A stretch of 64,000 nt of DNA, taken from positions 1 to 64,000 of the forward strand of contig LFSO01000040.1 in the NCBI GenBank assembly GCA_001512765.1, given 5' to 3'. Below, one piece after another: positions 1-64,000 of this stretch (within the stretch, counting starts at the first letter, position 1; the number at the start of each line of letters is the position of its first letter). Origin of the DNA: Clostridiales bacterium DTU053. GTDB taxonomy: Bacteria; Bacillota; Clostridia; Oscillospirales; Acutalibacteraceae. A program made the position numbers and the translations under genes. A model generated the notes under the pieces. It was not told where the DNA came from. It saw nothing but the letters and a program-made list of their open reading frames with translations, and did not search any database.

Positions 1-533
1 TCCTGAGTATTAAAAACCGAGCCGCCGTTTGCGTCAATACCCACAATCAGCGGAAACTCATTAAAGTCGAGTTTCTTTACGGACTCACATCCCAAATCAA
101 AAAAGGCGATCTCCTCGGTAGACTTTATGCTTTTTGCGGCCAATGCTCCCGCTCCGCCGACGGCGCAGAAGTATATCGCCTTATTTCTTTTAATTGCCTC
201 ATAAACCTCCTTGCTTCTGTCGCCCTTGCCTATCATGGCGGCAAGACCGTTGTCAAGAAGCATGGGGGCAAACTTGTCCATTCTTGATGAGGTGGTGGGG
301 CCGAAGCTGCCTATTTGACCGTCGTCCCTTGTAGGGGTGGGGCCTGCGTAGTAAATAACTGCGCCATTTAAGTCAAAGGGCAGTGCCTCCCCGTTTTCCA
401 TAAGGCTCATTATTCTTTTATGGGCGGCGTCACGAGCGGTGTAAACGGTGCCGCTAAGCTTAACTCTGTCGCCCGCCTTGAGAATATCCGCATACTGCGG
501 CAGCTCATTGGTGTTTATATGGTAAACATTCAT
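1..533 (-). CDS. Fumarate hydratase class I beta subunit, 3' end cut by window edge
   Basis: Beta (C-terminal type) subunit of the iron-sulfur fumarase / L-tartrate dehydratase family, which hydrates fumarate to malate together with an alpha subunit that is not in the window. About 177 residues are visible, including the family signature GPTTSSRMD and a KGDRSKE segment; roughly the last ten residues lie beyond base 1. Two in-frame ATGs are possible, at 539 and 533. The AAGGA at 543-547 is too close to 539 (3 nt) and well placed for 533 (9 nt), so 533 is preferred. The ribosome site overlaps the stop codon of the upstream DivIVA-like gene, which suggests translational coupling. Fumarase versus tartrate dehydratase cannot be decided from this subunit alone. 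Confidence 0.85.
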   Translation of the reverse strand, partial: MNVYHINTNELPQYADILKAGDRVKLSGTVYTARDAAHKRIMSLMENGEALPFDLNGAVIYYAGPTPTRDDGQIGSFGPTTSSRMDKFAPMLLDNGLAAMIGKGDRSKEVYEAIKRNKAIYFCAVGGAGALAAKSIKSTEEIAFFDLGCESVKKLDFNEFPLIVGIDANGGSVFNTQ

Positions 534-545
534 AACCATAGGTCC

Positions 546-1178
546 TTAAAGTGAATTTGAAAGGTCGTAGACATTGTCTTTGATTGTCTCAAAGGTCTTG
601 GACTCCATTCGGTTCTGACCCTCTACCTCTTTTGTGGAAAAGCCGCTCAATGAGTTTTTAAGCTCCTCAAGCTCATCAAGCAAAGCGTTAAATGCTGTGG
701 CAAACTGCCTTGCGGTTTTGTTGATGTCAAGCTCCAGCTCATCAATTTTCTGGCTGACGGTGTCAACTGTCTTGGCTGTTGCCTCGTCAATGCGCTTTGC
801 CTCCTGCTTGGAGCGCTCTATAAGCTGGTCTGAGTATTTCCTTGCGTCGATTATCGCGTTTCCAAGCTGCTGAGCGATAGCCTCTTTTTTATCGCTTTCA
901 GCCTTGAGCCTCTCGCATTCTTTTAGGGCTATGGCAATATCGGACTGAAGGCGGCTGATTTTCTCATTAGCCTCACTCAGTTCCCTGTCCTTTGCGGCCA
1001 AAGCGTCCTTGAACTGAACCTCTTTTTCAAGAAGAGTTCTGCTGAACTCCTCTTCCTTTTCCTTAAATTTTCTCATGAGCAAAGACTCATTGAGCTTTAG
1101 TTCTTCTATATATCGCAGAACATCTTCTCTGTTAAAGCCGCCCATGAAGGCTCTGCGGAAAATATGCTCCTTTTGCAT
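546..1178 (-). CDS. DivIVA-like coiled-coil protein
   Basis: A 210-residue protein whose first 25 residues (FRRAFMGGFNREDVLRYIEEL) fit the DivIVA N-terminal membrane-curvature domain pattern, in which a short basic/hydrophobic stretch is followed by a G-[YF]-[DN]-x-x-[DE]-V motif. From about residue 30 on it is heptad-rich coiled coil with many Lys, Glu and Gln residues. Family members act as polar or septal scaffolds for division or cell-wall factors; a specific partner cannot be named here. It starts at an ATG preceded by AAGGAGGG. It is the first gene of a short minus-strand run that continues into the fumarase subunit, an unusual pairing with no obvious functional link. Confidence 0.7.
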   Translation of the reverse strand: MQKEHIFRRAFMGGFNREDVLRYIEELKLNESLLMRKFKEKEEEFSRTLLEKEVQFKDALAAKDRELSEANEKISRLQSDIAIALKECERLKAESDKKEAIAQQLGNAIIDARKYSDQLIERSKQEAKRIDEATAKTVDTVSQKIDELELDINKTARQFATAFNALLDELEELKNSLSGFSTKEVEGQNRMESKTFETIKDNVYDLSNSL

Positions 1179-1210
1179 ATTTACCCTCCTTAAACTCGTC
1201 TTTCGAAAAC

Positions 1211-1239
1211 ATTATAACAGGAGCTTTGGCCAAAAACAA
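1211..1239 (-). promoter_or_regulatory. SigA-type promoter for the DivIVA-like gene
   Basis: TTGTTT (-35) and TATAAT (-10) separated by 17 bases on the minus strand. The promoter lies about 35 bases upstream of the start codon, and the spacing and the perfect -10 box support it. Confidence 0.6.
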
Positions 1240-1278
1240 CCAAATTTATTTAGATTGTCCTCAATTTATTATTTGTTA

Positions 1279-1306
1279 TTGTAATAACTTTCCTTTGTTA
1301 TATAAT
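1279..1306 (+). promoter_or_regulatory. SigA-type promoter for the GH106-like gene and possibly pst
   Basis: TTGTAA (-35), 16-base spacer, TATAAT (-10), followed 7 bases later by the GAGGTGAT ribosome site of the gene starting at 1326. No other convincing promoter was seen before pstS, so pst may be read from here. Confidence 0.55.
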
Positions 1307-1325
1307 ACAAAAGAGGTGATGTCGA

Positions 1326-4300
1326 ATGCTGTACCCGAAGTCAAGAGAAAAAGAGTTAAAAGAGGACTTATTCATTAAGCCTTCAAGCGAATACAGAGGC
1401 GCTCCCTTCTGGTCATGGAACTGCAAGCTCACAAATGAGCTTTTGGAGAAGGAAATTAAGGATTTAAAGGATATGGGCTTTGGCGGCTTTCATATGCATG
1501 TCCGCTCGGGTCTTCAGACTCCCTATCTTTCCGACGAATTCATGGGCTTTATAAAGTTCTGCCAGCAAAAGGCTGAAGAAGAGGGAATGCTCGCCTACCT
1601 TTATGATGAGGACAGATGGCCCTCCGGCTATGCGGGCGGCTTTGTTACTAAGAATCCTAAGTACAGGGAGAAATACCTGCGACTCACAACAAAAAAGCTC
1701 ACCTCTTTCCCGAAAGAAGAAGCTATTGAAAAGGGTCTTACATATCTTTTTGCATGCTATGATATAGTGCTGAACGATGAAGGTAAGCTTGTATCAGCAA
1801 GGCTCATTGACGAAAACGATGAGGCTGAAGGCATAAAGAGATACGCTTATGTTGAGACATCACCCGTAAGCGAGAGATTTAATTTCTTCACAAAGGTAGA
1901 CTCACTCTGCAAAGAGGCAATCGATGAATTTATAAAAGTTACTTATGAGGCTTACAAAAAGCATGTGGGGGACAAATTCGGCACTACACATCCCGCGATT
2001 TTTAGCGATGAGCCGCAATACAGAAGGTTTGTAGCCCTCCCCTCGCCTTTTTCGGACGAGGACGCGATTTGCGCATTTACCACGGATTTACCCGAGAGCT
2101 TTGAAAAGGCAACGGGCTGCAGCTTAAAAGAAGGTCTGCCCGAGATTTTCTGGAATCCCGCTGGTCAGGACTATTCAAAGGTGCGCTATCTGTTCTTTGA
2201 CCACCTTTGCGAGAGGTTCAACAATGCCTTTGCCGATAACATATACAAATGGTGCGATGAAAACGGCATATGCTTTACGGGTCATATGGTTGAAGAACCT
2301 ACCCTCGAAAGCCAGACAAAGAGTATCGGCGAGGCAATGAGGGCTTACAGGAGCTTTCATATTCCCGGCATTGACATTCTGTGCGAGCACATGGAATACA
2401 ACACCGCAAAGCAGTGTCAGTCGGCGAAGAATCAGTACGGCAGAGAGGCTATGATGTCGGAGCTTTACGGCGTCACAGGCTGGGATTATGATTTCAGAGG
2501 GCACAAATTCCAGGGCGATTGGCAGGCGGCTCTCGGCGTTACTTTAAGAGTTCCCCATCTTACTTGGATGTCCATGAAGGGCTCGGCAAAGAGGGATTAT
2601 CCCGCATGCATAGGCTATCAATCCCCCTGGTACAAGGAATATCCCTATATAGAAGACCATTTTGCTAGGCTAAACACCGCTATGACACGAGGAATGCCTG
2701 TTGTTAAGGTGGGAGTAATTCACCCGATTGAGTCTTACTGGCTTATTTACGCCGACAACCTCACCAGCATGGGTCTTAAAGAGGATTTGGACGATAGTTT
2801 TGCGGCTTTAACCGAGTGGCTTCTCTTTACTCAAAACGACTTTGACTTTATCTGTGAGTCCACCCTGCCCGAAATTTACAAAGACAGCGAAAAGGGCTTT
2901 ACCGTGGGCGAAATGACCTATGATGCGGTAATAGTTCCGCCGATGAAAACCATACGCTCCACCACCCTTGACCGCCTTGAGAGTTTCTCCCGGAAAGGCG
3001 GAAAGCTGATTTTCACAGGCGAAGTGCCGATGCTTGTTGACGGCGAGAAATCCGACAGGGCGCTGAAACTTTCCGAAAAGGCATTAAAAATCCCCTTCAG
3101 CAAGAACGCAATCGCAAAAGCTATCGCTGATGAAAAGATAGTATTCGTCATAAACAAAAGCGGCGACAGCACAGGCAATTTTGTTTATCAGCTCAGGGAT
3201 GACGGGGATTCTTTGTGGCTGCTTTTGGCTCAGGGCATGAAGGCTAATAACCCCGATGTTATAAAACCCTTTGACGCTATAATCAGCATAAAAGGCGAAT
3301 TTACTCCTCAGCTTTACGACACTTTGAGCGGCGAAATTACGGATTTAGACTGCGCTTATAAAGGCGGAAAGACCGTAATTGAAAGGGTAATTCACGGTCA
3401 TGACAGCCTTCTTATTAGGCTCATAAAGGGCAAGAAAGCTCAAAAAGCAAAGGCTCCTCAATTTGAAGAAAGAGTAATAAACATTATAGACTTTAAAGAA
3501 ACCGTCAGCTATAAGAGGGCTGAGCCGAATGTCTATGTTCTGGATATAGCCGAGTGGTGGCTGAACGACGGCGAATGGCAGCCCAAAGAGGAAATGCTGA
3601 GAATTGATAAGAAATGCAGGGAAATTCTCAGCTTCCCCGGCGCGGACGGCGGCGGAGCTCAGCCGTGGGTTCTGCCCGATGAGCCGCCTAAAAACTTTGT
3701 AACCTTCAGATACCATATACCCTCAGTACATTTTGTTGCCGCTCCCCTGCTTGCCGTTGAGGAAATTGTTAGCGGAAAGCTAAACGGCGAGGAATTCCCC
3801 ATTGAGTTCACTGGATACTTTACCGATTTAGACATTAAAACAATAAAGCTGCCGCCGATTCAAAAGGGCGACAACATTCTTGAAATTACAATGCCCATTA
3901 CGCAGCGCATATCGACCGAATACGCTTATCTCTTGGGTGAATTTGATGTGTCCGTTAAGGGCTGCACAAAAACAATTCTGCCGCCCTCCGATAAAATAGG
4001 CTTTTCGGACATTACATCTCAGGGTCTGCCCTTCTACGGCGGCAACCTCAGCTACTTTGCGGAAATTGAGGTTCCAGACTGCGATTTGATTATAAGGGCT
4101 AACCAGTACAGGGGCTCGCTTTTGAAAGTATTTTTCGACGGCGAGGAGGCGGGCAAAATCGTATTTTCGCCCTATAAACTCAGAATTAACGGTGTTAAAA
4201 GTGGAAAGCATAAAATAGAAATTCTCCTCTTTGGCAACAGGCACAACACCTTTACTTCTCTGCACAACGCAAACTCCTCTATGACCTATGTTTCACCCGG

Positions 4301-4400
4301 CAACTGGTATCACACAGGCGAAAACTGGTGCTACGAATACAGAATCAAGCCTATGGGACTTTTGACCTCCCCGGTTATTGAAGTTATCCAGAAAGTTTAA
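1326..4400 (+). CDS. GH106-like glycoside hydrolase (putative alpha-L-rhamnosidase)
   Basis: A 1024-residue protein that opens with the block APFWSWN...EIKDLKDMGFGGFHMH and continues with YDEDRWPSGYAGG, motifs typical of the large clostridial and Bacteroidetes proteins assigned to the GH106 alpha-L-rhamnosidase clan. The first ~450 residues look like a TIM barrel with many Trp, Glu and Asp residues (FSDEPQYRRF, FTGHMVEEPT). The C-terminal part is predicted beta-rich, with an accessory sandwich ending in WYHTGENWCYEYRI. There is no signal peptide, so it may act in the cytoplasm on imported oligosaccharides. Its stop codon is 11 bases before pstS with no terminator between. The family call is by motif memory; substrate is unproven. 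Confidence 0.6.
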   Translation: MLYPKSREKELKEDLFIKPSSEYRGAPFWSWNCKLTNELLEKEIKDLKDMGFGGFHMHVRSGLQTPYLSDEFMGFIKFCQQKAEEEGMLAYLYDEDRWPSGYAGGFVTKNPKYREKYLRLTTKKLTSFPKEEAIEKGLTYLFACYDIVLNDEGKLVSARLIDENDEAEGIKRYAYVETSPVSERFNFFTKVDSLCKEAIDEFIKVTYEAYKKHVGDKFGTTHPAIFSDEPQYRRFVALPSPFSDEDAICAFTTDLPESFEKATGCSLKEGLPEIFWNPAGQDYSKVRYLFFDHLCERFNNAFADNIYKWCDENGICFTGHMVEEPTLESQTKSIGEAMRAYRSFHIPGIDILCEHMEYNTAKQCQSAKNQYGREAMMSELYGVTGWDYDFRGHKFQGDWQAALGVTLRVPHLTWMSMKGSAKRDYPACIGYQSPWYKEYPYIEDHFARLNTAMTRGMPVVKVGVIHPIESYWLIYADNLTSMGLKEDLDDSFAALTEWLLFTQNDFDFICESTLPEIYKDSEKGFTVGEMTYDAVIVPPMKTIRSTTLDRLESFSRKGGKLIFTGEVPMLVDGEKSDRALKLSEKALKIPFSKNAIAKAIADEKIVFVINKSGDSTGNFVYQLRDDGDSLWLLLAQGMKANNPDVIKPFDAIISIKGEFTPQLYDTLSGEITDLDCAYKGGKTVIERVIHGHDSLLIRLIKGKKAQKAKAPQFEERVINIIDFKETVSYKRAEPNVYVLDIAEWWLNDGEWQPKEEMLRIDKKCREILSFPGADGGGAQPWVLPDEPPKNFVTFRYHIPSVHFVAAPLLAVEEIVSGKLNGEEFPIEFTGYFTDLDIKTIKLPPIQKGDNILEITMPITQRISTEYAYLLGEFDVSVKGCTKTILPPSDKIGFSDITSQGLPFYGGNLSYFAEIEVPDCDLIIRANQYRGSLLKVFFDGEEAGKIVFSPYKLRINGVKSGKHKIEILLFGNRHNTFTSLHNANSSMTYVSPGNWYHTGENWCYEYRIKPMGLLTSPVIEVIQKV

Positions 4401-4411
4401 GGAGGAAACAA

Positions 4412-5287
4412 GTGAAAAAGCATATTCCGCTAATCTGCCTGTGCTTTATTGCGCTTTTGCTCACTTCATGTGGTTTCGGCGGCAAGGGTGAATTCAAGGC
4501 AGACAAAGAAATCGCGGTGTTTTCAAGAGAGGACGGCTCAGGCACAAGAACCGCCTTTACAGAGATTTTTAATATAGTCGAAATGGGCGAGAACGGTACC
4601 CGCAAAGACAGAACCACAAAGGAGGCTGTTATCGCAAAGCAGACCGATGTGCTGATGAGCGGCATTGCCTCCGACAGATATTCGATAGGCTATCTGTCCC
4701 TTGGCTCCGTTAATAAGACCATTAAGCTAATAAGCATAGACGGGGTCTACCCCACTGCCGAGACCGTAAAGAATGGCACTTACGCCGTATCCCGCCCCTT
4801 TATAATCGTTACAAAGAAAGAGATTTCCCCAGCAACTCAGGATTTTATAAACTTTATGCTGTCAAAAGAGGGACAAGCAGTGGCGGCTGAAAGCTATATT
4901 TCCGCAGTTGACAACGCTCCCGAGTTTAATTCCTCAATGCCGAGCGGCAAAGTCGTTGTGGCAGGTTCCTCCTCCGTTACTCCCGTTATGGAAAAGCTGA
5001 AGGAGGCTTACATTGAGATTAATCCTAATGCGATTATTGAGATTCAGCTAAGCGACTCCTCATCGGGAATTCAGGGTGTAATTGACGGCACCTGCGATAT
5101 AGGAATGTCCAGCAGACACCTTAAAGACAGCGAGAAAGCGGTACTCGACCAGCACACAATTGCCCTTGACGGAATCGCGATTGTAGTGAACAAAAATAAC
5201 CCTATAAACAATTTAAGCTCTGAGCAGGTTAAGGCTGTATTTAAGGGCGAGATTACAAGATGGAGGGAACTGATTGAACAAGGCTAA
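4412..5287 (+). CDS. pstS: Phosphate-binding lipoprotein PstS with circularly permuted halves
   Basis: A GTG start preceded by AAGGAGGA opens a lipoprotein signal (lipobox LLTSC, Cys20). Ordinary PstS begins with the phosphate-binding GSSSVTP loop and ends with the DGSGTR half. Here the order is reversed: the DGSGTR segment is at residues 41-46, followed by the IGYLSLGSV and RPF...QDFINFMLS segments. AGSSSVT then appears at 184-190, with SDSSSGI at 214-220, DIGMSSRHLK, and the FKGEITRW segment at the very C-terminus. All pieces of both lobes are present, so this is a circular permutation, not a truncation. It overlaps pstC by 14 bases and heads a complete pst operon, which supports its role as the phosphate receptor. 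Confidence 0.85.
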   Translation: MKKHIPLICLCFIALLLTSCGFGGKGEFKADKEIAVFSREDGSGTRTAFTEIFNIVEMGENGTRKDRTTKEAVIAKQTDVLMSGIASDRYSIGYLSLGSVNKTIKLISIDGVYPTAETVKNGTYAVSRPFIIVTKKEISPATQDFINFMLSKEGQAVAAESYISAVDNAPEFNSSMPSGKVVVAGSSSVTPVMEKLKEAYIEINPNAIIEIQLSDSSSGIQGVIDGTCDIGMSSRHLKDSEKAVLDQHTIALDGIAIVVNKNNPINNLSSEQVKAVFKGEITRWRELIEQG

Positions 5288-6110
5288 GGAAAAGATAATG
5301 AGCATAGTTTTCCTGATAGCGGCTCTGACTTCGATTTTTGCCGTTGCTCTTATCTGCCTATTTTTGATTGTGAACGGCATACCCGCAATGGCGAAAATCG
5401 GGCTCTTTGACTTCCTATTGGGAAAAGAATGGGCTCCCTCCGATGTCCCCGCGGAATACGGAATTCTGCCCATGATTTTAGGCAGCCTTTATGTTACCGC
5501 CGGCGCAGTGCTTATTGGCGTGCCGATTGGAATTCTCTCGGCGGTGTTTCTTGCCTTTGTATGCCCAAAAAAACTCTATAAGAAAGTAAAGCCCGCCGTT
5601 GACCTGCTTGCGGGCGTGCCGTCAGTCGTTTACGGATTTTTCGGCATGGCGGTTTTAGTGCCGATAACGGGCTACAGCATGCTGACGGCAAGTTTGCTGT
5701 TAGGAATTATGATTCTGCCGACAGTAATAGGACTTGCGGAAAGCGCGTTGAGGGCTGTGCCCACACAGTATTACGAAGGCTCTCTCGCCCTCGGCGCGGG
5801 GCACTACAAAAGCGTATTCTCCGTAGTGCTGCCCGCCGCGAAATCGGGACTTCTCGCAGCCGTTGTGCTTGGTATTGGCAGGGCCATAGGCGAAACTATG
5901 GCGGTAATTATGGTTGCGGGTAATCAGGCAAGAATCCCCCACTCTCTGTTTAAGGGCGTCAGGACATTGACCGCAAATATTGTTATTGAAATGGGCTATG
6001 CGTCGGAGCTTCACAGAGATGCGCTGATTGCTACGGGTGTGGTATTGTTCGTGTTTATCCTTATTATCAACCTTAGCTTTTCGGCTCTGAAAAGGAGGTC
6101 CGACAAATGA
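5274..6110 (+). CDS. pstC: Phosphate ABC transporter permease PstC
   Basis: A 278-residue permease of the high-affinity phosphate importer with about six hydrophobic segments. It carries the PstC/PstA-type loop (FFGMAVLVPITGY region) and the EAA coupling motif, seen as EGSLALGAGHYKSVFSVVLPAA. The start is TTG at 5274, inside the end of pstS; the ribosome site GGAGGG at 5262-5267 fits it and the two genes are probably translationally coupled. The partner permease PstA follows with a 4-base ATGA overlap. Together with PstB it forms the membrane channel fed by the permuted PstS. Confidence 0.92.
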   Translation: MNKAKEKIMSIVFLIAALTSIFAVALICLFLIVNGIPAMAKIGLFDFLLGKEWAPSDVPAEYGILPMILGSLYVTAGAVLIGVPIGILSAVFLAFVCPKKLYKKVKPAVDLLAGVPSVVYGFFGMAVLVPITGYSMLTASLLLGIMILPTVIGLAESALRAVPTQYYEGSLALGAGHYKSVFSVVLPAAKSGLLAAVVLGIGRAIGETMAVIMVAGNQARIPHSLFKGVRTLTANIVIEMGYASELHRDALIATGVVLFVFILIINLSFSALKRRSDK

Positions 6111-6937
6111 GCAAAAAACAAAAGAGGACCGAGAAATTTCTCGCCGCAATGACCTACGGCGCGTTTATATTTACATTCTCAGTGCTGGTTTTCATAATCG
6201 CCTTTATTTTGTTTAAAGGCGTTCCGCACTTAAAGCCGTCATTGTTCTCTCTAAAATACACAAGCGAAAATGTATCCTTAATGCCTGCACTAATTTCAAC
6301 CTTAATTATGACGGCGATTTCGATAGCGATTTCCGTCCCCTTGGGTGTGTTCTCGGCAATCTATCTTGTGGAATACGCAAAGCGGGGAAATAAGGTTGTC
6401 AATCTCATAAGGCTTACAACGGAAACCCTTTCGGGCATACCGTCGATTATCTACGGACTTTTCGGACTCTTGTTTTTCGTCACATATCTTGGCTGGGGCT
6501 TTTCGGTTCTGGCAGGCTCTTTTACCTTGTCAATAATGATTCTGCCGCTTATAATCCGTTCAAGCGAGGAGGCATTAAAGGCAGTTCCCGACTCATACAG
6601 GGAGGGCTCATTCGGTCTCGGCGCGGGAAAGCTGAGGACGGTTTTCAGAGTCGTTCTCCCCGCCGCGATTCCGGGCATATTTGCGGGAATCATTCTGGCT
6701 GTCGGCAGAATAGTCGGCGAAACAGCCGCGCTGATATATACCGCGGGAACGGTGGCTCAGGTTCCGAAAGATTTACTCCAGTCCGCAAGAACCCTCTCCG
6801 TTCACATGTTCGCCCTTTCAAGCGAGGGTTTGCATACTGGAGAGGCATACGCTACGGCGGTAGTTCTGCTGATTCTTGTAGTAGTGATTAACACCGTTTC
6901 GGCAATGGTGGCAAAAAGAATAGGAGGTAAAGCATGA
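6107..6937 (+). CDS. pstA: Phosphate ABC transporter permease PstA
   Basis: A 276-residue permease paired with PstC. It shows an N-terminal membrane anchor, then a stretch of five further hydrophobic segments with [15 protein letters not shown]. The EAA-type loop [22 protein letters not shown] contacts the ATPase. Start ATG at 6107 overlaps the pstC stop (ATGA), and its own stop overlaps the pstB start in the same way. This is standard architecture for the pst operon and the length is normal for the family. Confidence 0.92.
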
Positions 6938-7683
6938 ACTGCTTTACGGTTGAAGGTTTAAATATTTACTATGGCAGCTTTCATGCCCTTAAAAACATAA
7001 ATATTGAGCTGGAGCATAAAAAGGTGACCGCTTTTATAGGCCCCTCTGGCTGCGGCAAATCAACATTTTTAAAGACCCTTAACCGCATGAATGACCTTGT
7101 TGAAGGCTGCAGGATTGAGGGTACAATAAAGCTCTTCGGCGAAAACATTTACGACAAGATGGATGTAAATATCTTAAGAAAGCGTGTGGGAATGGTCTTT
7201 CAAAAGCCTAATCCCTTCCCCATCAGCATATATGATAATATAGCTTATGGTCCGAGGACCCATGGAATAAAAGAAAAACATATACTTGACGAGATTGTAG
7301 AGGAGTCTTTAAAGAAGGCCGCGATTTGGGACGAGGTTAAGGACCGCCTTAAAAAGTCGGCGCTGGGTCTTTCAGGCGGTCAGCAGCAAAGGCTTTGCAT
7401 TGCCAGAGCCCTTGCCGTTTCCCCCGAGGTGCTTTTAATGGATGAGCCCACAAGCGCCCTTGACCCCATCTCAACGGGAAAGATTGAGGAACTTATTATC
7501 GCCCTCAGAGATAAATACAGCATAGTAATAGTCACCCATAACATGCAGCAGGCACTCAGAATCAGCGACAACACGGCATTTTTCCTTATGGGTGAGCTTA
7601 TTGAATACTCGGCGACGGAAAAGATGTTTACAATGCCCAAAGACAGGCGCACTGAGGATTATATTACAGGGAGGTTTGGATGA
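6934..7683 (+). CDS. pstB: Phosphate ABC transporter ATPase PstB
   Basis: A 249-residue ABC ATPase that powers phosphate import. Walker A is GPSGCGKST (residues 36-44), followed by the PstB-typical [15 protein letters not shown] and the Q-loop VFQKPNPFP. The signature LSGGQQQR, Walker [13 protein letters not shown] and the H-loop VTHNM complete the set. The NRMND and KPNPFP segments separate PstB from other importer ATPases. ATGA overlaps on both sides place it between pstA and phoU in one transcript. Confidence 0.95.
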
Positions 7684-8342
7684 TGAGGAGCCGATTCGAG
7701 CAGCAGCTTGCAGAGCTGCATGAGAGCCTTATTGAGATGGGGGCAATGATTGAAAGAGGCATAGCGCAGGCTACTAAAGCCCTTATAAATAAAGATATTG
7801 AGGCTGCAAAGCATGTAATAAGCAGCGATGACGCGGTTGACAGCAAGGAAAAGGATATTGAGTCCATGTGCCTAAAACTTCTCCTTAGTCAGCAGCCGGT
7901 CGCAAAAGATTTAAGGCAGATTTCAACCGCGCTTAAAATGATTACCGATATGGAGCGAATCGGCGACCATGCCGCGGATATTTCGGAGCTTTGCGTTTAC
8001 ATGGCTGAAGATTATGACGATTTTCACCTTAACGAATACATCCCCGAAATGGCGAGAACCACAATAAAGATGGTGACCGACAGCATTGAGGCGTATGTAA
8101 AGAAGGATTTGGTGCTTGCCGAATCGGTTATCGCCACGGACGATATCGTTGATAATCTGTATCTTGAGGTAAAAAAGAGCCTGATTGAACTGATACATGA
8201 AGATGTAAAAAAGGGCGAGCTTGCCTTTGACCTTTTGCAGATTGCGAAATACTACGAGCGAATCGGCGACCACGCGGAAAACATTGCGGAATGGGTCATC
8301 TTCTCCATAACCGGAATGCACAAAAAGGAGCAGGTTTTATAA
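7680..8342 (+). CDS. phoU: Phosphate signalling regulator PhoU
   Basis: A 220-residue all-helical protein with two PhoU repeats, each carrying an acidic metal-binding helix motif ([11 protein letters not shown] near residue 92 and [11 protein letters not shown] near 198). PhoU links Pst transporter status to the PhoR-PhoB/PhoP phosphate-starvation system and restrains uptake. Start codon 7680 overlaps the pstB stop. The gene closes the operon and is followed at once by a strong terminator. No phoR/phoP pair is in the window. Confidence 0.95.
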
Positions 8343-8345
8343 ACA

Positions 8346-8388
8346 AAAAAAGAGCGATAATCCGTTGGGATTATCGCTTTAATTTTTA
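8346..8388. terminator. Bidirectional terminator between phoU and the sugar isomerase gene
   Basis: An 11-base-pair stem (8353-8363 with 8368-8378, loop GTTG) lies between an A-run on the left and a T-run on the right, so it can end both the pst transcript and the convergent minus-strand transcript. Confidence 0.9.
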
Positions 8389-8389
8389 T

Positions 8390-9214
8390 TTAATAGCCTA
8401 AAGTTTTGAGATAGTCGCGGCTCAGTTTTGCGGACTCGAGCGGAGTGTTATTCTTTGCGGGTCTGTCCTGCTCAACAACAAGCCACTTGGCGCCAGCCTT
8501 TTCCGCTGCGTTTATGATGCCGGGAATGTCCTGTACGCCGTAGCCCACAGGCATGAAGGAGAAATCCTCTTCCTCGGTCTTTTCGTCATCCTCAATGCCG
8601 ATAAGCTCATAGAGCTTTGCGGGCTTTTGCCTTGACTTCATGACGAAGTCTTTAAGGTGAACGACCGGTGAGCGTCCTGTGTATTTAAGAACATATTCGG
8701 CGGGATCGACGCCGGCGACATTTACCCAGCAGACATCTATCTCAGTCTGCAGAAGGTCTGCGGGGATTGAATCATAAAGCACATCGAGAACATACTTGTC
8801 GTCAAGCTTCGCGAACTCAAAGTCGTGGTTGTGATAAAGAAGGATTATGCCCTGCTTTTTGCACTCCTCGCCTATTTTGCGAATATCGGCGATTGTGCTG
8901 TCAAAGTCGCCAGCCTCGGGTCTGCGGTCGCCGGGGAGGTAAGGGATAGCTATATATTCACAGCCGATTTCCTTATATGTGGCGATTACATTTTCCATAT
9001 CGGCAAGGATATCCTTGAGAGCCACATGAGCGGAAACGGGCATTAAGCCTATTTCTTCGAGAAGAGCCTTCATCTCAGCGGCGGAATATCCGTAAAGACC
9101 TGCGAACTCTACGCCGTCGTATCCGAATTCCTTAACCTTCTGAAGGGTGCCCTTTACATCCTTTTCCATTTCGTCTCTCAGCGTATAAAGCTGTATAGCA
9201 ACTGGTAATGACAT
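8390..9214 (-). CDS. Sugar phosphate isomerase/epimerase (xylose isomerase-like TIM barrel)
   Basis: A 274-residue AP-endonuclease-2 / xylose-isomerase-like TIM barrel. Visible metal and substrate positions include YHNHDFEF, TEIDVCWV, VVHLKDF and VEQDRP, the usual Glu/Asp/His set of this superfamily. Members isomerise or epimerise sugars and sugar phosphates such as keto-inositol or hydroxypyruvate; the precise substrate is not readable from sequence. The start ATG at 9214 has GGAGG upstream. It is a single-gene unit with its own promoter and terminator. Two distant paralogues occur in the window at 52.6 and 54.8 kb. Confidence 0.8.
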   Translation of the reverse strand: MSLPVAIQLYTLRDEMEKDVKGTLQKVKEFGYDGVEFAGLYGYSAAEMKALLEEIGLMPVSAHVALKDILADMENVIATYKEIGCEYIAIPYLPGDRRPEAGDFDSTIADIRKIGEECKKQGIILLYHNHDFEFAKLDDKYVLDVLYDSIPADLLQTEIDVCWVNVAGVDPAEYVLKYTGRSPVVHLKDFVMKSRQKPAKLYELIGIEDDEKTEEEDFSFMPVGYGVQDIPGIINAAEKAGAKWLVVEQDRPAKNNTPLESAKLSRDYLKTLGY

Positions 9215-9246
9215 AATTTAGCCTCCGTTTGCTTTAATTTTCCTTA

Positions 9247-9275
9247 ATTATACTATCATGAAAGAAAAATGGCAA
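9247..9275 (-). promoter_or_regulatory. Promoter of the sugar isomerase gene, overlapping the upstream terminator
   Basis: TTGCCA (9270-9275), 17-base spacer, TATAAT (9247-9252) on the minus strand. The -35 hexamer is formed by the 3' arm of the terminator hairpin that ends the ABC operon, so termination and initiation signals share bases. Confidence 0.65.
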
Positions 9276-9293
9276 GGAGAATTACTCCTCGCC
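9261..9293 (-). terminator. Terminator containing the stop codon of the ABC ATPase gene
   Basis: The stem arms are 9271-9279 and 9285-9293 (nine pairs, one G-T) with a five-base loop, followed on the minus strand by a T-rich run. The TAA stop codon of the gene ending at 9282 falls in the loop, and the gene's last codons form the 5' arm. Confidence 0.85.
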
Positions 9294-10106
9294 CATATCT
9301 CCTGCGGAGAACAATATTCTGTCGTTGGAAAGCTCCTTTTTGCTCTCTTTTTTGTAGAGCTTTAAGAGAGACTCCACGGTCATGTTCTTTCTTTCTTCAC
9401 CGCTGATGTCAAGGATTATTCTGCCCGAATCCATCATTATGGTTCTGTTGCCTATGCTAAGTGCGGCGTTGATGTCGTGGGTTATCATCATTGTGGAAGT
9501 TTTGGAGTATTCCACAAGCTCTTTTGTTATTTCAAGGATTTTTACAGCGGTATTCGGGTCAAGAGCTGCGGTGTGCTCATCGAGCAGAAGCAGAGAGGGA
9601 TCTGCGATTGTGCTCATTAGCAGGGTGACCGCTTGCCTTTGACCGCCCGACAAAAGTCCGATTTTGGTCTTGAGCCTGTTTTCAAGTCCCAAACCCAGCA
9701 TTGAAAGCAGCTCAACAAAGACCTTTCTGTCTTCTTTATTTATGGAGAATATCTTGCTCTTTGACTTCCGTGAGTAAGCCAGAGCAAGGTTTTCTTCTAT
9801 CGTCAAAGAAGGGGCTGTGCCCTTCATGGGGTCCTGAAAGATTCTGCCTATCTTTCTTGCTCTTATATAATCGGGAACAAGGGTGATATTCTCGCCTTCA
9901 AGATAGATTTCGCCGCTGTCGGCAAGGAGTGAGCCTGCTATCAGATTAAACATGGTAGACTTACCCGAGCCGTTAGAGCCTAAAATGGTTACGAAATCCC
10001 CCTTTTTAAGCTCAAAGCTGAGGTTGTCTATCGCCCTATTCTCGTTTACGGTGTTAGGATGGAACACTTTTGTGACATTGCACAGCTTTAAAATCGTATC
10101 AGACAT
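9282..10106 (-). CDS. ABC transporter ATPase of the TrpXYZ-type importer
   Basis: A 274-residue ABC ATPase with Walker A GSNGSGKST, Q-loop FQDPMKGT, signature LSGGQRQA, Walker B LLLLDEHTAALDP and H-loop ITHD. The DEHTAALDP form and FQDP(M)xGT segment are characteristic of the ATPases paired with PF04392-type binding proteins. It overlaps the permease gene by 8 bases and is the third gene of the T-box controlled operon. It supplies energy for uptake of the substrate recognised by the lipoprotein at 11.1-12.1 kb, probably tryptophan or a relative. Confidence 0.85.
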   Translation of the reverse strand: MSDTILKLCNVTKVFHPNTVNENRAIDNLSFELKKGDFVTILGSNGSGKSTMFNLIAGSLLADSGEIYLEGENITLVPDYIRARKIGRIFQDPMKGTAPSLTIEENLALAYSRKSKSKIFSINKEDRKVFVELLSMLGLGLENRLKTKIGLLSGGQRQAVTLLMSTIADPSLLLLDEHTAALDPNTAVKILEITKELVEYSKTSTMMITHDINAALSIGNRTIMMDSGRIILDISGEERKNMTVESLLKLYKKESKKELSNDRILFSAGDMGEE

Positions 10107-10995
10107 TCTTTTTGCCCCTCCTAACCTTTTTGATTTCGTCCCTTACTACGGGGAGCGTCAGAGAAATCGCGACTATGCAGGCTGAAATAAGTTTGAGTCC
10201 GTATGCGGGCAGCAGTCTGACTTTAAGCGCAATCGCTATTATTATTTGGTACGCGACTGAGCCGACTACCACCGAGAGAATTCCGAGAATGACATTTCTC
10301 TTGCCGACCAAAGCCTCGCCGATTATAACCGAAGCAAGTCCTACAACTACCATTCCCGCTCCAAGGCTTATATCGGCGGATTTTTGATACTGGCAAAGCA
10401 TTGCGCCCGACAAGGCTACGCAGGCATTGCCGAGCATAAGTCCTGCGCATTTTGTGACGCTGGCGTTTATAGAGGATGCCCTTACCATCTCCTCATTGTC
10501 GCCCGTTGCCCTGATTTTAAGTCCGAACCTTGTCTTAAAGAATAAAGATAAAAGCGCAAATACAATAGCGGTTACGGCAATGGTGACGATTGTCTTAACC
10601 ATGCCAGATGAAAGTCCTGTGGACTTTTCCAAAAGCGTCAGCACCGTTTCGGAGGCAAAAAGGGAAATGTTTGCCCTGCCTCCCATTATGGCAAGGTTTA
10701 TTGTATAAAGGGAGGTCATGGTGAGTATGCCCGCAAGAATTGTTTGAATCCTGATTTTTGTATGAAGAAAACTGGTGACTAAACCCGCGGCTGCTCCCGC
10801 AAGAAGCGCGCAGAAAAGAGCAAGCACGGGATGTCCCTTTGTCGCAACAACCGCCGATACAGCGACGCCAAGAGTAAACGAACCCTCGACCGTAAGATCG
10901 GGGACATTGAGTATCCTGAACGATATAAAAACGCCCATAGCCATGATGGCGTATATCATTCCAAGCTGTATCGCGCCGGTTAATAATAAAGCCAT
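10099..10995 (-). CDS. ABC transporter permease of the TrpXYZ-type importer
   Basis: A 298-residue branched-chain-type permease (BPD_transp_2 fold) with eight or nine hydrophobic segments. Its opening TGAIQLGMIYAIMAMGVFISFRIL and the NVPDLTVEGSFTLG segment are typical of the permeases linked to PF04392 binding proteins. It lies between the binding-protein gene and the ATPase gene and overlaps the latter by 8 bases. A long hairpin (11023-11057) precedes it in the mRNA, so it may be expressed below the level of the binding protein. Confidence 0.87.
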   Translation of the reverse strand: MALLLTGAIQLGMIYAIMAMGVFISFRILNVPDLTVEGSFTLGVAVSAVVATKGHPVLALFCALLAGAAAGLVTSFLHTKIRIQTILAGILTMTSLYTINLAIMGGRANISLFASETVLTLLEKSTGLSSGMVKTIVTIAVTAIVFALLSLFFKTRFGLKIRATGDNEEMVRASSINASVTKCAGLMLGNACVALSGAMLCQYQKSADISLGAGMVVVGLASVIIGEALVGKRNVILGILSVVVGSVAYQIIIAIALKVRLLPAYGLKLISACIVAISLTLPVVRDEIKKVRRGKKNV

Positions 10996-11022
10996 AAAAC
11001 TACCTCTGATGATCTAAAATTT

Positions 11023-11057
11023 CTATCACCAGGGCAGAAATTCTGCCCTGATGATAG
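11023..11057 (-). repeat. Long near-perfect inverted repeat between binding-protein and permease genes
   Basis: A stem of about 15-16 pairs (11023-11038 with 11042-11057) is centred on a very small loop, within the 80-base gap between the two ORFs. No long T-run follows it in the minus direction, so it looks like an mRNA-stabilising or partially terminating hairpin rather than a full terminator. Confidence 0.6.
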
Positions 11058-11075
11058 AGTGCTTTCTTAAAGTTT

Positions 11076-12095
11076 TTAGTTATTGTTCTCTCTCTTTACG
11101 AGTACAAAGCCTTCGGTATTGGCAGGCAGAGTGATGTTAAGCTCTTCGCATACATCGGTGTTGATAACCTTTGCATAGTCTTTTACATACTCTACGGGAG
11201 TATCCTGTACGGACGCGCCCTTGAGAACCTTGTCAACCATTCTGGCTGTCAGCTTGCCTAAAGTTACATAGTTAATGCCTACTGTTGCAAGACCGCCCTC
11301 TTTAACCATTGAGTCCGCGCCGCAGAAAATGGGCTTTTTCTTCTCGAGAGCTACCTGAGCATAGGTGTTCATGCCGGATGCTACGGTGTTGTCGTCGGGA
11401 GTGAAGAAGGCGTCAACCTCGTCAATGATGGATGCTACAGCCTGCTGAATGTCGCCGGTTACTGCAACATTTGCCTCCTTGTAAGCGATTCCGTTCTCGT
11501 CGCAGTATTTCTTTGCTCTCTCAATAGCGGAAACGGAGTTTGCCTCGCCCACATTGTAGATAAAGCCGATTGTCTTGATTGAGGGAACAAGCTCCTTAGC
11601 AAAGGCAAGGGTCTGGTCAACAGGTATTGAGTCGGAAACGCCTGTGATGTTTTCAGCGGGCTTTTCAATGTCTGTTACAAGACCTGCCTTAACAGGGTCG
11701 CTTACTGCGGAGAAAATAATGGGCTTGTCGCTTACCGCAGCCTTTGCGGCCTGAGCTGTGGGGGTTGCGATGGGAACATAAATGTCCACTTTTTCAGTGA
11801 TGAGGTTGTTGTAGATTGAGGGCAGCAGGGACATATCGCCGTTGGCGTTCTTAAGTATTATTTCTGCTTTGTCATCTGTGTATCCGAGAGCTTTAAGCTC
11901 TGCCACAATTGTGTCACGGATTTCGTTCAGTGAAAGGTGCTCCATGGGCTGAATTATAGCGATTTTGAATTTCTTTGCGTCGCCGCCGGCTGCGCTTGTT
12001 TCCCCGTCGGAATCCTTTTTAGCGCAAGCAAAAAGAGTAAACACCATTGTAACTGCCAAGAGAACTGCAAAAACCTTTGTCAACTTTTTCATCAT
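11076..12095 (-). CDS. ABC substrate-binding lipoprotein (PF04392, TrpX-like)
   Basis: A 339-residue lipoprotein with lipobox TLFAC near residue 24 and a Ser/Gly-rich linker. The periplasmic-binding-fold domain contains KIAIIQPMEHLSLNEIRDT, SDPVKAGLV, NVGEANSV, DNTVASG and GINYVTLG. These blocks match the PF04392 ABC substrate-binding family, some members of which (TrpX) belong to tryptophan-regulated transporters. Two adjacent ATGs follow a good AAAGGAGAGG site. It is the first gene of the importer operon behind the T-box leader, which ties substrate to an amino acid. Confidence 0.87.
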   Translation of the reverse strand: MMKKLTKVFAVLLAVTMVFTLFACAKKDSDGETSAAGGDAKKFKIAIIQPMEHLSLNEIRDTIVAELKALGYTDDKAEIILKNANGDMSLLPSIYNNLITEKVDIYVPIATPTAQAAKAAVSDKPIIFSAVSDPVKAGLVTDIEKPAENITGVSDSIPVDQTLAFAKELVPSIKTIGFIYNVGEANSVSAIERAKKYCDENGIAYKEANVAVTGDIQQAVASIIDEVDAFFTPDDNTVASGMNTYAQVALEKKKPIFCGADSMVKEGGLATVGINYVTLGKLTARMVDKVLKGASVQDTPVEYVKDYAKVINTDVCEELNITLPANTEGFVLVKRENNN

Positions 12096-12183
12096 GTACC
12101 TCTCCTTTAAGATTTTGTTGAGTTGATTGGCCGATTTGTGTACGCGTACTTAAATCGATAAGTTTCTCTTTTTGCTGTTGGAC

Positions 12184-12476
12184 AAAAAGAAAAGACCTAT
12201 CCTTACTTTCATAAGGACAGGTCATAAAATACCTGCGGTGCCACCTTATTTGGCCGCCGTGAAGCGACCCACTCAGCGGGATGCCAACACATCCCCGTTC
12301 CTTAACGCAGACTCACGTCCTCGATACTCGGCTGCATGCAGCCTTTCACTCGGCCCTCAGCGGACCATTTGCACTGACCTGCATCTCGATGAGCATCCCA
12401 CCACCGCTCACTCTCTGGGCGCGCATATGTCAGCTTAACTTCCGCTTCATCGGTTTAATAGCTGATATTCAATTGT
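12184..12476 (-). ncRNA. T-box riboswitch leader, probably tRNA-Trp responsive
   Basis: The T-box core AAGGTGGCACCGCAG is read on the minus strand at 12233-12247. It is followed by a terminator with a 12-pair stem (12194-12205 with 12212-12223) and a T-run ending at 12184. Stem I is recognisable: the base pairs AGCGGA with TCCGCT and a second helix pairs CTGAC with GTCAG, leaving an internal loop with 3' side TGCAAATGG. The specifier is either UGG (Trp, bases 12365-12367) or AUG (Met, shifted by one base). Trp fits the TrpXYZ-type genes better. Uncharged tRNA would stabilise the antiterminator and turn on the importer. Confidence 0.9.
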
Positions 12477-12482
12477 GAACTG

Positions 12483-12511
12483 ATAATAGCATGCAGAATT
12501 TCCTTTGTCAA
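12483..12511 (-). promoter_or_regulatory. SigA promoter of the T-box operon
   Basis: Consensus TTGACA (12506-12511), exact 17-base spacer, TATTAT (12483-12488) on the minus strand. Transcription would start near 12476, just before stem I of the T-box. Confidence 0.85.
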
Positions 12512-12539
12512 CAATAATTTATAAAAATACCAATTTTTA

Positions 12540-13451
12540 TTAAAACTGCCTATCCAAGCCGGCTAAGAAATCAGACAGGTTATTATAATTATACATTATT
12601 CCTGCGTCAAAATCGATGCTCGGGTTTAGATTAATTATATTGTCGATTCGCTCAATAAATGCATAAAGCTCATTTTTTTTCTTCTCTTCCGCCTTTTCCG
12701 CGGCGGATAAGGAGAATGCCTTAATGTATTTTATTGTGTCTTGGTCAATTCTGTGATAATAAATATACCCGAAAAACGCTTTTGCCCTGCCGCTTGAAAC
12801 AGCCCAGTATATTGGTCTGCCCGAATAGGCTCTTACATGCTCTTTGTAGAAATCTTTTAAAAAGTAGCTGTCAAGCACAGCTAAGGGCGAGCCAATGTAA
12901 GAATCGCCGCTCAGGGCTTTTGCGATAAATTTCATGTTTTCTTCGTATATTTCCTCGCCGAAAACTGTTTTTATAAATTCTGAGACCAAAAGGCTTAAAT
13001 CATTTTTTAGCCCGTATTTTCTGCCCGCCAAAACTACTATGTTTTCTTTTACGGGAGGAAAAGTTTTATATTTTTCTTCATCCCACTCCCCGCCCGCAAA
13101 AATTAAACCTTCAAAATCCAAAGAATAGCGGCCAAAAACGCAGCCAACAGCATAGGATATAAGGTCAGAGACTGCTGACCTTATATCCTTCATTTTTATG
13201 CCAATATCTTTTTCGGAAGGCTCGGTGCTGACAATTCCATCGAGATTGTAGGCGTTCGCAAAAATTTCGTTTATTCTTTTCTGCCTTACTTTTTGAGCCT
13301 CAATTTCCGCGCTGATTTTTTTCTCAAATTCTTTTAGGCAATCCTCAATAAGAATCATTTCATAACCGCTTTTTTCAATAATTTTAAGCCAAAACCTTAA
13401 AAGGATTGTACCGAATATCATTTTTTGAGTCAAGTTTTTTGGATTCAGCAT
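12540..13451 (-). pseudogene. C-terminal remnant of a PglX (BREX-type) adenine methyltransferase
   Basis: A 303-residue open frame that aligns by eye with only the last quarter of PglX-family DNA adenine methyltransferases. The matching blocks are LISYAVGCVFGRYSLD (98-112), GLIFAGGEWD, YFLKDFYKEHVRAY (196-209), GRPIYWAVSSG (211-221), YYHRIDQDTI and IDFDAGIMYNY (279-289). The S-adenosylmethionine-binding and NPPY catalytic parts (normally the first ~800 residues) are absent. No other BREX or restriction gene is nearby. There is no ribosome site before the ATG at 13451, and the first ~35 residues look scrambled. The last ~270 residues are intact, so loss is recent or a small domain is being kept. 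Confidence 0.7.
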
Positions 13452-13525
13452 TGTAAGAGCGCAAAAATCGCTTTAAAATTACAAATTTCAATTAAAAAAA
13501 TATAATTTAGTCCCTCTAAACTGTA

Positions 13526-13551
13526 ACGCAATTTATTCTTTAACATATCAT
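13526..13551 (+). promoter_or_regulatory. Possible SigK/SigE-like promoter for the 28-residue peptide gene
   Basis: CATATCAT (13544-13551) fits the sporulation -10 pattern CATAnnnT. An AC dinucleotide 16 bases upstream (13526-13527) fits the short SigK -35. No SigA-type promoter is evident at this position. The pattern is short, so chance matches are likely. Confidence 0.35.
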
Positions 13552-13582
13552 GTTCATGAAAGCACGAAAGGAGGAACGATTT

Positions 13583-13669
13583 ATGAATTGCTTATCCGGA
13601 AACAATAGCTGCTTGATTCTCATCCTTTTACTCTTACTCCTTGCCGATAGTAACAATCACTGCTGCTAA
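13583..13669 (+). CDS. 28-residue Leu/Cys-rich hydrophobic peptide
   Basis: The product has a polar N-terminus (MNCLSGNNSC), a run of about ten Leu/Ile residues and a polar tail (ADSNNHCC). A strong site AAAGGAGGAA lies 5-8 bases before the ATG, and a strong terminator follows the stop by about 20 bases, so this is a complete small transcription unit. A sporulation-type promoter may precede it. The size and single hydrophobic core with Cys/Asn-rich ends recall the small spore-associated peptides of Firmicutes (YjcZ-like in general style), but no family is assigned. Confidence 0.6.
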   Translation: MNCLSGNNSCLILILLLLLLADSNNHCC

Positions 13670-13690
13670 TCGCCGATAAAGTCTAAACGA

Positions 13691-13719
13691 AAAGGCTGTC
13701 AAACGACAGCCTTTTTGTT
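13691..13719 (+). terminator. Terminator of the 28-residue peptide gene
   Basis: Ten-pair stem (13691-13700 with 13705-13714), AAAC loop, then a T-rich run. Confidence 0.9.
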
Positions 13720-13837
13720 GTTTTATTTTTAATTTAATTAAATTCAAGGCTAAATTAAAGGCTTAAAAGAATTAATTCTGCTTTTTAATGGAATAATTTA
13801 ATTTGAAAAATCTTAATACTTTAATTTCAATGACAAC

Positions 13838-13867
13838 TTGACAAAATCAAACAAAAAGTGGGATAAT
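13838..13867 (+). promoter_or_regulatory. SigA promoter of the rsmD-coaD operon
   Basis: TTGACA (13838-13843), 18-base spacer, GATAAT (13862-13867). It lies about 60 bases before the rsmD start. Confidence 0.65.
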
Positions 13868-13925
13868 AACCTTAACTTATGCAGAAAATTTGCAGAAGAA
13901 CCGGCTCAAAAAAGCCAAGGTGACC

Positions 13926-14465
13926 ATGATGCGAGTAATTACAGGAATTGCAAAAGGCAGACGCCTTTTTACCTTAGAGGGCGATGATGTCCGACCTACC
14001 TCCGAAAAAGTTAAAGAGGCTATTTTCAGCATTATTCAGTTTGAGATTGAGGGAAGAAGGGTTCTTGACCTCTTTGCGGGCTCGGGCCAGCTTGGCATTG
14101 AAGCGCTTAGCCGCGGAGCTGAAAGCGCGGTTTTTGTTGACTCCTCCCGTGCGGCTGTTGATGTCATTAAGAAAAATCTTGAGGTTTCGGGACTTTATGA
14201 TAAGGCTGTTGTTAAAAACACCAACGCCCTTACCTTCCTTGAAACCTATGATTCTTTCTTTGACATCGCGTTTGTTGACCCGCCCTACTCACAGGGACTT
14301 GCAGCCGCGGCTTTGGAGAGACTTCCCATGTGCATGTCCGAAAGCGGCATAATCATTTGCGAGACCCGCTTTAATGAGGAGCTGCCGACCGATCTCGGCT
14401 CTTTAAAGCTTTACAGGACTTATAAATATTCAAAAACATCTGTCAGCGTATACAGACCCAAATAA
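13926..14465 (+). CDS. rsmD: 16S rRNA (guanine-966-N2)-methyltransferase RsmD
   Basis: Methylates G966 of 16S rRNA during 30S assembly. The product shows the RsmD opening RVITGIAKGRRLF, the RPTSEKVKEAIFSII block, motif I LDLFAGSGQLGIEALSRGA and the catalytic DPPY within FVDPPYSQG. The start is set at ATG 13926 (or the next ATG at 13929) because AAGG lies five bases upstream and the protein then begins with the conserved MRVITG. The frame extends further upstream to 13890 without support. It is followed by coaD, the usual rsmD-coaD neighbourhood. Confidence 0.93.
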   Translation: MMRVITGIAKGRRLFTLEGDDVRPTSEKVKEAIFSIIQFEIEGRRVLDLFAGSGQLGIEALSRGAESAVFVDSSRAAVDVIKKNLEVSGLYDKAVVKNTNALTFLETYDSFFDIAFVDPPYSQGLAAAALERLPMCMSESGIIICETRFNEELPTDLGSLKLYRTYKYSKTSVSVYRPK

Positions 14466-14494
14466 ATCGCGCAGAGTTTAAGGAGTTTTAAGTA

Positions 14495-14989
14495 ATGAGA
14501 AGGATTGCTGTTTGCCCCGGTAGCTTTGACCCTATTACCCTCGGTCATCTTGATATTATCTCCCGAACGGCAAAAATGTTCGACAAGGTTTTGGTCGTTG
14601 TAATGTCCAATTACAGAAAACCAAAGGGTACATTTACCGTTGCGGAAAGAATGGATTTTATCAAAAGATGCACCGCCGACATGCCGAATGTAATTGTTGA
14701 CTCATACGACGGTCTGCTCGCGGAATATGTTGAAAGCCGCGGCGCCATCGCAATAGTAAAGGGACTCAGGGCTGTGTCCGATTTTGAGGATGAATTCAAA
14801 CAGGCCCTTACAAATAAGATATTAAGACCTAATGTAGAAACAATTTTCATGGTCTCAAGCTCTGAATATATGTTTTTAAGCTCCAGCGTTGTTAAAGAAG
14901 TCTGCGGATACGGCGGCGACATCTCTACATTTGTTCCGGAAGTTATTCGCGAGGACATAATTAAAAGAATCGGAAAGGGAGGCATTTGA
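14495..14989 (+). CDS. coaD: Phosphopantetheine adenylyltransferase CoaD
   Basis: Transfers AMP from ATP to 4'-phosphopantetheine in coenzyme A synthesis. The 164-residue product begins with the nucleotidyltransferase motif CPGSFDPITLGHLDII (TLGH being the HxGH equivalent). It continues with MSNYRKPKGTF, KGLRAVSDFEDEF and SSEYMFLSSSVVKEV, all standard CoaD blocks, and has normal family length. An AAGGAG site precedes the ATG. It sits 29 bases after rsmD and its stop directly abuts the start of the next gene. Confidence 0.96.
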   Translation: MRRIAVCPGSFDPITLGHLDIISRTAKMFDKVLVVVMSNYRKPKGTFTVAERMDFIKRCTADMPNVIVDSYDGLLAEYVESRGAIAIVKGLRAVSDFEDEFKQALTNKILRPNVETIFMVSSSEYMFLSSSVVKEVCGYGGDISTFVPEVIREDIIKRIGKGGI

Positions 14990-15550
14990 ATGAATGTCGA
15001 TCAAATGTATGACAGAATAGAGGAATTGCTTGACGAAGGCAAACCGTCACTGATTGGCGGAACCGTTAAAGTTAATGCTGACGAAATCAGAGCTCTCATT
15101 AAGGAGATAAGGCTCAAAGCCCCTGAGGAGCTTGCCCAGGCAAGAAGGATAGCAGCGGAGCGCAAGGACATACTTGCAGCAGCAAACGAAGCGGCAGAGG
15201 CAAAAATCAAAGAAGCTGAGAAAATCGCTGAGAAAATCGTTTCGGAGCATGAAATCACCCTAAAGGCAAAAGCGGTTGCCAACGAGATAATTACCGAAGC
15301 CAAGGCACAGGCTGCTGAGATTATCGAGAAAGCAAGAGCCAGCTCCAACGATATTATAGATAACGCTCAGAAATGGGCTATGGATATGAGGTCCAGCGCC
15401 AGCGAATTTGTAGAGAACATAATGGCTGAAAGCGAAGAGATTCTTGAGGAAGGCTACAGGGATTTCGCAAACAACCTTGAGAAGGTTAGAAACGCTCGCA
15501 GACAGCTCAAAAATGCATCCATTAAGAAGGGCGTTTTACCTAAAGAATAG
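14990..15550 (+). CDS. Coiled-coil protein linked to coaD (ATP synthase subunit B/H-like)
   Basis: A 186-residue soluble protein. The first ~50 residues form a compact start (IEELLDEGKPSLIGGTVKVNADEI). The rest is a long Ala/Glu/Lys-rich helix with heptads, for which V-type ATPase subunit H or F0 subunit b annotations are common but probably only reflect coiled-coil similarity. Genes of this type often follow coaD in Clostridia (recalled, not searched). It starts one base after the coaD stop with an AAGGGAGG site, so it is cotranslated with coaD. Function unknown. Confidence 0.75.
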   Translation: MNVDQMYDRIEELLDEGKPSLIGGTVKVNADEIRALIKEIRLKAPEELAQARRIAAERKDILAAANEAAEAKIKEAEKIAEKIVSEHEITLKAKAVANEIITEAKAQAAEIIEKARASSNDIIDNAQKWAMDMRSSASEFVENIMAESEEILEEGYRDFANNLEKVRNARRQLKNASIKKGVLPKE

Positions 15551-15679
15551 AACATAAAGATTAGAACATAAAATATCGAACAAGTTTTAATTAAACAAAC
15601 ATTTTTTTGTCCGACCTCGCATATTAGTTAGTTGACCGGTATCTTTCGGTGAGAAGCAAAATATTTGCGAGGTGCGGAC

Positions 15680-16234
15680 ATGTTTGTATTTTCGGTAAAA
15701 TCATTGAAGCTGAAACTTATTGCAATTATCGCTGTTGTTCTGATTGCCTGCGTTGTGTTTATTTATTTCGCCAAAAGGGATAAGCCTGCCTCCGCCGGCG
15801 GCGCGATTAATTACTCAGCGGCCAATGAAGACGAACGCAAGGCTTTTCTTGCCCAATTCGGCTGGGAAACTAGCGGTGAACCGATTGAAGTTGTAGAGGT
15901 TATCATCCCTGCCGAATTTGACGAGGTCTACGAAAACTACAACAAGATTCAGCTTGAGCAGGACCTTAACTTAAAGCCCTACGCAGGCTACAGGGTCAAA
16001 CGATGGACCTATGAGATTACGAATTACAAGGGCTATGAAAACAAACCGGGCTACATAAGAGCGAATCTGCTGGTTTACGACGGCAGGGTCATAGGCGGAG
16101 ACATCTGTTCAGTTGAGCTTGACGGCTTTATGCACGGCTTTAAAAATCCAAAAGCCGCCTCAGAACAGACTACCGGTGAAAGCCAAACCACTGCCGAAGC
16201 CGCCACAAAAAAGGCAAAAACAGGTTCGGCATGA
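15680..16234 (+). CDS. DUF4830 family membrane-anchored protein
   Basis: A 184-residue protein with one N-terminal membrane segment (about residues 12-30). Its extracytoplasmic domain holds the DUF4830-like blocks FLAQFGWETSGEPIEV, IPAEFDEVYENYNKIQ and VKRWTYEITNY, followed by a Thr/Ala/Glu-rich tail. The start is ATG 15680, five bases after GAGGTG; the frame is open from a TTG at 15665. It stands alone between the coaD operon and the ceramidase-like gene and has its own terminator. The family has no established function. Confidence 0.75.
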   Translation: MFVFSVKSLKLKLIAIIAVVLIACVVFIYFAKRDKPASAGGAINYSAANEDERKAFLAQFGWETSGEPIEVVEVIIPAEFDEVYENYNKIQLEQDLNLKPYAGYRVKRWTYEITNYKGYENKPGYIRANLLVYDGRVIGGDICSVELDGFMHGFKNPKAASEQTTGESQTTAEAATKKAKTGSA

Positions 16235-16253
16235 TGCATTTTAAAAGCAAAGC

Positions 16254-16290
16254 GGGCAGAGAAAATACTCTGCCCATTTTTATTTTTCAT
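16254..16290 (+). terminator. Terminator of the DUF4830 gene
   Basis: Eight-pair stem (16254-16261 with 16268-16275) followed by a T-rich run. Confidence 0.85.
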
Positions 16291-16365
16291 TAAAAATAAA
16301 TCATTTTTATTCTGCCGCAAAGCAAAAATAATTTGTTAGCTTTGCTTAATTAAGTCAATTAACTA

Positions 16366-16394
16366 TTGATATTATGTAGTATTTATGCTAAATT
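16366..16394 (+). promoter_or_regulatory. Likely promoter of the ceramidase-like gene
   Basis: TTGATA (16366-16371), 17-base spacer, TAAATT (16389-16394). The region is AT-rich, which raises the chance of false matches. Confidence 0.4.
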
Positions 16395-16433
16395 TATTTT
16401 GTACTGATTGAAAATGAAGGAGTATGAGATTTT

Positions 16434-18239
16434 ATGAAAAAATCTGTTTTAAAGGTTTTTTCGGTTGCGCTTGTTATTACCTTGTTCGCAGCAATGTTTG
16501 CAACTCCCGCTGCTGACTTGCAATATGCAGCAGCAGAAACTCCCGTTGTCGAGGCTCCCGCGGCAGCAGAGCCCGAAAACGAGGCACAGGACGCGCCGAC
16601 CGCGGCATTTATGTCGGTTCAGGCTGCAAGCGAAACTGAAACTTCCACTCTCGGCAACCCCATAGCCGATGTTCTCGAAAAGGACAAGGCAGGATTCTCA
16701 AGAGTTCAAAAGTGGTTCTACAACCTCGTTCAGTCAATTGTTGACACAATAATCAAGGGCTTCGTAACCCTCCTCCCCGTTCCCACATCATGGGTTAGCA
16801 AAGAGGATTTCGTTTCCGAGAACTTCTATCCCGGAATGGATGAATTCCTGACAGAGCCCGCCGATGGCGCTGTTTGGAATGTGGGCTACGCATCCGCATC
16901 CCTTGTTGAAGGACTTGACTTTACAAAGAACAACTTCTACATGGGCGGCTATTTCCACTATCCGCCTTTAAAAGCTAAGGGCGTTTATGACGACCTCAGA
17001 GTAAGAGCCTTCGCCATCAATGACAATTCAGGCAGAGGCACTGCCCTTTTCGCTGTTCTTGACGGCTCCGGCTTTACCAACACCGATGTTCGCGCTGTAA
17101 GAGCATTGCTTAAAGAGTATGCTGAAGAAAACAATATCGTCAGCATCAACATTCATGCAACTCATGTTCACAGCGCGGTTGACATTCAGGGTCTCGGCGG
17201 CGACATCGCTACCGCATTCACCACCAATCCTCTCAGAGTGCTTATCGGCAGAGACGCTTTCAGAGAGAACGGCAAATCAAAGGTTTACATGGATAACCTT
17301 GTTGCTAAAACCGTTGAGTGCCTCAAAGCTGCATTCGAGGACTTAAAGCCCGGCAAGCTCTATTACTCCGCTGTAAATGCATATGAATACATTAAGGATA
17401 AGAGACTCCCGATAGTTTTCGACCCCAATCTCAACACCTTTAAATTCGTACCGAACGACGGCTCGGCAGAAACATACATAGTAAACTTCACCAGCCATCT
17501 AACAGGTCTGCCGCAGTCCAATGACATTGCGTCTTCAGACTATATCTACTACCTTGAGCAGGGTCTGAAAGAGGCATATGCTCAGGAGGATAAGGAAGTT
17601 AACTTCGCATTCCTCCTCGGCGCAAACCTTGCAATGACAACCGAAAAAGAGCCTTTGAACCTGCCTTCCGGCACAACTCCGATTGATGCCGTAGCGGCAT
17701 ACGGCGCAAAGCTCGCTGAGCTTATCCTTGACGGCGGCAACTACTGGGATGAAGTAGAGCCTCTGTTCAACATCAGAGCTCAGGAAATCTACCTCAAGGT
17801 TGACAACGGCATCCTCCTTGCAGCAGGCAAAACAGGTCTTGTAAACAACACCGCTGTAAGAATCGGCTCCGGCGCATTTGATGTCGCAATGGTATCCGAG
17901 ATGTCATACATTGAAATCGGCACCGAGGACTTCGGCTTCGCAATCGGTCTTATGCCCGGTGAATTGGCTCCCGAGCTTGCTTGGGGCGGCACAATGAAGG
18001 CCGACACAGCTTGGAACGGCGTTGACTTTGAGCACGAGCCCATGGCAAATGAGGTTGGCTATCGTCAGCTTATCATCTGCAGTCAGGCTAACGACGCTAT
18101 CGGCTATATCCTCCCCGACAACGACTACGGTCCGTGGCTTGAGGACAGCCATTATGAGGAGACCCTCTCCCTCGGTCCCAACACAGGTTCAACAATTGTA
18201 AAAATCTTTGCTGAGCTTGTTGCTTCAACAAAGGCTTAA
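16434..18239 (+). CDS. Secreted neutral/alkaline ceramidase-like protein
   Basis: A 601-residue protein with a Sec signal (residues 1-33) and an Ala/Glu/Pro-rich linker, then an amphipathic segment and a domain resembling PF04734. Zinc-site candidates are visible: HATHVHS (His241, 244, 246), TSHLTG (His355), the Glu in LMPGELAPEL and a Tyr in IGYILPDNDYG. The family's nucleophile loop (NxGDVSPN in true ceramidases) appears to be replaced by LGANLAMTTE (396-404), with no serine in the expected place. It could therefore be a divergent hydrolase or a non-catalytic relative. Strong RBS (AAGGAG), own terminator, single-gene unit. Confidence 0.65.
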   Translation: MKKSVLKVFSVALVITLFAAMFATPAADLQYAAAETPVVEAPAAAEPENEAQDAPTAAFMSVQAASETETSTLGNPIADVLEKDKAGFSRVQKWFYNLVQSIVDTIIKGFVTLLPVPTSWVSKEDFVSENFYPGMDEFLTEPADGAVWNVGYASASLVEGLDFTKNNFYMGGYFHYPPLKAKGVYDDLRVRAFAINDNSGRGTALFAVLDGSGFTNTDVRAVRALLKEYAEENNIVSINIHATHVHSAVDIQGLGGDIATAFTTNPLRVLIGRDAFRENGKSKVYMDNLVAKTVECLKAAFEDLKPGKLYYSAVNAYEYIKDKRLPIVFDPNLNTFKFVPNDGSAETYIVNFTSHLTGLPQSNDIASSDYIYYLEQGLKEAYAQEDKEVNFAFLLGANLAMTTEKEPLNLPSGTTPIDAVAAYGAKLAELILDGGNYWDEVEPLFNIRAQEIYLKVDNGILLAAGKTGLVNNTAVRIGSGAFDVAMVSEMSYIEIGTEDFGFAIGLMPGELAPELAWGGTMKADTAWNGVDFEHEPMANEVGYRQLIICSQANDAIGYILPDNDYGPWLEDSHYEETLSLGPNTGSTIVKIFAELVASTKA

Positions 18240-18249
18240 AAGAAAAAAT

Positions 18250-18277
18250 GCCGCTCACGAAAGTGGGCGGCTTTTTT
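18250..18277 (+). terminator. Terminator of the ceramidase-like gene
   Basis: Nine-pair stem (18250-18258 with 18263-18271), GAAA loop, T-run. Confidence 0.9.
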
Positions 18278-18293
18278 ATAGGCAATTTGGGCA

Positions 18294-18320
18294 AAAAAAG
18301 ACCCCGCAAAACTGCGGGGT
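18294..18320 (-). terminator. Terminator of the SDR gene
   Basis: Eight-pair GC-rich stem (18301-18308 with 18313-18320) followed on the minus strand by a T-run at 18294-18300. It faces the plus-strand terminator just to its left. Confidence 0.9.
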
Positions 18321-18325
18321 TATTT

Positions 18326-19840
18326 TTATATGTTTTCAAAGCCTGCCATGCCTTTGAATATGGCCTCGGTGTAATAGTTGTGCTCATCCTTATCATGGAG
18401 GGGATACCAGACCTGAGCGAAGAAGGGATTGATTTTTGCCTCGGTGTCATAGTCCCACGGCCAGGGCAGCTCGTCGGGGCACCAGTGTCCGCCTTTGAGC
18501 ACCAGGTTCGGGGTCATTTCAAACTCGTTGCCCCTTGCGGATACCCACTTGAGAGGAGTGAACAAATCGCCCTTTTTCATGGTCTCAGACAGGCACTTGC
18601 CTCCCCTGAACTCCGCGGCCTTCTTCATATCCTCAATGTCAAGCTCGGAATCGGGCTTTGTTTCGTCATAGCCATGGTCAAGGTATGTAATCTTTTTAGT
18701 GGGCGGTTTAGTGGGCGGTGTCAGGTCAATATCCTTCCATGAGCCGATTTTCTCCCAAGCTTCTCTCGAGCCGAAGAAAGCGGTGATTCTGTCAGTATTG
18801 TTTTCCTCTATCCAGTTCATTGTGCCGTAGATGGGCTTCTTAGTAAGAGGCTTCATCGCAAATCTCTTAATGAGGGCGGAAGGAACGAGCTTTGCGAACT
18901 TTGTATAGGAAGGAACATACTTTTTGAGATTATTGAAATATTCCTTTACGGGGATGTTGTGACGGAAGTGCAGGTAGTTTTCCAGCACATCGGAGTCTGC
19001 ATACCATTGTCCGTGGAAGTTTCTGAGGGCAAACCAGTTCGGCTCAAAAATCTTCTTGGGGTCGGAAAGACCGATGGTTTTTAAGAGCAGCTCCTCAAAC
19101 TGATAGTTGGTGAGTCTGTACTCGTCGCCGCTGCCGATGTTGTAGAATCTGCGCCAGAACTCCTCGGGAACATCGTCCTTGCAGACATTTAAAAGAAGTC
19201 TGCCGGAATCCTCTATGGTTGCCCATTCAAGAACGCCTCTTATAGGCACATGGAACATAATCGGATCGTAGTTATTGAGAATGCCCGCATAGAGAATTCC
19301 CGACTGTCTGAGAGATACCCAGTATTTAAGACCGGATTCGGCAATAATCCTCTCTGCCTTAACCTTGCTGATTGCGTAGTGGTCATAAATGCTTATCTTA
19401 ATCGGGTCGCCTGTTCTGCCCCAGTGAATGGGCGGGTTGCGGTCGCCGGTCTGGGCGACGGTGCCTATATATACTACTTTGATGCTGTCAGGGTCGGGCT
19501 GAGCCTTGACCGCGTCAACGATATTCTGCATAGCCTTTACATTGACTTCCTGAGTCTTTAAGGGGAAATAGTCAGCCGCGGGAGAAACCAATCCGCCGAC
19601 ATGCAGAACGATATCGGCGTCCGTTACGCATTTGAGAACCGAATCAAAATCGCAAAGGTCGCCCCATACAATCTTTACGCTGCTGTCGTTTAGGTAGTTA
19701 GAGAACATCTCCCTGTTCTTTGCGCTGTCTCTTAACAAAAGGACGATGTTAAACTCTTTTTTGTTTTGATAGAGCTGCTTAAAGCCCTCAAAGCCCATAT
19801 TTCCCGATGCGCCTGTTAAAAATACTGTTTTCTTAGCCAT
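18326..19840 (-). CDS. NAD-dependent epimerase/dehydratase (extended SDR) with long C-terminal extension
   Basis: A 504-residue protein. Residues 1-~330 form an extended SDR with Rossmann motif TGASGNMG, ADIVLHVGGLVSP and the catalytic YAISK. The remaining ~170 residues (from about MNWIEENNTDRITAFFGSREAW to the end) are not SDR-like and contain TPLKWVSARGNEFEMTPNLVLKGGHWCPDELPWPWDYD. That is an unrecognised domain rich in Trp, Pro and charged residues. The substrate is unknown; a nucleotide sugar or small aldehyde/ketone is possible. It is a monocistronic unit with ATG start and AAGGAG upstream. Confidence 0.75.
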   Translation of the reverse strand: MAKKTVFLTGASGNMGFEGFKQLYQNKKEFNIVLLLRDSAKNREMFSNYLNDSSVKIVWGDLCDFDSVLKCVTDADIVLHVGGLVSPAADYFPLKTQEVNVKAMQNIVDAVKAQPDPDSIKVVYIGTVAQTGDRNPPIHWGRTGDPIKISIYDHYAISKVKAERIIAESGLKYWVSLRQSGILYAGILNNYDPIMFHVPIRGVLEWATIEDSGRLLLNVCKDDVPEEFWRRFYNIGSGDEYRLTNYQFEELLLKTIGLSDPKKIFEPNWFALRNFHGQWYADSDVLENYLHFRHNIPVKEYFNNLKKYVPSYTKFAKLVPSALIKRFAMKPLTKKPIYGTMNWIEENNTDRITAFFGSREAWEKIGSWKDIDLTPPTKPPTKKITYLDHGYDETKPDSELDIEDMKKAAEFRGGKCLSETMKKGDLFTPLKWVSARGNEFEMTPNLVLKGGHWCPDELPWPWDYDTEAKINPFFAQVWYPLHDKDEHNYYTEAIFKGMAGFENI

Positions 19841-19995
19841 GGTCTTTACTCCTTTGGGGTACTGAATCCAAAACCGTAATTACTCGTTTATACTTTGCCC
19901 GTTTATTAAAAAACTGATTTTAATAGTACCTTATATTCCCAGATAATTCTATAGCTTTAGGGTTATTCAAGAACTCCAATTTTTTCAGAAAAAAT

Positions 19996-20030
19996 AAAAA
20001 AATTGACCATTGTCGAATGGTCAACTTTTT
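19996..20030. terminator. Bidirectional terminator beyond the CapA-like gene
   Basis: Nine-pair stem (20003-20011 with 20016-20024) flanked by A- and T-runs. It ends the minus-strand CapA transcript. The rest of 19841-20054 holds only the AT-rich upstream region of the SDR gene, where no convincing promoter box was found. Confidence 0.85.
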
Positions 20031-20054
20031 TCAAAATTCAGATTTTATTAACAT

Positions 20055-21266
20055 TTAGCTTATATCGAGAAATTCCTCTGAAATAATGCCTTTTACATGC
20101 TTTTTTATATAGTCCATGCTGAACGCGGGGGTTTTGATTGTTGCTGTGCTCTCCCTTGCAAGGCTGTCATTGTACTGGGACAGCTTATAAAGTCTGCCGT
20201 TCAGGTAGCTCTTTTTGTGGTGCATTACAAGGGGCTCAAGTTTAACATCCTCAACAGTAACATATTTTGAGGATTTGTCCACAATTACATTAAATCTGAG
20301 CATGCCGCCAATCAGCGTTGGACCTGTGTTCTGCATCGAAACGAAATTGCCCAAAGAGTATGCCACAACCGCGGTGCCGCCGTCAATCTTTCTTATAAGC
20401 TCTATGGGCTGCAGCACATGGGGATGATGCCCGATAACAATATCCGCGCCCCACTCAATCAGCTTTTTCGCGAGGAATTTTTGATTTTCCGACGGCTTTG
20501 TTGAGTATTCATTACCCCAGTGGATGTTTACAACCACCACATCACACGCTTCTTTGGTGAGCTCAATCTTTCTCCGAATCTTGTCGGTTTCGGCGGCGGA
20601 GAAGTATCTCAGCTCAGAGTTAGCGGGCAGCGACAATCCGTTTGTGGTATCGGTAATTCCCACGATTCCGAAAACAATTCCGTTTCGGGTTATGGTTTCG
20701 GGGACATACATTTCGCTCTCATTCAGATACGCGCCCGTCATTTTAACGCCGTCTTGAGAACGCCAGAACTCGATAGCCTCTTTAAGTCCCGATGAGCCTT
20801 TGTCAAGCATGTGGTTGTTGGCAATGTTTATAATGTCAAAGCCGAGCCTTACAACCTCTTTGCCCAGCTCCGGCGGGGAATTAAACAGCGGGTAAGTTGA
20901 GGGCGGTTTGCTGGGAGCGATGATTGTCTCCTGATTTATTGAGGCAATATCGGCGTTTTTAATATCCTCCGCCACATTCTGATAGAGGTATTTAAAATCA
21001 TAGCCGGAGCCGCCTGCCCTCTCCTTTGCCTGCTCATAGAGCTTGGAATGAATCAGGTTGTCGCCCACAGCCAAAAATGAGGCTCTGAGAATCTCCTGAC
21101 GAGGCTGAGCAGTTGTTGCCTCTTCGGTTTCCGAGGGCGGGCTTGTGAGGTTTGCCACATCCTTGGAGTCGTTGTAGGTGCTCAAAAAGGCGACCGAGGT
21201 AGTCAGCACAAAGGTTAAGATGTATATTGGAAGATAACTTAGCCGCCTTTTCCTTTTTTTATTCAT
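20055..21266 (-). CDS. CapA family protein (PGA_cap metallophosphatase fold)
   Basis: A 403-residue membrane-anchored protein with one N-terminal segment after a basic start (MNKKRKRRLSYLPIYILTF). The extracellular domain carries the PGA_cap motifs VGDNLIHS, NQETII, NNHMLDKG, VNIHWGNEY and GHHPHVLQP, which hold the metal-binding Asp/Asn/His residues of the calcineurin-like fold. Relatives take part in poly-gamma-glutamate capsule export or cell-surface phosphoester chemistry, but no capBC genes are here, so role is open. It lies 14 bases downstream of the nicotinate phosphoribosyltransferase gene and may be co-transcribed with it. Confidence 0.82.
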   Translation of the reverse strand: MNKKRKRRLSYLPIYILTFVLTTSVAFLSTYNDSKDVANLTSPPSETEEATTAQPRQEILRASFLAVGDNLIHSKLYEQAKERAGGSGYDFKYLYQNVAEDIKNADIASINQETIIAPSKPPSTYPLFNSPPELGKEVVRLGFDIINIANNHMLDKGSSGLKEAIEFWRSQDGVKMTGAYLNESEMYVPETITRNGIVFGIVGITDTTNGLSLPANSELRYFSAAETDKIRRKIELTKEACDVVVVNIHWGNEYSTKPSENQKFLAKKLIEWGADIVIGHHPHVLQPIELIRKIDGGTAVVAYSLGNFVSMQNTGPTLIGGMLRFNVIVDKSSKYVTVEDVKLEPLVMHHKKSYLNGRLYKLSQYNDSLARESTATIKTPAFSMDYIKKHVKGIISEEFLDIS

Positions 21267-21279
21267 TCTTCAACATCCT

Positions 21280-22746
21280 TTAATCAGCAAATTTGACCCC
21301 GCTGTATTTTGAAATTAAGCTCCGCTTTAAATCCCACAGCTCCTGGGACAAATCGACATAGTATTTGTGAGGATTTTCGAACCTGAGAACTTCTTCCCAA
21401 AGCGAGTCTATCTGGTCGGCGCAGTATGCTCTTACTTCCGATGCATTGGGAAGTGTATATACAAGCTCGCCCTTTTTGAAAATGGGAACAAGCATTTTTC
21501 TTGCGACGAAATTCTGAACTATTTTGCGTTTCCAGACAAAATCGGGGTCAAACAGCTCATAGGGCTCTTTTTCGTTTATGATTTCATGTTCAAGGCTGAG
21601 TAAATCCGCAATCGCCTTGCCTGTTTCCCTGTCAAAAAATCTCCAGAAAGTTTTTGCTCCGGGGTTTGTGATTTTCGAAACATTTTCGGAGATTTTGATT
21701 TTGGGCACAAGGCGTCCGTTATTCTCTACAGCGACCAGCTTATAAACTATCGGGAGCGACGGGGCTGAGGATGAAGAAATAAGCCTTGAGCCTACCATAA
21801 AGCAGTCAACTCTCGCGCCGTTCTGGAGCATATCCTTGATAATATGCTCGTCCAAAGCGTTGGAAACAATAATGTCGCAATCCGGGAAGCCTTCGTCGTT
21901 GAGTATGCGCCTTACTCTCTTAGACAAATAGGCAAGGTCGCCGCTGTCTATTCTTACAGCCTTGGGTCTTTTGCCTTTGGGGAGAATCTCGCGTCTAAAT
22001 GCCTCTATGGCATTCTTAATGCCGGAATTCAAAACATCATAGGTATCAATAAGCAGTACGCAGTCGTCGGGATATGCCCTTGCGTACGCGCAGAAAGCGT
22101 CAAGCTCATTGTCAAACATCTGAATCCAGCTGTTTGTCATGTTGCCGTAAAGGGGGATGTTAAACTCCTTTGCGGCGGCGGTGTTGGTGGTGCCGCAGCA
22201 GCCACCGATATAAGCTGCCCTTGAAGCGTACAGAGACGCATCAAATCCGCTCTCACGCTTTGCTCCGCACTCAACTACCTTTCTGCCGTGGGCTGCCCTT
22301 GCAAGCCTGTTTGCCTTGGTGGCAATCAGCGTTTGCTTGCCGACGGCGGAAATAAGCAGGGACTCTATTAGCTTTGCCTCAGCGGCGGGGCCCTTTACCA
22401 TGATTATGGGTTCGCCCGGGAAAACAGGCGTACCCTCGGGCACGGAATAAATGTCGCAGCTGAATTTAAAGTTTTTAAGGAAATCAATAAATTCAGAGGA
22501 AACGCCCTTTTGTCTCAGCCATTCAAGGTCGGACTCGGAGGGCTTAAAGTTCAGAATATTCTTTACTATCTGCTCAAGTCCCGCCATAATGCAGAAGCCG
22601 CCTGTTTCGGGAGCCGGCCTGTAGAACAAATCATAGCAGACAACGGTTTTGTCAAGACCGCTTGAGAAAAAGGCGCTTGACATCAGTATTTCATGAAAAT
22701 CCAAAGCAAGAGAAGCAGAGCCGCTAATAGGCAGATTATTCTCCAT
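21280..22746 (-). CDS. Nicotinate phosphoribosyltransferase
   Basis: Converts nicotinate and PRPP to nicotinate mononucleotide in NAD salvage. The ~488-residue protein has the family blocks YRPAPETGGFCIMAGLEQ, FPGEPIIMVKGP, GAKRESGFDASLYASRAAYIGGCCGTTN and RIDSGDLAYLSK. The start is set at ATG 22746, eight bases after AAGGGG, giving MENNLPISG; the frame stays open to 22806 without a ribosome site. Length and motifs fit the long bacterial form. Probably the first gene of a two-gene unit with the CapA-like gene. Confidence 0.93.
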   Translation of the reverse strand: MENNLPISGSASLALDFHEILMSSAFFSSGLDKTVVCYDLFYRPAPETGGFCIMAGLEQIVKNILNFKPSESDLEWLRQKGVSSEFIDFLKNFKFSCDIYSVPEGTPVFPGEPIIMVKGPAAEAKLIESLLISAVGKQTLIATKANRLARAAHGRKVVECGAKRESGFDASLYASRAAYIGGCCGTTNTAAAKEFNIPLYGNMTNSWIQMFDNELDAFCAYARAYPDDCVLLIDTYDVLNSGIKNAIEAFRREILPKGKRPKAVRIDSGDLAYLSKRVRRILNDEGFPDCDIIVSNALDEHIIKDMLQNGARVDCFMVGSRLISSSSAPSLPIVYKLVAVENNGRLVPKIKISENVSKITNPGAKTFWRFFDRETGKAIADLLSLEHEIINEKEPYELFDPDFVWKRKIVQNFVARKMLVPIFKKGELVYTLPNASEVRAYCADQIDSLWEEVLRFENPHKYYVDLSQELWDLKRSLISKYSGVKFAD

Positions 22747-22810
22747 AAATACATCCCCTTTTTGGATTAGGCGCTTAACAAATAATTTTAACCGCCCAAA
22801 AAACACTTAC

Positions 22811-22845
22811 TTTGCTGTACCCGCCTTTTGGGCAGGCACAGCAAA
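22811..22845 (-). terminator. Terminator of the P-loop gene
   Basis: Long hairpin (outer arms 22811-22818 and 22838-22845, with further pairing inside) followed on the minus strand by a T-run a few bases later. Confidence 0.65.
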
Positions 22846-22860
22846 GCTTATGTTACAGCG

Positions 22861-23277
22861 TTACAGAATCTTGTAGCTCTTTAAAATCTCGTCGGGAACC
22901 GTTGCGGGGTCTGCGGAAACCGTGAATACAAAGTTGGTTTCGGTTTTCTCCGACAGCTTTGCAACCTTTTTGAGGAAGGCTGCGAGCTCGTTCATATCAC
23001 GAGAGCCGATTCTTAAAGTAGCGTCTACAAAAATATCGGTTATATCATGATCGCCGGCGCAAAGTCCGCCGAGGAAGCCGTAGAAAGCGTCAAAGCCTTC
23101 AATATCGTAATCATCGGCAAGGACTAATCTGGCGCGATAATTCACTTGATGGCTAAGAGCATTTGTCTTTTCAACGCAGACAACATTGCCCTCGCTGGAT
23201 TCAATAGCGATGTTAAGGAGGTCCAGCAGTTTTTTGGTCTTACCGCTGCCTTTGGGACCAAAAATTAAACTTATCAT
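22861..23277 (-). CDS. Small P-loop NTPase of unknown function
   Basis: A 138-residue protein beginning with Walker A (FGPKGSGKTKK, residues 6-16) and carrying a Walker B-like strand ITDIFVDATLRIG near residue 85. It ends with a beta-rich stretch (NFVFTVSADPATVPDEILKSYKIL). No sensor motifs or second domain are visible, so it is a minimal P-loop protein, shorter than most RecA/AAA proteins. It is a single gene between a terminator and pgi, with AAAGGGAG upstream of its ATG. Small P-loop proteins of this size occur in Clostridia, but no function is known to me. Confidence 0.75.
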   Translation of the reverse strand: MISLIFGPKGSGKTKKLLDLLNIAIESSEGNVVCVEKTNALSHQVNYRARLVLADDYDIEGFDAFYGFLGGLCAGDHDITDIFVDATLRIGSRDMNELAAFLKKVAKLSEKTETNFVFTVSADPATVPDEILKSYKIL

Positions 23278-23391
23278 TTTAATCTACTCCCTTTCGTAAA
23301 AATATTAACAACGGAAAGGCAAAGGCTTTTCGGCTATTATTGCTGCCGCCAATCTTAGTTCAAGACCGCCCGCTGCCTTTCTCGTAAAGTC

Positions 23392-24747
23392 CTAAAGGGC
23401 GCATTCGGATTTGATTCTGTCAAGAAGCGCTTTTGACAGCTCTTCATAGCCCGGCTTTTCAAGGAGAGCGAACATATTTCTCTTGTAATCTTCAACACCC
23501 GGCTGGTCAAAGGGATTTACGCCCAGCATATAGCCCGACATGGCGCATGCCTTTTCAAAGAAATAGATAAGGCAGCCGAGATTGTACTCGTCCATCTTGC
23601 CGCATTCAATTACGATATTCGGAACAGCGCCGTCGGTATGGGCAAGAACCGTTGCCTCAAAAGCTCTGCGGTTTACATAAGAGAGGGTCTTGCCGGAGAG
23701 GAAATTAAGTGAATCAAGGTTTTCCTCATCAAAGGGTATTTCAATATCGCACTTGGGCTCATCGAATACCACTACGGTTTCAAAGAGAAGCTTTCTGCCG
23801 TCCTGAACATACTGTCCGAGGGAATGAAGGTCGGTTGAATAAATGGCTGAGGCGGGGAAAATACCCTTGCCGTCTTTGCCCTCGCTTTCGCCGAAAAGCT
23901 GTTTGAGCCACTCATTCATAAGGGCAAAATCGGGCTCATAGCTTACAAACATCTCAACCGACTTGCCCTTATCGTAAAGGATGTTCCTTATAGCCGCATA
24001 GCGGTAGCAGTCGTTTTCTGAAAGATTGGGGTTAGCATACTCCGTCATGGCGTCGGCAGCGCCCTGCATAAGAGCGTCAAGGTCAAGACCCGCAACAGCA
24101 AGGGGCAAAAGACCCACTGCCGTAAGAACGGAATATCTGCCGCCAATATCGTCTGGAACCACGAAAGTGGGATAGCCCTCTCTGTCGGCAAGGTATTTTA
24201 AAGTGCCCTTTTCCTTGTCTGTGGTAACGAAAATGCGCTCTTTAGCTTCCTTGCCGTATTTCTTTTCAATAAGAGCCTTAAAGAGCCTGAAGGCTATTGC
24301 GGGCTCAGTTGTTGTGCCCGATTTGGAGATAACATTTATTGAAAAATCCCTGTCTTTGCATATGGTTAAAAGCTCGGCAAGCTCTGAGGAGGAAATGGAG
24401 TTGCCCGCAAAGTATATATCGGGAGTGTCTTTTTTGATTAAATTATAGTTCTTTGATTTGACAAACTCTATCGCGGCTCTGGCGCCCAGATATGAACCGC
24501 CGATTCCTATGACAACCAGAACCTCTGAATTCTTTTGAATCTTCTCAGCCGCTTCTTTAATTCTTCTGAATTCGTCCTTGTCATAGTTTTCGGGGAGTCT
24601 TACCCAGCCTCTCCAAGCGGCGCCTAAAGTATCGGCAGCGTCGGTATGCAGAAGCTCATGAGCCTTTGCCACTCTGTCCTTCATAGAGTTTATGTCTGCG
24701 GAGCTAACAAATTTGTCAAGATAAGCGCAGTTTAGTCTTAATCCCAT
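23392..24747 (-). CDS. pgi: Glucose-6-phosphate isomerase
   Basis: Interconverts glucose-6-phosphate and fructose-6-phosphate in glycolysis. The product (~450 residues, the short Firmicutes form) has [51 protein letters not shown] (the GGRFSVLTPVG-type signature) and [12 protein letters not shown]. Start at ATG 24747 is supported by GAAGGAG eight bases upstream; an in-frame TTG at 24765 lies within that ribosome site. It is monocistronic. The downstream 100 bases contain no clear terminator. Confidence 0.95.
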
Positions 24748-25002
24748 CAGAAAAATCTCCTTCAAGAAAAAAGTAAAACGATTAGAAAAATCAATAAAAA
24801 CGATATTTTGATTAGTGAAATGTACTATTTACCCATTATCTTGTATCGTTTTTACAGTTAAATTGTACTATATTAAAAAATTCTTTTCAATAGATAGTTT
24901 GCTCAGATAATGCCGATAAAAACTATATTGGTTTAGCTTTCTGCCGACCCGAATGCGCATTTATTTACATACATTGCATTAAATACAAAAGGCTTTAATA
25001 AC

Positions 25003-25033
25003 AAGAAAAGGGCTGCCTTACGGCACCCTTTTT
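25003..25033 (-). terminator. Terminator of the XRE regulator pair
   Basis: The stem AAGGG/CCCTT plus TGCC/GGCA has a single bulged G and a four-base loop, followed by a short T-rich stretch on the minus strand. Confidence 0.75.
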
Positions 25034-25512
25034 TAAATTTCACCTTTTTCAGAAAGAGCCTCAAGAAGACGCAGGACGGTTTTTTTGTTCTTCAGCTTTC
25101 TGAAGTACATTATAAGCTGACGCTCATCGTGATCAAGCTCGTTTACTGTAAGAACATCGCAGTCAGCGCGTCCTCCGCTTTCGTCCAAGGTCTCGTCCGC
25201 AGTTTCCGAAGTCTTGTTGTAATTGGGCTCACTGTCTTTTAATTTGTCGCCCGATTCTTCATCGCTCTTGGTTTCGGTGTATTCCGCATTGCCTAAGAGA
25301 AAATCAATGCTGATGTTATAGAGCCTTGCAAGCTTTATAATAGTCTCAATATCAGGTACCGATTTGCCCGATTCGTAGTAAGCATATGTGGAACGGTCAA
25401 CATTTAAAATATCAGCAACCTGCTGCTGAGTGTAGCCGTTATATAATCTGAAAAGTTTAATATTTTTGGCGAGCAAATCAGTGTCACCCCTGATGTATTT
25501 CGGTAAATGCAT
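25033..25512 (-). CDS. XRE-family transcriptional regulator with acidic C-terminal region
   Basis: A 159-residue protein. Residues 12-70 form a Cro/CI-type helix-turn-helix (LFRLYNGYTQQQVADILNVDRSTYAYYESGKSVPDIETIIKLA in outline). This is followed by a low-complexity acidic linker (residues ~80-125) and a short helical end resembling a dimerisation segment (MYFRKLKNKKTVLRLLEAL). It begins 20 bases after the stop of the second XRE gene, so the two are one operon. Target genes are not evident; autoregulation is the simplest guess. Confidence 0.85.
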   Translation of the reverse strand: MHLPKYIRGDTDLLAKNIKLFRLYNGYTQQQVADILNVDRSTYAYYESGKSVPDIETIIKLARLYNISIDFLLGNAEYTETKSDEESGDKLKDSEPNYNKTSETADETLDESGGRADCDVLTVNELDHDERQLIMYFRKLKNKKTVLRLLEALSEKGEI

Positions 25513-25532
25513 TGGCTGAATTAATATGTATG

Positions 25533-25781
25533 TTAATCATCTATGCCTAAAAGCCAATTAACACTTACTCCTAAAGCATCAGCTATGGCGACAAGCTCGT
25601 AATCGGTTACCCGCCTTAACTGTCCTTCAAGCTTTGACAGTCCCGAGGAATTTAAATCCACTCCCCTGACTTTAAGCTGATCCAGCAGTTCCTTTTGCTT
25701 AAGTTTAATGGCTTTCCTTCTTTGTTCAACTCTTTTGCCGATGATGTTGCGGTCACCGAGGCTCTGTTGTCTGATCCTCAT
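25533..25781 (-). CDS. Short XRE-family regulator
   Basis: An 82-residue helix-turn-helix protein. The start is ATG 25781, seven bases after GGAGG, giving MRIRQQSLGDRNIIGKRVEQ; the open frame runs to 25847 without support. The domain resembles the helix-turn-helix protein class that begins with RNIIGKRVEQRRKAIKLKQKELLDQL, ending in VSVNWLLG. No sensor domain is present. First gene of a two-gene regulator operon. Confidence 0.82.
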   Translation of the reverse strand: MRIRQQSLGDRNIIGKRVEQRRKAIKLKQKELLDQLKVRGVDLNSSGLSKLEGQLRRVTDYELVAIADALGVSVNWLLGIDD

Positions 25782-26267
25782 TTGCAATCCTCCAAAATTC
25801 TTTCCATTATCATTCGTGAAAAGAAATATAACATGGCAGTATTGCAAATTCAGAAATAAATTGTGAACAGTTTAACAAAAATCTTGAGATAAGTTGTTAA
25901 TTATTAGCTTTTAGGCAACAAATTTTCTATTAATTCCCTTTTTTGATGCTTTTAGTCACTATGTGTATAATCTTTCAACTTATTGCTTTTCATCTTATCA
26001 CTATATTAAAGTGATGTCAATTATTTAAACACTGAGCTAAAATTTTCGGCTTTTCTAACAGAAATCATACAAAAACAAAGGCATTTTTTTACATTTTATT
26101 AAAAGAAAGTTTACATTTAAAGAGTTATTTTTGACAGTTTTAATGTATTATGGCAATTTTGCTTGCAATATATTATAAAAATTATATAATAAATAGTTGA
26201 TGGCAATAAATAGCGCCTTATTTAGATTAAATATACGGTTCAATAATTGCATAACAGGAGGAGTATT
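25782..26267. other. 486-base AT-rich divergent intergenic region
   Basis: No open frame or RNA motif was recognised. It separates the minus-strand XRE pair from the plus-strand DtxR-like operon and contains the promoter at 26163-26190. A palindromic TTGCAA occurs three times (25782, 25842, 26163), once inside that promoter, but hexamers of this kind are expected by chance in AT-rich DNA. Confidence 0.6.
26163..26190 (+). promoter_or_regulatory. Likely promoter of the DtxR-like operon
   Basis: TTGCAA (26163-26168), 16-base spacer, TATAAT (26185-26190), about 80 bases before the start codon. The surrounding sequence is very AT-rich. Confidence 0.5.
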
Positions 26268-26645
26268 ATGAAAATGCAGGAATCCGGCGAGATGTATCTG
26301 GAAACCATACTACTGCTCACAAAACGCGGCGGCGATGTCCGCTCTATAGATATAGTTAACGAAATGGGCTTTTCTAAGCCGAGCATCAGCAGGGCTGTAA
26401 ATCTCTTGAAAAAGGAAGGCTACATAGATATTGACGGCGCGGGAAGAATCACTCTTACCGAAAAGGGTCTTAGTACCGCGACCGATATTTATGAAAGGCA
26501 TCAGTGCATCTCAAAGCTCCTGCAGAAAATCGGCGTCAGCCCCGAAACCGCCTCAAAGGACGCCTGCCGAATTGAGCATGTTATAAGCGAGGAATCTTTT
26601 GAAAAAATTAAAGAGTTCATAGATAACGAAAACGGAGCTAACTAG
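26268..26645 (+). CDS. DtxR/MntR-type metal-dependent regulator (short form)
   Basis: A 125-residue protein with the winged-helix N-terminus MKMQESGEMYLETI, VRSIDIVNEMGFSKPSISRAVNLLKKEGYI, followed by the helical dimerisation and metal-binding half (YERHQCISKLLQKIGVSPETASKDACRIEHVISEE in outline, with the His/Glu/Cys/Glu-His ligand pattern). It lacks the SH3-like third domain. Start ATG 26268 follows AGGAGGAG; an earlier in-frame codon at 26247 has no ribosome site. The regulator lies five bases before an amidohydrolase gene, an unexpected partner for a metal-uptake repressor. Confidence 0.87.
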   Translation: MKMQESGEMYLETILLLTKRGGDVRSIDIVNEMGFSKPSISRAVNLLKKEGYIDIDGAGRITLTEKGLSTATDIYERHQCISKLLQKIGVSPETASKDACRIEHVISEESFEKIKEFIDNENGAN

Positions 26646-26650
26646 AGAGC

Positions 26651-27847
26651 ATGAATACATCTGTTTACAATAGTCTGTTAGAAAGAATCAGAGAAATCCC
26701 GATAGTAAATACTCATTCGCACCATTTGCCTGATGAGCTTTTAATCTCAGCGGGTCTTAAAGATATTCTGTCAAACAGTTATGTTAACTGGATGTCCCCT
26801 CCTCCTGATTTTGATAATCTTAATGCTTGCGAAGAATATATAAACAAAAACTGCTCTAATACATATTTCCGCTGGCTTTTCAAGGCTTTTGAGGATTTGT
26901 ACGGCATAAAGCTCAGCAAAGACAATTTCAAAGAGCTTGACCGGAAAATTAAAGAGGCTTATGCCGATAATGAGCATCATATAAGAATCTTAAAGGAAAA
27001 CTGCCGTTTTGAGAAAATTGTGAATGAGCGTCAGCCCAACCCCGGCAGCAATTTGGGTCGTCCTGAACTCTTTTTCCCAAGCTTTAGATGCGACAGCTTT
27101 TTTTCGGCATACCTAAAGGACAAGCCCGACCCCAATAATTTCTTTGCCTATTCTCTTTTCTCCAAGCAGGAAATTAACGATATAACCGACTTTTTGTCTG
27201 AGGTAAAAAACGCGATAGCAAATAAAAAGGCGGAAGGCTGCGTCGCTTTGAAGGTGGCGATAGCCTACGAAAGACCCATGTCCTTTAAAAAGACAAATCT
27301 ATTAAAGGCTCAAAGGGCTCTTAACAATCCTCAGGCAAGCGATGAAGAAATCATTGCATTCGGCGATGCTGTTATGCACACTATTGCCGATACAGCCGCT
27401 GAGCTTGGTATCCCAGTTCAGATTCACACGGGCATGGGTCAGCTGAGAGACACAAGACCCATTATGCTCCTTGATTTTATTGAGGCTCATCCTGACACCA
27501 AATTCCATCTTCTCCATGGCGGTTTCCCGTGGTTTGACGACACCTACGCTCTGCTGCACAACTATAAGAACGTATGGTCCGACACCTGCTGGATTCCCTA
27601 CCTTTCCACCACTGCGGCTGTCGATTACTACATTAAGGCTCTTGAGGTATCCGATACCCACAGAATGACATGGGGCTGCGACACTTGGATGAGCGAGGAC
27701 GCTTACGGCGCTCTTTTAGCCATGGAGCATGCTCTTGCAAAGGCTCTTGCGATTATGATTGAGGACGGAGCCTTCGACTTTGACTATGCGGTCTATATTG
27801 CTGAGAGAATTTTAAGGCAGAACGCTTTGGAGCTGTTCTTTGCATAA
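26651..27847 (+). CDS. Amidohydrolase family protein (Amidohydro_2-like)
   Basis: A 398-residue TIM-barrel metal-dependent hydrolase with the N-terminal metal motif VNTHSHH, a central VALKVAIAYER strand, IHTGMG, HLLHGGFPW and a late Asp in WGCDTWMSEDAYG. These match the amidohydrolase-2 class that includes decarboxylases, lactonases and uronate-isomerase-like enzymes. Substrate unknown. It starts five bases after the DtxR-like gene and is almost certainly in the same transcript. A weak hairpin (around 27866-27891) follows, so downstream read-through is possible. Confidence 0.82.
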   Translation: MNTSVYNSLLERIREIPIVNTHSHHLPDELLISAGLKDILSNSYVNWMSPPPDFDNLNACEEYINKNCSNTYFRWLFKAFEDLYGIKLSKDNFKELDRKIKEAYADNEHHIRILKENCRFEKIVNERQPNPGSNLGRPELFFPSFRCDSFFSAYLKDKPDPNNFFAYSLFSKQEINDITDFLSEVKNAIANKKAEGCVALKVAIAYERPMSFKKTNLLKAQRALNNPQASDEEIIAFGDAVMHTIADTAAELGIPVQIHTGMGQLRDTRPIMLLDFIEAHPDTKFHLLHGGFPWFDDTYALLHNYKNVWSDTCWIPYLSTTAAVDYYIKALEVSDTHRMTWGCDTWMSEDAYGALLAMEHALAKALAIMIEDGAFDFDYAVYIAERILRQNALELFFA

Positions 27848-27990
27848 AAAGCAGATTTGTGCTTAACAAGATTGTTTTTATGTGATACAATCTTTTGGAT
27901 TTTGGATTTTTGAGAGCCGCACATATCGCAGCTTTAGCTGTGTAAATGCGGTATATCTTTTTGTTTTTAAATAGATTCGTGGGGGTTCAT

Positions 27991-29481
27991 ATGATTCGCA
28001 AAATCGGTTTTGACAACGATGCTTACATAAAGAAGCAATCGGAGCAGATTATGAGGCGCATTGATACTTTCGGCGGCAAGCTGTACCTTGAGTTCGGCGG
28101 CAAGCTGTTTGACGACTATCACGCCGCAAGGGTTCTGCCCGGTTTCCTTCCCGATACAAAAATTAAGATGCTGCAGGAAATCAAGGACGACCTGGAGATT
28201 GTCATAGTAATTAACGCGACTGACATTGAAAAGAACAAAATCCGCCGCGACCTCGGCATCTCATACAACCTCGATGTATTAAGGCTTATCGACGCGTTCC
28301 GAGGCATGGGTCTTTATGTGGGCAGCGTTGTTATAACTCAGTTCAATTCTCAGCCCAACACCATTCTTTACAAATCTAAGCTGGAGCAGCTTGGGGTAAA
28401 GGTTTTCCTGCATTACACCATAGACGACTATCCGTATGACATCAGCACAATAGTCAGCGAAAACGGTTTTGGCAGGAACGAATACATAGAAACAACAAGG
28501 CCGCTTGTTGTGGTTACCGCCCCCGGTCCCGGCAGCGGAAAGATGGCAACATGCCTTTCACAGCTTTATCATGAGAATTTAAGGGGCGTTAAGGCAGGAT
28601 ACGCAAAATTTGAGACCTTCCCTATATGGAATCTGCCATTAAAGCACCCCGTAAACCTTGCTTATGAGGCCGCAACCGCCGACCTTAACGATGTAAACAT
28701 GATTGACCCGTATCACCTTGAGGCATACGGCATTACAAGCATAAATTACAACAGGGATGTTGAAGTCTTCCCCGTACTTAACACCATATTTGATAAAATC
28801 GCGGGCAAAAGCCCGTATAAATCACCTACAGACATGGGAGTCAATATGGCAGGACACTGTATTATTGATGACGAAGCAGTAAGTCAGGCTGCGAAAGATG
28901 AGATTATACGCCGCTACTTTGCCGCTCTTTGCGATTTGCGCAAGGGCTCGGGCACCGATATGGCTGTTCAGAAAATTGAGCTGCTTATGAAGCAGGCGGG
29001 AATTTCGGTTGACGACAGAATTGTTGTTGGCGAGGCTCTTAACCGCTCCGCAAATACAAACAATCAGCCCGCCGTCGCCATAGAGCTGCCCGACGGACGC
29101 ATTGTTACGGGCAAAACCTCCGACCTTTTGGGCGCCGCCGCTGCGGCTCTGCTCAATGCGGTCAAGGCACTGGGCGGAATCGACAAGGAGGTTCACCTTG
29201 TTGACCCCAAACTTATTAAGCCTATTCAGAAATTAAAGATATATATGCTGGGCAATCAAAATCCCCGACTTCATTCCGATGAGGTGCTGATTTCCCTTTC
29301 TATCAGCGCGGCGGAAAACGAAGCCGCTAGAATTGCCTTTAACCAGCTTTCAAATCTCAGAGGCTGCGAGGCTCACTCTACAGTTATTCTCTCTCAGGTT
29401 GACGAGGATACATACCGCAGGCTCGGCATAAATCTTACTTGCGAACCTCAGTATCAGACCAAAAAGCTTTACCATAAATAA
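27991..29481 (+). CDS. DUF1846 family protein
   Basis: A 496-residue protein that begins [20 protein letters not shown] and shows the DUF1846 blocks [45 protein letters not shown] and [12 protein letters not shown]. The start is ATG 27991, just after GGGGG; the frame extends to 27946 without a ribosome site. Structural genomics has shown this family to be a large homooligomer of unknown reaction. The GPGSGK stretch may bind a nucleotide or a phosphorylated ligand. The DUF4091 gene follows after 13 bases and is probably in the same transcript. Confidence 0.85.
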
Positions 29482-29494
29482 ATCGGAGGTTTGT

Positions 29495-31111
29495 ATGAAG
29501 CTAATAGCTTTAAGTTCTCTCAGCAAGGTTTTTAATGATGAAAAACCTACTGACAGCGGCTTTAAATCCCTATCAATGCTTTTAAATGAGCGCCGTTCTT
29601 TTCAGGTCGCCTTTCAAAATAAGGCGAACGACAGCATTACTTTCAGCATTGACTCAGAGCTGAAGGGCTTTATCAAGGCGTATCTGGTAAAATGCATCCC
29701 CTCAAAGCTGGCGGCGTACCCCGACCACGACGATTATGTTTTGAGAAACGGCGAGAGCGGGCTTTATCCCGATTTGCTCTGCCCCATAAAAGAAAACACG
29801 CCCTTCTCAGCCGCGGAGGGCTGGAACAGCGTTTGGCTTGAGATTGTTCCCGATGAAAGCGTCAAGCCCGCAAACTACATAGTAAAAGTAAATATTCAGG
29901 TTGGAGAACTTAAAGCTGAGGAAGAAGTTGAAGTAAATATTATTGACAAGCTGCTGCCCGCGCAGGAGCTTATATTCACAAACTGGTTCCATTCAGACTG
30001 CCTTGCCACATATTACGGCGTTGAGGTTTTAAGCGAGAGGCACTGGGAGATTATTGAGAGCTTTGTTAAAACCGCTGTGGAGCACGGTTTGAATCTGCTT
30101 CTTACCCCGATTTTCACCCCACCCCTTGATACCGCCGTCGGCGGCGAGCGTCCCACGGTTCAGCTTGTGGATGTTTACCGCAAGGGCTATAAATACAGCT
30201 TTGACTTTACAAAACTCAAACGCTGGATTGAGATGGCGGACAGAAACGGGGTTAAATACTTTGAAATTTCCCACCTTTTCACCCAGTGGGGCGCAAAGCA
30301 CGCGCCGAAAATTATGGGCTGCTTTAAGGGCGAATATGTAAAGCTCTTCGGCTGGGAAACAAAGGCCGAAAGTCAGGGCTACAGGAACTTTTTAAGACAG
30401 TTTGCCGAGGCTTTCAATAAATTTGTGGCGGAGAATAATCTAAAAGACAGGATATTCATTCATGTTTCCGACGAGCCGCACATGAGGGATTTGGTACACT
30501 ACCGCAGAGCGGCAAAACTTATTAAAGAGATTTTCCCCGATTACAGGACCCTTGACGCTCTTTCAGATTATGAGTTCTACAAAAAGGGGCTTGTGGAGAC
30601 CCCCGTTCCCGCCGAGAATCATATTGAGCCCTTTGTGGGCAAGGTTCCGAGGCTGTGGACATACTACTGCTGCGGACAGTATAAAAACTATGTGCCCAAC
30701 AGATTCTTCGCAATGCCCTCACAGAGAAACGAGATTCTGGGCTTTTTGCTTTACAAATACAGCTGCGAGGGTTTTCTGCAGTGGGGATATAACTTCTGGT
30801 ATTCCCAGTACTCAATCAGGGAGATTAACCCCTTTACCGAATCCGACGCGGGCGGAGCGTTCCCATCGGGTGACGCTTATGTGGTATATCCCGCTCCCGA
30901 CGGAACGCCTTATACATCTCTGAGACTCAAGGTTTTCTATGACGGTCTCCAGGATTTAAGGCTTTTAAAGCTGCTTGAGAAAAAAATCGGCAGAGATGAG
31001 GTTATTAAGGTTCTTGAAAAAGGTCTTGCCGCTCCCCTTTCATTTACCGATTATCCAAGGAGCGATGAGTGGCTCTTAAACAAGCGTGAAGAAATAATAA
31101 GGATGCTCTAA
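29495..31111 (+). CDS. DUF4091 protein (putative glycoside hydrolase-like)
   Basis: A 538-residue protein. The N-terminal ~150 residues look like a beta-sandwich. A TIM-barrel-like part follows, with FTNWFHSDCLATYYGVEVLS, HLFTQWGAKHAPKI, FIHVSDEPHM and FLQWGYNFWYSQYS, typical of DUF4091 (PF13320). The conserved DEP and WGYNFW segments suggest a carbohydrate-active site, but activity is not established for the family. No signal peptide. ATG after GGAGG, 13 bases after the DUF1846 gene, ended by a good terminator. Confidence 0.85.
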   Translation: MKLIALSSLSKVFNDEKPTDSGFKSLSMLLNERRSFQVAFQNKANDSITFSIDSELKGFIKAYLVKCIPSKLAAYPDHDDYVLRNGESGLYPDLLCPIKENTPFSAAEGWNSVWLEIVPDESVKPANYIVKVNIQVGELKAEEEVEVNIIDKLLPAQELIFTNWFHSDCLATYYGVEVLSERHWEIIESFVKTAVEHGLNLLLTPIFTPPLDTAVGGERPTVQLVDVYRKGYKYSFDFTKLKRWIEMADRNGVKYFEISHLFTQWGAKHAPKIMGCFKGEYVKLFGWETKAESQGYRNFLRQFAEAFNKFVAENNLKDRIFIHVSDEPHMRDLVHYRRAAKLIKEIFPDYRTLDALSDYEFYKKGLVETPVPAENHIEPFVGKVPRLWTYYCCGQYKNYVPNRFFAMPSQRNEILGFLLYKYSCEGFLQWGYNFWYSQYSIREINPFTESDAGGAFPSGDAYVVYPAPDGTPYTSLRLKVFYDGLQDLRLLKLLEKKIGRDEVIKVLEKGLAAPLSFTDYPRSDEWLLNKREEIIRML

Positions 31112-31116
31112 TAATA

Positions 31117-31143
31117 AAACCCCTCTTTCGAGGGGTTTCTTTT
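31117..31143. terminator. Bidirectional terminator between DUF4091 and TldE-type genes
   Basis: Nine-pair stem (31117-31125 with 31130-31138), TTTC loop, T-run to the right and A-rich DNA to the left. Confidence 0.85.
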
Positions 31144-32444
31144 TATTCAACCTTGCCCGAAACGGTTATGCCGTCAAAGCGTATCCACGGGAGCTTGGTG
31201 TGGCCGTCGCAGATAACTTCCTTTGAAATTCCCGAAATATTCTTCAGCATGGCGGCGATGTTGCCGCTTATCATGGTTTCTGTAATAGGCTTTGAGATTC
31301 TGCCGTTTTCAATAAGGAAGCTGTTTTTGGCGACGCCTGAAAAGTCGCCGTTGATTGCGGGTGAACCGCCCGAGAAACGGCAAACCAGAATGCCCTTTTC
31401 GGTGCTCTTGATTATTTCGTCAAGAGACTGCTCTCCGGGGGCGACCACATAGCAGCTGCTGGAGTTCTTGGCTCTGCTCTCGCCCGTCTTTCTTGCCGCA
31501 TAGTCGGAAAGACAGAAAGACTCAAGCACTCCGTTCTTTATAATGTCATAGTTTTCGCTTATATAGCCGTCATCGGTAATTCTCTCTCCCGCAACCATGC
31601 ACTCGTCCAAGGGATTTACAGAGAGTGTAAGGCAGTCGGAGGCGACCTTTTGGCCCAGCATATTACGCCACGGGCTTGTTCCGTCAATAATTGTGCCGTC
31701 GGAGACAAAATTGCCCACAGCCATTGAGATAAAGTCGGCAAGGCAGGAGGGAACAATAATAGCCTGACCCTCAAACTTTCCTGTAAAGGCTTCAGCGTCA
31801 AGCAGCTTTACGGTTTGGTCAAATATATCCCTCTGACCCGCAAGCTCTATGATGCTGTCCTCAAGTGAAGTAAAGGCAATTTCAAAATAATTGAACGATG
31901 TGGTTTTCTCTCCGTCATGGGCTGAGAACATGGGAGTGAGTGAATAGTAGCCGTTCTTGTAATTGAACTCAACGCCGTTTGTGTTCATAAAGACGGTTTC
32001 GGCGCAGGAGTAGTCGGCTATAAGCTGTTCTAAGACAATCTGCGGATAGGTTTTCTTAATCTCGTCCACATATTCCTTGATTCTGAAGAAGAACTTTTCC
32101 TTGTCGGGACTTAATACGCCTTTTTCAAAGCTCTTGTTTTCTGTCAGCTCCGCAATGCGCACAGCGTCATCCACAACGGAGGCGTTGGCGGCCGCTACGC
32201 ATTCCTCGGCAGCTTTGATTATATCCTCTTCGTTCAGCGAGTTTATGAACATCGTACCCTTTTTGCCGTCTTTTATAGCCTTCATGGCGACTCCCGCGTC
32301 AAAAAGGGAAATCATCTTGGTAAACTCGCTGTTTTCCGCATCTATTTCTTCCGACAGACCCGTAGTAACGACGCACTGGGCATGGTCTGCGCCTGCTTTT
32401 TTCAGGGCATCAAGAGTAAATACTGCAATTTCTTTATTAGTCAT
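31143..32444 (-). CDS. TldD/PmbA family protein, TldE (PmbA) type subunit
   Basis: A 433-residue member of the TldD/PmbA family that lacks the HExxxH zinc motif of the active subunit, as expected for the TldE/PmbA partner. Family blocks seen include LEQLIADYSCAETVFMNTNGVE, CMVAGERITDDGY, SSCYVVAPGE and SGVAKNSFLIENGRI. The active protease forms from a TldD-TldE heterodimer that cleaves unfolded peptides and trims some ribosomally made peptides. It starts 27 bases after the TldD gene with AAAGGG upstream, and ends at the terminator shared with DUF4091. Confidence 0.88.
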   Translation of the reverse strand: MTNKEIAVFTLDALKKAGADHAQCVVTTGLSEEIDAENSEFTKMISLFDAGVAMKAIKDGKKGTMFINSLNEEDIIKAAEECVAAANASVVDDAVRIAELTENKSFEKGVLSPDKEKFFFRIKEYVDEIKKTYPQIVLEQLIADYSCAETVFMNTNGVEFNYKNGYYSLTPMFSAHDGEKTTSFNYFEIAFTSLEDSIIELAGQRDIFDQTVKLLDAEAFTGKFEGQAIIVPSCLADFISMAVGNFVSDGTIIDGTSPWRNMLGQKVASDCLTLSVNPLDECMVAGERITDDGYISENYDIIKNGVLESFCLSDYAARKTGESRAKNSSSCYVVAPGEQSLDEIIKSTEKGILVCRFSGGSPAINGDFSGVAKNSFLIENGRISKPITETMISGNIAAMLKNISGISKEVICDGHTKLPWIRFDGITVSGKVE

Positions 32445-32471
32445 ACGGACATCCCTTTCATAAAATGGCTT

Positions 32472-33854
32472 TTATCTGCCGCCTATATTAACCTTGCACT
32501 TGATGGCGGGGCCGCCCATTGAAACGGGCATAAGCTGCTTTTTGCCGCAGTATCCCGATGAACTCCAGACCATATCGTCTGACACCATATCCACAGTTTT
32601 TAGCATTTCAAAGGCAACGCCAGAAATTGTGGTATCTCTTAAGGCTCTGCCGAGTTTTCCGTTTTTAATCTCATAGCCCATGGTGATGCCGAACATGAAT
32701 TCGCCGGTGGTGTCTGCCTGACCGTTCTGGGTTCTGGTAAGATAATATCCGTTGTCTATTGAGGCAATCATATCCGACAGCTTGTCCTTGCCGGGCAGAA
32801 TTGCTGTGTTTCTCATTCTGATAAGGGGTTCGTCAGAGAATTTATGCGCCCTTGCGTTTCCTGTGGGCTTTACATCATAGTACATTGCGCTCTCTCTGTT
32901 GTGCATATAGCCCACAAGTATGCCGTCTTTTATAAGCACCGCGTCTTCGCAAGGTGTTCCCTCGTCGTCCACATAGACGGGCAGCGGAACGGGCTTGCCC
33001 AAAGCTGTATGGGCAAAGTCTATCATTGTGATTTTATCCGAGGCTACCTCTCTGCCAAGGGTTTTTGAGGCTACGGAGCCTGCCATGACAAGGTCTGCCT
33101 CTACGGTGTGACCTACCGCTTCGTGGGCCAGCATTCCCGCAAGGGTCGCGTCGAGAACCACATCTCGGAGACCCGCGTTGGGGAATATGCCTTCCCTTTT
33201 CTGCATTAGCTCCTCATACAGCTTGTCTATTTCCTTGTGGCAGTCCTCGGGGCTCTTGTAAAGCTCATCGAAATAGCCCTCGCCGCCGCCTATCGGCTCA
33301 AAAAGCTCGACGGTGTCGCCGTCGGGGGTTTCAGCCGACAGCACCACATAGATATATGCGCGGGGCATTATGGCATGGGAATAGCCACCTTCGCTTGTGT
33401 AAAGGAGCTTTTCCATACTGTCCGCCCTTGCTATTACGGTGCGGCTCGCAAGGTTTTTGTATTTATTCGTAATATAGTCGTCAAGCTCCCTGCAAAAGTC
33501 GATATACGCGCTTTGGGGAACATCCACATAATCTCTTTTGAGGGGGTTGAAGGGGGGCTGAACGGGTACTAGCGGAGGCTTGCCCCTGCCTGCGTGGGTG
33601 TTAAGGAAATCGGCGTTATTCCTTGCCGCTGTGAGCACATCCGAAATTGCCTCATCCGTGTACTCACCTTTAGCGGCAAAACCCCAAACGCCGTTTTTGT
33701 AAACCCTTGCGCAAACACCCGAGCTCTGTGAGCGGACATTGGACACAAGGTTGCCGCTGACGATTGAAACTCCTCTGTTTGTATTTATCTGCGCTCTTAA
33801 TTCTGCGTGCTCAGGTATGCCTGAGATATGCTTCTTTAAAAGGTCATTCAGCAA
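32472..33854 (-). CDS. tldD: TldD family metalloprotease subunit
   Basis: A 460-residue zinc protease with the HExxxH motif in LAHEAVGHTVEADLV, followed by SDKITMIDFAHTALG, VDDEGTPCEDAVLIKDG and MHNRESAMYYDVKPTGNARA, the TldD signature blocks. The start is TTG at 33854, eight bases after GGAG. It pairs with the TldE-type protein encoded immediately downstream. No precursor-peptide gene was found nearby, so housekeeping peptide turnover is the likelier role. Confidence 0.92.
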   Translation of the reverse strand: MLNDLLKKHISGIPEHAELRAQINTNRGVSIVSGNLVSNVRSQSSGVCARVYKNGVWGFAAKGEYTDEAISDVLTAARNNADFLNTHAGRGKPPLVPVQPPFNPLKRDYVDVPQSAYIDFCRELDDYITNKYKNLASRTVIARADSMEKLLYTSEGGYSHAIMPRAYIYVVLSAETPDGDTVELFEPIGGGEGYFDELYKSPEDCHKEIDKLYEELMQKREGIFPNAGLRDVVLDATLAGMLAHEAVGHTVEADLVMAGSVASKTLGREVASDKITMIDFAHTALGKPVPLPVYVDDEGTPCEDAVLIKDGILVGYMHNRESAMYYDVKPTGNARAHKFSDEPLIRMRNTAILPGKDKLSDMIASIDNGYYLTRTQNGQADTTGEFMFGITMGYEIKNGKLGRALRDTTISGVAFEMLKTVDMVSDDMVWSSSGYCGKKQLMPVSMGGPAIKCKVNIGGR

Positions 33855-33893
33855 AATATCATCTCCAAATGAAACGATTTGGTTTCAAGTACT

Positions 33894-33923
33894 AGTATAT
33901 CCAATATTTGTATAATACCACAA
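33894..33923 (-). promoter_or_regulatory. Likely promoter of tldD
   Basis: TTGTGG (33918-33923), 18-base spacer, TATACT (33894-33899) on the minus strand. Confidence 0.5.
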
Positions 33924-33979
33924 ATTAATAGCATAAACAATGATGTTATAATGCCGTCTTTCATAAGATTTTAGGCTTA

Positions 33980-34008
33980 TTGACTAAGATTAGAATATAT
34001 ATTATTAT
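33980..34008 (+). promoter_or_regulatory. Likely promoter of the PAP2 phosphatase gene
   Basis: TTGACT (33980-33985), 17-base spacer, TATTAT (34003-34008), about 45 bases before the start codon. Confidence 0.6.
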
Positions 34009-34051
34009 GGATGAAACTGTGCTTTTTATTTTCTTTTAATTGGAGGATATT

Positions 34052-34672
34052 ATGGAGGCTATTTACAATTTTGACCACGCTGTATTTCAGTTTGTCCAAA
34101 AGTACATATGGAACGAGTCAATACTCCACCCCATAATGAAGGTAATAACCACTTTGGGCGACGGCGGCACCATATGGATTATTATTGCCCTAATTCTCTT
34201 ATTTACCAAAAAATATCGCAAATACGGCTTTATGATGGCTGCGGGTCTTATAATAACCCTTGTTGTAAACGACAATATCTTAAAGCCCCTTATAGCAAGA
34301 CCTCGTCCCTTTGATTTTGAGGGATGGACCGATTTTATTTATCCCGAAATAATTAAAAGACCGGACGGTTTCTCCTTCCCCTCGGGCCATACAACCTCCT
34401 CCTTCCTTTCCACTGTGCCGCTTTTGAAGGCGAATAAAAAGTTCGGAATTCCCGCTTTGGTTCTGGCGGCTCTGATTGCCTTCTCAAGAGTATATGTGTT
34501 CGTTCACTATCCCACGGATATTCTTGGCGGCATTGTAATGGGCTTTATTTACGGTCTTCTCGGCTGCCTTATAGTTGACCAAATTTATAAGGCAATCGAA
34601 AGAAGAAAAATGAAAAAGAGAATGGAAAGCAAGACAGAAGAAGCAACAGAAGAAACAACCGTTAACGCATAA
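34052..34672 (+). CDS. PAP2-family membrane phosphatase
   Basis: A 206-residue integral membrane protein with five or six hydrophobic segments and all three phosphatase motifs: KPLIARPRP, PSGHTTS and SRVYVFVHYPTD. Members dephosphorylate lipid phosphates such as undecaprenyl pyrophosphate or phosphatidic acid on the outer face of the membrane; the substrate is not readable here. Start is ATG 34052 after GGAGG. The C-terminal tail is highly charged (KMKKRMESKTEEATEE). It is monocistronic with its own promoter and terminator. Confidence 0.9.
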   Translation: MEAIYNFDHAVFQFVQKYIWNESILHPIMKVITTLGDGGTIWIIIALILLFTKKYRKYGFMMAAGLIITLVVNDNILKPLIARPRPFDFEGWTDFIYPEIIKRPDGFSFPSGHTTSSFLSTVPLLKANKKFGIPALVLAALIAFSRVYVFVHYPTDILGGIVMGFIYGLLGCLIVDQIYKAIERRKMKKRMESKTEEATEETTVNA

Positions 34673-34713
34673 AAAAAAGAGCGGAAGGCTGCGGCTTTTC
34701 GCTCTTTTTTTGT
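34671..34713 (+). terminator. Terminator of the PAP2 gene
   Basis: Stem of AAGAGCG with CGCTCTT extended by an AAG/CTT pairing, GC-rich loop, flanked by an A-run and a T-run. Confidence 0.85.
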
Positions 34714-34732
34714 TTACTCCGCCCCGCTTTAA

Positions 34733-34761
34733 TTGAATTTAAAGGAACGCTGTGATAGAAT
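34733..34761 (+). promoter_or_regulatory. Promoter of the deaminase-PNP-mtnA operon
   Basis: TTGAAT (34733-34738), 17-base spacer, TAGAAT (34756-34761), 30 bases before the GTG start codon. Confidence 0.55.
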
Positions 34762-34790
34762 AATTTAACAATTCAAAAGGGGGAATTCTT

Positions 34791-36098
34791 GTGCCTCTGG
34801 GACAAGTATCGGTGCTATTTAAGAATATAAGTATTCTCAATGATTTTTTTGATGTTAAAGAGAATATGTATGTCGGCGTTGAGAATGGGATTATTAATTT
34901 TGTTGGAGAAAAAAAACCTGATAAAAAATACGAAACCGAAATTGACGGCAGCGGAAAGCTGCTGGCTCCGGGCTTTTTTAATCTCCACTCCCACGCCGCG
35001 ATGACGATACTTAGGGGTTATGCGGAGAACCTACCTTTGGACAGGTGGCTTAATGAGAAGATTTTTCCCTTTGAGGCGAGGCTCACTGAGCAGGATGTTT
35101 ATAACGGAGTAATGCTCGCCGCCGCGGAGATGCTGAGATTCGGCATTGTGTCGTTCTCGGATATGTATATGTTCGGCGCCGCTACGGCAAGGGCGGTCAG
35201 CGATTCGGGGCTAAAATGCAATTTGTCGGTACCCGTATTCTGCTTTGACGATAAGGACGCGGACAAGCTCCCCGTTTTGAATGACCTTGATAAACTGATG
35301 GATGAGTTTAAAGACTCAAAGAATATTATTTTTGAGCTGGCGGTGCATGCGGAATATACATCGACCGAAAAGGCTGTAAGGAATTCCGCTGAATACGCAA
35401 AGGATAGGAATCTGGGCGTTCATATTCACCTTTCTGAAACAAAAAAGGAGCATGAGGAGTGCAAAATCCGCCACGGCAAAACTCCCGCCGAGTATTTTGC
35501 GGACTGCGGGCTCTTTGATTTAAGGACAACCGCCGCCCACTGCGTTTATGTGGAAGACAGAGATTTAGATATTCTAAAGGAGCACAATGTCTCCCCCGCT
35601 TTAAACCCAGCAAGCAACATGAAGCTGGCAAGCGGCTTTGCACCCGTGCCGAAAATGCTTGAAAAAGGAATCAACATCTGCCTTGGAACCGACGGAGCCG
35701 CAAGCAGCAACAATCTTAATATGCAGAAGGATTTATACCTTTTGTCAATAATCTATAAGGCGGCTTACGAAGACGCCGCCGCCGTCAGCTACAAAGACTG
35801 TCTGAAGGCTGCCACCGTAAACGGGGCTAAAGCTCAAAACAGGCCCGACACGGGCGTTATTAAGGAAGGCTGCAGGGCGGATTTGAGAATGATTGACACA
35901 GAGTGGCCCAATATGCGCCCTGCCACTGACATGGCAAGCAACCTTGTTTACGCGCTGTCGGGCGGTGAAAACCTTATGACAATGGTCGACGGCAGGATAC
36001 TTTATTACAACAACGAGTATTACTCATTTGATATAGAAAAGGTAAAGCACGAGGCTGAAAGGTCTGTAAAGAGAATTATTTCAGAGCTTGACAATTAG
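34791..36098 (+). CDS. S-adenosylhomocysteine / 5'-methylthioadenosine / 5'-deoxyadenosine deaminase family
   Basis: A 435-residue amidohydrolase of the MtaD/DadD type that deaminates the adenine of 5'-modified adenosines. Metal and active-site blocks are present: FFNLHSHAAM, VHIHLSETKKEHEEC, TTAAHCVYVEDRD and GTDGAASSNNLNM. The start is GTG 34791 with AAGGGGG upstream. A purine nucleoside phosphorylase and MtnA are encoded directly downstream (10-base gap, then a 4-base overlap), which strongly suggests the substrate is methylthioadenosine or 5'-deoxyadenosine, the radical-SAM by-product, rather than free adenosine. Confidence 0.87.
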   Translation: MPLGQVSVLFKNISILNDFFDVKENMYVGVENGIINFVGEKKPDKKYETEIDGSGKLLAPGFFNLHSHAAMTILRGYAENLPLDRWLNEKIFPFEARLTEQDVYNGVMLAAAEMLRFGIVSFSDMYMFGAATARAVSDSGLKCNLSVPVFCFDDKDADKLPVLNDLDKLMDEFKDSKNIIFELAVHAEYTSTEKAVRNSAEYAKDRNLGVHIHLSETKKEHEECKIRHGKTPAEYFADCGLFDLRTTAAHCVYVEDRDLDILKEHNVSPALNPASNMKLASGFAPVPKMLEKGINICLGTDGAASSNNLNMQKDLYLLSIIYKAAYEDAAAVSYKDCLKAATVNGAKAQNRPDTGVIKEGCRADLRMIDTEWPNMRPATDMASNLVYALSGGENLMTMVDGRILYYNNEYYSFDIEKVKHEAERSVKRIISELDN

Positions 36099-36108
36099 GA
36101 GTGAAGAT

Positions 36109-36921
36109 ATGCTGGAGCTTTTAAAGGCTGCGAAAACATATATAGAAGGCAAGGTTAAAACGAACGCCGATACAGCAATTATTCTGGGCTCGGGTCTGAA
36201 TCACATAGCCGAAAACCTTGAGGATGCTGTATTTTTAGATTACAGGGATATACCCGCATTCCCCGTTTCAACAGCGCCGGGGCATAAGGGCAGGCTAGCC
36301 TTTGGCAAACTTTCGGGCAAGGATGTAATCTGCATGCAGGGCAGATTACATTATTATGAGGGTCACTGCAAGGAGGATATCGTATTTCCCATAAGGCTCT
36401 TTAAAGAGCTGGGAGTTAAAACCCTTATCGTAACAAACGCCGCGGGGGGAATAAATGAAAACTTTGATGTGGGCGACATAATGCTTATAACCGACCATAT
36501 TAACCTTACAGGCACAAATCCCCTTATCGGAAAGAATCTTGACTGCTTTGGCACAAGATTCCCCGACATGACTTATGCTTACGCACCGCGGCTCAGAGAA
36601 AAGGCAAAGGAAGCGGCAGAACAGCTCGGCATTAAACTCAGAGAAGGCGTTTATATCGGCGTTACGGGTCCCAGCTTTGAAACTCCCGCGGAGATAAGGG
36701 CTTTCAGAGTTATGGGCGCTGACGCAGTGGGCATGTCCACAGTATTTGAGGTTATCGCCGCCGTTCACGCAGGCATTGAGGTACTGGGTTTTTCACTTAT
36801 TACAAACAAGGCCGCGGGAATCAGCGGAAAATGCCTTTCGGGTGAGGAAGTGAACGAAATAGGCAGAAGAAGCGGCGAAAAGCTCGGAAAACTTATTGAA
36901 ACAACAGTTGGTGAATTATGA
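36109..36921 (+). CDS. punA: Purine nucleoside phosphorylase (trimeric type)
   Basis: A 270-residue phosphorylase with LGSGLN, TAPGHKGRL, GRLHYYEGH, NAAGGIN, the GP(S)FETPAE block, VGMSTVFE and TNKAAGIS, matching the trimeric PNP family that prefers 6-oxopurine nucleosides. Start is ATG 36109, seven bases after AGGAG; the frame is open from 36088. With a deaminase upstream it would receive 5'-modified inosines and release hypoxanthine plus a 5-modified ribose-1-phosphate, which is the substrate type of the MtnA encoded next. Confidence 0.93.
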   Translation: MLELLKAAKTYIEGKVKTNADTAIILGSGLNHIAENLEDAVFLDYRDIPAFPVSTAPGHKGRLAFGKLSGKDVICMQGRLHYYEGHCKEDIVFPIRLFKELGVKTLIVTNAAGGINENFDVGDIMLITDHINLTGTNPLIGKNLDCFGTRFPDMTYAYAPRLREKAKEAAEQLGIKLREGVYIGVTGPSFETPAEIRAFRVMGADAVGMSTVFEVIAAVHAGIEVLGFSLITNKAAGISGKCLSGEEVNEIGRRSGEKLGKLIETTVGEL

Positions 36922-37970
36922 TAAAGGACTTAAACGGCGCTACTTTGGCGTATGATACTGAGAACAATCTGCTTGTAATAGTTGATCAGACTCTCCTGCC
37001 AAGGGAGTATAGGCTTTTGTATCTCGATGAGCTTGAGGATATTTTCGAGGCAATACGCTCTCTCAGAGTCAGGGGCGCACCCGCAATTGGAGCCGCAGCC
37101 GCTGTGGGATATTCGGTGCTTGTAAATAAGATAAAAACCTCAGATAAAACGGAATTTAAATCTCAGGCTGACTTTATTGAGAATAGGCTGAGAGAATCAA
37201 GACCCACGGCAGTAAATCTCTTCTGGGCTCTTGACAGGATGGAAAAGGCTCTCGAAAATGCCCTTCGTGACGGAATTGATTCGGCTAAAGAAGCAGTAAA
37301 AAACGAGGCTCTTTTTATTATTGATGAAGATATTGAGATGTGCAGGAAAATCGGTGAGCACGGAGCCGCTCTTTTAAAAGACGGCGACACTGTGCTGACC
37401 CACTGCAACGCGGGCAGCCTTGCCACGGTTAAATACGGCACCGCACTCTCCCCTGTTTATGTTGCCGCTGAACAAGGGAAAAAGATAAAGGTTTTTGCCG
37501 ACGAAACCCGCCCGCTCTTGCAAGGGGCAAGACTTACCGCCTTTGAGCTGACAAACGCGGGAATTGATACAACGGTTATCTGCGACAACATGGCGGCAAA
37601 GGTAATGTCTGAGGGCAAGGTAAACGCAATATTTGTCGGCGCCGACAGGATTGCCGCAAACGGCGACACAGCAAACAAAATAGGCACCCTCTCCCTTGCC
37701 GTTAACGCAAGGTTTTTCGGCGTGCCATTTTATGTCTGCGCCCCATATTCAACCTTTGACAAAGACACTCCCGACGGCGGCGGCATTGTTATTGAAGAAA
37801 GAGCGGATTCTGAAATCAGAAGTCTGCACTATAAAGAAAGCATGCTGCCCGATAAGGCAAAAGTATATAATCCCGCCTTTGATGTCACTCCCGCGGAGCT
37901 GATAACCGCGTTTATTACTCCTGACGGCATTATTGCTCCAAAAGATATTAGCAAGCTCTTTGCGAAATAA
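36918..37970 (+). CDS. mtnA: S-methyl-5-thioribose-1-phosphate isomerase MtnA
   Basis: A 350-residue isomerase converting methylthioribose-1-phosphate (or 5-deoxyribose-1-phosphate) to the ribulose form. Family signatures are RGAPAIGAAAA, VLTHCNAGSLATVKYGTA (catalytic Cys), DETRPLLQGARLTA and VGADRIAANGDTANKIGT (catalytic Asp). The C-terminal block FDVTPAELITAFITPDGII is also typical and distinguishes it from eIF2B-like relatives. ATG overlaps the PNP stop by four bases. No mtnB/aldolase gene follows in the window. Confidence 0.94.
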   Translation: MIKDLNGATLAYDTENNLLVIVDQTLLPREYRLLYLDELEDIFEAIRSLRVRGAPAIGAAAAVGYSVLVNKIKTSDKTEFKSQADFIENRLRESRPTAVNLFWALDRMEKALENALRDGIDSAKEAVKNEALFIIDEDIEMCRKIGEHGAALLKDGDTVLTHCNAGSLATVKYGTALSPVYVAAEQGKKIKVFADETRPLLQGARLTAFELTNAGIDTTVICDNMAAKVMSEGKVNAIFVGADRIAANGDTANKIGTLSLAVNARFFGVPFYVCAPYSTFDKDTPDGGGIVIEERADSEIRSLHYKESMLPDKAKVYNPAFDVTPAELITAFITPDGIIAPKDISKLFAK

Positions 37971-38021
37971 CTTTTGCCTCCAGCTATGAAAAAACGGAAA
38001 AGTATATAATATTTTTTGTCC

Positions 38022-38050
38022 TTGCATTTATTTTTTGGCTATTATATACT
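38022..38050 (+). promoter_or_regulatory. Promoter of the PHP-domain gene
   Basis: TTGCAT (38022-38027), 17-base spacer, TATACT (38045-38050), with the ribosome site starting about 20 bases further on. Confidence 0.6.
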
Positions 38051-38083
38051 AACTCTTGTGATAACATGAGAGGAGATGCTGTG

Positions 38084-39553
38084 ATGAAAAAGAAGCTGAT
38101 GGCGATTGTTCTCTGCAGTGCGCTCATATTCCAGGCTGTTTCGCTTGTCGCCTTTGGCGCGGGCACTAAGAATTACATAATCACCGACCCATATGCCGAA
38201 GTCGATTGGGATTCTTGGGACGCGTATAAATTCCAGCCCCATTCTCACACAACCGCAAGCGACGGCTTTTTGAAGATTGATGAATATGTCCAAAAGCACT
38301 ATGACTTAAACTACGACATAGTTGCTTTGACCGACCACGGCACGCTGAACAAGGGCTGGAACAAGATGCCCGACACAGTTCCGCTTATCCGTTTGGTTAA
38401 GAGGGAAAGAACAAAAATGGAGCCTATTGTGCCGCTTTCAGATGAGGTTTATTATTCTTACATTAACGGCACCGCTCCCTCTCCCACCAGAACCAAGACA
38501 AACGGCATGCTGGATGTGCCCCTTGGCATTGAGCTTAATATGGCGACTCCCATAGCCGACTGCCATTTGACAGGCTATTTCTCAACCTACGGTCAGGGCC
38601 TTGCGGGCGTATTCGGAGACTACGAAACTCCTGCCCGCGGAGTTAAAAACGCAGGCGGCATCTCAATGCTCGCTCATGTGGGAGAGTATGTTTACATCAA
38701 TAAAGACACCGAGAAGCATGTGGGCAAAAAGATTGACGAGTACTATGTAAATAAGTTCGCCCGAATTTTCCTCGACAATCAGGGTTCATGCGTTGGAATG
38801 GGCATAAACAGCGCGACCGACGCACACACCCGCTGCGACAGAATTCTGTATGACCAGATTCTGCAAAAGACAATTCCGAACGGCGTCGTGCCATGGGGCT
38901 TCTCTTTCGCCGACTCCCACAACGAAAGGTCAATCAACGACGCATACACAATGGTAATGATGCCTGAGCTCAGCCTTGATGGTCTGCGCTACGCCATGGT
39001 AAACGGACACTGCTTTGCGGTATCCCATTATTCAAACGGCGTTGAGCTGAACGGCATGGAGGAAATCCCCGGCTTTGACGAGCAGAGGGTTTATGACGAG
39101 GAGCTTTATCTCCTTGACAATACCCCCATGGTTACCCGCATAACAGTAGACCAGGAGAATGATACGATAACCGTTGAGGGAACAAACTTTAACCAGATTA
39201 CATGGGTTTCAAACGGCAATGTGATTCTCCGTGAGGGCGGCATTACAGACGGTAAGGCAACTCTTGATTTGCACTCCGACAACCTTTTGGATGAGCCTTA
39301 TCTCTATGTAAGGTTCTACATCACTGGAGAAAACGGCATTTGCTACTCTCAGCCCTTTGTACTGAATGTTGAAGGCGAAGAGTTTGAGCCCGTTGAGGTT
39401 CCCGTAACACAGGATATTTCCACAGCTCTCCGCGCTCTTATAAACCTTGTAGATTTGGTTCTGTTCCGCTTCAATCCGCTTATCTGGCTCTTTAAGAAGG
39501 TTGCATTGGGCTACAGCGTATTTGAAGGCGACAGATTAAATAATCCTTATTAA
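38084..39553 (+). CDS. Secreted PHP-domain phosphoesterase-like protein
   Basis: A 489-residue protein with a Sec signal (MKKKLMAIVLCSALIFQAVSL, then FGAG). The PHP-type metal centre follows: FQPHSHTTASDG, VALTDHG, LAHVGEY and FADSHNE. The C-terminal ~120 residues are a beta-rich accessory part ending in hydrophobic LINLVDLVLFRFNPLIWLFKK. PHP proteins hydrolyse phosphoesters, often at a trinuclear metal site; a secreted form may act on extracellular nucleotides or sugar phosphates. The ATG at 38084 is seven bases after AGGAGA, inside an open frame starting at 38066. Confidence 0.75.
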   Translation: MKKKLMAIVLCSALIFQAVSLVAFGAGTKNYIITDPYAEVDWDSWDAYKFQPHSHTTASDGFLKIDEYVQKHYDLNYDIVALTDHGTLNKGWNKMPDTVPLIRLVKRERTKMEPIVPLSDEVYYSYINGTAPSPTRTKTNGMLDVPLGIELNMATPIADCHLTGYFSTYGQGLAGVFGDYETPARGVKNAGGISMLAHVGEYVYINKDTEKHVGKKIDEYYVNKFARIFLDNQGSCVGMGINSATDAHTRCDRILYDQILQKTIPNGVVPWGFSFADSHNERSINDAYTMVMMPELSLDGLRYAMVNGHCFAVSHYSNGVELNGMEEIPGFDEQRVYDEELYLLDNTPMVTRITVDQENDTITVEGTNFNQITWVSNGNVILREGGITDGKATLDLHSDNLLDEPYLYVRFYITGENGICYSQPFVLNVEGEEFEPVEVPVTQDISTALRALINLVDLVLFRFNPLIWLFKKVALGYSVFEGDRLNNPY

Positions 39554-39558
39554 AGATT

Positions 39559-39600
39559 TAAGACGGCATCTTATTTAGCTGCCGTCTTAATTTACTTTAA
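39559..39600 (+). terminator. Terminator of the PHP-domain gene
   Basis: Ten-pair stem (39559-39568 with 39580-39589), 11-base loop, moderately T-rich tail. Confidence 0.6.
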
Positions 39601-39624
39601 ATTCAATTTAAGGGGGAGGTATTT

Positions 39625-40176
39625 TTGGGAATTCGGGATTTATTTTATAATGTTTTAAACTCAAAAAACAAAACAGATGTACCGGACGAAGACTATGAAC
39701 GGAGATTAAAAGCTGCCGAAAGAAGCGGGACTAATATTGAGGGGCAAATACTAAGGCTTCAAATGATAAAAACAAGACTCAGCGAAGATAAAGAAGACAC
39801 CGGCCCCGACATAAACGATCTTGACGCGTGGGATAAGAAATGGGTCAGTATCGGCAGGCTCTCAACCGCAAACTTAGCGCCTTTTAATAACAAAGTGGGG
39901 CTATATAAACATGTTATCGGCGGACAAGTTATGTATATCGGACGCGCGACCGAGTGGAATAATGGGGGACTTAGAAAGAGACTGGGCGACTACCGAAGCG
40001 ACAACGACGGTGTAAGGACTCACACTTCAGACCGCAAGATTAGAAAACATTTAGAGGACATTGTTACATTTGTTTTGGTTTTGGGTGAGGATGAGGAAGC
40101 GGCGGAAAAAGCAAAATATTTGGAAAAACAGTTTATAGGTTACTATCTGCCCGAATGGAATTATTATTTCCGCTAA
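39625..40176 (+). CDS. GIY-YIG-like domain protein of unknown function
   Basis: A 183-residue protein. Its C-terminal half carries VGLYKHVIGGQVMYIGRATE (GLY...YIG spacing of the GIY-YIG fold), GGLRKRLGDYRS with the conserved Arg, and a late Glu in KAKYLEKQFIGYY. The N-terminal ~75 residues are charged and helical. Single-domain GIY-YIG proteins can nick DNA or be structural relics; no homing-endonuclease DNA-binding region is visible. Start is TTG 39625, five bases after GGGGGAGG. It is a single-gene unit. Confidence 0.65.
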   Translation: MGIRDLFYNVLNSKNKTDVPDEDYERRLKAAERSGTNIEGQILRLQMIKTRLSEDKEDTGPDINDLDAWDKKWVSIGRLSTANLAPFNNKVGLYKHVIGGQVMYIGRATEWNNGGLRKRLGDYRSDNDGVRTHTSDRKIRKHLEDIVTFVLVLGEDEEAAEKAKYLEKQFIGYYLPEWNYYFR

Positions 40177-40205
40177 AACTTCTTAAAGTCACTGATAAAT
40201 ATTAA

Positions 40206-40235
40206 AGCATCTGTCTTTTGACAGATGCTCTTTTT
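40206..40235. terminator. Bidirectional terminator between GIY-YIG gene and nucleoside hydrolase remnant
   Basis: Perfect ten-pair stem (40206-40215 with 40220-40229), TTTT loop and a T-run to the right; the left flank is A-rich but shorter. Confidence 0.85.
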
Positions 40236-40247
40236 ATTCACTCTTAA

Positions 40248-41051
40248 TTAATTCTTTATCATATCGGCATAGAAGCTGTCGGGGAATTTCTTTATTACAA
40301 AGCGGTGGGGGCCGTTAGCGTCAAAAACAAAGTGGTTATAGCCAGTTGCTATATCAAGGCTTGCGCGTCCTCTTTTTATATAATATCCAGCCTTTTCTTC
40401 ATCATTTATGCAGGCAAGCAAAACCAGCATGGGGTCCCATGATGACCTGCCGCTCGGGTGACCGTAGGCGGTGAGAACATCTTTAAGTATATCCCCGTCC
40501 AAAAGAGAGCCGCCGGTTATGACCTTTTCACCGACTTCAAAGCCCAAATAGGTTATTTCCGTGGGCCATTTGTCGCACACATATGACGCTGCGACTCTTG
40601 CCCTTTGATTTGCGGAGAAATTATACTCATATCCCGTAGAAAGGTCATCCCACTTGCCCGCCATAAGCCACAGCTTGTTTACTTTCTGCTTTATAAGCTC
40701 TATGCCGCTAAGGGGCGAAAACTCATCGGGATTTGACTTTAAAAGCCCCGCAAGTATTGTTTCAAAGCCTATTTCTGCTATATCCACTTTCTCATCTGCT
40801 TGACTAAGAACTTTTCTATACAACTTTACAGCGTCAAGGCATTCATCATTGGTTTTGTGCTTTACCTCCATTGCGGCAAGGCGGTGCTGGTATGTGTTTT
40901 TTCCCGGGAAATCAGTGCCTTCTCTGTCAATGCCTATTTCAATGTCGGGAAAGCCCTCCGCCTTTAAAAAAGCGTGAAGGGATGGCACCGAAAGCTCTGT
41001 GCAAGCGTTTATGCCAATGCCAAGGACATTGACTAAGCCTTTTTTGCGCAT
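40248..41051 (-). pseudogene. N-terminally truncated nucleoside hydrolase (IunH-like)
   Basis: A 267-residue frame matching nucleoside hydrolases from their first beta-strand onward: NVLGIGINA, IGIDREGTDFPG, LWLMAGKWDD, YEYNF, GFEVGEKVITGG and GRSSWDPMLVLLA. The catalytic, calcium-binding N-terminus (DxDxxxDD) is missing. Upstream the frame continues as VLEAVRLLLR, which fits the helix after that motif, then hits a TAA at 41082-41084 within the terminator of the gene before. AAGG touches the ATG directly, so no proper ribosome site remains. This looks like a deletion junction that removed promoter, start and about 20 residues. Expression of a non-catalytic protein cannot be excluded. Confidence 0.65.
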
Positions 41052-41084
41052 CCTTAAAAGAAGCCTTACCGCCTCTAAAACTTA

Positions 41085-41108
41085 AAAGGAGTGCTGTTGC
41101 ACTCCTTT
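41085..41108 (-). terminator. Terminator of the dnaX-recR-FGGY operon
   Basis: Perfect ten-pair stem (41085-41094 with 41099-41108), TGTT loop, directly after the stop codon of the 299-residue protein. The minus-strand tail TAAGTTTTAG is only modestly T-rich. Confidence 0.75.
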
Positions 41109-41111
41109 ATT

Positions 41112-42011
41112 TTATCTGCCTGACTGCTGGGGCTGACCGCCCAAAAGCAAATCCATAAGTCCGCCCTTTTTGTCCCTTTTGGGCTTGTAAATCGGCGGCT
41201 TTTCGAGCCTGAGTCTCGCTCCCCTGTTCTTTTCAAGGTACTTGTTGACTTCTACAACAGCCTCAAGGAGACCGCCTTCCATATACTCAACAATCTTCTG
41301 CATAAAGTCGGGATCGTTGTATTTTGCGCCGAGTATGGTTACGGCTATAACGCCCTGGGTTTCGTTCGTGCCGTCCTCAAAAATCTCGTTGAGGATGCCG
41401 AAGAGCTTTTTCATCTTCTGCGGGTCGTTCTGCTCTATGGTTTCATGAATATACTTATTTGCGTGGTTTAAGAAGAAATCCTCGGGCAGGAAATCGCCGT
41501 AATCCTGAATGTTCTGCTTGTAAGGCTCTTTAAGCTCGGGATACATCGAGAGCAGCCTGTTAGCAAGGGTCAAGGGATTGTAGCTCATAACGCCGCTCTT
41601 TGCCTGAGTTCTTGAAACGGGAGTCGGCATTTTGACATTCTGAGACCTGAAGGATTTTACGCCAAAGTTGTTCTCGACCTCATCGATAATATCGTTTGCC
41701 AATGAGCGGATATCCTTTTCGGTGTACTCGTCATAATCTACAAAGCCCGTAAGAACCTTTTTGTAGTCGGAGTCGTCCTCGCTTTCGGCGTCGGGAGCCG
41801 CTACAAGAAGGAAAACCTTGCTGCCGGAAAAAAGGATTCTGAGTTTTCCCTTTTCGCCTTCGTACTGCATAAGATGAGCCTCATCCCTCTTTTTAAGAGG
41901 GGGATTTTTTCTGTCGGCTCCCTTTTCGTAAACCGGCTCAAAGGAAAGCGACTTTAAAGTCTCAAGAATTCCTTCGTGAATTATTTTGGCTGTGGTATTT
42001 AAATCAATCAT
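41112..42011 (-). CDS. Conserved hypothetical protein, unrecognised
   Basis: A 299-residue soluble, mixed alpha/beta protein with no signal peptide and no motif I can name. The N-terminal half (IHEGILETLKSLSFEPVYEKG, LRILFSGSKVFLLVAAPD) is alpha/beta. The middle is helical (NPLTLANRLLSMYPELKEPYKQ), and the C-terminus is basic and Gly/Gln-rich. It lies 21 bases downstream of the FGGY kinase gene and ends the operon. A role connected to the kinase is not evident. Confidence 0.75.
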   Translation of the reverse strand: MIDLNTTAKIIHEGILETLKSLSFEPVYEKGADRKNPPLKKRDEAHLMQYEGEKGKLRILFSGSKVFLLVAAPDAESEDDSDYKKVLTGFVDYDEYTEKDIRSLANDIIDEVENNFGVKSFRSQNVKMPTPVSRTQAKSGVMSYNPLTLANRLLSMYPELKEPYKQNIQDYGDFLPEDFFLNHANKYIHETIEQNDPQKMKKLFGILNEIFEDGTNETQGVIAVTILGAKYNDPDFMQKIVEYMEGGLLEAVVEVNKYLEKNRGARLRLEKPPIYKPKRDKKGGLMDLLLGGQPQQSGR

Positions 42012-42032
42012 TTATTTCCTTGCCTTTCCTGC

Positions 42033-43640
42033 TTAATTGGTTTTTGAGTTTAAGTCAGCAAAATTCTTTTTATTATCCGCGTAAAGCCTCTTAAAGACCT
42101 CAAAGTGCTTGTCGTAAACAGACTTTACGGTGCTGTCGGGGGTAAAGCTCTTTGTTGCGGGGATGAGTGAGCGGGCGTCGGAGATGGAATTAATGAGTCC
42201 CAGACCCACCGCGATAAGTACCGCCGCGCCGACGGCGCCAGCGTTCTGGGGATTCTCAATGGTTTCGATCTTTCTGCCCGTGCAGTCGGCGAGAATCTGG
42301 CATGTCACATCGGACAATGCGCCGCCGCCCACAAAGCGGATGACCTCGGAGGTCTTGACCTTTTTCTCCTGAGTTTCAAGGAACCATCTGAGATGCATGC
42401 ATACGCCCTCAACGACGGCTCTGATAAGCTCTGACTTGCCTGTTTCAAGGCTCATATTAAAGAACATGCCCCTTGCGTTCGGGTCCTCAAAGGGACAGCG
42501 GTTGCCGTGCAGCCACGGGGTAAAGATAACTCCCCCGCTGCCTGCGGGAACCTTGTCTATAACGCTCGACATATAGTCGTAAAGGCTTACAAAAACGCTT
42601 TCGTATGAATCCACGACCGAAACCTTTTCAAGGTAAATGCCTATTTCGTCAAGGGCAAGATGGTCCTTTACCCATTCAAGGCATTTGCCCGCGGTTTCAA
42701 GCTCGGCAAAGTAGTTGAACTTATCCTCCTGAGCGCCCACTATGGCCGCGATCATGGCGTTCGCGTCAACTATGCTCTTATCCACAACGGTGGATACCCA
42801 GCCTGATGTGCCTGAATAAATATGGGTATCGCCAAGGTTTACGGAGCCTGCGCCGACGCCGATAAGCGAAGCGTCGCCGCCGCCGCCGAATACAGCTATT
42901 CCCTCTTTAAGACCAAGCTCCCTTGCGGCGTCAGCTTTAAGTGTGCCTACCTTGTCGGTTGAGTTCTTAATTTCGGGCAGATGGTCAATATTGACGCCGT
43001 GCATTTTGCACATTGCCTCGCTGAAGCACCTTTTGCCCTTTCTAATATCATAAAGGAGGGTAGCGAAGGCTGAGTCGTGGGTCATAACAAATTCGCCTGT
43101 CATGCGGCAAATTAAGTATTCCTTAACATCCAGCCATTTATAAACCTTATTAAAGATTTCGGGTTCATTCTTTTCTACCCATTTATATTTATAGACCGGG
43201 TCCTTTACTGATGCGGCAACGGCACCCGTTATTTTGAGGGACTTTAAGAGTTTGAATACATTTGCGCCCGCGATTTGAAGTCCGTGGGCAATGCCCTCTT
43301 TAAGCTCAGCTTCCGCCCTTTGGTCCATATAGCTCATGGAGCGGCGCAATGCTTTTCCGTCTTTGTCTACGAGTACAAGGCCCTGCATTTGAGAGCAGAA
43401 GGAAATACCGCTTATGTCGTCTCCGCTGACTCCCGCCTCGCTTAATGCCTTCTTTGTGGTATTGCACATTGCGGTCCACCATTCGTCGGGGTCTTGCTCG
43501 GCACCGCCGTTGGGGAGAACATAAAGACCGTAGCCTTCCGAGGCAAAGCCTTTGAGTGTAATTTTCGAGCCGATTTCAAAGACACATGTTTTTACACCTG
43601 TGGTTCCGATGTCGTATGTAATTACATAGACGCTTTGCAT
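42033..43640 (-). CDS. FGGY-family carbohydrate kinase (xylulokinase-like)
   Basis: A 535-residue sugar kinase. The phosphate-1 motif is ITYDIGTTGVKTCVFEI, with ISFCSQMQGLVLVDKDG, the YSGTSGWVS loop and VVEGVCMHLRWFLE, and the C-terminal RFVGGGALSDVTCQILADCTGR signature. The order and length fit FGGY kinases that phosphorylate pentuloses or related polyols; xylulose is the default guess. Start is ATG 43640, close behind CGGAGGG; the frame is open from 43658. It is 46 bases downstream of recR with no terminator, an unusual extension of the dnaX-recR operon. Confidence 0.87.
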   Translation of the reverse strand: MQSVYVITYDIGTTGVKTCVFEIGSKITLKGFASEGYGLYVLPNGGAEQDPDEWWTAMCNTTKKALSEAGVSGDDISGISFCSQMQGLVLVDKDGKALRRSMSYMDQRAEAELKEGIAHGLQIAGANVFKLLKSLKITGAVAASVKDPVYKYKWVEKNEPEIFNKVYKWLDVKEYLICRMTGEFVMTHDSAFATLLYDIRKGKRCFSEAMCKMHGVNIDHLPEIKNSTDKVGTLKADAARELGLKEGIAVFGGGGDASLIGVGAGSVNLGDTHIYSGTSGWVSTVVDKSIVDANAMIAAIVGAQEDKFNYFAELETAGKCLEWVKDHLALDEIGIYLEKVSVVDSYESVFVSLYDYMSSVIDKVPAGSGGVIFTPWLHGNRCPFEDPNARGMFFNMSLETGKSELIRAVVEGVCMHLRWFLETQEKKVKTSEVIRFVGGGALSDVTCQILADCTGRKIETIENPQNAGAVGAAVLIAVGLGLINSISDARSLIPATKSFTPDSTVKSVYDKHFEVFKRLYADNKKNFADLNSKTN

Positions 43641-43686
43641 TGCATTCCCTCCGAGCATTTATTAATTTATGCCAAAGAAAACAAAA

Positions 43687-44283
43687 TCAAAATGTGCGTC
43701 GACCTTTAAGGGCTCTTGAAAGTGTCAGCTCGTCGGCATATTGCAGGTCGGAGCCCACTGGCAGACCGTAGGCAAGCCTTGTAACCTTAATGCCGAAGGG
43801 CTTTATCAGCTTTGAAATATACATGGCGGTTGCCTCGCCCTCTATGTCCGAGTTGGTGGCGAGGATAACCTCTGAAACGCCCGATTCAAGGCGTTTTAAA
43901 AGCTCCTTGATGCTGAGTTGTTCGGGACCTATGCCGTCAAGGGGAGAAATCGCTCCGTTTAAAACATGATAAACGCCCTTGTACTCCCCTGTTTTTTCGA
44001 TGGCGAGCAAATCCTGAGCGTCCTCAACGACGCAGATTACGCTCTTGTCCCTTTCATCGGAGTGGCAGATAGGGCAAAGCTCCTCCTCTGTAAGGTTCAT
44101 GCACAGGGAGCATCTTTTAATCTTCTCGCAGGCATCGTAGATTGCGTTAGCAACCTCAAGGGCTTCTTCCTTAGGGATTGAAAGAATATAAAATGCCAAT
44201 CGCTGGGCAGTTTTTTTGCCGATGCCCGGCATTTTTTCAAACTGCTCGATAAGCCGCTGAAGCGGCAGCGCATTATAGCTCAT
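43687..44283 (-). CDS. recR: Recombination protein RecR
   Basis: A 198-residue protein that works with RecF/RecO in loading RecA at gaps. It has the helix-hairpin-helix [14 protein letters not shown], a C4 zinc finger ([16 protein letters not shown]) and a Toprim domain ([30 protein letters not shown]), ending with [17 protein letters not shown]. Length and order are canonical. It begins two bases after the ybaB stop, the standard dnaX-ybaB-recR arrangement. Confidence 0.97.
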
Positions 44284-44285
44284 AA

Positions 44286-44627
44286 TTAAAACAGCGAGGG
44301 CATGCCGGGGATATTAAGTCCGCCCGTAATCTGACCCATAGCCTGCTGTATGGCGTCTGAAGCTTTGTTTATTGCCTCGTTTACGGCGAGAATGAGGAAG
44401 TCCTCAAGCATTTCGGGCTCCTCGGGGTCCATTGCCTCGGGATTTATTTTAACGGATGTAACCTCATGCTTGCCGTTGACAGTCACTTCAACAAGACCGC
44501 CGCCTGCGCTTGCGGTGAATTCGGATTCCTCAACCGCTTTTTGAGCAGCCGCCATTTCCTCCTGCATTTTCTGGATTCTCTGCATCATGTTGTTGGCGCC
44601 TGCTGCGTTTGGAATTCTGGCTTTCAT
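44286..44627 (-). CDS. YbaB/EbfC nucleoid-associated protein
   Basis: A 113-residue DNA-binding protein of the YbaB/EbfC family. It contains [16 protein letters not shown], the central [23 protein letters not shown] and [21 protein letters not shown]. The Met/Gln-rich start includes [14 protein letters not shown]. Together with dnaX and recR it forms the conserved operon; the protein probably coats DNA non-specifically. AGGAGGT precedes the ATG. Confidence 0.95.
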
Positions 44628-44655
44628 TTTTTACCTCCGAAAAACTATATTCTCA

Positions 44656-46473
44656 TTATATAAATTTTACTCTTATAGCCTTGCCCGCAGCCTTTTCTAC
44701 AGCCTTGTGAATCTGCTCCGAGAATTTGGTTGAGCAAAGGTCGCAGAACAAGGCGTTGCCGATTTTTATAACAAGCACTCCATTCTCCATATAACCGCTG
44801 ATGGAGCCGAGTATACCCGTTAAGGGCGGGCACTGCCTTCCAATCTCATAAGTTATATTATTCCACATTTCCGGCGTTAAAACAATGTCCGAAGTTTCGT
44901 TTTTCTCCGCCGTCTTTGCTGAGTCCCCCGCAAACGGCTGCGCGTCTGTTTCGGCATATGCAAAGTCATCGTTTTGAGGAATTTCGGAAATGTCAGGCTC
45001 AAGGTCAATTAGGCTACCCTCTCCGAAAGGCAAATCCTGACCGCCCTCGTCAAAGGGGATAGATTCCTCCTCAGGGGCAGGGGCAATATCCGCATCAAAG
45101 GGAGGGGTATCAATTTCATTATTAAACGACTCATCAAAAAAGGACGGCTCATTGTCAAGCTCAAAGGGCGAAGGCTCGGGGGAATCTTCTTCCTCAAAGC
45201 CGAAAGCGTCATCATTTACAGTTTGAGCTGCTGTTTGATGAGCGTCCTCTGCTTTTTTCTGTATTAACTTGTTTTCCGCTTTATAGGCGGGCTCTGTATG
45301 CGGCGCTGAAACAAAACCGTTCTGTTTTAAGGAGGCTAATTCCTTTTCAAGAGCGGCTATTCTTGCAAGCAGGCTGTCTAAATCTTTTTCGTCCTTTTCG
45401 GAGCAAATCTTTATTAAAGCCAGCTCCGCCAAAGCCCGCCTGTTAGCGCTTCTTCTCAGCTTTTCAGCTGTTTCGGTTAGGATATTGATAATTCTGAAAA
45501 TGGCCTCGTCCGTAAGGGAGTTTGCCAAAGACTTTAAAGTCTTAAGCTCATCCTCCGTGCAGACAATAAGGTCAAGGGGGTTTTCTACGGTTTTAACTAT
45601 CATTATATCCCTAAAGTGGGCAACAAGCTCGGTTACAAGTCTGTCGCTGTCAAGGGATGAATTGTGCAGTTCGTCAAGTATTGAAAGGATGGAATCGACA
45701 TCCTTGCGGCAGATGGCATCAGCCATTTTAAACAGATAATCCCTGCCCGCAATTCCCGCGGCTTTTGCAACAACATCGGCGGTGATGTCAGACGACACCG
45801 AAATGCATCTGTCAAGCAGAGAGATGGCATCTCTAAGACCACCATCGGCAATTCTGGCAATAAGCAGAGCCGCGTCGCGGGTGATTTTGGCGCCTTCCGA
45901 CTCTGTGATAAACTCAAGTCTTTCTGCGATGCTGACGGGAGAAATGCGACTGAAATCAAAACGCTGGCAGCGGGAAATAATTGTTGACGGGAGCTTGTGC
46001 ACCTCTGTTGTGGCAAGTATAAAAATTACATGTGAGGGCGGCTCCTCAAGGGTTTTTAAAAGCGCGTTGAATGCCTCGATTGTGAGCATGTGCACTTCGT
46101 CTATTATATAAACCCTGTATTTTGCCTTTGCGGGAGTAAATGATACTTCTTCCCTCAAAGCTCTTATATCGTCAATACCCCTGTTGCTGGCGGCGTCGAT
46201 TTCGGCGATATCAAGAATTGTGCCCTTGTCGATGCCGACGCAGATTTCGCACTCGTTGCAGGGGTTTCCGTCTTTGGGATTAAGGCAGTTTACGGCTTTT
46301 GAGAGAATCTTGGCGCAGGTGGTTTTGCCCGTTCCCCTTGAGCCCGTAAACAGATACGCGTGAGCCAATCTATTCTCTTTAACCTCGTTTGCCAAGGTAA
46401 CAGTAATATGTTCCTGACCTACAACATCAGAAAAAGAGGATGGACGCCACTTTCTGTACAATACCTTATACAA
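44656..46473 (-). CDS. dnaX: DNA polymerase III subunit gamma/tau DnaX
   Basis: The clamp-loader ATPase of the replicase, about 605 residues. It opens with LYRKWRPSSFSDVVGQEHI and contains Walker A FTGSRGTGKTT and a Cys4 zinc module (CLNPKDGNPCNECEIC). Walker B/sensor VYIIDEVHML and TLEEPPSHVIFILATTE follow. A long acidic, low-complexity region (about residues 410-530) precedes a compact tau-like end. The start is set at TTG 46473 because GGAGGG lies seven bases upstream and the protein then begins MYKVLYRKWRP, as in other Firmicutes. The ATG at 46497 lacks a ribosome site. It follows the SRP RNA gene. Confidence 0.94.
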   Translation of the reverse strand: MYKVLYRKWRPSSFSDVVGQEHITVTLANEVKENRLAHAYLFTGSRGTGKTTCAKILSKAVNCLNPKDGNPCNECEICVGIDKGTILDIAEIDAASNRGIDDIRALREEVSFTPAKAKYRVYIIDEVHMLTIEAFNALLKTLEEPPSHVIFILATTEVHKLPSTIISRCQRFDFSRISPVSIAERLEFITESEGAKITRDAALLIARIADGGLRDAISLLDRCISVSSDITADVVAKAAGIAGRDYLFKMADAICRKDVDSILSILDELHNSSLDSDRLVTELVAHFRDIMIVKTVENPLDLIVCTEDELKTLKSLANSLTDEAIFRIINILTETAEKLRRSANRRALAELALIKICSEKDEKDLDSLLARIAALEKELASLKQNGFVSAPHTEPAYKAENKLIQKKAEDAHQTAAQTVNDDAFGFEEEDSPEPSPFELDNEPSFFDESFNNEIDTPPFDADIAPAPEEESIPFDEGGQDLPFGEGSLIDLEPDISEIPQNDDFAYAETDAQPFAGDSAKTAEKNETSDIVLTPEMWNNITYEIGRQCPPLTGILGSISGYMENGVLVIKIGNALFCDLCSTKFSEQIHKAVEKAAGKAIRVKFI

Positions 46474-46500
46474 AACAAGTCCCTCCCCATCCTGCAAATG

Positions 46501-46533
46501 AAAGGCAAAGGGGGAATTCCAGCCTTTACCTTT
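46501..46533 (-). repeat. Hairpin between SRP RNA and dnaX
   Basis: An 11-pair stem (46501-46511 with 46523-46533) with an 11-base loop. On the minus strand it is not followed by a T-run, so it may be a processing signal; on the plus strand a T-rich run follows, which would make it a terminator for antisense transcription. Confidence 0.5.
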
Positions 46534-46549
46534 TTATATTTTATTGAAA

Positions 46550-46694
46550 GAACACCCACTCTCGGTCATACGGCGTACAGGCGGGCTGTGGCGCACGGGC
46601 ATACCGCTTAATGCTGCTCGGTTCCCCGCCTGACATGGTTCGCGGCGCTCCGCCGCACAGGACCTGCACGCCGCATGACAGAAAATGGGTGCTG
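46550..46694 (-). ncRNA. ffs: Signal recognition particle RNA (small, Alu-less type)
   Basis: On the minus strand the S-domain core reads GAACCATGTCAGG, then a CGG-GGAA-CCG tip, then AGCAGCATTAAG. This is the diagnostic asymmetric loop and GNAR tetraloop bound by Ffh. The flanking arms fold into one long rod: CACCCA with TGGGTG at the ends and a 17-pair helix (GTCATGCGG... with ...CCGTATGAC). About 145 bases are covered and no Alu domain is evident, unlike the ~270-base Bacillus RNA. Its place just before dnaX is the usual Firmicutes location. Exact ends are estimated from the pairing. Confidence 0.9.
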
Positions 46695-46730
46695 CTGTTA
46701 TTATTCGCTTTTTGTTTTCAAGCCTTTGAT

Positions 46731-46759
46731 ATTATATAACATATTTATAATTATAGCAA
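46731..46759 (-). promoter_or_regulatory. Promoter of the SRP RNA gene
   Basis: TTGCTA (46754-46759), 17-base spacer, TATAAT (46731-46736) on the minus strand. Predicted transcription starts about 25 bases before the folded RNA, so 5' processing or a short leader is implied. Confidence 0.65.
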
Positions 46760-46867
46760 GTCCAAATTATTTTAACTCTTAAATCCAAATAAATACTATA
46801 TTCAGTTTAACATATTGAGCTTTTTATAAAAAGAGGTAAAATGTTCTTAAGACAGGGGGAGCAAAAT

Positions 46868-48217
46868 ATGCGAGATTTATTAAGAACCGCCGCGAATGTT
46901 AGACCTAACGGCAAACAGCTTAATATGCTGAGAAATAATAATTTCTATGCCTTTGTCCACTTTGGAGTAAACACCTTTACGGACATGGAGTGGGGTACGG
47001 GCAAAGAAAGCCCTGAGATTTTCAACCCCGCCAAACTCGACTGCGACCAATGGGTGGAGGCGGTAAAGTCCGCGGGCATGACGGGAATAGTGCTGACCGC
47101 AAAGCACCACGACGGCTTTTGCCTTTGGCCATCAAAATATACCGAGCACAGCGTGAGAAACAGTCCGTTTAGAAACGGCAAGGGCGATGTTGTAAAGGAA
47201 TGCGCGGATGCCTGCGCAAAGGGCGGGATAAAGTTCGGCTTTTATCTCTCCCCATGGGACAGGAACGCTCCCACTTACGGCACCGACGCTTACAATGATT
47301 ATTTCAAAGCTCAGCTGACGGAGCTTCTCACTCAGTACGGCGAGATTTTTTATGTATGGTTTGACGGAGCCTGCGGAGAGGGTCCGAACGGAAAAAAGCA
47401 GGTGTATGATTTTGACGGCTATATAGAGCTTATAAACAAATATCAGCCGAATGCCGCCATATTCAGCGATTTCGGTCCCGATATAAGATGGTGCGGAAAC
47501 GAGCAGGGCTCCTCAAGATATGCCGAATGGGCGGTTGTGCCCTATGAATTATGCCACAGAAACAAAGAAGTTCATTGGATTGACTCCCCCATCCAAGGCG
47601 ACCTTTCTTATATGTATAACTGCGACCAGAATATCGGCTCTTTGTCAAACATAATGTACTCAAAGGGGCTTGTGTTCTGCCCTTCCGAAGTGGATATGTC
47701 AATCCGCAAGGGATGGTTCTATCATAAGGAGGAAGAACCCCACTTCCTCGATAAGCTCTTTGATACTTATATAAGGTCGGTCGGCGGCAACTGCACATTT
47801 AATCTGAATATTCCCCCTACCCCCGACGGGAGGTTTGATGAAAGGGATGTTAAAAGGCTTAAAGAGCTGGGGGAGAAAATCAGAAACACTTTCTCAAACA
47901 ATCTTGCAAAAAACGCGAAGATACAAAGAGTCGACAAAAACGCGGACAAAAGTCAGTGCGAATACATTATAAAACTGCCCGCCAAGCAGAAAATATCCTA
48001 TGTGGTTATTAAAGAAGAAATAGAAAAAGGGCAAAGAATTGAAGGTTTTCAGATTATTGACGGCTCTTTTGCAAATAATAAGATAAGTATTTACGAAGGC
48101 ACTACGGTGGGCAATATGAAAATCTGCCCCGTAAAGACACAGACCGATACTTTGATTTTAAGAATTATTTCCGCAAGGTCTGAGGCGCTTATAAAATCAA
48201 TTGAATTGTATGCATAA
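46868..48217 (+). CDS. Alpha-L-fucosidase (GH29)
   Basis: A 449-residue retaining fucosidase that removes alpha-linked L-fucose, as found on host mucin and milk glycans. GH29 blocks are clear: FYAFVHFGVNTFTDMEWG, GIVLTAKHHDGFCLWPS, KFGFYLSPWDRN and YVWFDGACGEG with the likely nucleophile Asp. The C-terminal ~120 residues form the beta-sandwich. There is no signal peptide, suggesting action on imported oligosaccharides. Start is ATG 46868 after AGGGGGAG; the upstream in-frame ATG at 46841 lacks a site. A weak promoter (TTAACT-16-TACTAT, 46772-46799) precedes it. Confidence 0.92.
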   Translation: MRDLLRTAANVRPNGKQLNMLRNNNFYAFVHFGVNTFTDMEWGTGKESPEIFNPAKLDCDQWVEAVKSAGMTGIVLTAKHHDGFCLWPSKYTEHSVRNSPFRNGKGDVVKECADACAKGGIKFGFYLSPWDRNAPTYGTDAYNDYFKAQLTELLTQYGEIFYVWFDGACGEGPNGKKQVYDFDGYIELINKYQPNAAIFSDFGPDIRWCGNEQGSSRYAEWAVVPYELCHRNKEVHWIDSPIQGDLSYMYNCDQNIGSLSNIMYSKGLVFCPSEVDMSIRKGWFYHKEEEPHFLDKLFDTYIRSVGGNCTFNLNIPPTPDGRFDERDVKRLKELGEKIRNTFSNNLAKNAKIQRVDKNADKSQCEYIIKLPAKQKISYVVIKEEIEKGQRIEGFQIIDGSFANNKISIYEGTTVGNMKICPVKTQTDTLILRIISARSEALIKSIELYA

Positions 48218-48290
48218 AAGGGCTTTTGTCTTTTGTTAGCTTTTTACAAAAAAGAATGCGCGGCTTACTATCTTTCGATGTATTTTTTTG

Positions 48291-48319
48291 TTGACAAAAG
48301 CAATATGTGACTATATAAT
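48291..48319 (+). promoter_or_regulatory. SigA promoter of the DUF177-rpmF operon
   Basis: Perfect TTGACA (48291-48296), 17-base spacer, perfect TATAAT (48314-48319), the best promoter match in the window, as expected for a ribosomal-protein operon. Confidence 0.9.
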
Positions 48320-48350
48320 GAGTTCTGTACGCATTTTAGGAGTGATGGGC

Positions 48351-48863
48351 ATGACAGTCGATCTGACATCGGTATTTAATAACGACGGATTTAGTCTGCC
48401 CTTTGACTATGAATTCTCAATGTCGGATTACTTTTCCGCGGATGAGGAAAATCCCTTTTCATTAATTCATGCTAAGGGCAAAATCTTTAACCGCACCGGC
48501 ATTGTTTATTTGTCCGCGCAGTCGGAGTTTACTCTGACCACCGCGTGCGACAGATGTGCCTCAGACATAGTAAGGTCAATGACTGTGCCTTCCGAGCACA
48601 TACTCGTAATCGGCAATGAAGATGAGGCTGAGAATGAACCGGATTACGATGACAATCGTCTGTATATCCCTTCTTATCAGCTTAATCTCGATGATTTGCT
48701 GGCAGAGGACATTTGGCTCTCCATGCCCGTGACAATTCTGTGTTCGGACGATTGCAAAGGCATATGCCCCTCCTGTGGCACAAACTTGAATGAAGAAACA
48801 TGCTCCGGCAAAAAGGCTGTTGATCCACGCCTTGAGGCTTTGGCCAAGCTTTTAGAGCAATGA
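48351..48863 (+). CDS. DUF177 (YceD) family protein
   Basis: A 170-residue protein of the YceD/DUF177 family that in many bacteria is encoded just before rpmF and is thought to help 23S rRNA or 50S maturation. It has the Cys pairs CDRC and CSDDCKGICPSCGTN and the family blocks LYIPSYQLNLDDLLAEDIWLSMP and DPRLEALAKLL. The start is ATG 48351, eight bases after AGGAG. The earlier ATGs at 48288 and 48345 lack a usable site; the former would lie upstream of the promoter. Confidence 0.92.
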   Translation: MTVDLTSVFNNDGFSLPFDYEFSMSDYFSADEENPFSLIHAKGKIFNRTGIVYLSAQSEFTLTTACDRCASDIVRSMTVPSEHILVIGNEDEAENEPDYDDNRLYIPSYQLNLDDLLAEDIWLSMPVTILCSDDCKGICPSCGTNLNEETCSGKKAVDPRLEALAKLLEQ

Positions 48864-48892
48864 AACTTAGCACAGTAAGGGAGGTTTAAGAT

Positions 48893-49075
48893 ATGGCAGT
48901 TCCTAAACGCAGAGTTTCTAAGGCAAGAAGGGATAAAAGACGCGCAAATACCTGGACTTTGGCTGCTCCTACACTCGAAAAATGCCCGAAGTGCGGCGAG
49001 CTTAAAAGGTCTCACAGACTTTGCTCCGCCTGCGGTTATTACAACGGCAGAGAAGTTGTAAAAGTTGAGGACTAA
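48893..49075 (+). CDS. rpmF: Ribosomal protein L32
   Basis: A 60-residue 50S subunit protein with the N-terminal [18 protein letters not shown] and a zinc ribbon ([18 protein letters not shown]). All four cysteines are present, so this is the zinc-binding C+ form. GGGAGG precedes the start. Co-transcribed with the DUF177 gene 29 bases upstream. Confidence 0.98.
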
Positions 49076-49154
49076 TTCTTTGTCTTAGCGTATAAGAGGT
49101 GGAGAAGGTTTGCCTTCCCCGCCTTTTTAGTATTGTTTAAAAGTCGGTGATCGT

Positions 49155-50462
49155 ATGGCTGTAGAAATCAAAGATGTCGTTAAGCACTCCCCTGCGTACA
49201 AAAAGGGGCTTAAAAAGGGCGACATTCTTTTGAGCATTAACGGTCATCAAATAAACGATGTTCTGGACTTTCAGTTTTATTCAAAGAACAAAAACCCCGT
49301 CATCGGCTACAAAACCGCTGAGGGTCGTTTGTTTTTGACCCGTGTTTACAAGAGCGACGACGAGGATTTAGGTCTATTATTTGAAACATATTTAATGGAT
49401 AAGCACAGGCGCTGCGAGAACAAGTGCATATTCTGCTTTATCGACCAGCTGCCTAAGGGTATGAGGGAGAGCCTTTATTTTAAAGACGACGATTCAAGGC
49501 TTTCATTTCTTTTCGGAAACTACATTACCCTGACTAATCTTACAGAGCACGAGGTAGAGCGCATTATTGAAATGCGTATAAGCCCCGTAAATATTTCCGT
49601 GCATACAATGAATCCCGAGCTGAGGGTCAAGATGATGAAAAACCCCCGTTCGGGCAAAGTGCTCCAATACATAAAGCGTTTTTCCGACGCTGGGATTAAG
49701 ATTAACGCTCAGCTTGTGCTTTGCCCGGAGGTAAACGACGGCGACGAGCTGGTTTTCTCGCTCAATGAGCTTGCAAAGTATTACCCGCAGGTGCAGAGCA
49801 TATCTGCGGTTCCCGTAGGGCTTACAAAGTTCAGAGAAAAGCTCTATCCTTTAAGAGCCTTTACAAAGGAAGAAGCAGCGGCTGTCATTGACACTGTTGA
49901 GGAGTTTAACGATAGGCTTATCTCAGAGGGCAAGGAAAGGCTCGCATTTGCGGCTGACGAGTTTTATATCAAGGCTGAGAGGGAAATTCCCAAGGCTGAG
50001 TACTACGGTGAATTCCATCAGCTTGAAAACGGCGTGGGAATGTGGGCGCTGTTTAAATCGGAGTTTTTAGAAGCTCTTGAAAACCTTGAAACAGACTCCC
50101 TCCCCTCCCCCAAAAAGGTTTCGATTGCCACGGGGGTCGCGGCATATCCTCTTATAAGGGAGCTGTGCGACAAAGCGGAAAGCAGAATAAAAGGGCTTAA
50201 AGCAGATGTATTCTGTGTTCTGAATGACTTTTTCGGTCACACTATAACTGTTTCGGGACTTGTCACGGGGCAGGATATAATAAAGCAGCTTAAAGGAAAG
50301 GTTACGGGCACTTTGCTTTTGCCCGCCAATATGTTTAAATCAAAGGATGAGCTCATTTTCCTTGACGATGTGACAAAGGAAGAACTGGAAAAAGAGCTTG
50401 GAGCGGAAATAAAGGTCATTGACAATAACGGCTTTGATTTTCTGGACGCATTAATCAATTGA
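49155..50462 (+). CDS. DUF512 family radical-SAM-like protein with PDZ domain
   Basis: A 435-residue protein with an N-terminal PDZ-like domain (VKHSPAYKKGLKKGDILLSINGHQIND). An iron-sulfur region (CENKCIFCFIDQLPKGMRESLYFKDDDSRLSFLFGNYITLTN in outline) follows, with the CxxxCxFC-type Cys set. The C-terminal DUF512 part contains SIATGVAAYPLIRELCDK and LLPANMFKSKDELIFLDD. Conserved in Firmicutes next to der; the reaction is unknown. The gene has an AAGTCGGTGAT site and overlaps the der frame at its 3' end only outside the true der start. Confidence 0.9.
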   Translation: MAVEIKDVVKHSPAYKKGLKKGDILLSINGHQINDVLDFQFYSKNKNPVIGYKTAEGRLFLTRVYKSDDEDLGLLFETYLMDKHRRCENKCIFCFIDQLPKGMRESLYFKDDDSRLSFLFGNYITLTNLTEHEVERIIEMRISPVNISVHTMNPELRVKMMKNPRSGKVLQYIKRFSDAGIKINAQLVLCPEVNDGDELVFSLNELAKYYPQVQSISAVPVGLTKFREKLYPLRAFTKEEAAAVIDTVEEFNDRLISEGKERLAFAADEFYIKAEREIPKAEYYGEFHQLENGVGMWALFKSEFLEALENLETDSLPSPKKVSIATGVAAYPLIRELCDKAESRIKGLKADVFCVLNDFFGHTITVSGLVTGQDIIKQLKGKVTGTLLLPANMFKSKDELIFLDDVTKEELEKELGAEIKVIDNNGFDFLDALIN

Positions 50463-50479
50463 CGAGAGGCGGTGGAAAT

Positions 50480-51808
50480 ATGTCAAGAGCAGTTGTTGCC
50501 ATTGTGGGACGCCCGAATGTCGGCAAGTCGTCGCTTTTTAACAAGCTGTGCGGAAAGCGTCTTGCAATTGTTGACGACACCCCCGGAGTGACAAGAGACA
50601 GGATTTACGGAGACTGCGAATGGCTTGGCCGCAAGTTTATGCTTGTTGACACCGGCGGCATTGAGCCATATTCATCGGATATAATTCTTTCAAGCATGCG
50701 TGAGCAGGCGCAAATCGCAATTGACAGCGCCGACGCGATTATTTTTGTCACCGACATTAAAACAGGCCCCGTTGCGACCGACAGTGAGGTCGCCGGCATG
50801 CTTTTAAAAAGCGGCAAGCCTGTTATACTCTGCGTAAACAAGGTGGATAATGTGGGCGATGTTCCGCCCGAGTTTTATGAGTTTTACAATCTCGGCATCG
50901 GCGACCCCATTCCCGTTTCCGCCATCCACGGACACGGCACGGGCGATTTGCTTGACGAAGTTATAAAGCACCTGCCCGATGAAGCCGATGACGATGAGGA
51001 CGACGAGGTTACAAAGGTTGCGGTTATCGGCAAACCAAATGTGGGCAAGTCCTCGCTTATAAACGCAATCTGCGGCGAAAACAGGGTTATTGTATCTGAC
51101 ATAGCCGGCACCACAAGAGACGCTACGGATACTCCCGTAACAAACAAGCACGGCAAATTCGTTATGATTGACACTGCGGGCATACGCAGAAAGTCAAGGA
51201 TTGACGAAAGACTGGAGAAATTCAGCGTTCTCAGAGCCGTCATGGCGGTTGAAAGGGCCGATGTCTGCGTCATCATCATTGACGCTACGGAAGGCTTTAC
51301 GGAGCAGGATTCAAAAATCGCGGGAATTGCCCATGAGCAGGGAAAGGCTTGCGTTATTGCGGTAAACAAGTGGGACCTTGTTGAAAAGGACTCTAAAACC
51401 ATGGACGAGTACCGCAAAAAGCTGATGAACGATTTTTCGTTCATGTCATACGCTCCGATAATCTTTATTTCCGCAAAAACGGGTCAGAGAATCGACAGGC
51501 TTTTCTCGCTTATCAAGTATGTTCACAATCAGAATTCAATAAGAATATCAACGGGTAAGCTGAACGATGTTCTCGCGGAGGCGCAGGCAAAGGTTCAGCC
51601 GCCCACCGACAAGGGTAAGAGGCTCAAGATTTTCTACATTACTCAAGCCTCCACAAGACCGCCCACATTCGTTTGCTTTGTAAACAACAAGGAGCTTTTC
51701 CACTTCAGCTATCAAAGGTATCTTGAGAATGAAATCCGCTCTGTTTTCGGACTTGAGGGCACTCCCGTCAGGTTCCTCATAAGAGAGCGTGAAAGGGACA
51801 GCGATTAA
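50480..51808 (+). CDS. der: Ribosome biogenesis GTPase Der (EngA)
   Basis: A 442-residue double GTPase for late 50S assembly. It has two G domains, each with P-loop GRPNVGKSS / GKPNVGKSS, DTPGVTR and DIAGTTRD switch I regions, DTGGIEP and DTAGIRR switch II, and NKVDN / NKWDL specificity motifs. A KH-like C-terminus follows (STRPPTFVCFVNN, SYQRYLENEIRSVFGLEGTPVRF in outline). The start is ATG 50480, close after GGCGGTGG. It is 17 bases after the DUF512 stop. Confidence 0.97.
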   Translation: MSRAVVAIVGRPNVGKSSLFNKLCGKRLAIVDDTPGVTRDRIYGDCEWLGRKFMLVDTGGIEPYSSDIILSSMREQAQIAIDSADAIIFVTDIKTGPVATDSEVAGMLLKSGKPVILCVNKVDNVGDVPPEFYEFYNLGIGDPIPVSAIHGHGTGDLLDEVIKHLPDEADDDEDDEVTKVAVIGKPNVGKSSLINAICGENRVIVSDIAGTTRDATDTPVTNKHGKFVMIDTAGIRRKSRIDERLEKFSVLRAVMAVERADVCVIIIDATEGFTEQDSKIAGIAHEQGKACVIAVNKWDLVEKDSKTMDEYRKKLMNDFSFMSYAPIIFISAKTGQRIDRLFSLIKYVHNQNSIRISTGKLNDVLAEAQAKVQPPTDKGKRLKIFYITQASTRPPTFVCFVNNKELFHFSYQRYLENEIRSVFGLEGTPVRFLIRERERDSD

Positions 51809-51821
51809 TGTGACTGATAGC

Positions 51822-52478
51822 ATGGATAAAAAGTGCATAATTGTTGGAGCGGGTGATTTTACGCCTGATTTTAAAAAGCCTTCCGCCGGCGACATTGTAA
51901 TTGCCGCCGACGGCGGGCTTTTGCATTTGCAAAGCCTGAATATTCGACCCGATATTCTGATTGGCGACTTTGATTCCTTAAACAAAAAGGTGGACTCATC
52001 TTTGTCCGATGAGATTATTAGGCTTAAAATCGACAAGGACTATACGGACACCTATGCCGCCGCGAAAATCGGGCTTGAAAGAGGTTTCAAGACCTTTGAG
52101 CTCTACGCCTGCACTGGCGGAGCAAGGTTTGACCACACTCTTTCAAATATTCAGCTCCTCGCATTTTTGATTGAGCAGGGCTGCGACGCATACATAGCAG
52201 CTCCCGATTTTATGCTGACCGGCGTTAAAAACGGAAAGCTCAGCTTTGGAAAAGAAGCTGAAGGCTATGTTTCGGTTTTCTCACATACTGATATATCAAG
52301 CGGCGTTACATTAAAAGGGCTAAAGTATCCGCTTAACAACGCTACGATAAATTCAAGGTTCCCCATAGGCGTCAGCAACCGCTTTATGGGAACTGAAAGC
52401 AGCATTGAAGTAAAAGACGGCATTTTGATTGTTTCGCACTGCCTCGGCTTTAGGTATAGCTCCAAAGAATCCTTTTAA
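51822..52478 (+). CDS. thiN: Thiamine pyrophosphokinase
   Basis: Converts thiamine to thiamine diphosphate. Family blocks are CIIVGAGDF, ADGGLLHL, LIGDFDSLN, DKDYTDTYAA and the C-terminal NRFMGTESSIEVKDGILIVSH. The start is uncertain: GTG 51789 (overlapping der by 20 bases), GTG 51810 and ATG 51822 are all in frame and none has a strong ribosome site. ATG 51822 gives a typical N-terminus (MDKKCIIVGAG). Translational coupling to der is likely. Confidence 0.9.
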   Translation: MDKKCIIVGAGDFTPDFKKPSAGDIVIAADGGLLHLQSLNIRPDILIGDFDSLNKKVDSSLSDEIIRLKIDKDYTDTYAAAKIGLERGFKTFELYACTGGARFDHTLSNIQLLAFLIEQGCDAYIAAPDFMLTGVKNGKLSFGKEAEGYVSVFSHTDISSGVTLKGLKYPLNNATINSRFPIGVSNRFMGTESSIEVKDGILIVSHCLGFRYSSKESF

Positions 52479-52493
52479 TAAGGGCTTTTATTA

Positions 52494-52523
52494 TTGACTG
52501 CGTACAGCCGCAGAGTATATAAT
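52494..52523 (+). promoter_or_regulatory. Promoter of the isomerase-argH-isomerase operon
   Basis: TTGACT (52494-52499), 18-base spacer, TATAAT (52518-52523), 38 bases before the start codon. Confidence 0.65.
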
Positions 52524-52560
52524 TTAACCAATATCCGAATACATATATGGAGTGATTTTA

Positions 52561-53412
52561 ATGGCAAACTTCCCTATCGGCGTTATTGTTGACAGCTTCC
52601 GCATCGACATCAAAGAGGCTCTTAAAAAGGCTGCCGCTATGGGTGTTCAAGGCGTTCAGGTTTATTCCACAAGAGGAGCAATGGCTCCCGAGAATTTAAG
52701 CCCCGCTCAAAGGCGTGAGTTTTTGGATTATGTAAAATCCCTCGGACTCAAAATATCCGCTCTCTGCGGCGACCTTGGCGGCGGCGGATTTGTTCATCCC
52801 GATAAGAACCCTGAAAAGATAGAGAAATCTAAGAGAATCCTTGACCTTGCCAAGGACCTTGAAACCGATGTTGTTACAACCCACATCGGCGTGGTTCCCG
52901 CTGACCCGAATCACGACAGATATAAGATTCTTCAGGAGGCTTGCCATGAGCTTGCAGAGTATGCCGACTCACTGGAAGCTCACTTTGCAATCGAAACCGG
53001 TCCCGAAACCTCCGCAGTTTTAAAGCAGTTCCTTGATTCACTCAATTCAAAGGGCGTTGCAGTAAACCTTGACCCCGCAAACCTTGTAATGGTAACAGGC
53101 GACGACCCCGTTAAGGCTGTTCACACCCTCAAAGATTACATAGTTCACACCCATGCAAAAGACGGCGTTCAGCTGTTCTATAAGGACCCCGAACTTGTCT
53201 ACGGCATGGTTAAGAGCGAAATCGTAACAGGCCCGTCATTTGAGGAAGTTCCCCTCGGAACGGGCAGCGTTGACTTCCCCAATTACTTAAAGGCACTCAA
53301 AGACATCGGCTACACAGGCTTCCTCACCATTGAGCGCGAAGTCGGCGACAACCCCGAAAGAGATATTCAGATTGCTGTTGACTTCCTGAGAGAAACAATG
53401 GCAAAGATATAA
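52561..53412 (+). CDS. Sugar phosphate isomerase/epimerase
   Basis: A 283-residue xylose-isomerase-like TIM barrel. Putative metal-site segments are [41 protein letters not shown] and [14 protein letters not shown]; the last is common in inosose/tagatose-type epimerases. Substrate unknown. Start is ATG 52561 after GGAG. The gene is followed by argH after 23 bases and belongs to a three-gene operon. Confidence 0.82.
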
Positions 53413-53435
53413 ATTACTTGAAAGGCAGAAATGTA

Positions 53436-54815
53436 ATGAAGCTCTGGGCCGGAAGATTTTCAAAGGAAGCGGATAAGGTCACCGATGCCATAAACTTCTC
53501 TATCGGCATTGACAAGAGAATGTGGCGTGAGGACATTGAAGGCAGCATCGCTCACAGCAAAATGCTATCTGAGCGGGGCATTATCTCCAATGAGGATAAA
53601 GAAAGAATAGTCGCTGCCCTGCGTCAGCTTTCCGATGAGATAGAAAAAGGCGAAACAGTTATAAGCGAGGAATATGAGGATATTCATTCCTTCGTGGAGG
53701 CTGTGTTGACTCAGCGCATAGGTGACGCGGGCAAGAGACTCCACACCGCAAGGAGCAGAAACGACCAGGTTGCGGTGGATATCAGGCTTAACCTCAGGAA
53801 TGAAACAGACAGGCTGCTGAAACTTCTTGAGGAGCTTATCGCCCTGCTCTCCGACATGGCGGAAACCTATGCGGATGTAATAATGCCCGGCTATACTCAT
53901 CTGCAAAGAGCTCAGCCGATTACCTTCGGGCACCATCTGCTGGCATACGCTGAGATGCTGCTTCGTGACAGAGGAAGACTCATTGACGCCAAAAAGAGAA
54001 TGAATGTCTGCCCCCTCGGAGCGGGCGCTCTTGCGGGTACCACATACCCCATTGACAGGGAGATGACCGCAAAGGAGCTGGGCTTTGACGCTCCCGCAAG
54101 AAACTCCCTTGACGCCGTATCCGACAGGGATTTCTGCATAGAGCTAGCTTCTGCTTTGTCTATTATCATGGTTCACCTCTCACGCTTCTCTGAGGAGATT
54201 ATCCTTTGGTGTTCCCATGAGTTTAAGTTCATAGAGCTTGACGACGCGTTCTCTACCGGCTCAAGCATTATGCCCCAAAAGAAAAACCCCGACATCGCGG
54301 AGATTGTCAGAGGCAAGGCGGGCAGGGTTTTCGGCAGTCTAATGACTCTCCTCACCGTTATGAAGGGTCTGCCGCTTGCTTACAACAAGGATATGCAGGA
54401 GGACAAGGAGGCCATCTTTGACGCCTTTGATACGGTAAGTCTGTGTCTTATGGCCTTTACCCCGATGCTCAAAACCATAAAGGTAAACAAAGAGGAAATG
54501 AGAAAAGCGGCCGCGGGCGGATTCATCAACGCCACCGACTGCGCCGACTACCTTGTGGGCAAGGGCCTCCCCTTCCGCGACGCCTATAAAATAACAGGCT
54601 CTTTGGTTGCTTACTGCATCGAAAACTCAAAGGTTCTTGAGGATTTAAGCCTTGAGGAGCTTAAAGAGTTCTCCCCTCTCTTTGAGGAGGATGTTTTCAA
54701 AGCAATCAGCCTTGAAACCTGCGTAAACAACAGGACATCCTACGGCGGACCTGCTCCCGAAAATGTAAGACTGCAGGCGAAAGCCGTCAAATCCGAACTC
54801 AGCGGTTCCAAATAA
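53436..54815 (+). CDS. argH: Argininosuccinate lyase
   Basis: Last step of arginine synthesis: argininosuccinate to arginine and fumarate. The 459-residue protein begins KLWAGRFSKEADKVTDAINFS and has LHTARSRNDQVAVDIRL, GYTHLQRAQPITFGHHLLAYAE and the fumarase-superfamily signature GSSIMPQKKNPD with catalytic Ser. The start is ATG 53436 with AAAGG upstream. No argG or other arginine gene is present; argH sits between two TIM-barrel isomerase genes with 20-23 base gaps. Confidence 0.96.
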   Translation: MKLWAGRFSKEADKVTDAINFSIGIDKRMWREDIEGSIAHSKMLSERGIISNEDKERIVAALRQLSDEIEKGETVISEEYEDIHSFVEAVLTQRIGDAGKRLHTARSRNDQVAVDIRLNLRNETDRLLKLLEELIALLSDMAETYADVIMPGYTHLQRAQPITFGHHLLAYAEMLLRDRGRLIDAKKRMNVCPLGAGALAGTTYPIDREMTAKELGFDAPARNSLDAVSDRDFCIELASALSIIMVHLSRFSEEIILWCSHEFKFIELDDAFSTGSSIMPQKKNPDIAEIVRGKAGRVFGSLMTLLTVMKGLPLAYNKDMQEDKEAIFDAFDTVSLCLMAFTPMLKTIKVNKEEMRKAAAGGFINATDCADYLVGKGLPFRDAYKITGSLVAYCIENSKVLEDLSLEELKEFSPLFEEDVFKAISLETCVNNRTSYGGPAPENVRLQAKAVKSELSGSK

Positions 54816-54835
54816 AGCGCGAAAGGATTTTTAAT

Positions 54836-55714
54836 ATGAAGATTTGCGTTAGCTCCTACAGCTTTTCATCGCTAATGAAAAGCGGAGAATACACTCTGCT
54901 TGACTGCATATCCCTTGCAAAAGAAATCGGCTGCGAGGGAATTGAGATTGCGGGCATTAATCCCCCCGATGGAGTTACAAAGGAGGAGTATGCCGCAGCC
55001 CTCAGAGATGAGGCTAAAAAGCAGGGCATGGAAATGGTAAACTACACTATCGGCGCCGACTTTTTAAACGGCAGCGACGGTGACTTTGACGCCGAGGTGG
55101 AAAGGCTTAAAAAAGAAGTAGACATAGCCGCTATTTTGGGTGTTTCGGGCATGCGCCACGACGCCACAAGAGGCTATGACGCAGCAAACCGCCATCAAAG
55201 AGGCTTTGACGACGCTCTGCCCACACTTATTGAAGGCTGCAGGCGCGTAACCGAGTATGCCGCAACAAAGGGCATTCGCACCATGGTGGAAAACCACGGC
55301 TACTTCTGCCAGGACAGCAGAAGGGTTGAAAAGCTGGTAAACGGCGTAGGTCACGACAATTTCGGCATACTTATTGATATAGGCAACTTCCTTTGCGCCG
55401 ACGAGGCTCCCGAGATTGCCGTCGCTAGGCTGGCTCCGTATGCCTATCATGTTCACGCGAAAGACTTCCATGTAAAGAGCGGCAACGCTTTGCCGCCGCA
55501 GAACGGCTTTTTCAAAACAAGAGCCGGCAATTACCTCAGAGGCGCAATAATCGGCCACGGCGAAGTTCCCGTTCTTCAGTGCATGTCCATTCTTAAAAAC
55601 GCAGGCTACGACGGCTATGTTTCAATAGAATTTGAAGGCATTGAGAACGCGAAGCTGGGAGTTCAGTACGGCTTTAATACGCTTAAATACATAAAGGATT
55701 TCCTAAACTGGTAA
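54836..55714 (+). CDS. Sugar phosphate isomerase/epimerase
   Basis: A 292-residue TIM-barrel isomerase, distantly similar to the proteins at 8.4 and 52.6 kb. Metal-site candidates are GIEIAGINPPDG, GMRHDATRGYD, MVENHGYFCQD, ILIDIGNFLCAD, HVHAKDFH and VSIEFEGIE. Relatives include hydroxypyruvate isomerase and inosose isomerases. GAAAGGAT precedes the ATG, 20 bases after argH. Last gene of the operon, closed by a strong terminator. Confidence 0.82.
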   Translation: MKICVSSYSFSSLMKSGEYTLLDCISLAKEIGCEGIEIAGINPPDGVTKEEYAAALRDEAKKQGMEMVNYTIGADFLNGSDGDFDAEVERLKKEVDIAAILGVSGMRHDATRGYDAANRHQRGFDDALPTLIEGCRRVTEYAATKGIRTMVENHGYFCQDSRRVEKLVNGVGHDNFGILIDIGNFLCADEAPEIAVARLAPYAYHVHAKDFHVKSGNALPPQNGFFKTRAGNYLRGAIIGHGEVPVLQCMSILKNAGYDGYVSIEFEGIENAKLGVQYGFNTLKYIKDFLNW

Positions 55715-55720
55715 ATTTAA

Positions 55721-55757
55721 ATTGCCGACAGCACTTTGCTTGTCGGCAATTTTTTAT
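55721..55757 (+). terminator. Terminator of the argH operon
   Basis: Perfect ten-pair stem (55721-55730 with 55741-55750), ten-base loop, T-run. Confidence 0.92.
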
Positions 55758-55858
55758 TTGCATTGATTAAGTTTATAAGAAATACTGTACAAAAATTTCA
55801 AAATGTGATATTATGCCATTGTGCACATTATTGTGTTATGTTCTTAGGAGGAAATAAA

Positions 55859-56722
55859 ATGAAAAGGAAACTGATAGCACTTCTACTTATTCTGTCTGTT
55901 CTTTTAGGCTTTGCGGCATGCGGAAAAAAGGCAACAGATGAAACAACCACAGCGGCTCCCGAGGAGACCACAGCCGCTGAGGAATCGAGCGAAACCGCTG
56001 CCGAAACCGAGCAGAACACAGACGCAAGCGAAACTCAGGCCACAAGCGAGGCTCCGTCCCAGGGCAACAACCCCACTGAGGCTCCCAGCTCTCCCAGCGG
56101 CGATGTAATCAGCAATTCCAGCACAAAGCAGCAGATTGCCGACTACTACAACAAGGCAACCGCCGCAACAAAGAAGGCTAATAAGCTGCGCGGCAAGGAA
56201 AGCGTTGAGCTTTCAAAGATTTCTGTTAACAACAACGACAGCGGCGCCATTATTAGCTTCATTAAGAGCATCCTTGGTCCCGTAATTGAGAGCAATTACG
56301 AAGTCAGCGACAGCAAGCCCATTCCCTATCATGATCAGGAAGTAAATGTGCTTGCCGATGACATTAAGAGCTTCTCCGTCACCGATAACGGCGACACCTA
56401 TACTCTTAAAATAATGCCCAAGGATGACATCAACCCTAAGAAGAGCCTTGAGGGTTCTACAGGCAGATTCTTCCCCATTGTTGAAAACATTAAGGAAATT
56501 GCCGCAGGCGTTCCCGGAGTTAAGTTTGAAGGCGGCGTTGAGCAGGGCGTAACCGCCGACTATAAAGACGCTGTTATTGAAGTAAAGATTGATAAGAAAA
56601 CCTATGAAATCGTAGGCGGCACCTACTCAATGAATATTTACCTTAACATTAACAAGGCAAGCGCCTCAATATTCAAGGTAGACAAGGCAACCGCAATTAT
56701 TTCCTACAAGCTCGTTCTGTAA
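55859..56722 (+). CDS. Lipoprotein with Thr/Glu-rich linker, unknown function
   Basis: A 287-residue lipoprotein with lipobox LGFAAC (Cys near residue 20). A long Thr/Glu/Ala/Ser/Pro linker (about residues 25-85) typical of cell-surface anchoring leads to a globular domain (from SSTKQQIADYYNKATAATKK to the end). That domain contains many beta-strands and repeats such as YTLKIMPKDD and YEIVGGTYSMNIYLNI. No catalytic motif is seen. Start is ATG 55859 after TAGGAGG; the open frame extends to 55736. It is monocistronic. Confidence 0.75.
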   Translation: MKRKLIALLLILSVLLGFAACGKKATDETTTAAPEETTAAEESSETAAETEQNTDASETQATSEAPSQGNNPTEAPSSPSGDVISNSSTKQQIADYYNKATAATKKANKLRGKESVELSKISVNNNDSGAIISFIKSILGPVIESNYEVSDSKPIPYHDQEVNVLADDIKSFSVTDNGDTYTLKIMPKDDINPKKSLEGSTGRFFPIVENIKEIAAGVPGVKFEGGVEQGVTADYKDAVIEVKIDKKTYEIVGGTYSMNIYLNINKASASIFKVDKATAIISYKLVL

Positions 56723-56737
56723 GTTAAGAAAAGATTT

Positions 56738-56770
56738 AAGCGACAGGCTAAGCCTGTCGCTTTTTTATTT
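56738..56770. terminator. Bidirectional terminator between the lipoprotein gene and spoIIIAH
   Basis: An 11-pair stem (56738-56748 with 56752-56762) with a very short loop. The T-run on the right serves the lipoprotein gene; the reverse orientation may end the spoIIIA operon. Confidence 0.88.
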
Positions 56771-57298
56771 GACGCCGGTTATGGTTATGTTCTCGGGCGG
56801 TATGTCGCTGTTGTTCATCACGATTTCTTTGATTTGCAGCACTGTGTTGTCATTGAGAACAGAGTTGGAAACCACAATGTCGATTCTGTCCTCGTTGATG
56901 ACTGCCACACATTCGCTGCCCGTTTTTGCCTTGACAAGGAGCTCTATGTCGGATTCGCTCTTGAGTCTGTTGGAGAATTTCTCAATTGTATCAGCGGCTG
57001 CGGCTACTTCTTCGGGTGTAGCGTCGTCCTTAATAAGGAGCTTGAGGGTTTCGAGCGCCTCATCATGGGCTGTGCTGCGGTTGAGCTTTACTGCGGCAAA
57101 GTACTCCTCGCCCTCGGGGGTCTGACCGTCCACAAATTCAGCTTCGCCCAAATTGCCTGTCTGGGTGGTTGATTCGGTTAAGTTGTTATCGACTTGGTTT
57201 TCGGGTCTTGTATAGTACCAGTTGATATATACCGCTACGCCTAAAAGTACCACTAATGCTGTAAGTACCAGTTGTTTTTTCTTAAAAATCTTGCCCAT
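56765..57298 (-). CDS. spoIIIAH: Stage III sporulation protein AH
   Basis: A 177-residue mother-cell protein that forms the channel ring facing forespore SpoIIQ. It has one N-terminal membrane segment (KKKQLVLTALVVLLGVAVYINWYY in outline), a charged linker, then the EscJ/PrgK-like ring-building domain (AVKLNRSTAHDEALETLKLL, VLNDNTVLQIKEIV, PPENITITGVK). It is the last gene of the operon, 14 bases after spoIIIAG. The length is shorter than the Bacillus protein but usual in Clostridia. Confidence 0.9.
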   Translation of the reverse strand: MGKIFKKKQLVLTALVVLLGVAVYINWYYTRPENQVDNNLTESTTQTGNLGEAEFVDGQTPEGEEYFAAVKLNRSTAHDEALETLKLLIKDDATPEEVAAAADTIEKFSNRLKSESDIELLVKAKTGSECVAVINEDRIDIVVSNSVLNDNTVLQIKEIVMNNSDIPPENITITGVK

Positions 57299-57312
57299 AG
57301 TTTGCCTCCAAT

Positions 57313-57852
57313 CTATTTCTGTTTCATTTTTGCTATTGATACCTTGGTTGAAGGTATGTCAAAGACAGATGTGACAATCTCGTTTATCTGCTGCTTTACA
57401 CTCGGAATGTCGCCTCCTTCACATACAACCGCCACTCCTTTAACCTTTGGCATGATTATTACGCTTTTAAGTCCGCTTTCGCCGGATGACTTGCCGTCCT
57501 CTATGATGATGTAGCTGGTTTTGGTGCTTGATTTGGCAGTCCCGCCGTCGCCTTTTATCTCCTCTTCTTTGCTTTCGTCATATATGTAAACATACTCTTC
57601 CGTTCTGTCCAAAGTAACCATTACCTTTGTCCTGCCCGCTCCCGACACGGAGGCAAGGAGGTCGGTAAGTTTATCTTCAAGTATTGACTCGTAGTCGCCG
57701 ATGGAGGGGCTTTCCGCGTCAGAATGTTTCTTTTTCGATTTGCCGCCGGGCACAAACTCGGTGCCCATGATAATAAGCATAACGGCAACGCCGATCAGCA
57801 TAATCCATAACGCCTTTTTGTCCTTTTTTAAATTCTCAAAAAGTTTACTCAA
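57313..57852 (-). CDS. spoIIIAG: Stage III sporulation protein AG
   Basis: A component of the SpoIIIA-SpoIIQ feeding-tube complex. It has a membrane segment (LWIMLIGVAVMLIIMGTEF), a Ser/Lys linker and a ring-building motif domain (YESILEDKLTDLLASVSGAGRTKVMVTLDRTEEYVYIYD in outline, then GVAVVCEGGDIPSVKQQINEIV). The start is set at TTG 57852 with a GGCGG site; TTG 57900, overlapping spoIIIAF by eight bases, is an alternative. Neighbours on both sides are spoIIIAF and spoIIIAH. Confidence 0.9.
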   Translation of the reverse strand: MSKLFENLKKDKKALWIMLIGVAVMLIIMGTEFVPGGKSKKKHSDAESPSIGDYESILEDKLTDLLASVSGAGRTKVMVTLDRTEEYVYIYDESKEEEIKGDGGTAKSSTKTSYIIIEDGKSSGESGLKSVIIMPKVKGVAVVCEGGDIPSVKQQINEIVTSVFDIPSTKVSIAKMKQK

Positions 57853-57892
57853 GCTGCATCCGCCTTTCTGCGTTCCCGAGTGTTTAAAAGCC

Positions 57893-58369
57893 TTATTCAA
57901 ACTTTGGTCTTATGCCCGTTAGCTTTTCAATTTCTTCCGCCGCCTGTTGTTTTTGCGGCTCTGTGAGTTCTGCCTTAATAACTATGTCCTTAATAATTAT
58001 GCGGCTGTCCTCCGCAATATCCGTAATTACCTCGATTTCGGAGTAATTTAGTCCCAAACTTTTAAGTTTTTCCCCTACTAAGATTTCCACTGCCGCCTTG
58101 CCCTGCTTTTCCATTAGGTAATTCATTTCATCCCTGACGGTTTCCGCTTTATCCTCAAGGTCGATTCCAAAATCTTCCCGTCTTTTGGGCAAATCGTCAA
58201 GGTCAAAGGATTTTTCTATAAAGGGCATAAGTATCACTGACAAAAGAAACAGAGAAAGAAGGGTGTTCATAGGCTTTTCCAGTTTGCCCTTTGGAATCAG
58301 ATACACGACGATTGACGACGCGATAAAGCAAATTGCGAGGTTTACCGCCCATTCTTTTATTCCTTCCAT
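57893..58369 (-). CDS. spoIIIAF: Stage III sporulation protein AF
   Basis: A 158-residue membrane protein with two N-terminal transmembrane segments (WAVNLAICFIASSIVVYLIPKGKLEKPMNTLLSLFLLSVILMPF in outline), the classical SpoIIIAF start with the PKGKLEKP turn. The soluble C-terminal domain is Lys/Glu-rich and ends in IEKLTGIRPKFE. It is 12 bases downstream of spoIIIAE and overlaps or abuts spoIIIAG. Confidence 0.92.
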   Translation of the reverse strand: MEGIKEWAVNLAICFIASSIVVYLIPKGKLEKPMNTLLSLFLLSVILMPFIEKSFDLDDLPKRREDFGIDLEDKAETVRDEMNYLMEKQGKAAVEILVGEKLKSLGLNYSEIEVITDIAEDSRIIIKDIVIKAELTEPQKQQAAEEIEKLTGIRPKFE

Positions 58370-58381
58370 TTGCTCCTCCCG

Positions 58382-59536
58382 TTAACCGTTGCTGATTGAG
58401 ACCACAAGACCCAATGAAACAATCATAAGTACCGCGTTAAAGCAGAGTATCGCGAATATGACGCTAAGCCCTGAGGCAAGGCCGTCAATCATTTTTTGTA
58501 TGCTCTCAATGCCGAACATCTCCGAGGCAAACGCGGCGCCTTTTAAGGATATAATCCACAAAAGAATGTGTATTACCGCGGGGATGTTGATAAGGGCGAC
58601 TATCAGGATTCCCACCGCTCCGACGGTGGATTTAACCACCTGAAGGCTGCCGATTATGGACGAGAGAGCGTCGCCGATGGAGCTTCCGATAACGGGAATT
58701 GCGGTGCCGATTACGAATTTCGCTCCCTTTAAAGCAAGGGCGTCGACTGAGCCCGCAAGTATTCCCCTTATTGTCAAAAGACCCGCGAATATGGTGCCCG
58801 CAAAGCTGAGGACTATGGTTGTCGCCTTCTTTATAAAGTTCGCGATGCTTTCGATATTGATAATCGGGTTTATGCTGCCCGCCATGCTGAGCGCCATATA
58901 TACCCCGGAGAAGGGGGTTATAAAACTGTTGCAAACCTGCGAGGAAACCTGGGCCGCGGTAAAAGCGATGCCGTTGTAGCTGAGCGCCGAAGCCGCCTTG
59001 CCAGCCGCGGCGATAAGTCCCGTCAAAATCGGCACCAAGGTCAGCATAACCTTTGATGTGGCGTTTATAGCCGATACTGCGCCGCCTATGCACTGAGAAA
59101 TTGGCTTGATTATAATCATTGCCCCGGCGAGGACAAAGACATATCCGAATATGCTCCCCTTGCCCTCAAGATCCGGGATATAACAGCTGATTAAAGAAAA
59201 CAGGATAACTATGCCGACCAAAGAAAACGCGGCTTTTAGGGGCTCTTTTAAGCCTCCTGTGACTATTGAGAAGATAAGGTCTATAATCTTTCTCGGCGAC
59301 AAATCAAAGATATGCTGAGCGTCAAAATCTTCTATTCCCAGTTCTTTCAGCATTTCCCTCGTGTCGTCGTCGATGAGATTAAAAAGCTCGTACGCCCCTG
59401 CGGATTTAAGCTGCTCTGAGTAAACTTCCGATTCATCAATCTCAGAGCTTTCCGCATGCGCCTGTGCCCCTAAAAGGGGAAGCAAAAAGAGGCTTATTAT
59501 TATTCCGCACAGTATCTTTTTGACTTTGTTTTTCAT
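58382..59536 (-). CDS. spoIIIAE: Stage III sporulation protein AE
   Basis: A 384-residue polytopic membrane protein with a signal-like N-terminus, an extracytoplasmic acidic loop (LKELGIEDFDAQHIFDLSPRKII in outline) and about eight hydrophobic segments with the family blocks NPIINIESIANFIKKA and GLLTIRGILAGSVDALALKG. It is the largest and most conserved SpoIIIA membrane subunit and is needed for the mother cell-forespore channel. It starts 10 bases after spoIIIAD. Confidence 0.95.
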   Translation of the reverse strand: MKNKVKKILCGIIISLFLLPLLGAQAHAESSEIDESEVYSEQLKSAGAYELFNLIDDDTREMLKELGIEDFDAQHIFDLSPRKIIDLIFSIVTGGLKEPLKAAFSLVGIVILFSLISCYIPDLEGKGSIFGYVFVLAGAMIIIKPISQCIGGAVSAINATSKVMLTLVPILTGLIAAAGKAASALSYNGIAFTAAQVSSQVCNSFITPFSGVYMALSMAGSINPIINIESIANFIKKATTIVLSFAGTIFAGLLTIRGILAGSVDALALKGAKFVIGTAIPVIGSSIGDALSSIIGSLQVVKSTVGAVGILIVALINIPAVIHILLWIISLKGAAFASEMFGIESIQKMIDGLASGLSVIFAILCFNAVLMIVSLGLVVSISNG

Positions 59537-59546
59537 AGCTCTTCCC

Positions 59547-59930
59547 TTATTTTCCTATAAGCTCCAAGGCGAACCTTGCGACCGAGATGAGAAGGGGCAG
59601 AGAAAGCGTCAGCACTACTGTTTTGCCCGCAAGCTCCACCTTGTTGGCAAGCGCGCTTTCGCCGCAGTCAATGCAGGTGTCGTGCGCAAGTTCGGTTATG
59701 AGAGAGATTCCAAGCGCCTTTGCAAGAATTGCCACATACTCGGTCTTTACTGAGCTTATGTCAATTAGGTTTTGAAAAGTATCCAGAAGCTGCTTTACAT
59801 CTGGCAGAATCAAAAGCAGAATTACAACAACAGCTCCGAGCTGCAAAAGTATGGTAAACTCCCTTTTATGCACCCACAAAAGCACATAAAGAACGGAAAT
59901 AACAAGGGCAACAGCCGCAACCTTAAACAT
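59547..59930 (-). CDS. spoIIIAD: Stage III sporulation protein AD
   Basis: A 127-residue membrane protein with four hydrophobic segments and the SpoIIIAD block EYVAILAKALGISLITELAHDTCIDCGESALANKVELAGK in outline. It begins one base inside the end of spoIIIAC. The Cys-containing THDxC..CGE region is characteristic and separates it from SpoIIIAC. Confidence 0.93.
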   Translation of the reverse strand: MFKVAAVALVISVLYVLLWVHKREFTILLQLGAVVVILLLILPDVKQLLDTFQNLIDISSVKTEYVAILAKALGISLITELAHDTCIDCGESALANKVELAGKTVVLTLSLPLLISVARFALELIGK

Positions 59931-60124
59931 CAGATGTTAAACACGGATCTTATGTACTTAAACAGCTCATCAATGCCCGGCAGCAGCATCATAAGCACGA
60001 TAATAAGACCCGCAATAGTGGTTATCATTGTATATTCTTCCTTTTGAGAACGGGAGAGAATGTGGTTAAGTATTGCCACTATAAGACCCACTGCCGCTAT
60101 TTTGAAGATTACATCTACTTCCAT
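59930..60124 (-). CDS. spoIIIAC: Stage III sporulation protein AC
   Basis: A 64-residue membrane protein with two hydrophobic helices (FKIAAVGLIVAILNHIL and TTIAGLIIVLMMLLP), typical size for SpoIIIAC. It overlaps spoIIIAD by one base. A 47-base gap separates it from spoIIIAB; no hairpin was noticed there. Confidence 0.93.
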   Translation of the reverse strand: MEVDVIFKIAAVGLIVAILNHILSRSQKEEYTMITTIAGLIIVLMMLLPGIDELFKYIRSVFNI

Positions 60125-60171
60125 AAAGCCCTATCACCTACTGATATTTATTTCCTGTTCTTTATGTACTG

Positions 60172-60681
60172 CTATATGAGTATGATTATTACAGCAAGAC
60201 CGCCCAGAATCCCCAAAGCCGAATAAAACTCCTTGTACTTCGCCTCATAGCCCCTTGCCTCCTCGAGCTTTAGAGAGATAAGCTCGGAATACATTTGGCA
60301 GACCTGCTCCTGACCCAGCGCGTCGCTGGTGCCAATCTCCTCACCCAAGGAGTAAAGGAGCCTTAAATCATCGTCTTTCAGACTCCCTGCGGCTTTGTAT
60401 TCCTCAACGGCGTTTTTCCAAGCCGAGGGGAAATCCTCTCCCGATTCCATACGGTTTGAACAGACTTGAAGGAAGGTAAGCGGCGAAAGCTCTCGTTTTT
60501 CCGCAAGGTTCTTGATAATATCCTGTATGGGGGACATAAGATACCTTATTTCAGCCGCCATGAACTTTATCATAGATGATACCGCCTCAAGCTCCTTTAC
60601 CCTCTTAGACATACTCAAGGCATATGCCCTTGCGCCCGCAAATATCGTTATAGCCAGCATGGCTATTCCTATATATTTCAT
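60172..60681 (-). CDS. spoIIIAB: Stage III sporulation protein AB
   Basis: A 169-residue protein with an N-terminal membrane segment, a helical GspF/SpoIIIAB-like domain (KELEAVSSMIKFMAAEIRYLMSPI in outline, then SFGLG-like GTSDALGQEQ), and a C-terminal hydrophobic helix. The start is ATG 60681 with AGGTGA eight bases before; an in-frame GTG lies at 60693. The coding region overlaps the 3' end of spoIIIAA by 77 bases, which is unusually long for this operon. Confidence 0.9.
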   Translation of the reverse strand: MKYIGIAMLAITIFAGARAYALSMSKRVKELEAVSSMIKFMAAEIRYLMSPIQDIIKNLAEKRELSPLTFLQVCSNRMESGEDFPSAWKNAVEEYKAAGSLKDDDLRLLYSLGEEIGTSDALGQEQVCQMYSELISLKLEEARGYEAKYKEFYSALGILGGLAVIIILI

Positions 60682-61636
60682 CGGTGATATCACCTGCCTT
60701 TACTATCTCCTCGACCTGACCGGGGTTCATGGCGTTTTTAAGGAAAACCACCGTTTCAAACTCCCCCGTGGAAAGAAGGGTTCTGACTTGCGGTCTTTTG
60801 AAGAAATCCTCTTTTCCGCTTGAATGGACAGAGAGTATAAACTTTACGCCCGAATTCAGACCCTCGGTGACCGCCTTTGCGTCACTTAAACTGCCGATTT
60901 CGTCGCAGATTACGATTTCCGGAGCCATTGAGCGGACTACATGGATAATACCCTCGTCCTTTTTGCAGCCACGCAGAACATCGCAGTTGATTCCAAGGCT
61001 CTCCCCGTCGTCGGTAAAGTTTGATAGCTCAAATCTTTCGTCCACAACCGAGACCTTGAAGTAATTATCCCTGTAGCCTGAGGATAGCTGCCTTGCCATA
61101 TCCCTCAGCACGGTTGTCTTGCCGCAAAGGGGAGGGCCTGTGATTATTAGGCTCTTTATGCCGCCGTTCCATAGCAAGTCAAGAATTCTTACAGAGCAAC
61201 CGGTGTGGTCCCTTGCGATTCGGATATTTAAAGATGAGGCGTCACGGACATTTGAGATTCTGCCGTCGGTGCCGACCGCCGTTCCGCAGATGCCCATTCT
61301 GTGACCGCTGCCAAAGGTAATGAAGCCCTTCGCAATGCTTTCCTGATGGCTGTAGAGGGAGTAGCCGCTCGCCTTTTTAAGCGTTGCCGCAACCTGCTCC
61401 TTTGTGGCAACCATAGCGCTCTTGTATGTGGTAAAGGCTACCCTGCCGCTTTTCTCCAGAAAGCACACGCCGTAGAGTCCGCAAAGCATCACGGGTCTGC
61501 CTGTTCTGATTCTTATTTCCTGCGTGTCAGCCTTAATGCTTTCGGGCAGTCCCAAAAGAGCCGAGGCAATTTCTGGCGCTGCGACGGCCGCGGCCTCATC
61601 AAATCTTTGGGCGTTTTTGTCCTCCACTCTTTTCAC
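60605..61636 (-). CDS. spoIIIAA: Stage III sporulation protein AA (ATPase)
   Basis: A 343-residue AAA+/secretion-type ATPase that energises the SpoIIIA channel. It contains EIRIRTGRPVML, the YSLYSHQESIAKGFIT and GGRMG-type segments, Walker A ITGPPLCGKTTVLRD, Walker B MAPEIVICDEIGS and VHSSGKEDFFKRPQVR. It starts with GTG 61636. The last ~25 residues (HAGYNDICGRKGICLEYV and just before) run into spoIIIAB in another frame and are longer than I expect for the family, so the natural stop may have been lost. No clear SigE promoter was identified in front of it. Confidence 0.92.
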   Translation of the reverse strand: MKRVEDKNAQRFDEAAAVAAPEIASALLGLPESIKADTQEIRIRTGRPVMLCGLYGVCFLEKSGRVAFTTYKSAMVATKEQVAATLKKASGYSLYSHQESIAKGFITFGSGHRMGICGTAVGTDGRISNVRDASSLNIRIARDHTGCSVRILDLLWNGGIKSLIITGPPLCGKTTVLRDMARQLSSGYRDNYFKVSVVDERFELSNFTDDGESLGINCDVLRGCKKDEGIIHVVRSMAPEIVICDEIGSLSDAKAVTEGLNSGVKFILSVHSSGKEDFFKRPQVRTLLSTGEFETVVFLKNAMNPGQVEEIVKAGDITDEIYRNSHAGYNDICGRKGICLEYV

Positions 61637-61714
61637 CGACCTTTAAATGCTCTTTGCTTAATAATTCTTATGACATCTTGTCCTTTGTTAGAACTAATGA
61701 CTAATGAAGACAAA

Positions 61715-61741
61715 ACAAAAAAAATCGCCCCGAGGGGCGAT
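61715..61741 (-). terminator. Second of two tandem terminators after the acyltransferase-like gene
   Basis: Seven-pair GC-rich stem (61724-61730 with 61735-61741), four-base loop, T-run on the minus strand. It backs up the hairpin at 61752-61785 and separates the upstream transcript from spoIIIA. Confidence 0.85.
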
Positions 61742-61751
61742 GGGCATAAAA

Positions 61752-61785
61752 AAATCCCCCTGAAATCAAGGGGAAATTTTTTATT
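61752..61785 (-). terminator. First tandem terminator after the acyltransferase-like gene
   Basis: Stem of AAATCCCC with GGGG-A-ATTT (one unpaired base), followed on the minus strand by a T-run. Confidence 0.75.
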
Positions 61786-62669
61786 TATTTGTTTAACGGA
61801 AGGTCATCGTAGAAGAACACGCCGTAGCCGTTTGCCACTGTGTTGCCCTTTTTGAGCCAGGAGGCGTATGCCCTTTGCAGGGAGGTCTCCTGCGGCAGGT
61901 CATCGGGGTCGCCGTTGTAGGCTTTTCCGAAAATTCTCCAGCAGTCGCCGAAATGGGGCTGCTCCTTGCTCCAGACAATATCAAAGTCCTCCATGAACTT
62001 TAAGATATTGGAGTTTTCGGGCAGGAACTCAGTGTGTCTGGGGTACAAAAGCCATGAATTGCAAACAAATGCGATGGGCTTGCCGTTAAAGCGGTCCTTG
62101 TAGAACTCGGCCGCCCTTTTATACGCGTCAAGGCAAAGCTCCTTGTGCAGCGGACCTGCGGAGGGAATATGTATATTGATTACAAGGTCACCCTTTTTAA
62201 GCTCCTTGTCGCCCTTTTTGTAGTCAAAATCAATTTCGCTGGGCTCGAACTGAAGGCGACCGAGAGCGAAACGGTCAAGCCTGTAAAAACGCCTGAACCA
62301 ATTTGCCACGAAGGAGCCCCATACTCCCTCGACATGATGGCACTCCATCAGCTTCCACTTTAAGTCTGAAACTGTGTCATAATATATCTCATAGGGGAGA
62401 TTGTTTTCTTCGTAAAGCTCTCTGAGCCTCTTTGAAAGGCAGATAAAATACAGAAGATGCAGAGTGAACTTGTGGACGCCGCATTTTTCCGCGAGATTTG
62501 TGAGCTTGTCGAGAAGGTCGTCGCCGAGGTCATAAGCCTCAACAAGGCCCATAAACTCCCCTGCCGTTTCCTCGCAGGCGCTCACCTTGTCAAAGGCGTC
62601 AAGAAAACACTCCTTAGCCTCTGCGGGGTATTTGAATTCATCGCAAAACATTGACACATAATTTCTCAT
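61785..62669 (-). CDS. Acyltransferase-like protein (DUF5596 plus GNAT-like C-terminal domain)
   Basis: A 294-residue soluble protein. The N-terminal ~110 residues are helical (EAKECFLDAFDKVSACEETAGEFMGLVE in outline). The rest contains NLPYEIYYDTVSDLKWK, GSFVANWFRRFYRLDRFALGRLQFE, INIHIPSAGPL and FVCNSWLLYPRH, the pattern of the two-domain proteins annotated as acyltransferase domain-containing (GNAT-like C-terminal domain). The donor and acceptor are unknown. The start is ATG 62669 after GGAGTG; it lies 23 bases downstream of the sialidase-like gene and is probably in the same transcript. Confidence 0.82.
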   Translation of the reverse strand: MRNYVSMFCDEFKYPAEAKECFLDAFDKVSACEETAGEFMGLVEAYDLGDDLLDKLTNLAEKCGVHKFTLHLLYFICLSKRLRELYEENNLPYEIYYDTVSDLKWKLMECHHVEGVWGSFVANWFRRFYRLDRFALGRLQFEPSEIDFDYKKGDKELKKGDLVINIHIPSAGPLHKELCLDAYKRAAEFYKDRFNGKPIAFVCNSWLLYPRHTEFLPENSNILKFMEDFDIVWSKEQPHFGDCWRIFGKAYNGDPDDLPQETSLQRAYASWLKKGNTVANGYGVFFYDDLPLNK

Positions 62670-62692
62670 TGTAAACACTCCTAATAAACATT

Positions 62693-63790
62693 CTACCATT
62701 CCAATTTGCGAATTGTGGTGCGGCAAAGACAAGAATGACAGGTCTTATCCCCGCTGCAGTAAGATAAAAGCATTGAGTTCTCCCCCGTAAAGTAAATTGC
62801 GGGATAGCAGAAGCCCGCCTCGGGGTCGTCCTCGATAATGCAGTAATCGCTAAAGTTTATGCCGTCCTCGCTCTCGGCAATAACCAAGGGGGTGCGTCCC
62901 CAGCTCAGAGATGTGTTTTCGTGAAGGTTTTTATCCCTGCCCTGATAGTTGGGGATTGGGTTCCATACCGCATAATACAGACCAGTATAGGGGTTCTGAG
63001 CGATTTTTAAGGGAGAAACGGGAGAAGTAAAGGCAGAGGGCTGGGGAAGCGTCCAGGACTTTCCGCCGTCAAGGGAAAAGCTCTCGTACTGGCACATAAG
63101 GTCGGTTCTGAAATAAGCGTAAAGAACGCCGTTATTTAGCTCAATCACGCCCGGCTCCTGAAGTCCGGTTTCCGAGCGATAAACGGGACACGCCAAAGTT
63201 CCAGAAAAGCTCTTCCATGTAAAGCCGTCATCATCTGAATAAGAAAACACAGCCAGAGCGGGGTCGATGCCGTAGATATTTTTCGGGTGCCGCCTGTGAA
63301 GTGCCGCGGGGACTATAAGCCTGCCGCTTTTGGTTCTGAGGACTCTGTTGTTGTTTACCACATAGTACTCGGGGTTGTGGGGCGAAAAGCAGCTGACGGC
63401 AGAGTAAAAAGTCTCGCCCTCATCGGCGGAGCGGCATAAAACATAGTCGGAGGTAAGGGCGTCCTTGTGCTTTATAAGATAAAAAAGCCCCAAATCGCCG
63501 TTTTGCAGCCTTAAAAGGCTCACGCTCATAATGTTCTCCACATTATGCTCCGACGCTTTTTTTAAGATACGAGGCGCCATGTCAAAGCTCTTGCCGCCGT
63601 CATGAGAATAAATGCAGGCTATGTCGCAGGGACGGTCGTCTTCGCTGCGGCTGCCCGTGTAGCGGCTGTAGGCAAAGAGGATTCGCCCGTCTTTCAGCTC
63701 TATAAAGTCGCCCTCGCTGTTTCTGGGGTTATTCTCAGAAGGGTTTAAAACAGCGACGATTTCGGATTTTTTATGTTTAAACTCTGCCAC
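62693..63790 (-). CDS. Sialidase / BNR-repeat glycoside hydrolase-like protein
   Basis: A ~365-residue six-bladed beta-propeller with Asp-box repeats SHDGGKSF, SDDDGFTW and SLDGGKSW, and the N-terminal NPRNSEGDFIELKDGRILFAYSRY (in outline) typical of exo-sialidase-like BNR proteins. Arg residues compatible with a carboxylate-binding triad are present (RYTGSR, RSETGLQEPG). There is no signal peptide, so it may act in the cytoplasm or on non-sialic substrates. The start is GTG 63790, seven bases after AAAGGGG. The open frame extends to TTG 63880 without support. Sialidase activity is not certain. Confidence 0.78.
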   Translation of the reverse strand: MAEFKHKKSEIVAVLNPSENNPRNSEGDFIELKDGRILFAYSRYTGSRSEDDRPCDIACIYSHDGGKSFDMAPRILKKASEHNVENIMSVSLLRLQNGDLGLFYLIKHKDALTSDYVLCRSADEGETFYSAVSCFSPHNPEYYVVNNNRVLRTKSGRLIVPAALHRRHPKNIYGIDPALAVFSYSDDDGFTWKSFSGTLACPVYRSETGLQEPGVIELNNGVLYAYFRTDLMCQYESFSLDGGKSWTLPQPSAFTSPVSPLKIAQNPYTGLYYAVWNPIPNYQGRDKNLHENTSLSWGRTPLVIAESEDGINFSDYCIIEDDPEAGFCYPAIYFTGENSMLLSYCSGDKTCHSCLCRTTIRKLEW

Positions 63791-63836
63791 ATCCACACCC
63801 CTTTTACAAAGGAGGAAAACCTCCCTACGACTATTG

Positions 63837-63865
63837 ATACTACCATAAGGCGCTGCGCTCAGCAA
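63837..63865 (-). promoter_or_regulatory. Likely promoter of the sialidase-like operon
   Basis: TTGCTG (63860-63865), 17-base spacer, TAGTAT (63837-63842) on the minus strand. A short hairpin (GGAGG/CCTCC, 63811-63824) follows in the leader just before the ribosome site. Confidence 0.45.
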
Positions 63866-63938
63866 TAGAAATTTGCGCAAAATTAGTTTTCTTTTGCGAA
63901 TAGGGTAAAATTTCAGGACAAGAAAGTTAAAAAGGCTA

Positions 63939-63967
63939 TTGATTTTTTTGCGACTATAGTTTATAAT
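63939..63967 (+). promoter_or_regulatory. Promoter reading out of the right edge
   Basis: TTGATT (63939-63944), 17-base spacer, TATAAT (63962-63967) on the plus strand. The gene it serves begins beyond base 64000. Confidence 0.6.
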
Positions 63968-64000
63968 ACACTTCGCACAGGTGATACGGACGCTTAGCTC

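What the first reader, a model, noticed from the sequence alone, without database searches (positions are those of the whole stretch)
12540..13451. Stand-alone PglX C-terminal domain without methyltransferase domain
Seen: blocks matching the last ~270 residues of BREX PglX-type methyltransferases, an intact frame over that region, no catalytic part, no other BREX or restriction gene, no ribosome site, and an AT-rich setting. Inference: either the scar of a lost defence island or a small protein that keeps the PglX target-recognition/C-terminal module, for example as a decoy or inhibitor-binding domain.
Basis: partly seen in the sequence, partly recalled or inferred. Interest (0 to 1): 0.65.

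Follow-up and report, generated by a model that had tools for sequence, protein, structure and literature searches.

The report
Half of a split DNA methyltransferase
The lone "PglX tail" gene is most likely the second half of a DNA-marking enzyme whose first half is encoded elsewhere in the same genome; the halves stay matched across species, which suggests a phage-defence enzyme was turned into a two-part genome-marking enzyme.

Summary
The PglX C-terminal match is real (PADLOC E=1.8e-66; AlphaFold pLDDT 92 and all six significant PDB matches are PglX/BrxX). It is neither a scar nor a decoy. The same genome carries the missing half (N-terminal, catalytic and target-recognition domains, ending at the residue where this protein begins) on another contig between aspS and asp23. 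A congeneric species has both halves in the same two housekeeping places, both under purifying selection (dN/dS about 0.24 and 0.19). Neither genome has PglZ or BrxC.

The seam lies between the two PglX spacer helices. The same seam separates adjacent N and C genes in many clostridial BREX loci. Ruminococcus, including R. flavefaciens ATCC 19208, shows a second dispersed, mostly BREX-less case: all 14 genomes with a solitary C gene also have a solitary N gene; 11 have two N genes for one C.

In these solitary enzymes the recognition domain is more conserved than the catalytic core, the reverse of BREX PglX. That points to a fixed DNA target.

Best reading: a two-subunit, BREX-independent orphan adenine methyltransferase assembled in trans. 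Subunit contact and methylation are inferred, not shown; E. coli BrxX alone does not methylate. New variant of a known kind.

The parts
12540..13358 (-). Coding sequence of the C-terminal PglX subunit (272 aa plus stop; start ATG at 13358, MILIEDCLKEFE...)
   Evidence: PglX match; start shared with sister species; dN/dS about 0.24; fold equals BrxX/PglX C-terminal domain
13251..13349 (-). Predicted first helix of the protein (residues 4-36), equivalent to the second PglX spacer helix; proposed contact with the last helix of the partner
   Evidence: AlphaFold helix 4-36; and PMC11341690 (spacer helices 850-960 in Salmonella PglX) place the seam between the two spacer helices; the contact itself is inferred
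13405..13433 (-). Promoter-like site TTGACT-17-TACAAT about 46 nt upstream of the start codon
   Evidence: 10 of 12 matches; a consensus match only; seen, poorly conserved in the sister species
13359..13451 (-). In-frame extension of the open frame (31 codons) probably not translated; included because it is in the finding's coordinates
   Evidence: not conserved, and the 13451 ATG lies upstream of the promoter-like site

Best explanation
The gene encodes the C-terminal subunit of a two-subunit, BREX-independent PglX-type adenine DNA methyltransferase. The N-terminal subunit (797 aa, with SAM-binding motif DPCAGSGN, catalytic NPPY and the target-recognition domain) is encoded on another contig of the same genome (G000:C28:53517-55910, between aspS and asp23). 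Proposed mechanism: the last helix of the N subunit and the first helix of the C subunit, which form one antiparallel spacer hairpin in fused PglX, pair in trans and rebuild the DNA-gripping lower jaw. The complex then methylates one fixed, non-palindromic site in the host genome, as an orphan (epigenetic) methyltransferase and not as part of a BREX defence system. Shown: complementary halves, precise seam, conservation in two species, purifying selection, absence of PglZ and BrxC, and a conserved recognition domain. Inferred: physical assembly, methylation activity, and an epigenetic role.
For: Complementarity: N half covers NF033452 203-907 and C half 905-1127; in fused homologues the two queries abut (N ends 852, C starts 854 in L042). 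Conservation: both halves in the congeneric G001 with the same flanks, 67-69% and about 61% identical. Selection: dN/dS 0.27/1.13 (C) and 0.24/1.22 (N). No BREX: no PF08665, PglZ or BrxC hit in G000 or G001, with positive controls hitting. Same seam used elsewhere: about a dozen clostridial BREX loci have adjacent separate N (about 815-875 aa) and C (about 290-315 aa) genes. Second dispersed lineage: Ruminococcus solitary C and N genes at different conserved loci; 14 of 14 solitary-C genomes have solitary N, Fisher p about 3e-12 without phylogenetic correction; 12 of the 14 lack PglZ. In G692 all lie on one 3.6 Mb contig, hundreds of kb apart. Fixed specificity: recognition domain 86% versus catalytic core 63% identical between G000 and G001; in BREX PglX pairs of similar core identity the recognition domain averages 35%, with 25 of 1208 pairs reversed. 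Fold: pLDDT 92.4, the only significant PDB matches are PglX/BrxX, TMq 0.70-0.86.
Against: No experiment or complex model shows that the halves bind each other (the prediction tool takes one chain of permitted origin). E. coli BrxX alone does not methylate and needs BrxB, BrxC and PglZ (PMC11842806), so a BREX-less enzyme must have become autonomous or use another partner. Three metal-site residues of E. coli BrxX (D997, D999, D1012) read as V, E, N here (alignment), so the C domain is not a perfect copy. Only two species of the window's genus are held. No strong ribosome-binding site is seen.
Confidence: 0.72

Rival explanations
1. Decaying remnants: a BREX locus was lost, and the two halves of its pglX are scars that still happen to be open.
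For: No PglZ or BrxC in the genome; long branches in the trees; AT-rich setting; some metal-site residues of BrxX not kept.
Against: Purifying selection on both halves at dS above 1, with no stops or frameshifts in 272 and 794 aligned codons in either species; identical seam and start in unrelated BREX and Ruminococcus C genes; catalytic motifs intact; conserved recognition domain; strict co-occurrence in Ruminococcus.
Confidence: 0.06
2. The C subunit works alone, for example as a decoy for DNA-mimic inhibitors such as Ocr, or as a DNA-binding regulator of its neighbours.
For: [quoted passage not shown] the gene has its own promoter-like site and lies far from its partner.
Against: There is no BREX to protect in this genome; solitary C never occurs without N in 60 Ruminococcus genomes; neighbours differ between lineages (trpX/rsmD here; ABC exporters or other genes in Ruminococcus).
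Confidence: 0.1
3. The complex binds DNA but no longer methylates: a sequence-specific DNA-binding complex built from PglX.
For: E. coli BrxX alone binds its site but does not methylate (PMC11842806); a conserved recognition domain would fit a fixed binding site.
Against: SAM-binding and NPPY motifs are kept in the five aligned dispersed N subunits and the protein is under purifying selection, which a pure binder would not need.
Confidence: 0.11
4. Assembly or binning artefact that separated one gene.
For: The window's genome is a 56-contig assembly.
Against: Both halves have complete, different housekeeping flanks in two species; there is no fused copy in the genome; in G692 the halves lie on one contig, 274 kb to 2.9 Mb apart.
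Confidence: 0.01

Closest known systems
BREX-1 PglX / BrxX (E. coli 9ewz, Salmonella 8c45; NCBIfam NF033452)
   Same: Same domain order when the two halves are joined, same fold of the C-terminal domain, same SAM and NPPY motifs.
   Different: One polypeptide inside a BREX cluster and dependent on BrxB, BrxC and PglZ for methylation; variable recognition domain. Here: two dispersed genes, no BREX, conserved recognition domain.
Split pglX (adjacent N and C genes) in clostridial BREX loci, seen here
   Same: Identical seam, same C start (M..LISDKFKEWE), same subunit sizes.
   Different: There the two genes are neighbours inside a BREX locus.
Type I HsdS specificity subunits and half-HsdS variants (PMC6158711)
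   Same: Spacer helices pair to bring recognition and other domains together; half subunits can assemble into active enzymes.
   Different: HsdS has no catalytic domain, and half-HsdS forms dimers of like halves; here unlike halves of a methyltransferase.
CamA of C. difficile and other orphan adenine methyltransferases
   Same: Solitary, conserved across genomes, no restriction partner; the CamA catalytic domain is structurally comparable to that of BrxX (PMC11842806, PMC8187626).
   Different: CamA is a single polypeptide; from my own knowledge it is a much shorter protein without the PglX C-terminal domain.

Membership tests
PglX/BrxX methyltransferase family | C-terminal domain fold and sequence | tested here: met
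PglX/BrxX methyltransferase family | SAM-binding motif I and NPPY motif IV in the enzyme | tested here: met
   Not in this gene, but in the partner: DPCAGSGN and NPPY; partner passes the NF033452 cut-off, 550.6 against 500 bits
PglX/BrxX methyltransferase family | Single polypeptide carrying all domains | tested here: not met
   Two genes on different contigs; also not met by many BREX loci, so not a strict criterion
PglX/BrxX methyltransferase family | Metal-site residues D997, D999, D1012 of E. coli BrxX | tested here: not met
   V, E, N in the aligned positions (alignment; ligands from PMC11842806); not a strict criterion for the family
BREX defence system | PglZ and BrxC present | tested here: not met
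   (positive controls G049 and G249 hit)
Orphan (regulatory) adenine methyltransferase | No defence partner at the loci, conserved in place between species | tested here: met
   housekeeping flanks in both species; genome-wide restriction nucleases were not searched
Orphan (regulatory) adenine methyltransferase | Conserved sequence specificity | tested here: met
   recognition domain more conserved than core; the motif itself is unknown
Orphan (regulatory) adenine methyltransferase | Methylates genomic DNA | not testable with these tools
   needs methylome data
Two-subunit enzyme assembled in trans | Both subunits retained together | tested here: met
   G000 and G001; Ruminococcus 14 of 14
Two-subunit enzyme assembled in trans | Physical contact of subunits | not testable with these tools
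   no complex prediction available

The most novel reading that the evidence does not exclude
A class of domesticated, BREX-free PglX methyltransferases in gut Clostridia has become a modular two-part enzyme: a single dispersed C subunit serves one N subunit in the window's genus and two N subunits of different specificity in Ruminococcus, writing fixed epigenetic marks, and PglX in this class methylates without the BREX complex.
Probability: 0.45. Interest if true: 0.75.

Novelty: new variant of a known kind. Interest (0 to 1): 0.62.

Why it matters
BrxX from E. coli does not methylate on its own, and the C-terminal region of PglX is described as of unknown function. A natural BREX-free PglX whose C-terminal domain is a separate gene makes both questions testable by deleting or adding one gene, and R. 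flavefaciens ATCC 19208 is a named collection strain that carries the arrangement (two N genes, one C gene). It also suggests that phage-defence methyltransferases can be turned into fixed-specificity genome-marking enzymes, and that annotation can mislead: the N half alone passes the 'BREX-1 PglX' cut-off and the C half has no Pfam model.

Tried and rejected
Pfam: no hit. First genome-contig scan with the single protein found nothing; an alignment worked. Rfam found no self-splicing intron at gathering level in the window or in a more sensitive scan of 11900-13900, and no intein-like residues are seen at the seam, so trans-splicing has no support. Phage and plasmid look-ups gave distant hits, with the plasmid ones listed almost all annotated pglX, and no convincing stand-alone phage C gene. 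Trees do not decide whether the window's genus and Ruminococcus share one dispersal event: a single clade is not rejected for C (p-AU 0.19) or N (p-AU 0.77), but is not shown either, and the window's C branch is long. Assembly artefact, decay and stand-alone decoy were considered and rejected as above.

Full report
Observation. The frame at 12540-13451 (-) is intact and is a PglX C-terminus beyond doubt: PADLOC 1.8e-66, NCBIfam NF033452 3.1e-60, and the BrxX/PglX crystal and cryo-EM chains at about 1e-31. AlphaFold gives a confident single fold (mean pLDDT 92.4), and the only significant PDB neighbours are the six PglX/BrxX chains (TMq 0.70-0.86). The start is M32 at 13358: the sister species begins there, the upstream sequence is not conserved, and a promoter-like site sits at 13433-13405, downstream of the first ATG.

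The missing half. Searching the window's own genome with the PglX family model gave two hits: this gene (model 905-1127) and a second on contig 28 (model 203-907, 550.6 bits, over the curated cut-off). The second is an N-terminal and catalytic protein (797 aa from a TTG that overlaps the aspS stop) with DPCAGSGN and NPPY. It lies between aspS and asp23. In fused homologues from other genera the two queries abut almost exactly (L042: N ends at 852, C starts at 854). So the gene is one half of a precisely divided protein.

Conservation and selection. The congeneric genome G001 has both halves with the same flanks: trpX - T-box - C half - rsmD, and aspS - N half - asp23 - dak. Nei-Gojobori estimates are dN 0.27, dS 1.13 for C and dN 0.24, dS 1.22 for N, with no stop or frameshift. 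Amino-acid-changing sites therefore evolve about four to five times more slowly than silent ones, though faster than in the neighbouring housekeeping genes. Neither genome has PglZ (Pfam model and protein query) or BrxC, while two BREX-bearing controls hit strongly.

Where the seam lies. The N half aligns up to residue 887 of Salmonella PglX and ends 8 residues later; the C half aligns to that structure from about residue 970, 62 residues after its start. The published structure has two long spacer helices at 850-960 (PMC11341690). The C half begins with a 33-residue helix. The split therefore falls between the two spacer helices. That is a place where two chains could re-associate as an antiparallel pair; this contact is inferred.

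The same seam elsewhere. A scan of GTDB genomes with a C-domain alignment returned 80 loci. Many clostridial BREX loci among them, including Ruminococcus callidus ATCC 27760, have pglX as two neighbouring genes cut at this same seam, the C gene starting M..LISDKFKEWE. Some BREX loci hold two N genes and one C gene (L052). So a two-gene PglX is an existing arrangement in BREX, and what is unusual here is dispersal without BREX.

A second dispersed lineage. R. flavefaciens ATCC 19208 and a rumen relative carry a solitary C gene next to ABC exporters, and solitary N genes at other loci that stop exactly at the seam. Of 60 Ruminococcus genomes, 19 have a C match and all 19 have an N match; 2 have N only and 39 neither. 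Fourteen have a C gene outside any BREX locus, with no N gene beside it, and all fourteen have solitary N genes; eleven of them have two N genes for one C. These species are related, so the Fisher value (about 3e-12) overstates independence. Twelve of the fourteen lack PglZ, and the two exceptions carry a separate BREX locus as well. In G692 the three genes lie on one 3.6 Mb contig hundreds of kilobases apart, which excludes an assembly cause.

Conserved specificity. In BREX PglX pairs whose catalytic cores are 45-75% identical (1208 pairs), the recognition domain averages 35% identity and exceeds the core in only 25. In the dispersed enzymes every pair goes the other way: G000-G001 86% against 63%, Ruminococcus N1 67% against 57%, N2 79% against 57%. 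Solitary fused PglX-like proteins in other genera of the family show the same (68% against 58%); the two of those genomes checked, G026 and G077, lack PglZ and BrxC. A conserved target is what one expects of an orphan, genome-marking methyltransferase and not of a defence system.

What remains open. E. coli BrxX alone does not methylate and needs BrxB, BrxC and PglZ (PMC11842806). The enzyme described here must have become independent, act with an unknown partner, or only bind DNA. Subunit contact, methylation and the role are inferred. The trees do not decide between one and two origins of the dispersed form. Literature searches found no description of a dispersed or shared-subunit PglX, within an open-access library only.

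Verdict. Known family, new arrangement: a trans-encoded C-terminal subunit of a BREX-free PglX-type methyltransferase. Confidence 0.72; interest 0.62.

Noticed in passing
window 13583-13669 (+): Conserved 28-residue hydrophobic, cysteine-containing peptide (MNCLSGNNSCLILILLLLLLADSNNHCC) with a strong ribosome site (aaaggagg), kept in the sister species at the same place.
   Followed up: partly
window 12459-12210 (-): T-box leader (82.3 bits, E 8.7e-18, just under the Rfam gathering score) ahead of a TrpX-like ABC substrate-binding gene, with its own promoter-like TTGACA-17-TATTAT at 12511-12483.
   Followed up: yes
L042, L043, L044, L045, L047, L049: Solitary full-length PglX-like proteins (1044-1165 aa) in housekeeping surroundings in other genera of the family; in the five compared (all but L049) the recognition domain is also more conserved than the core.
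   Followed up: partly
L052 (G249 contig 9): BREX locus with two different N genes and a single C gene, as if one C-terminal subunit served two specificities inside BREX.
   Followed up: no
G123 contig 11, 32193-35722: Several partial pglX recognition-domain frames (about 254 aa) in a row next to pglX pieces, suggestive of recognition-domain shuffling.
   Followed up: no
L108 and L164-L173, L211-L217: The Ruminococcus C gene sits beside different genes in different species (ABC exporters, response regulators, others), so its neighbours are unlikely to be functional partners.
   Followed up: partly
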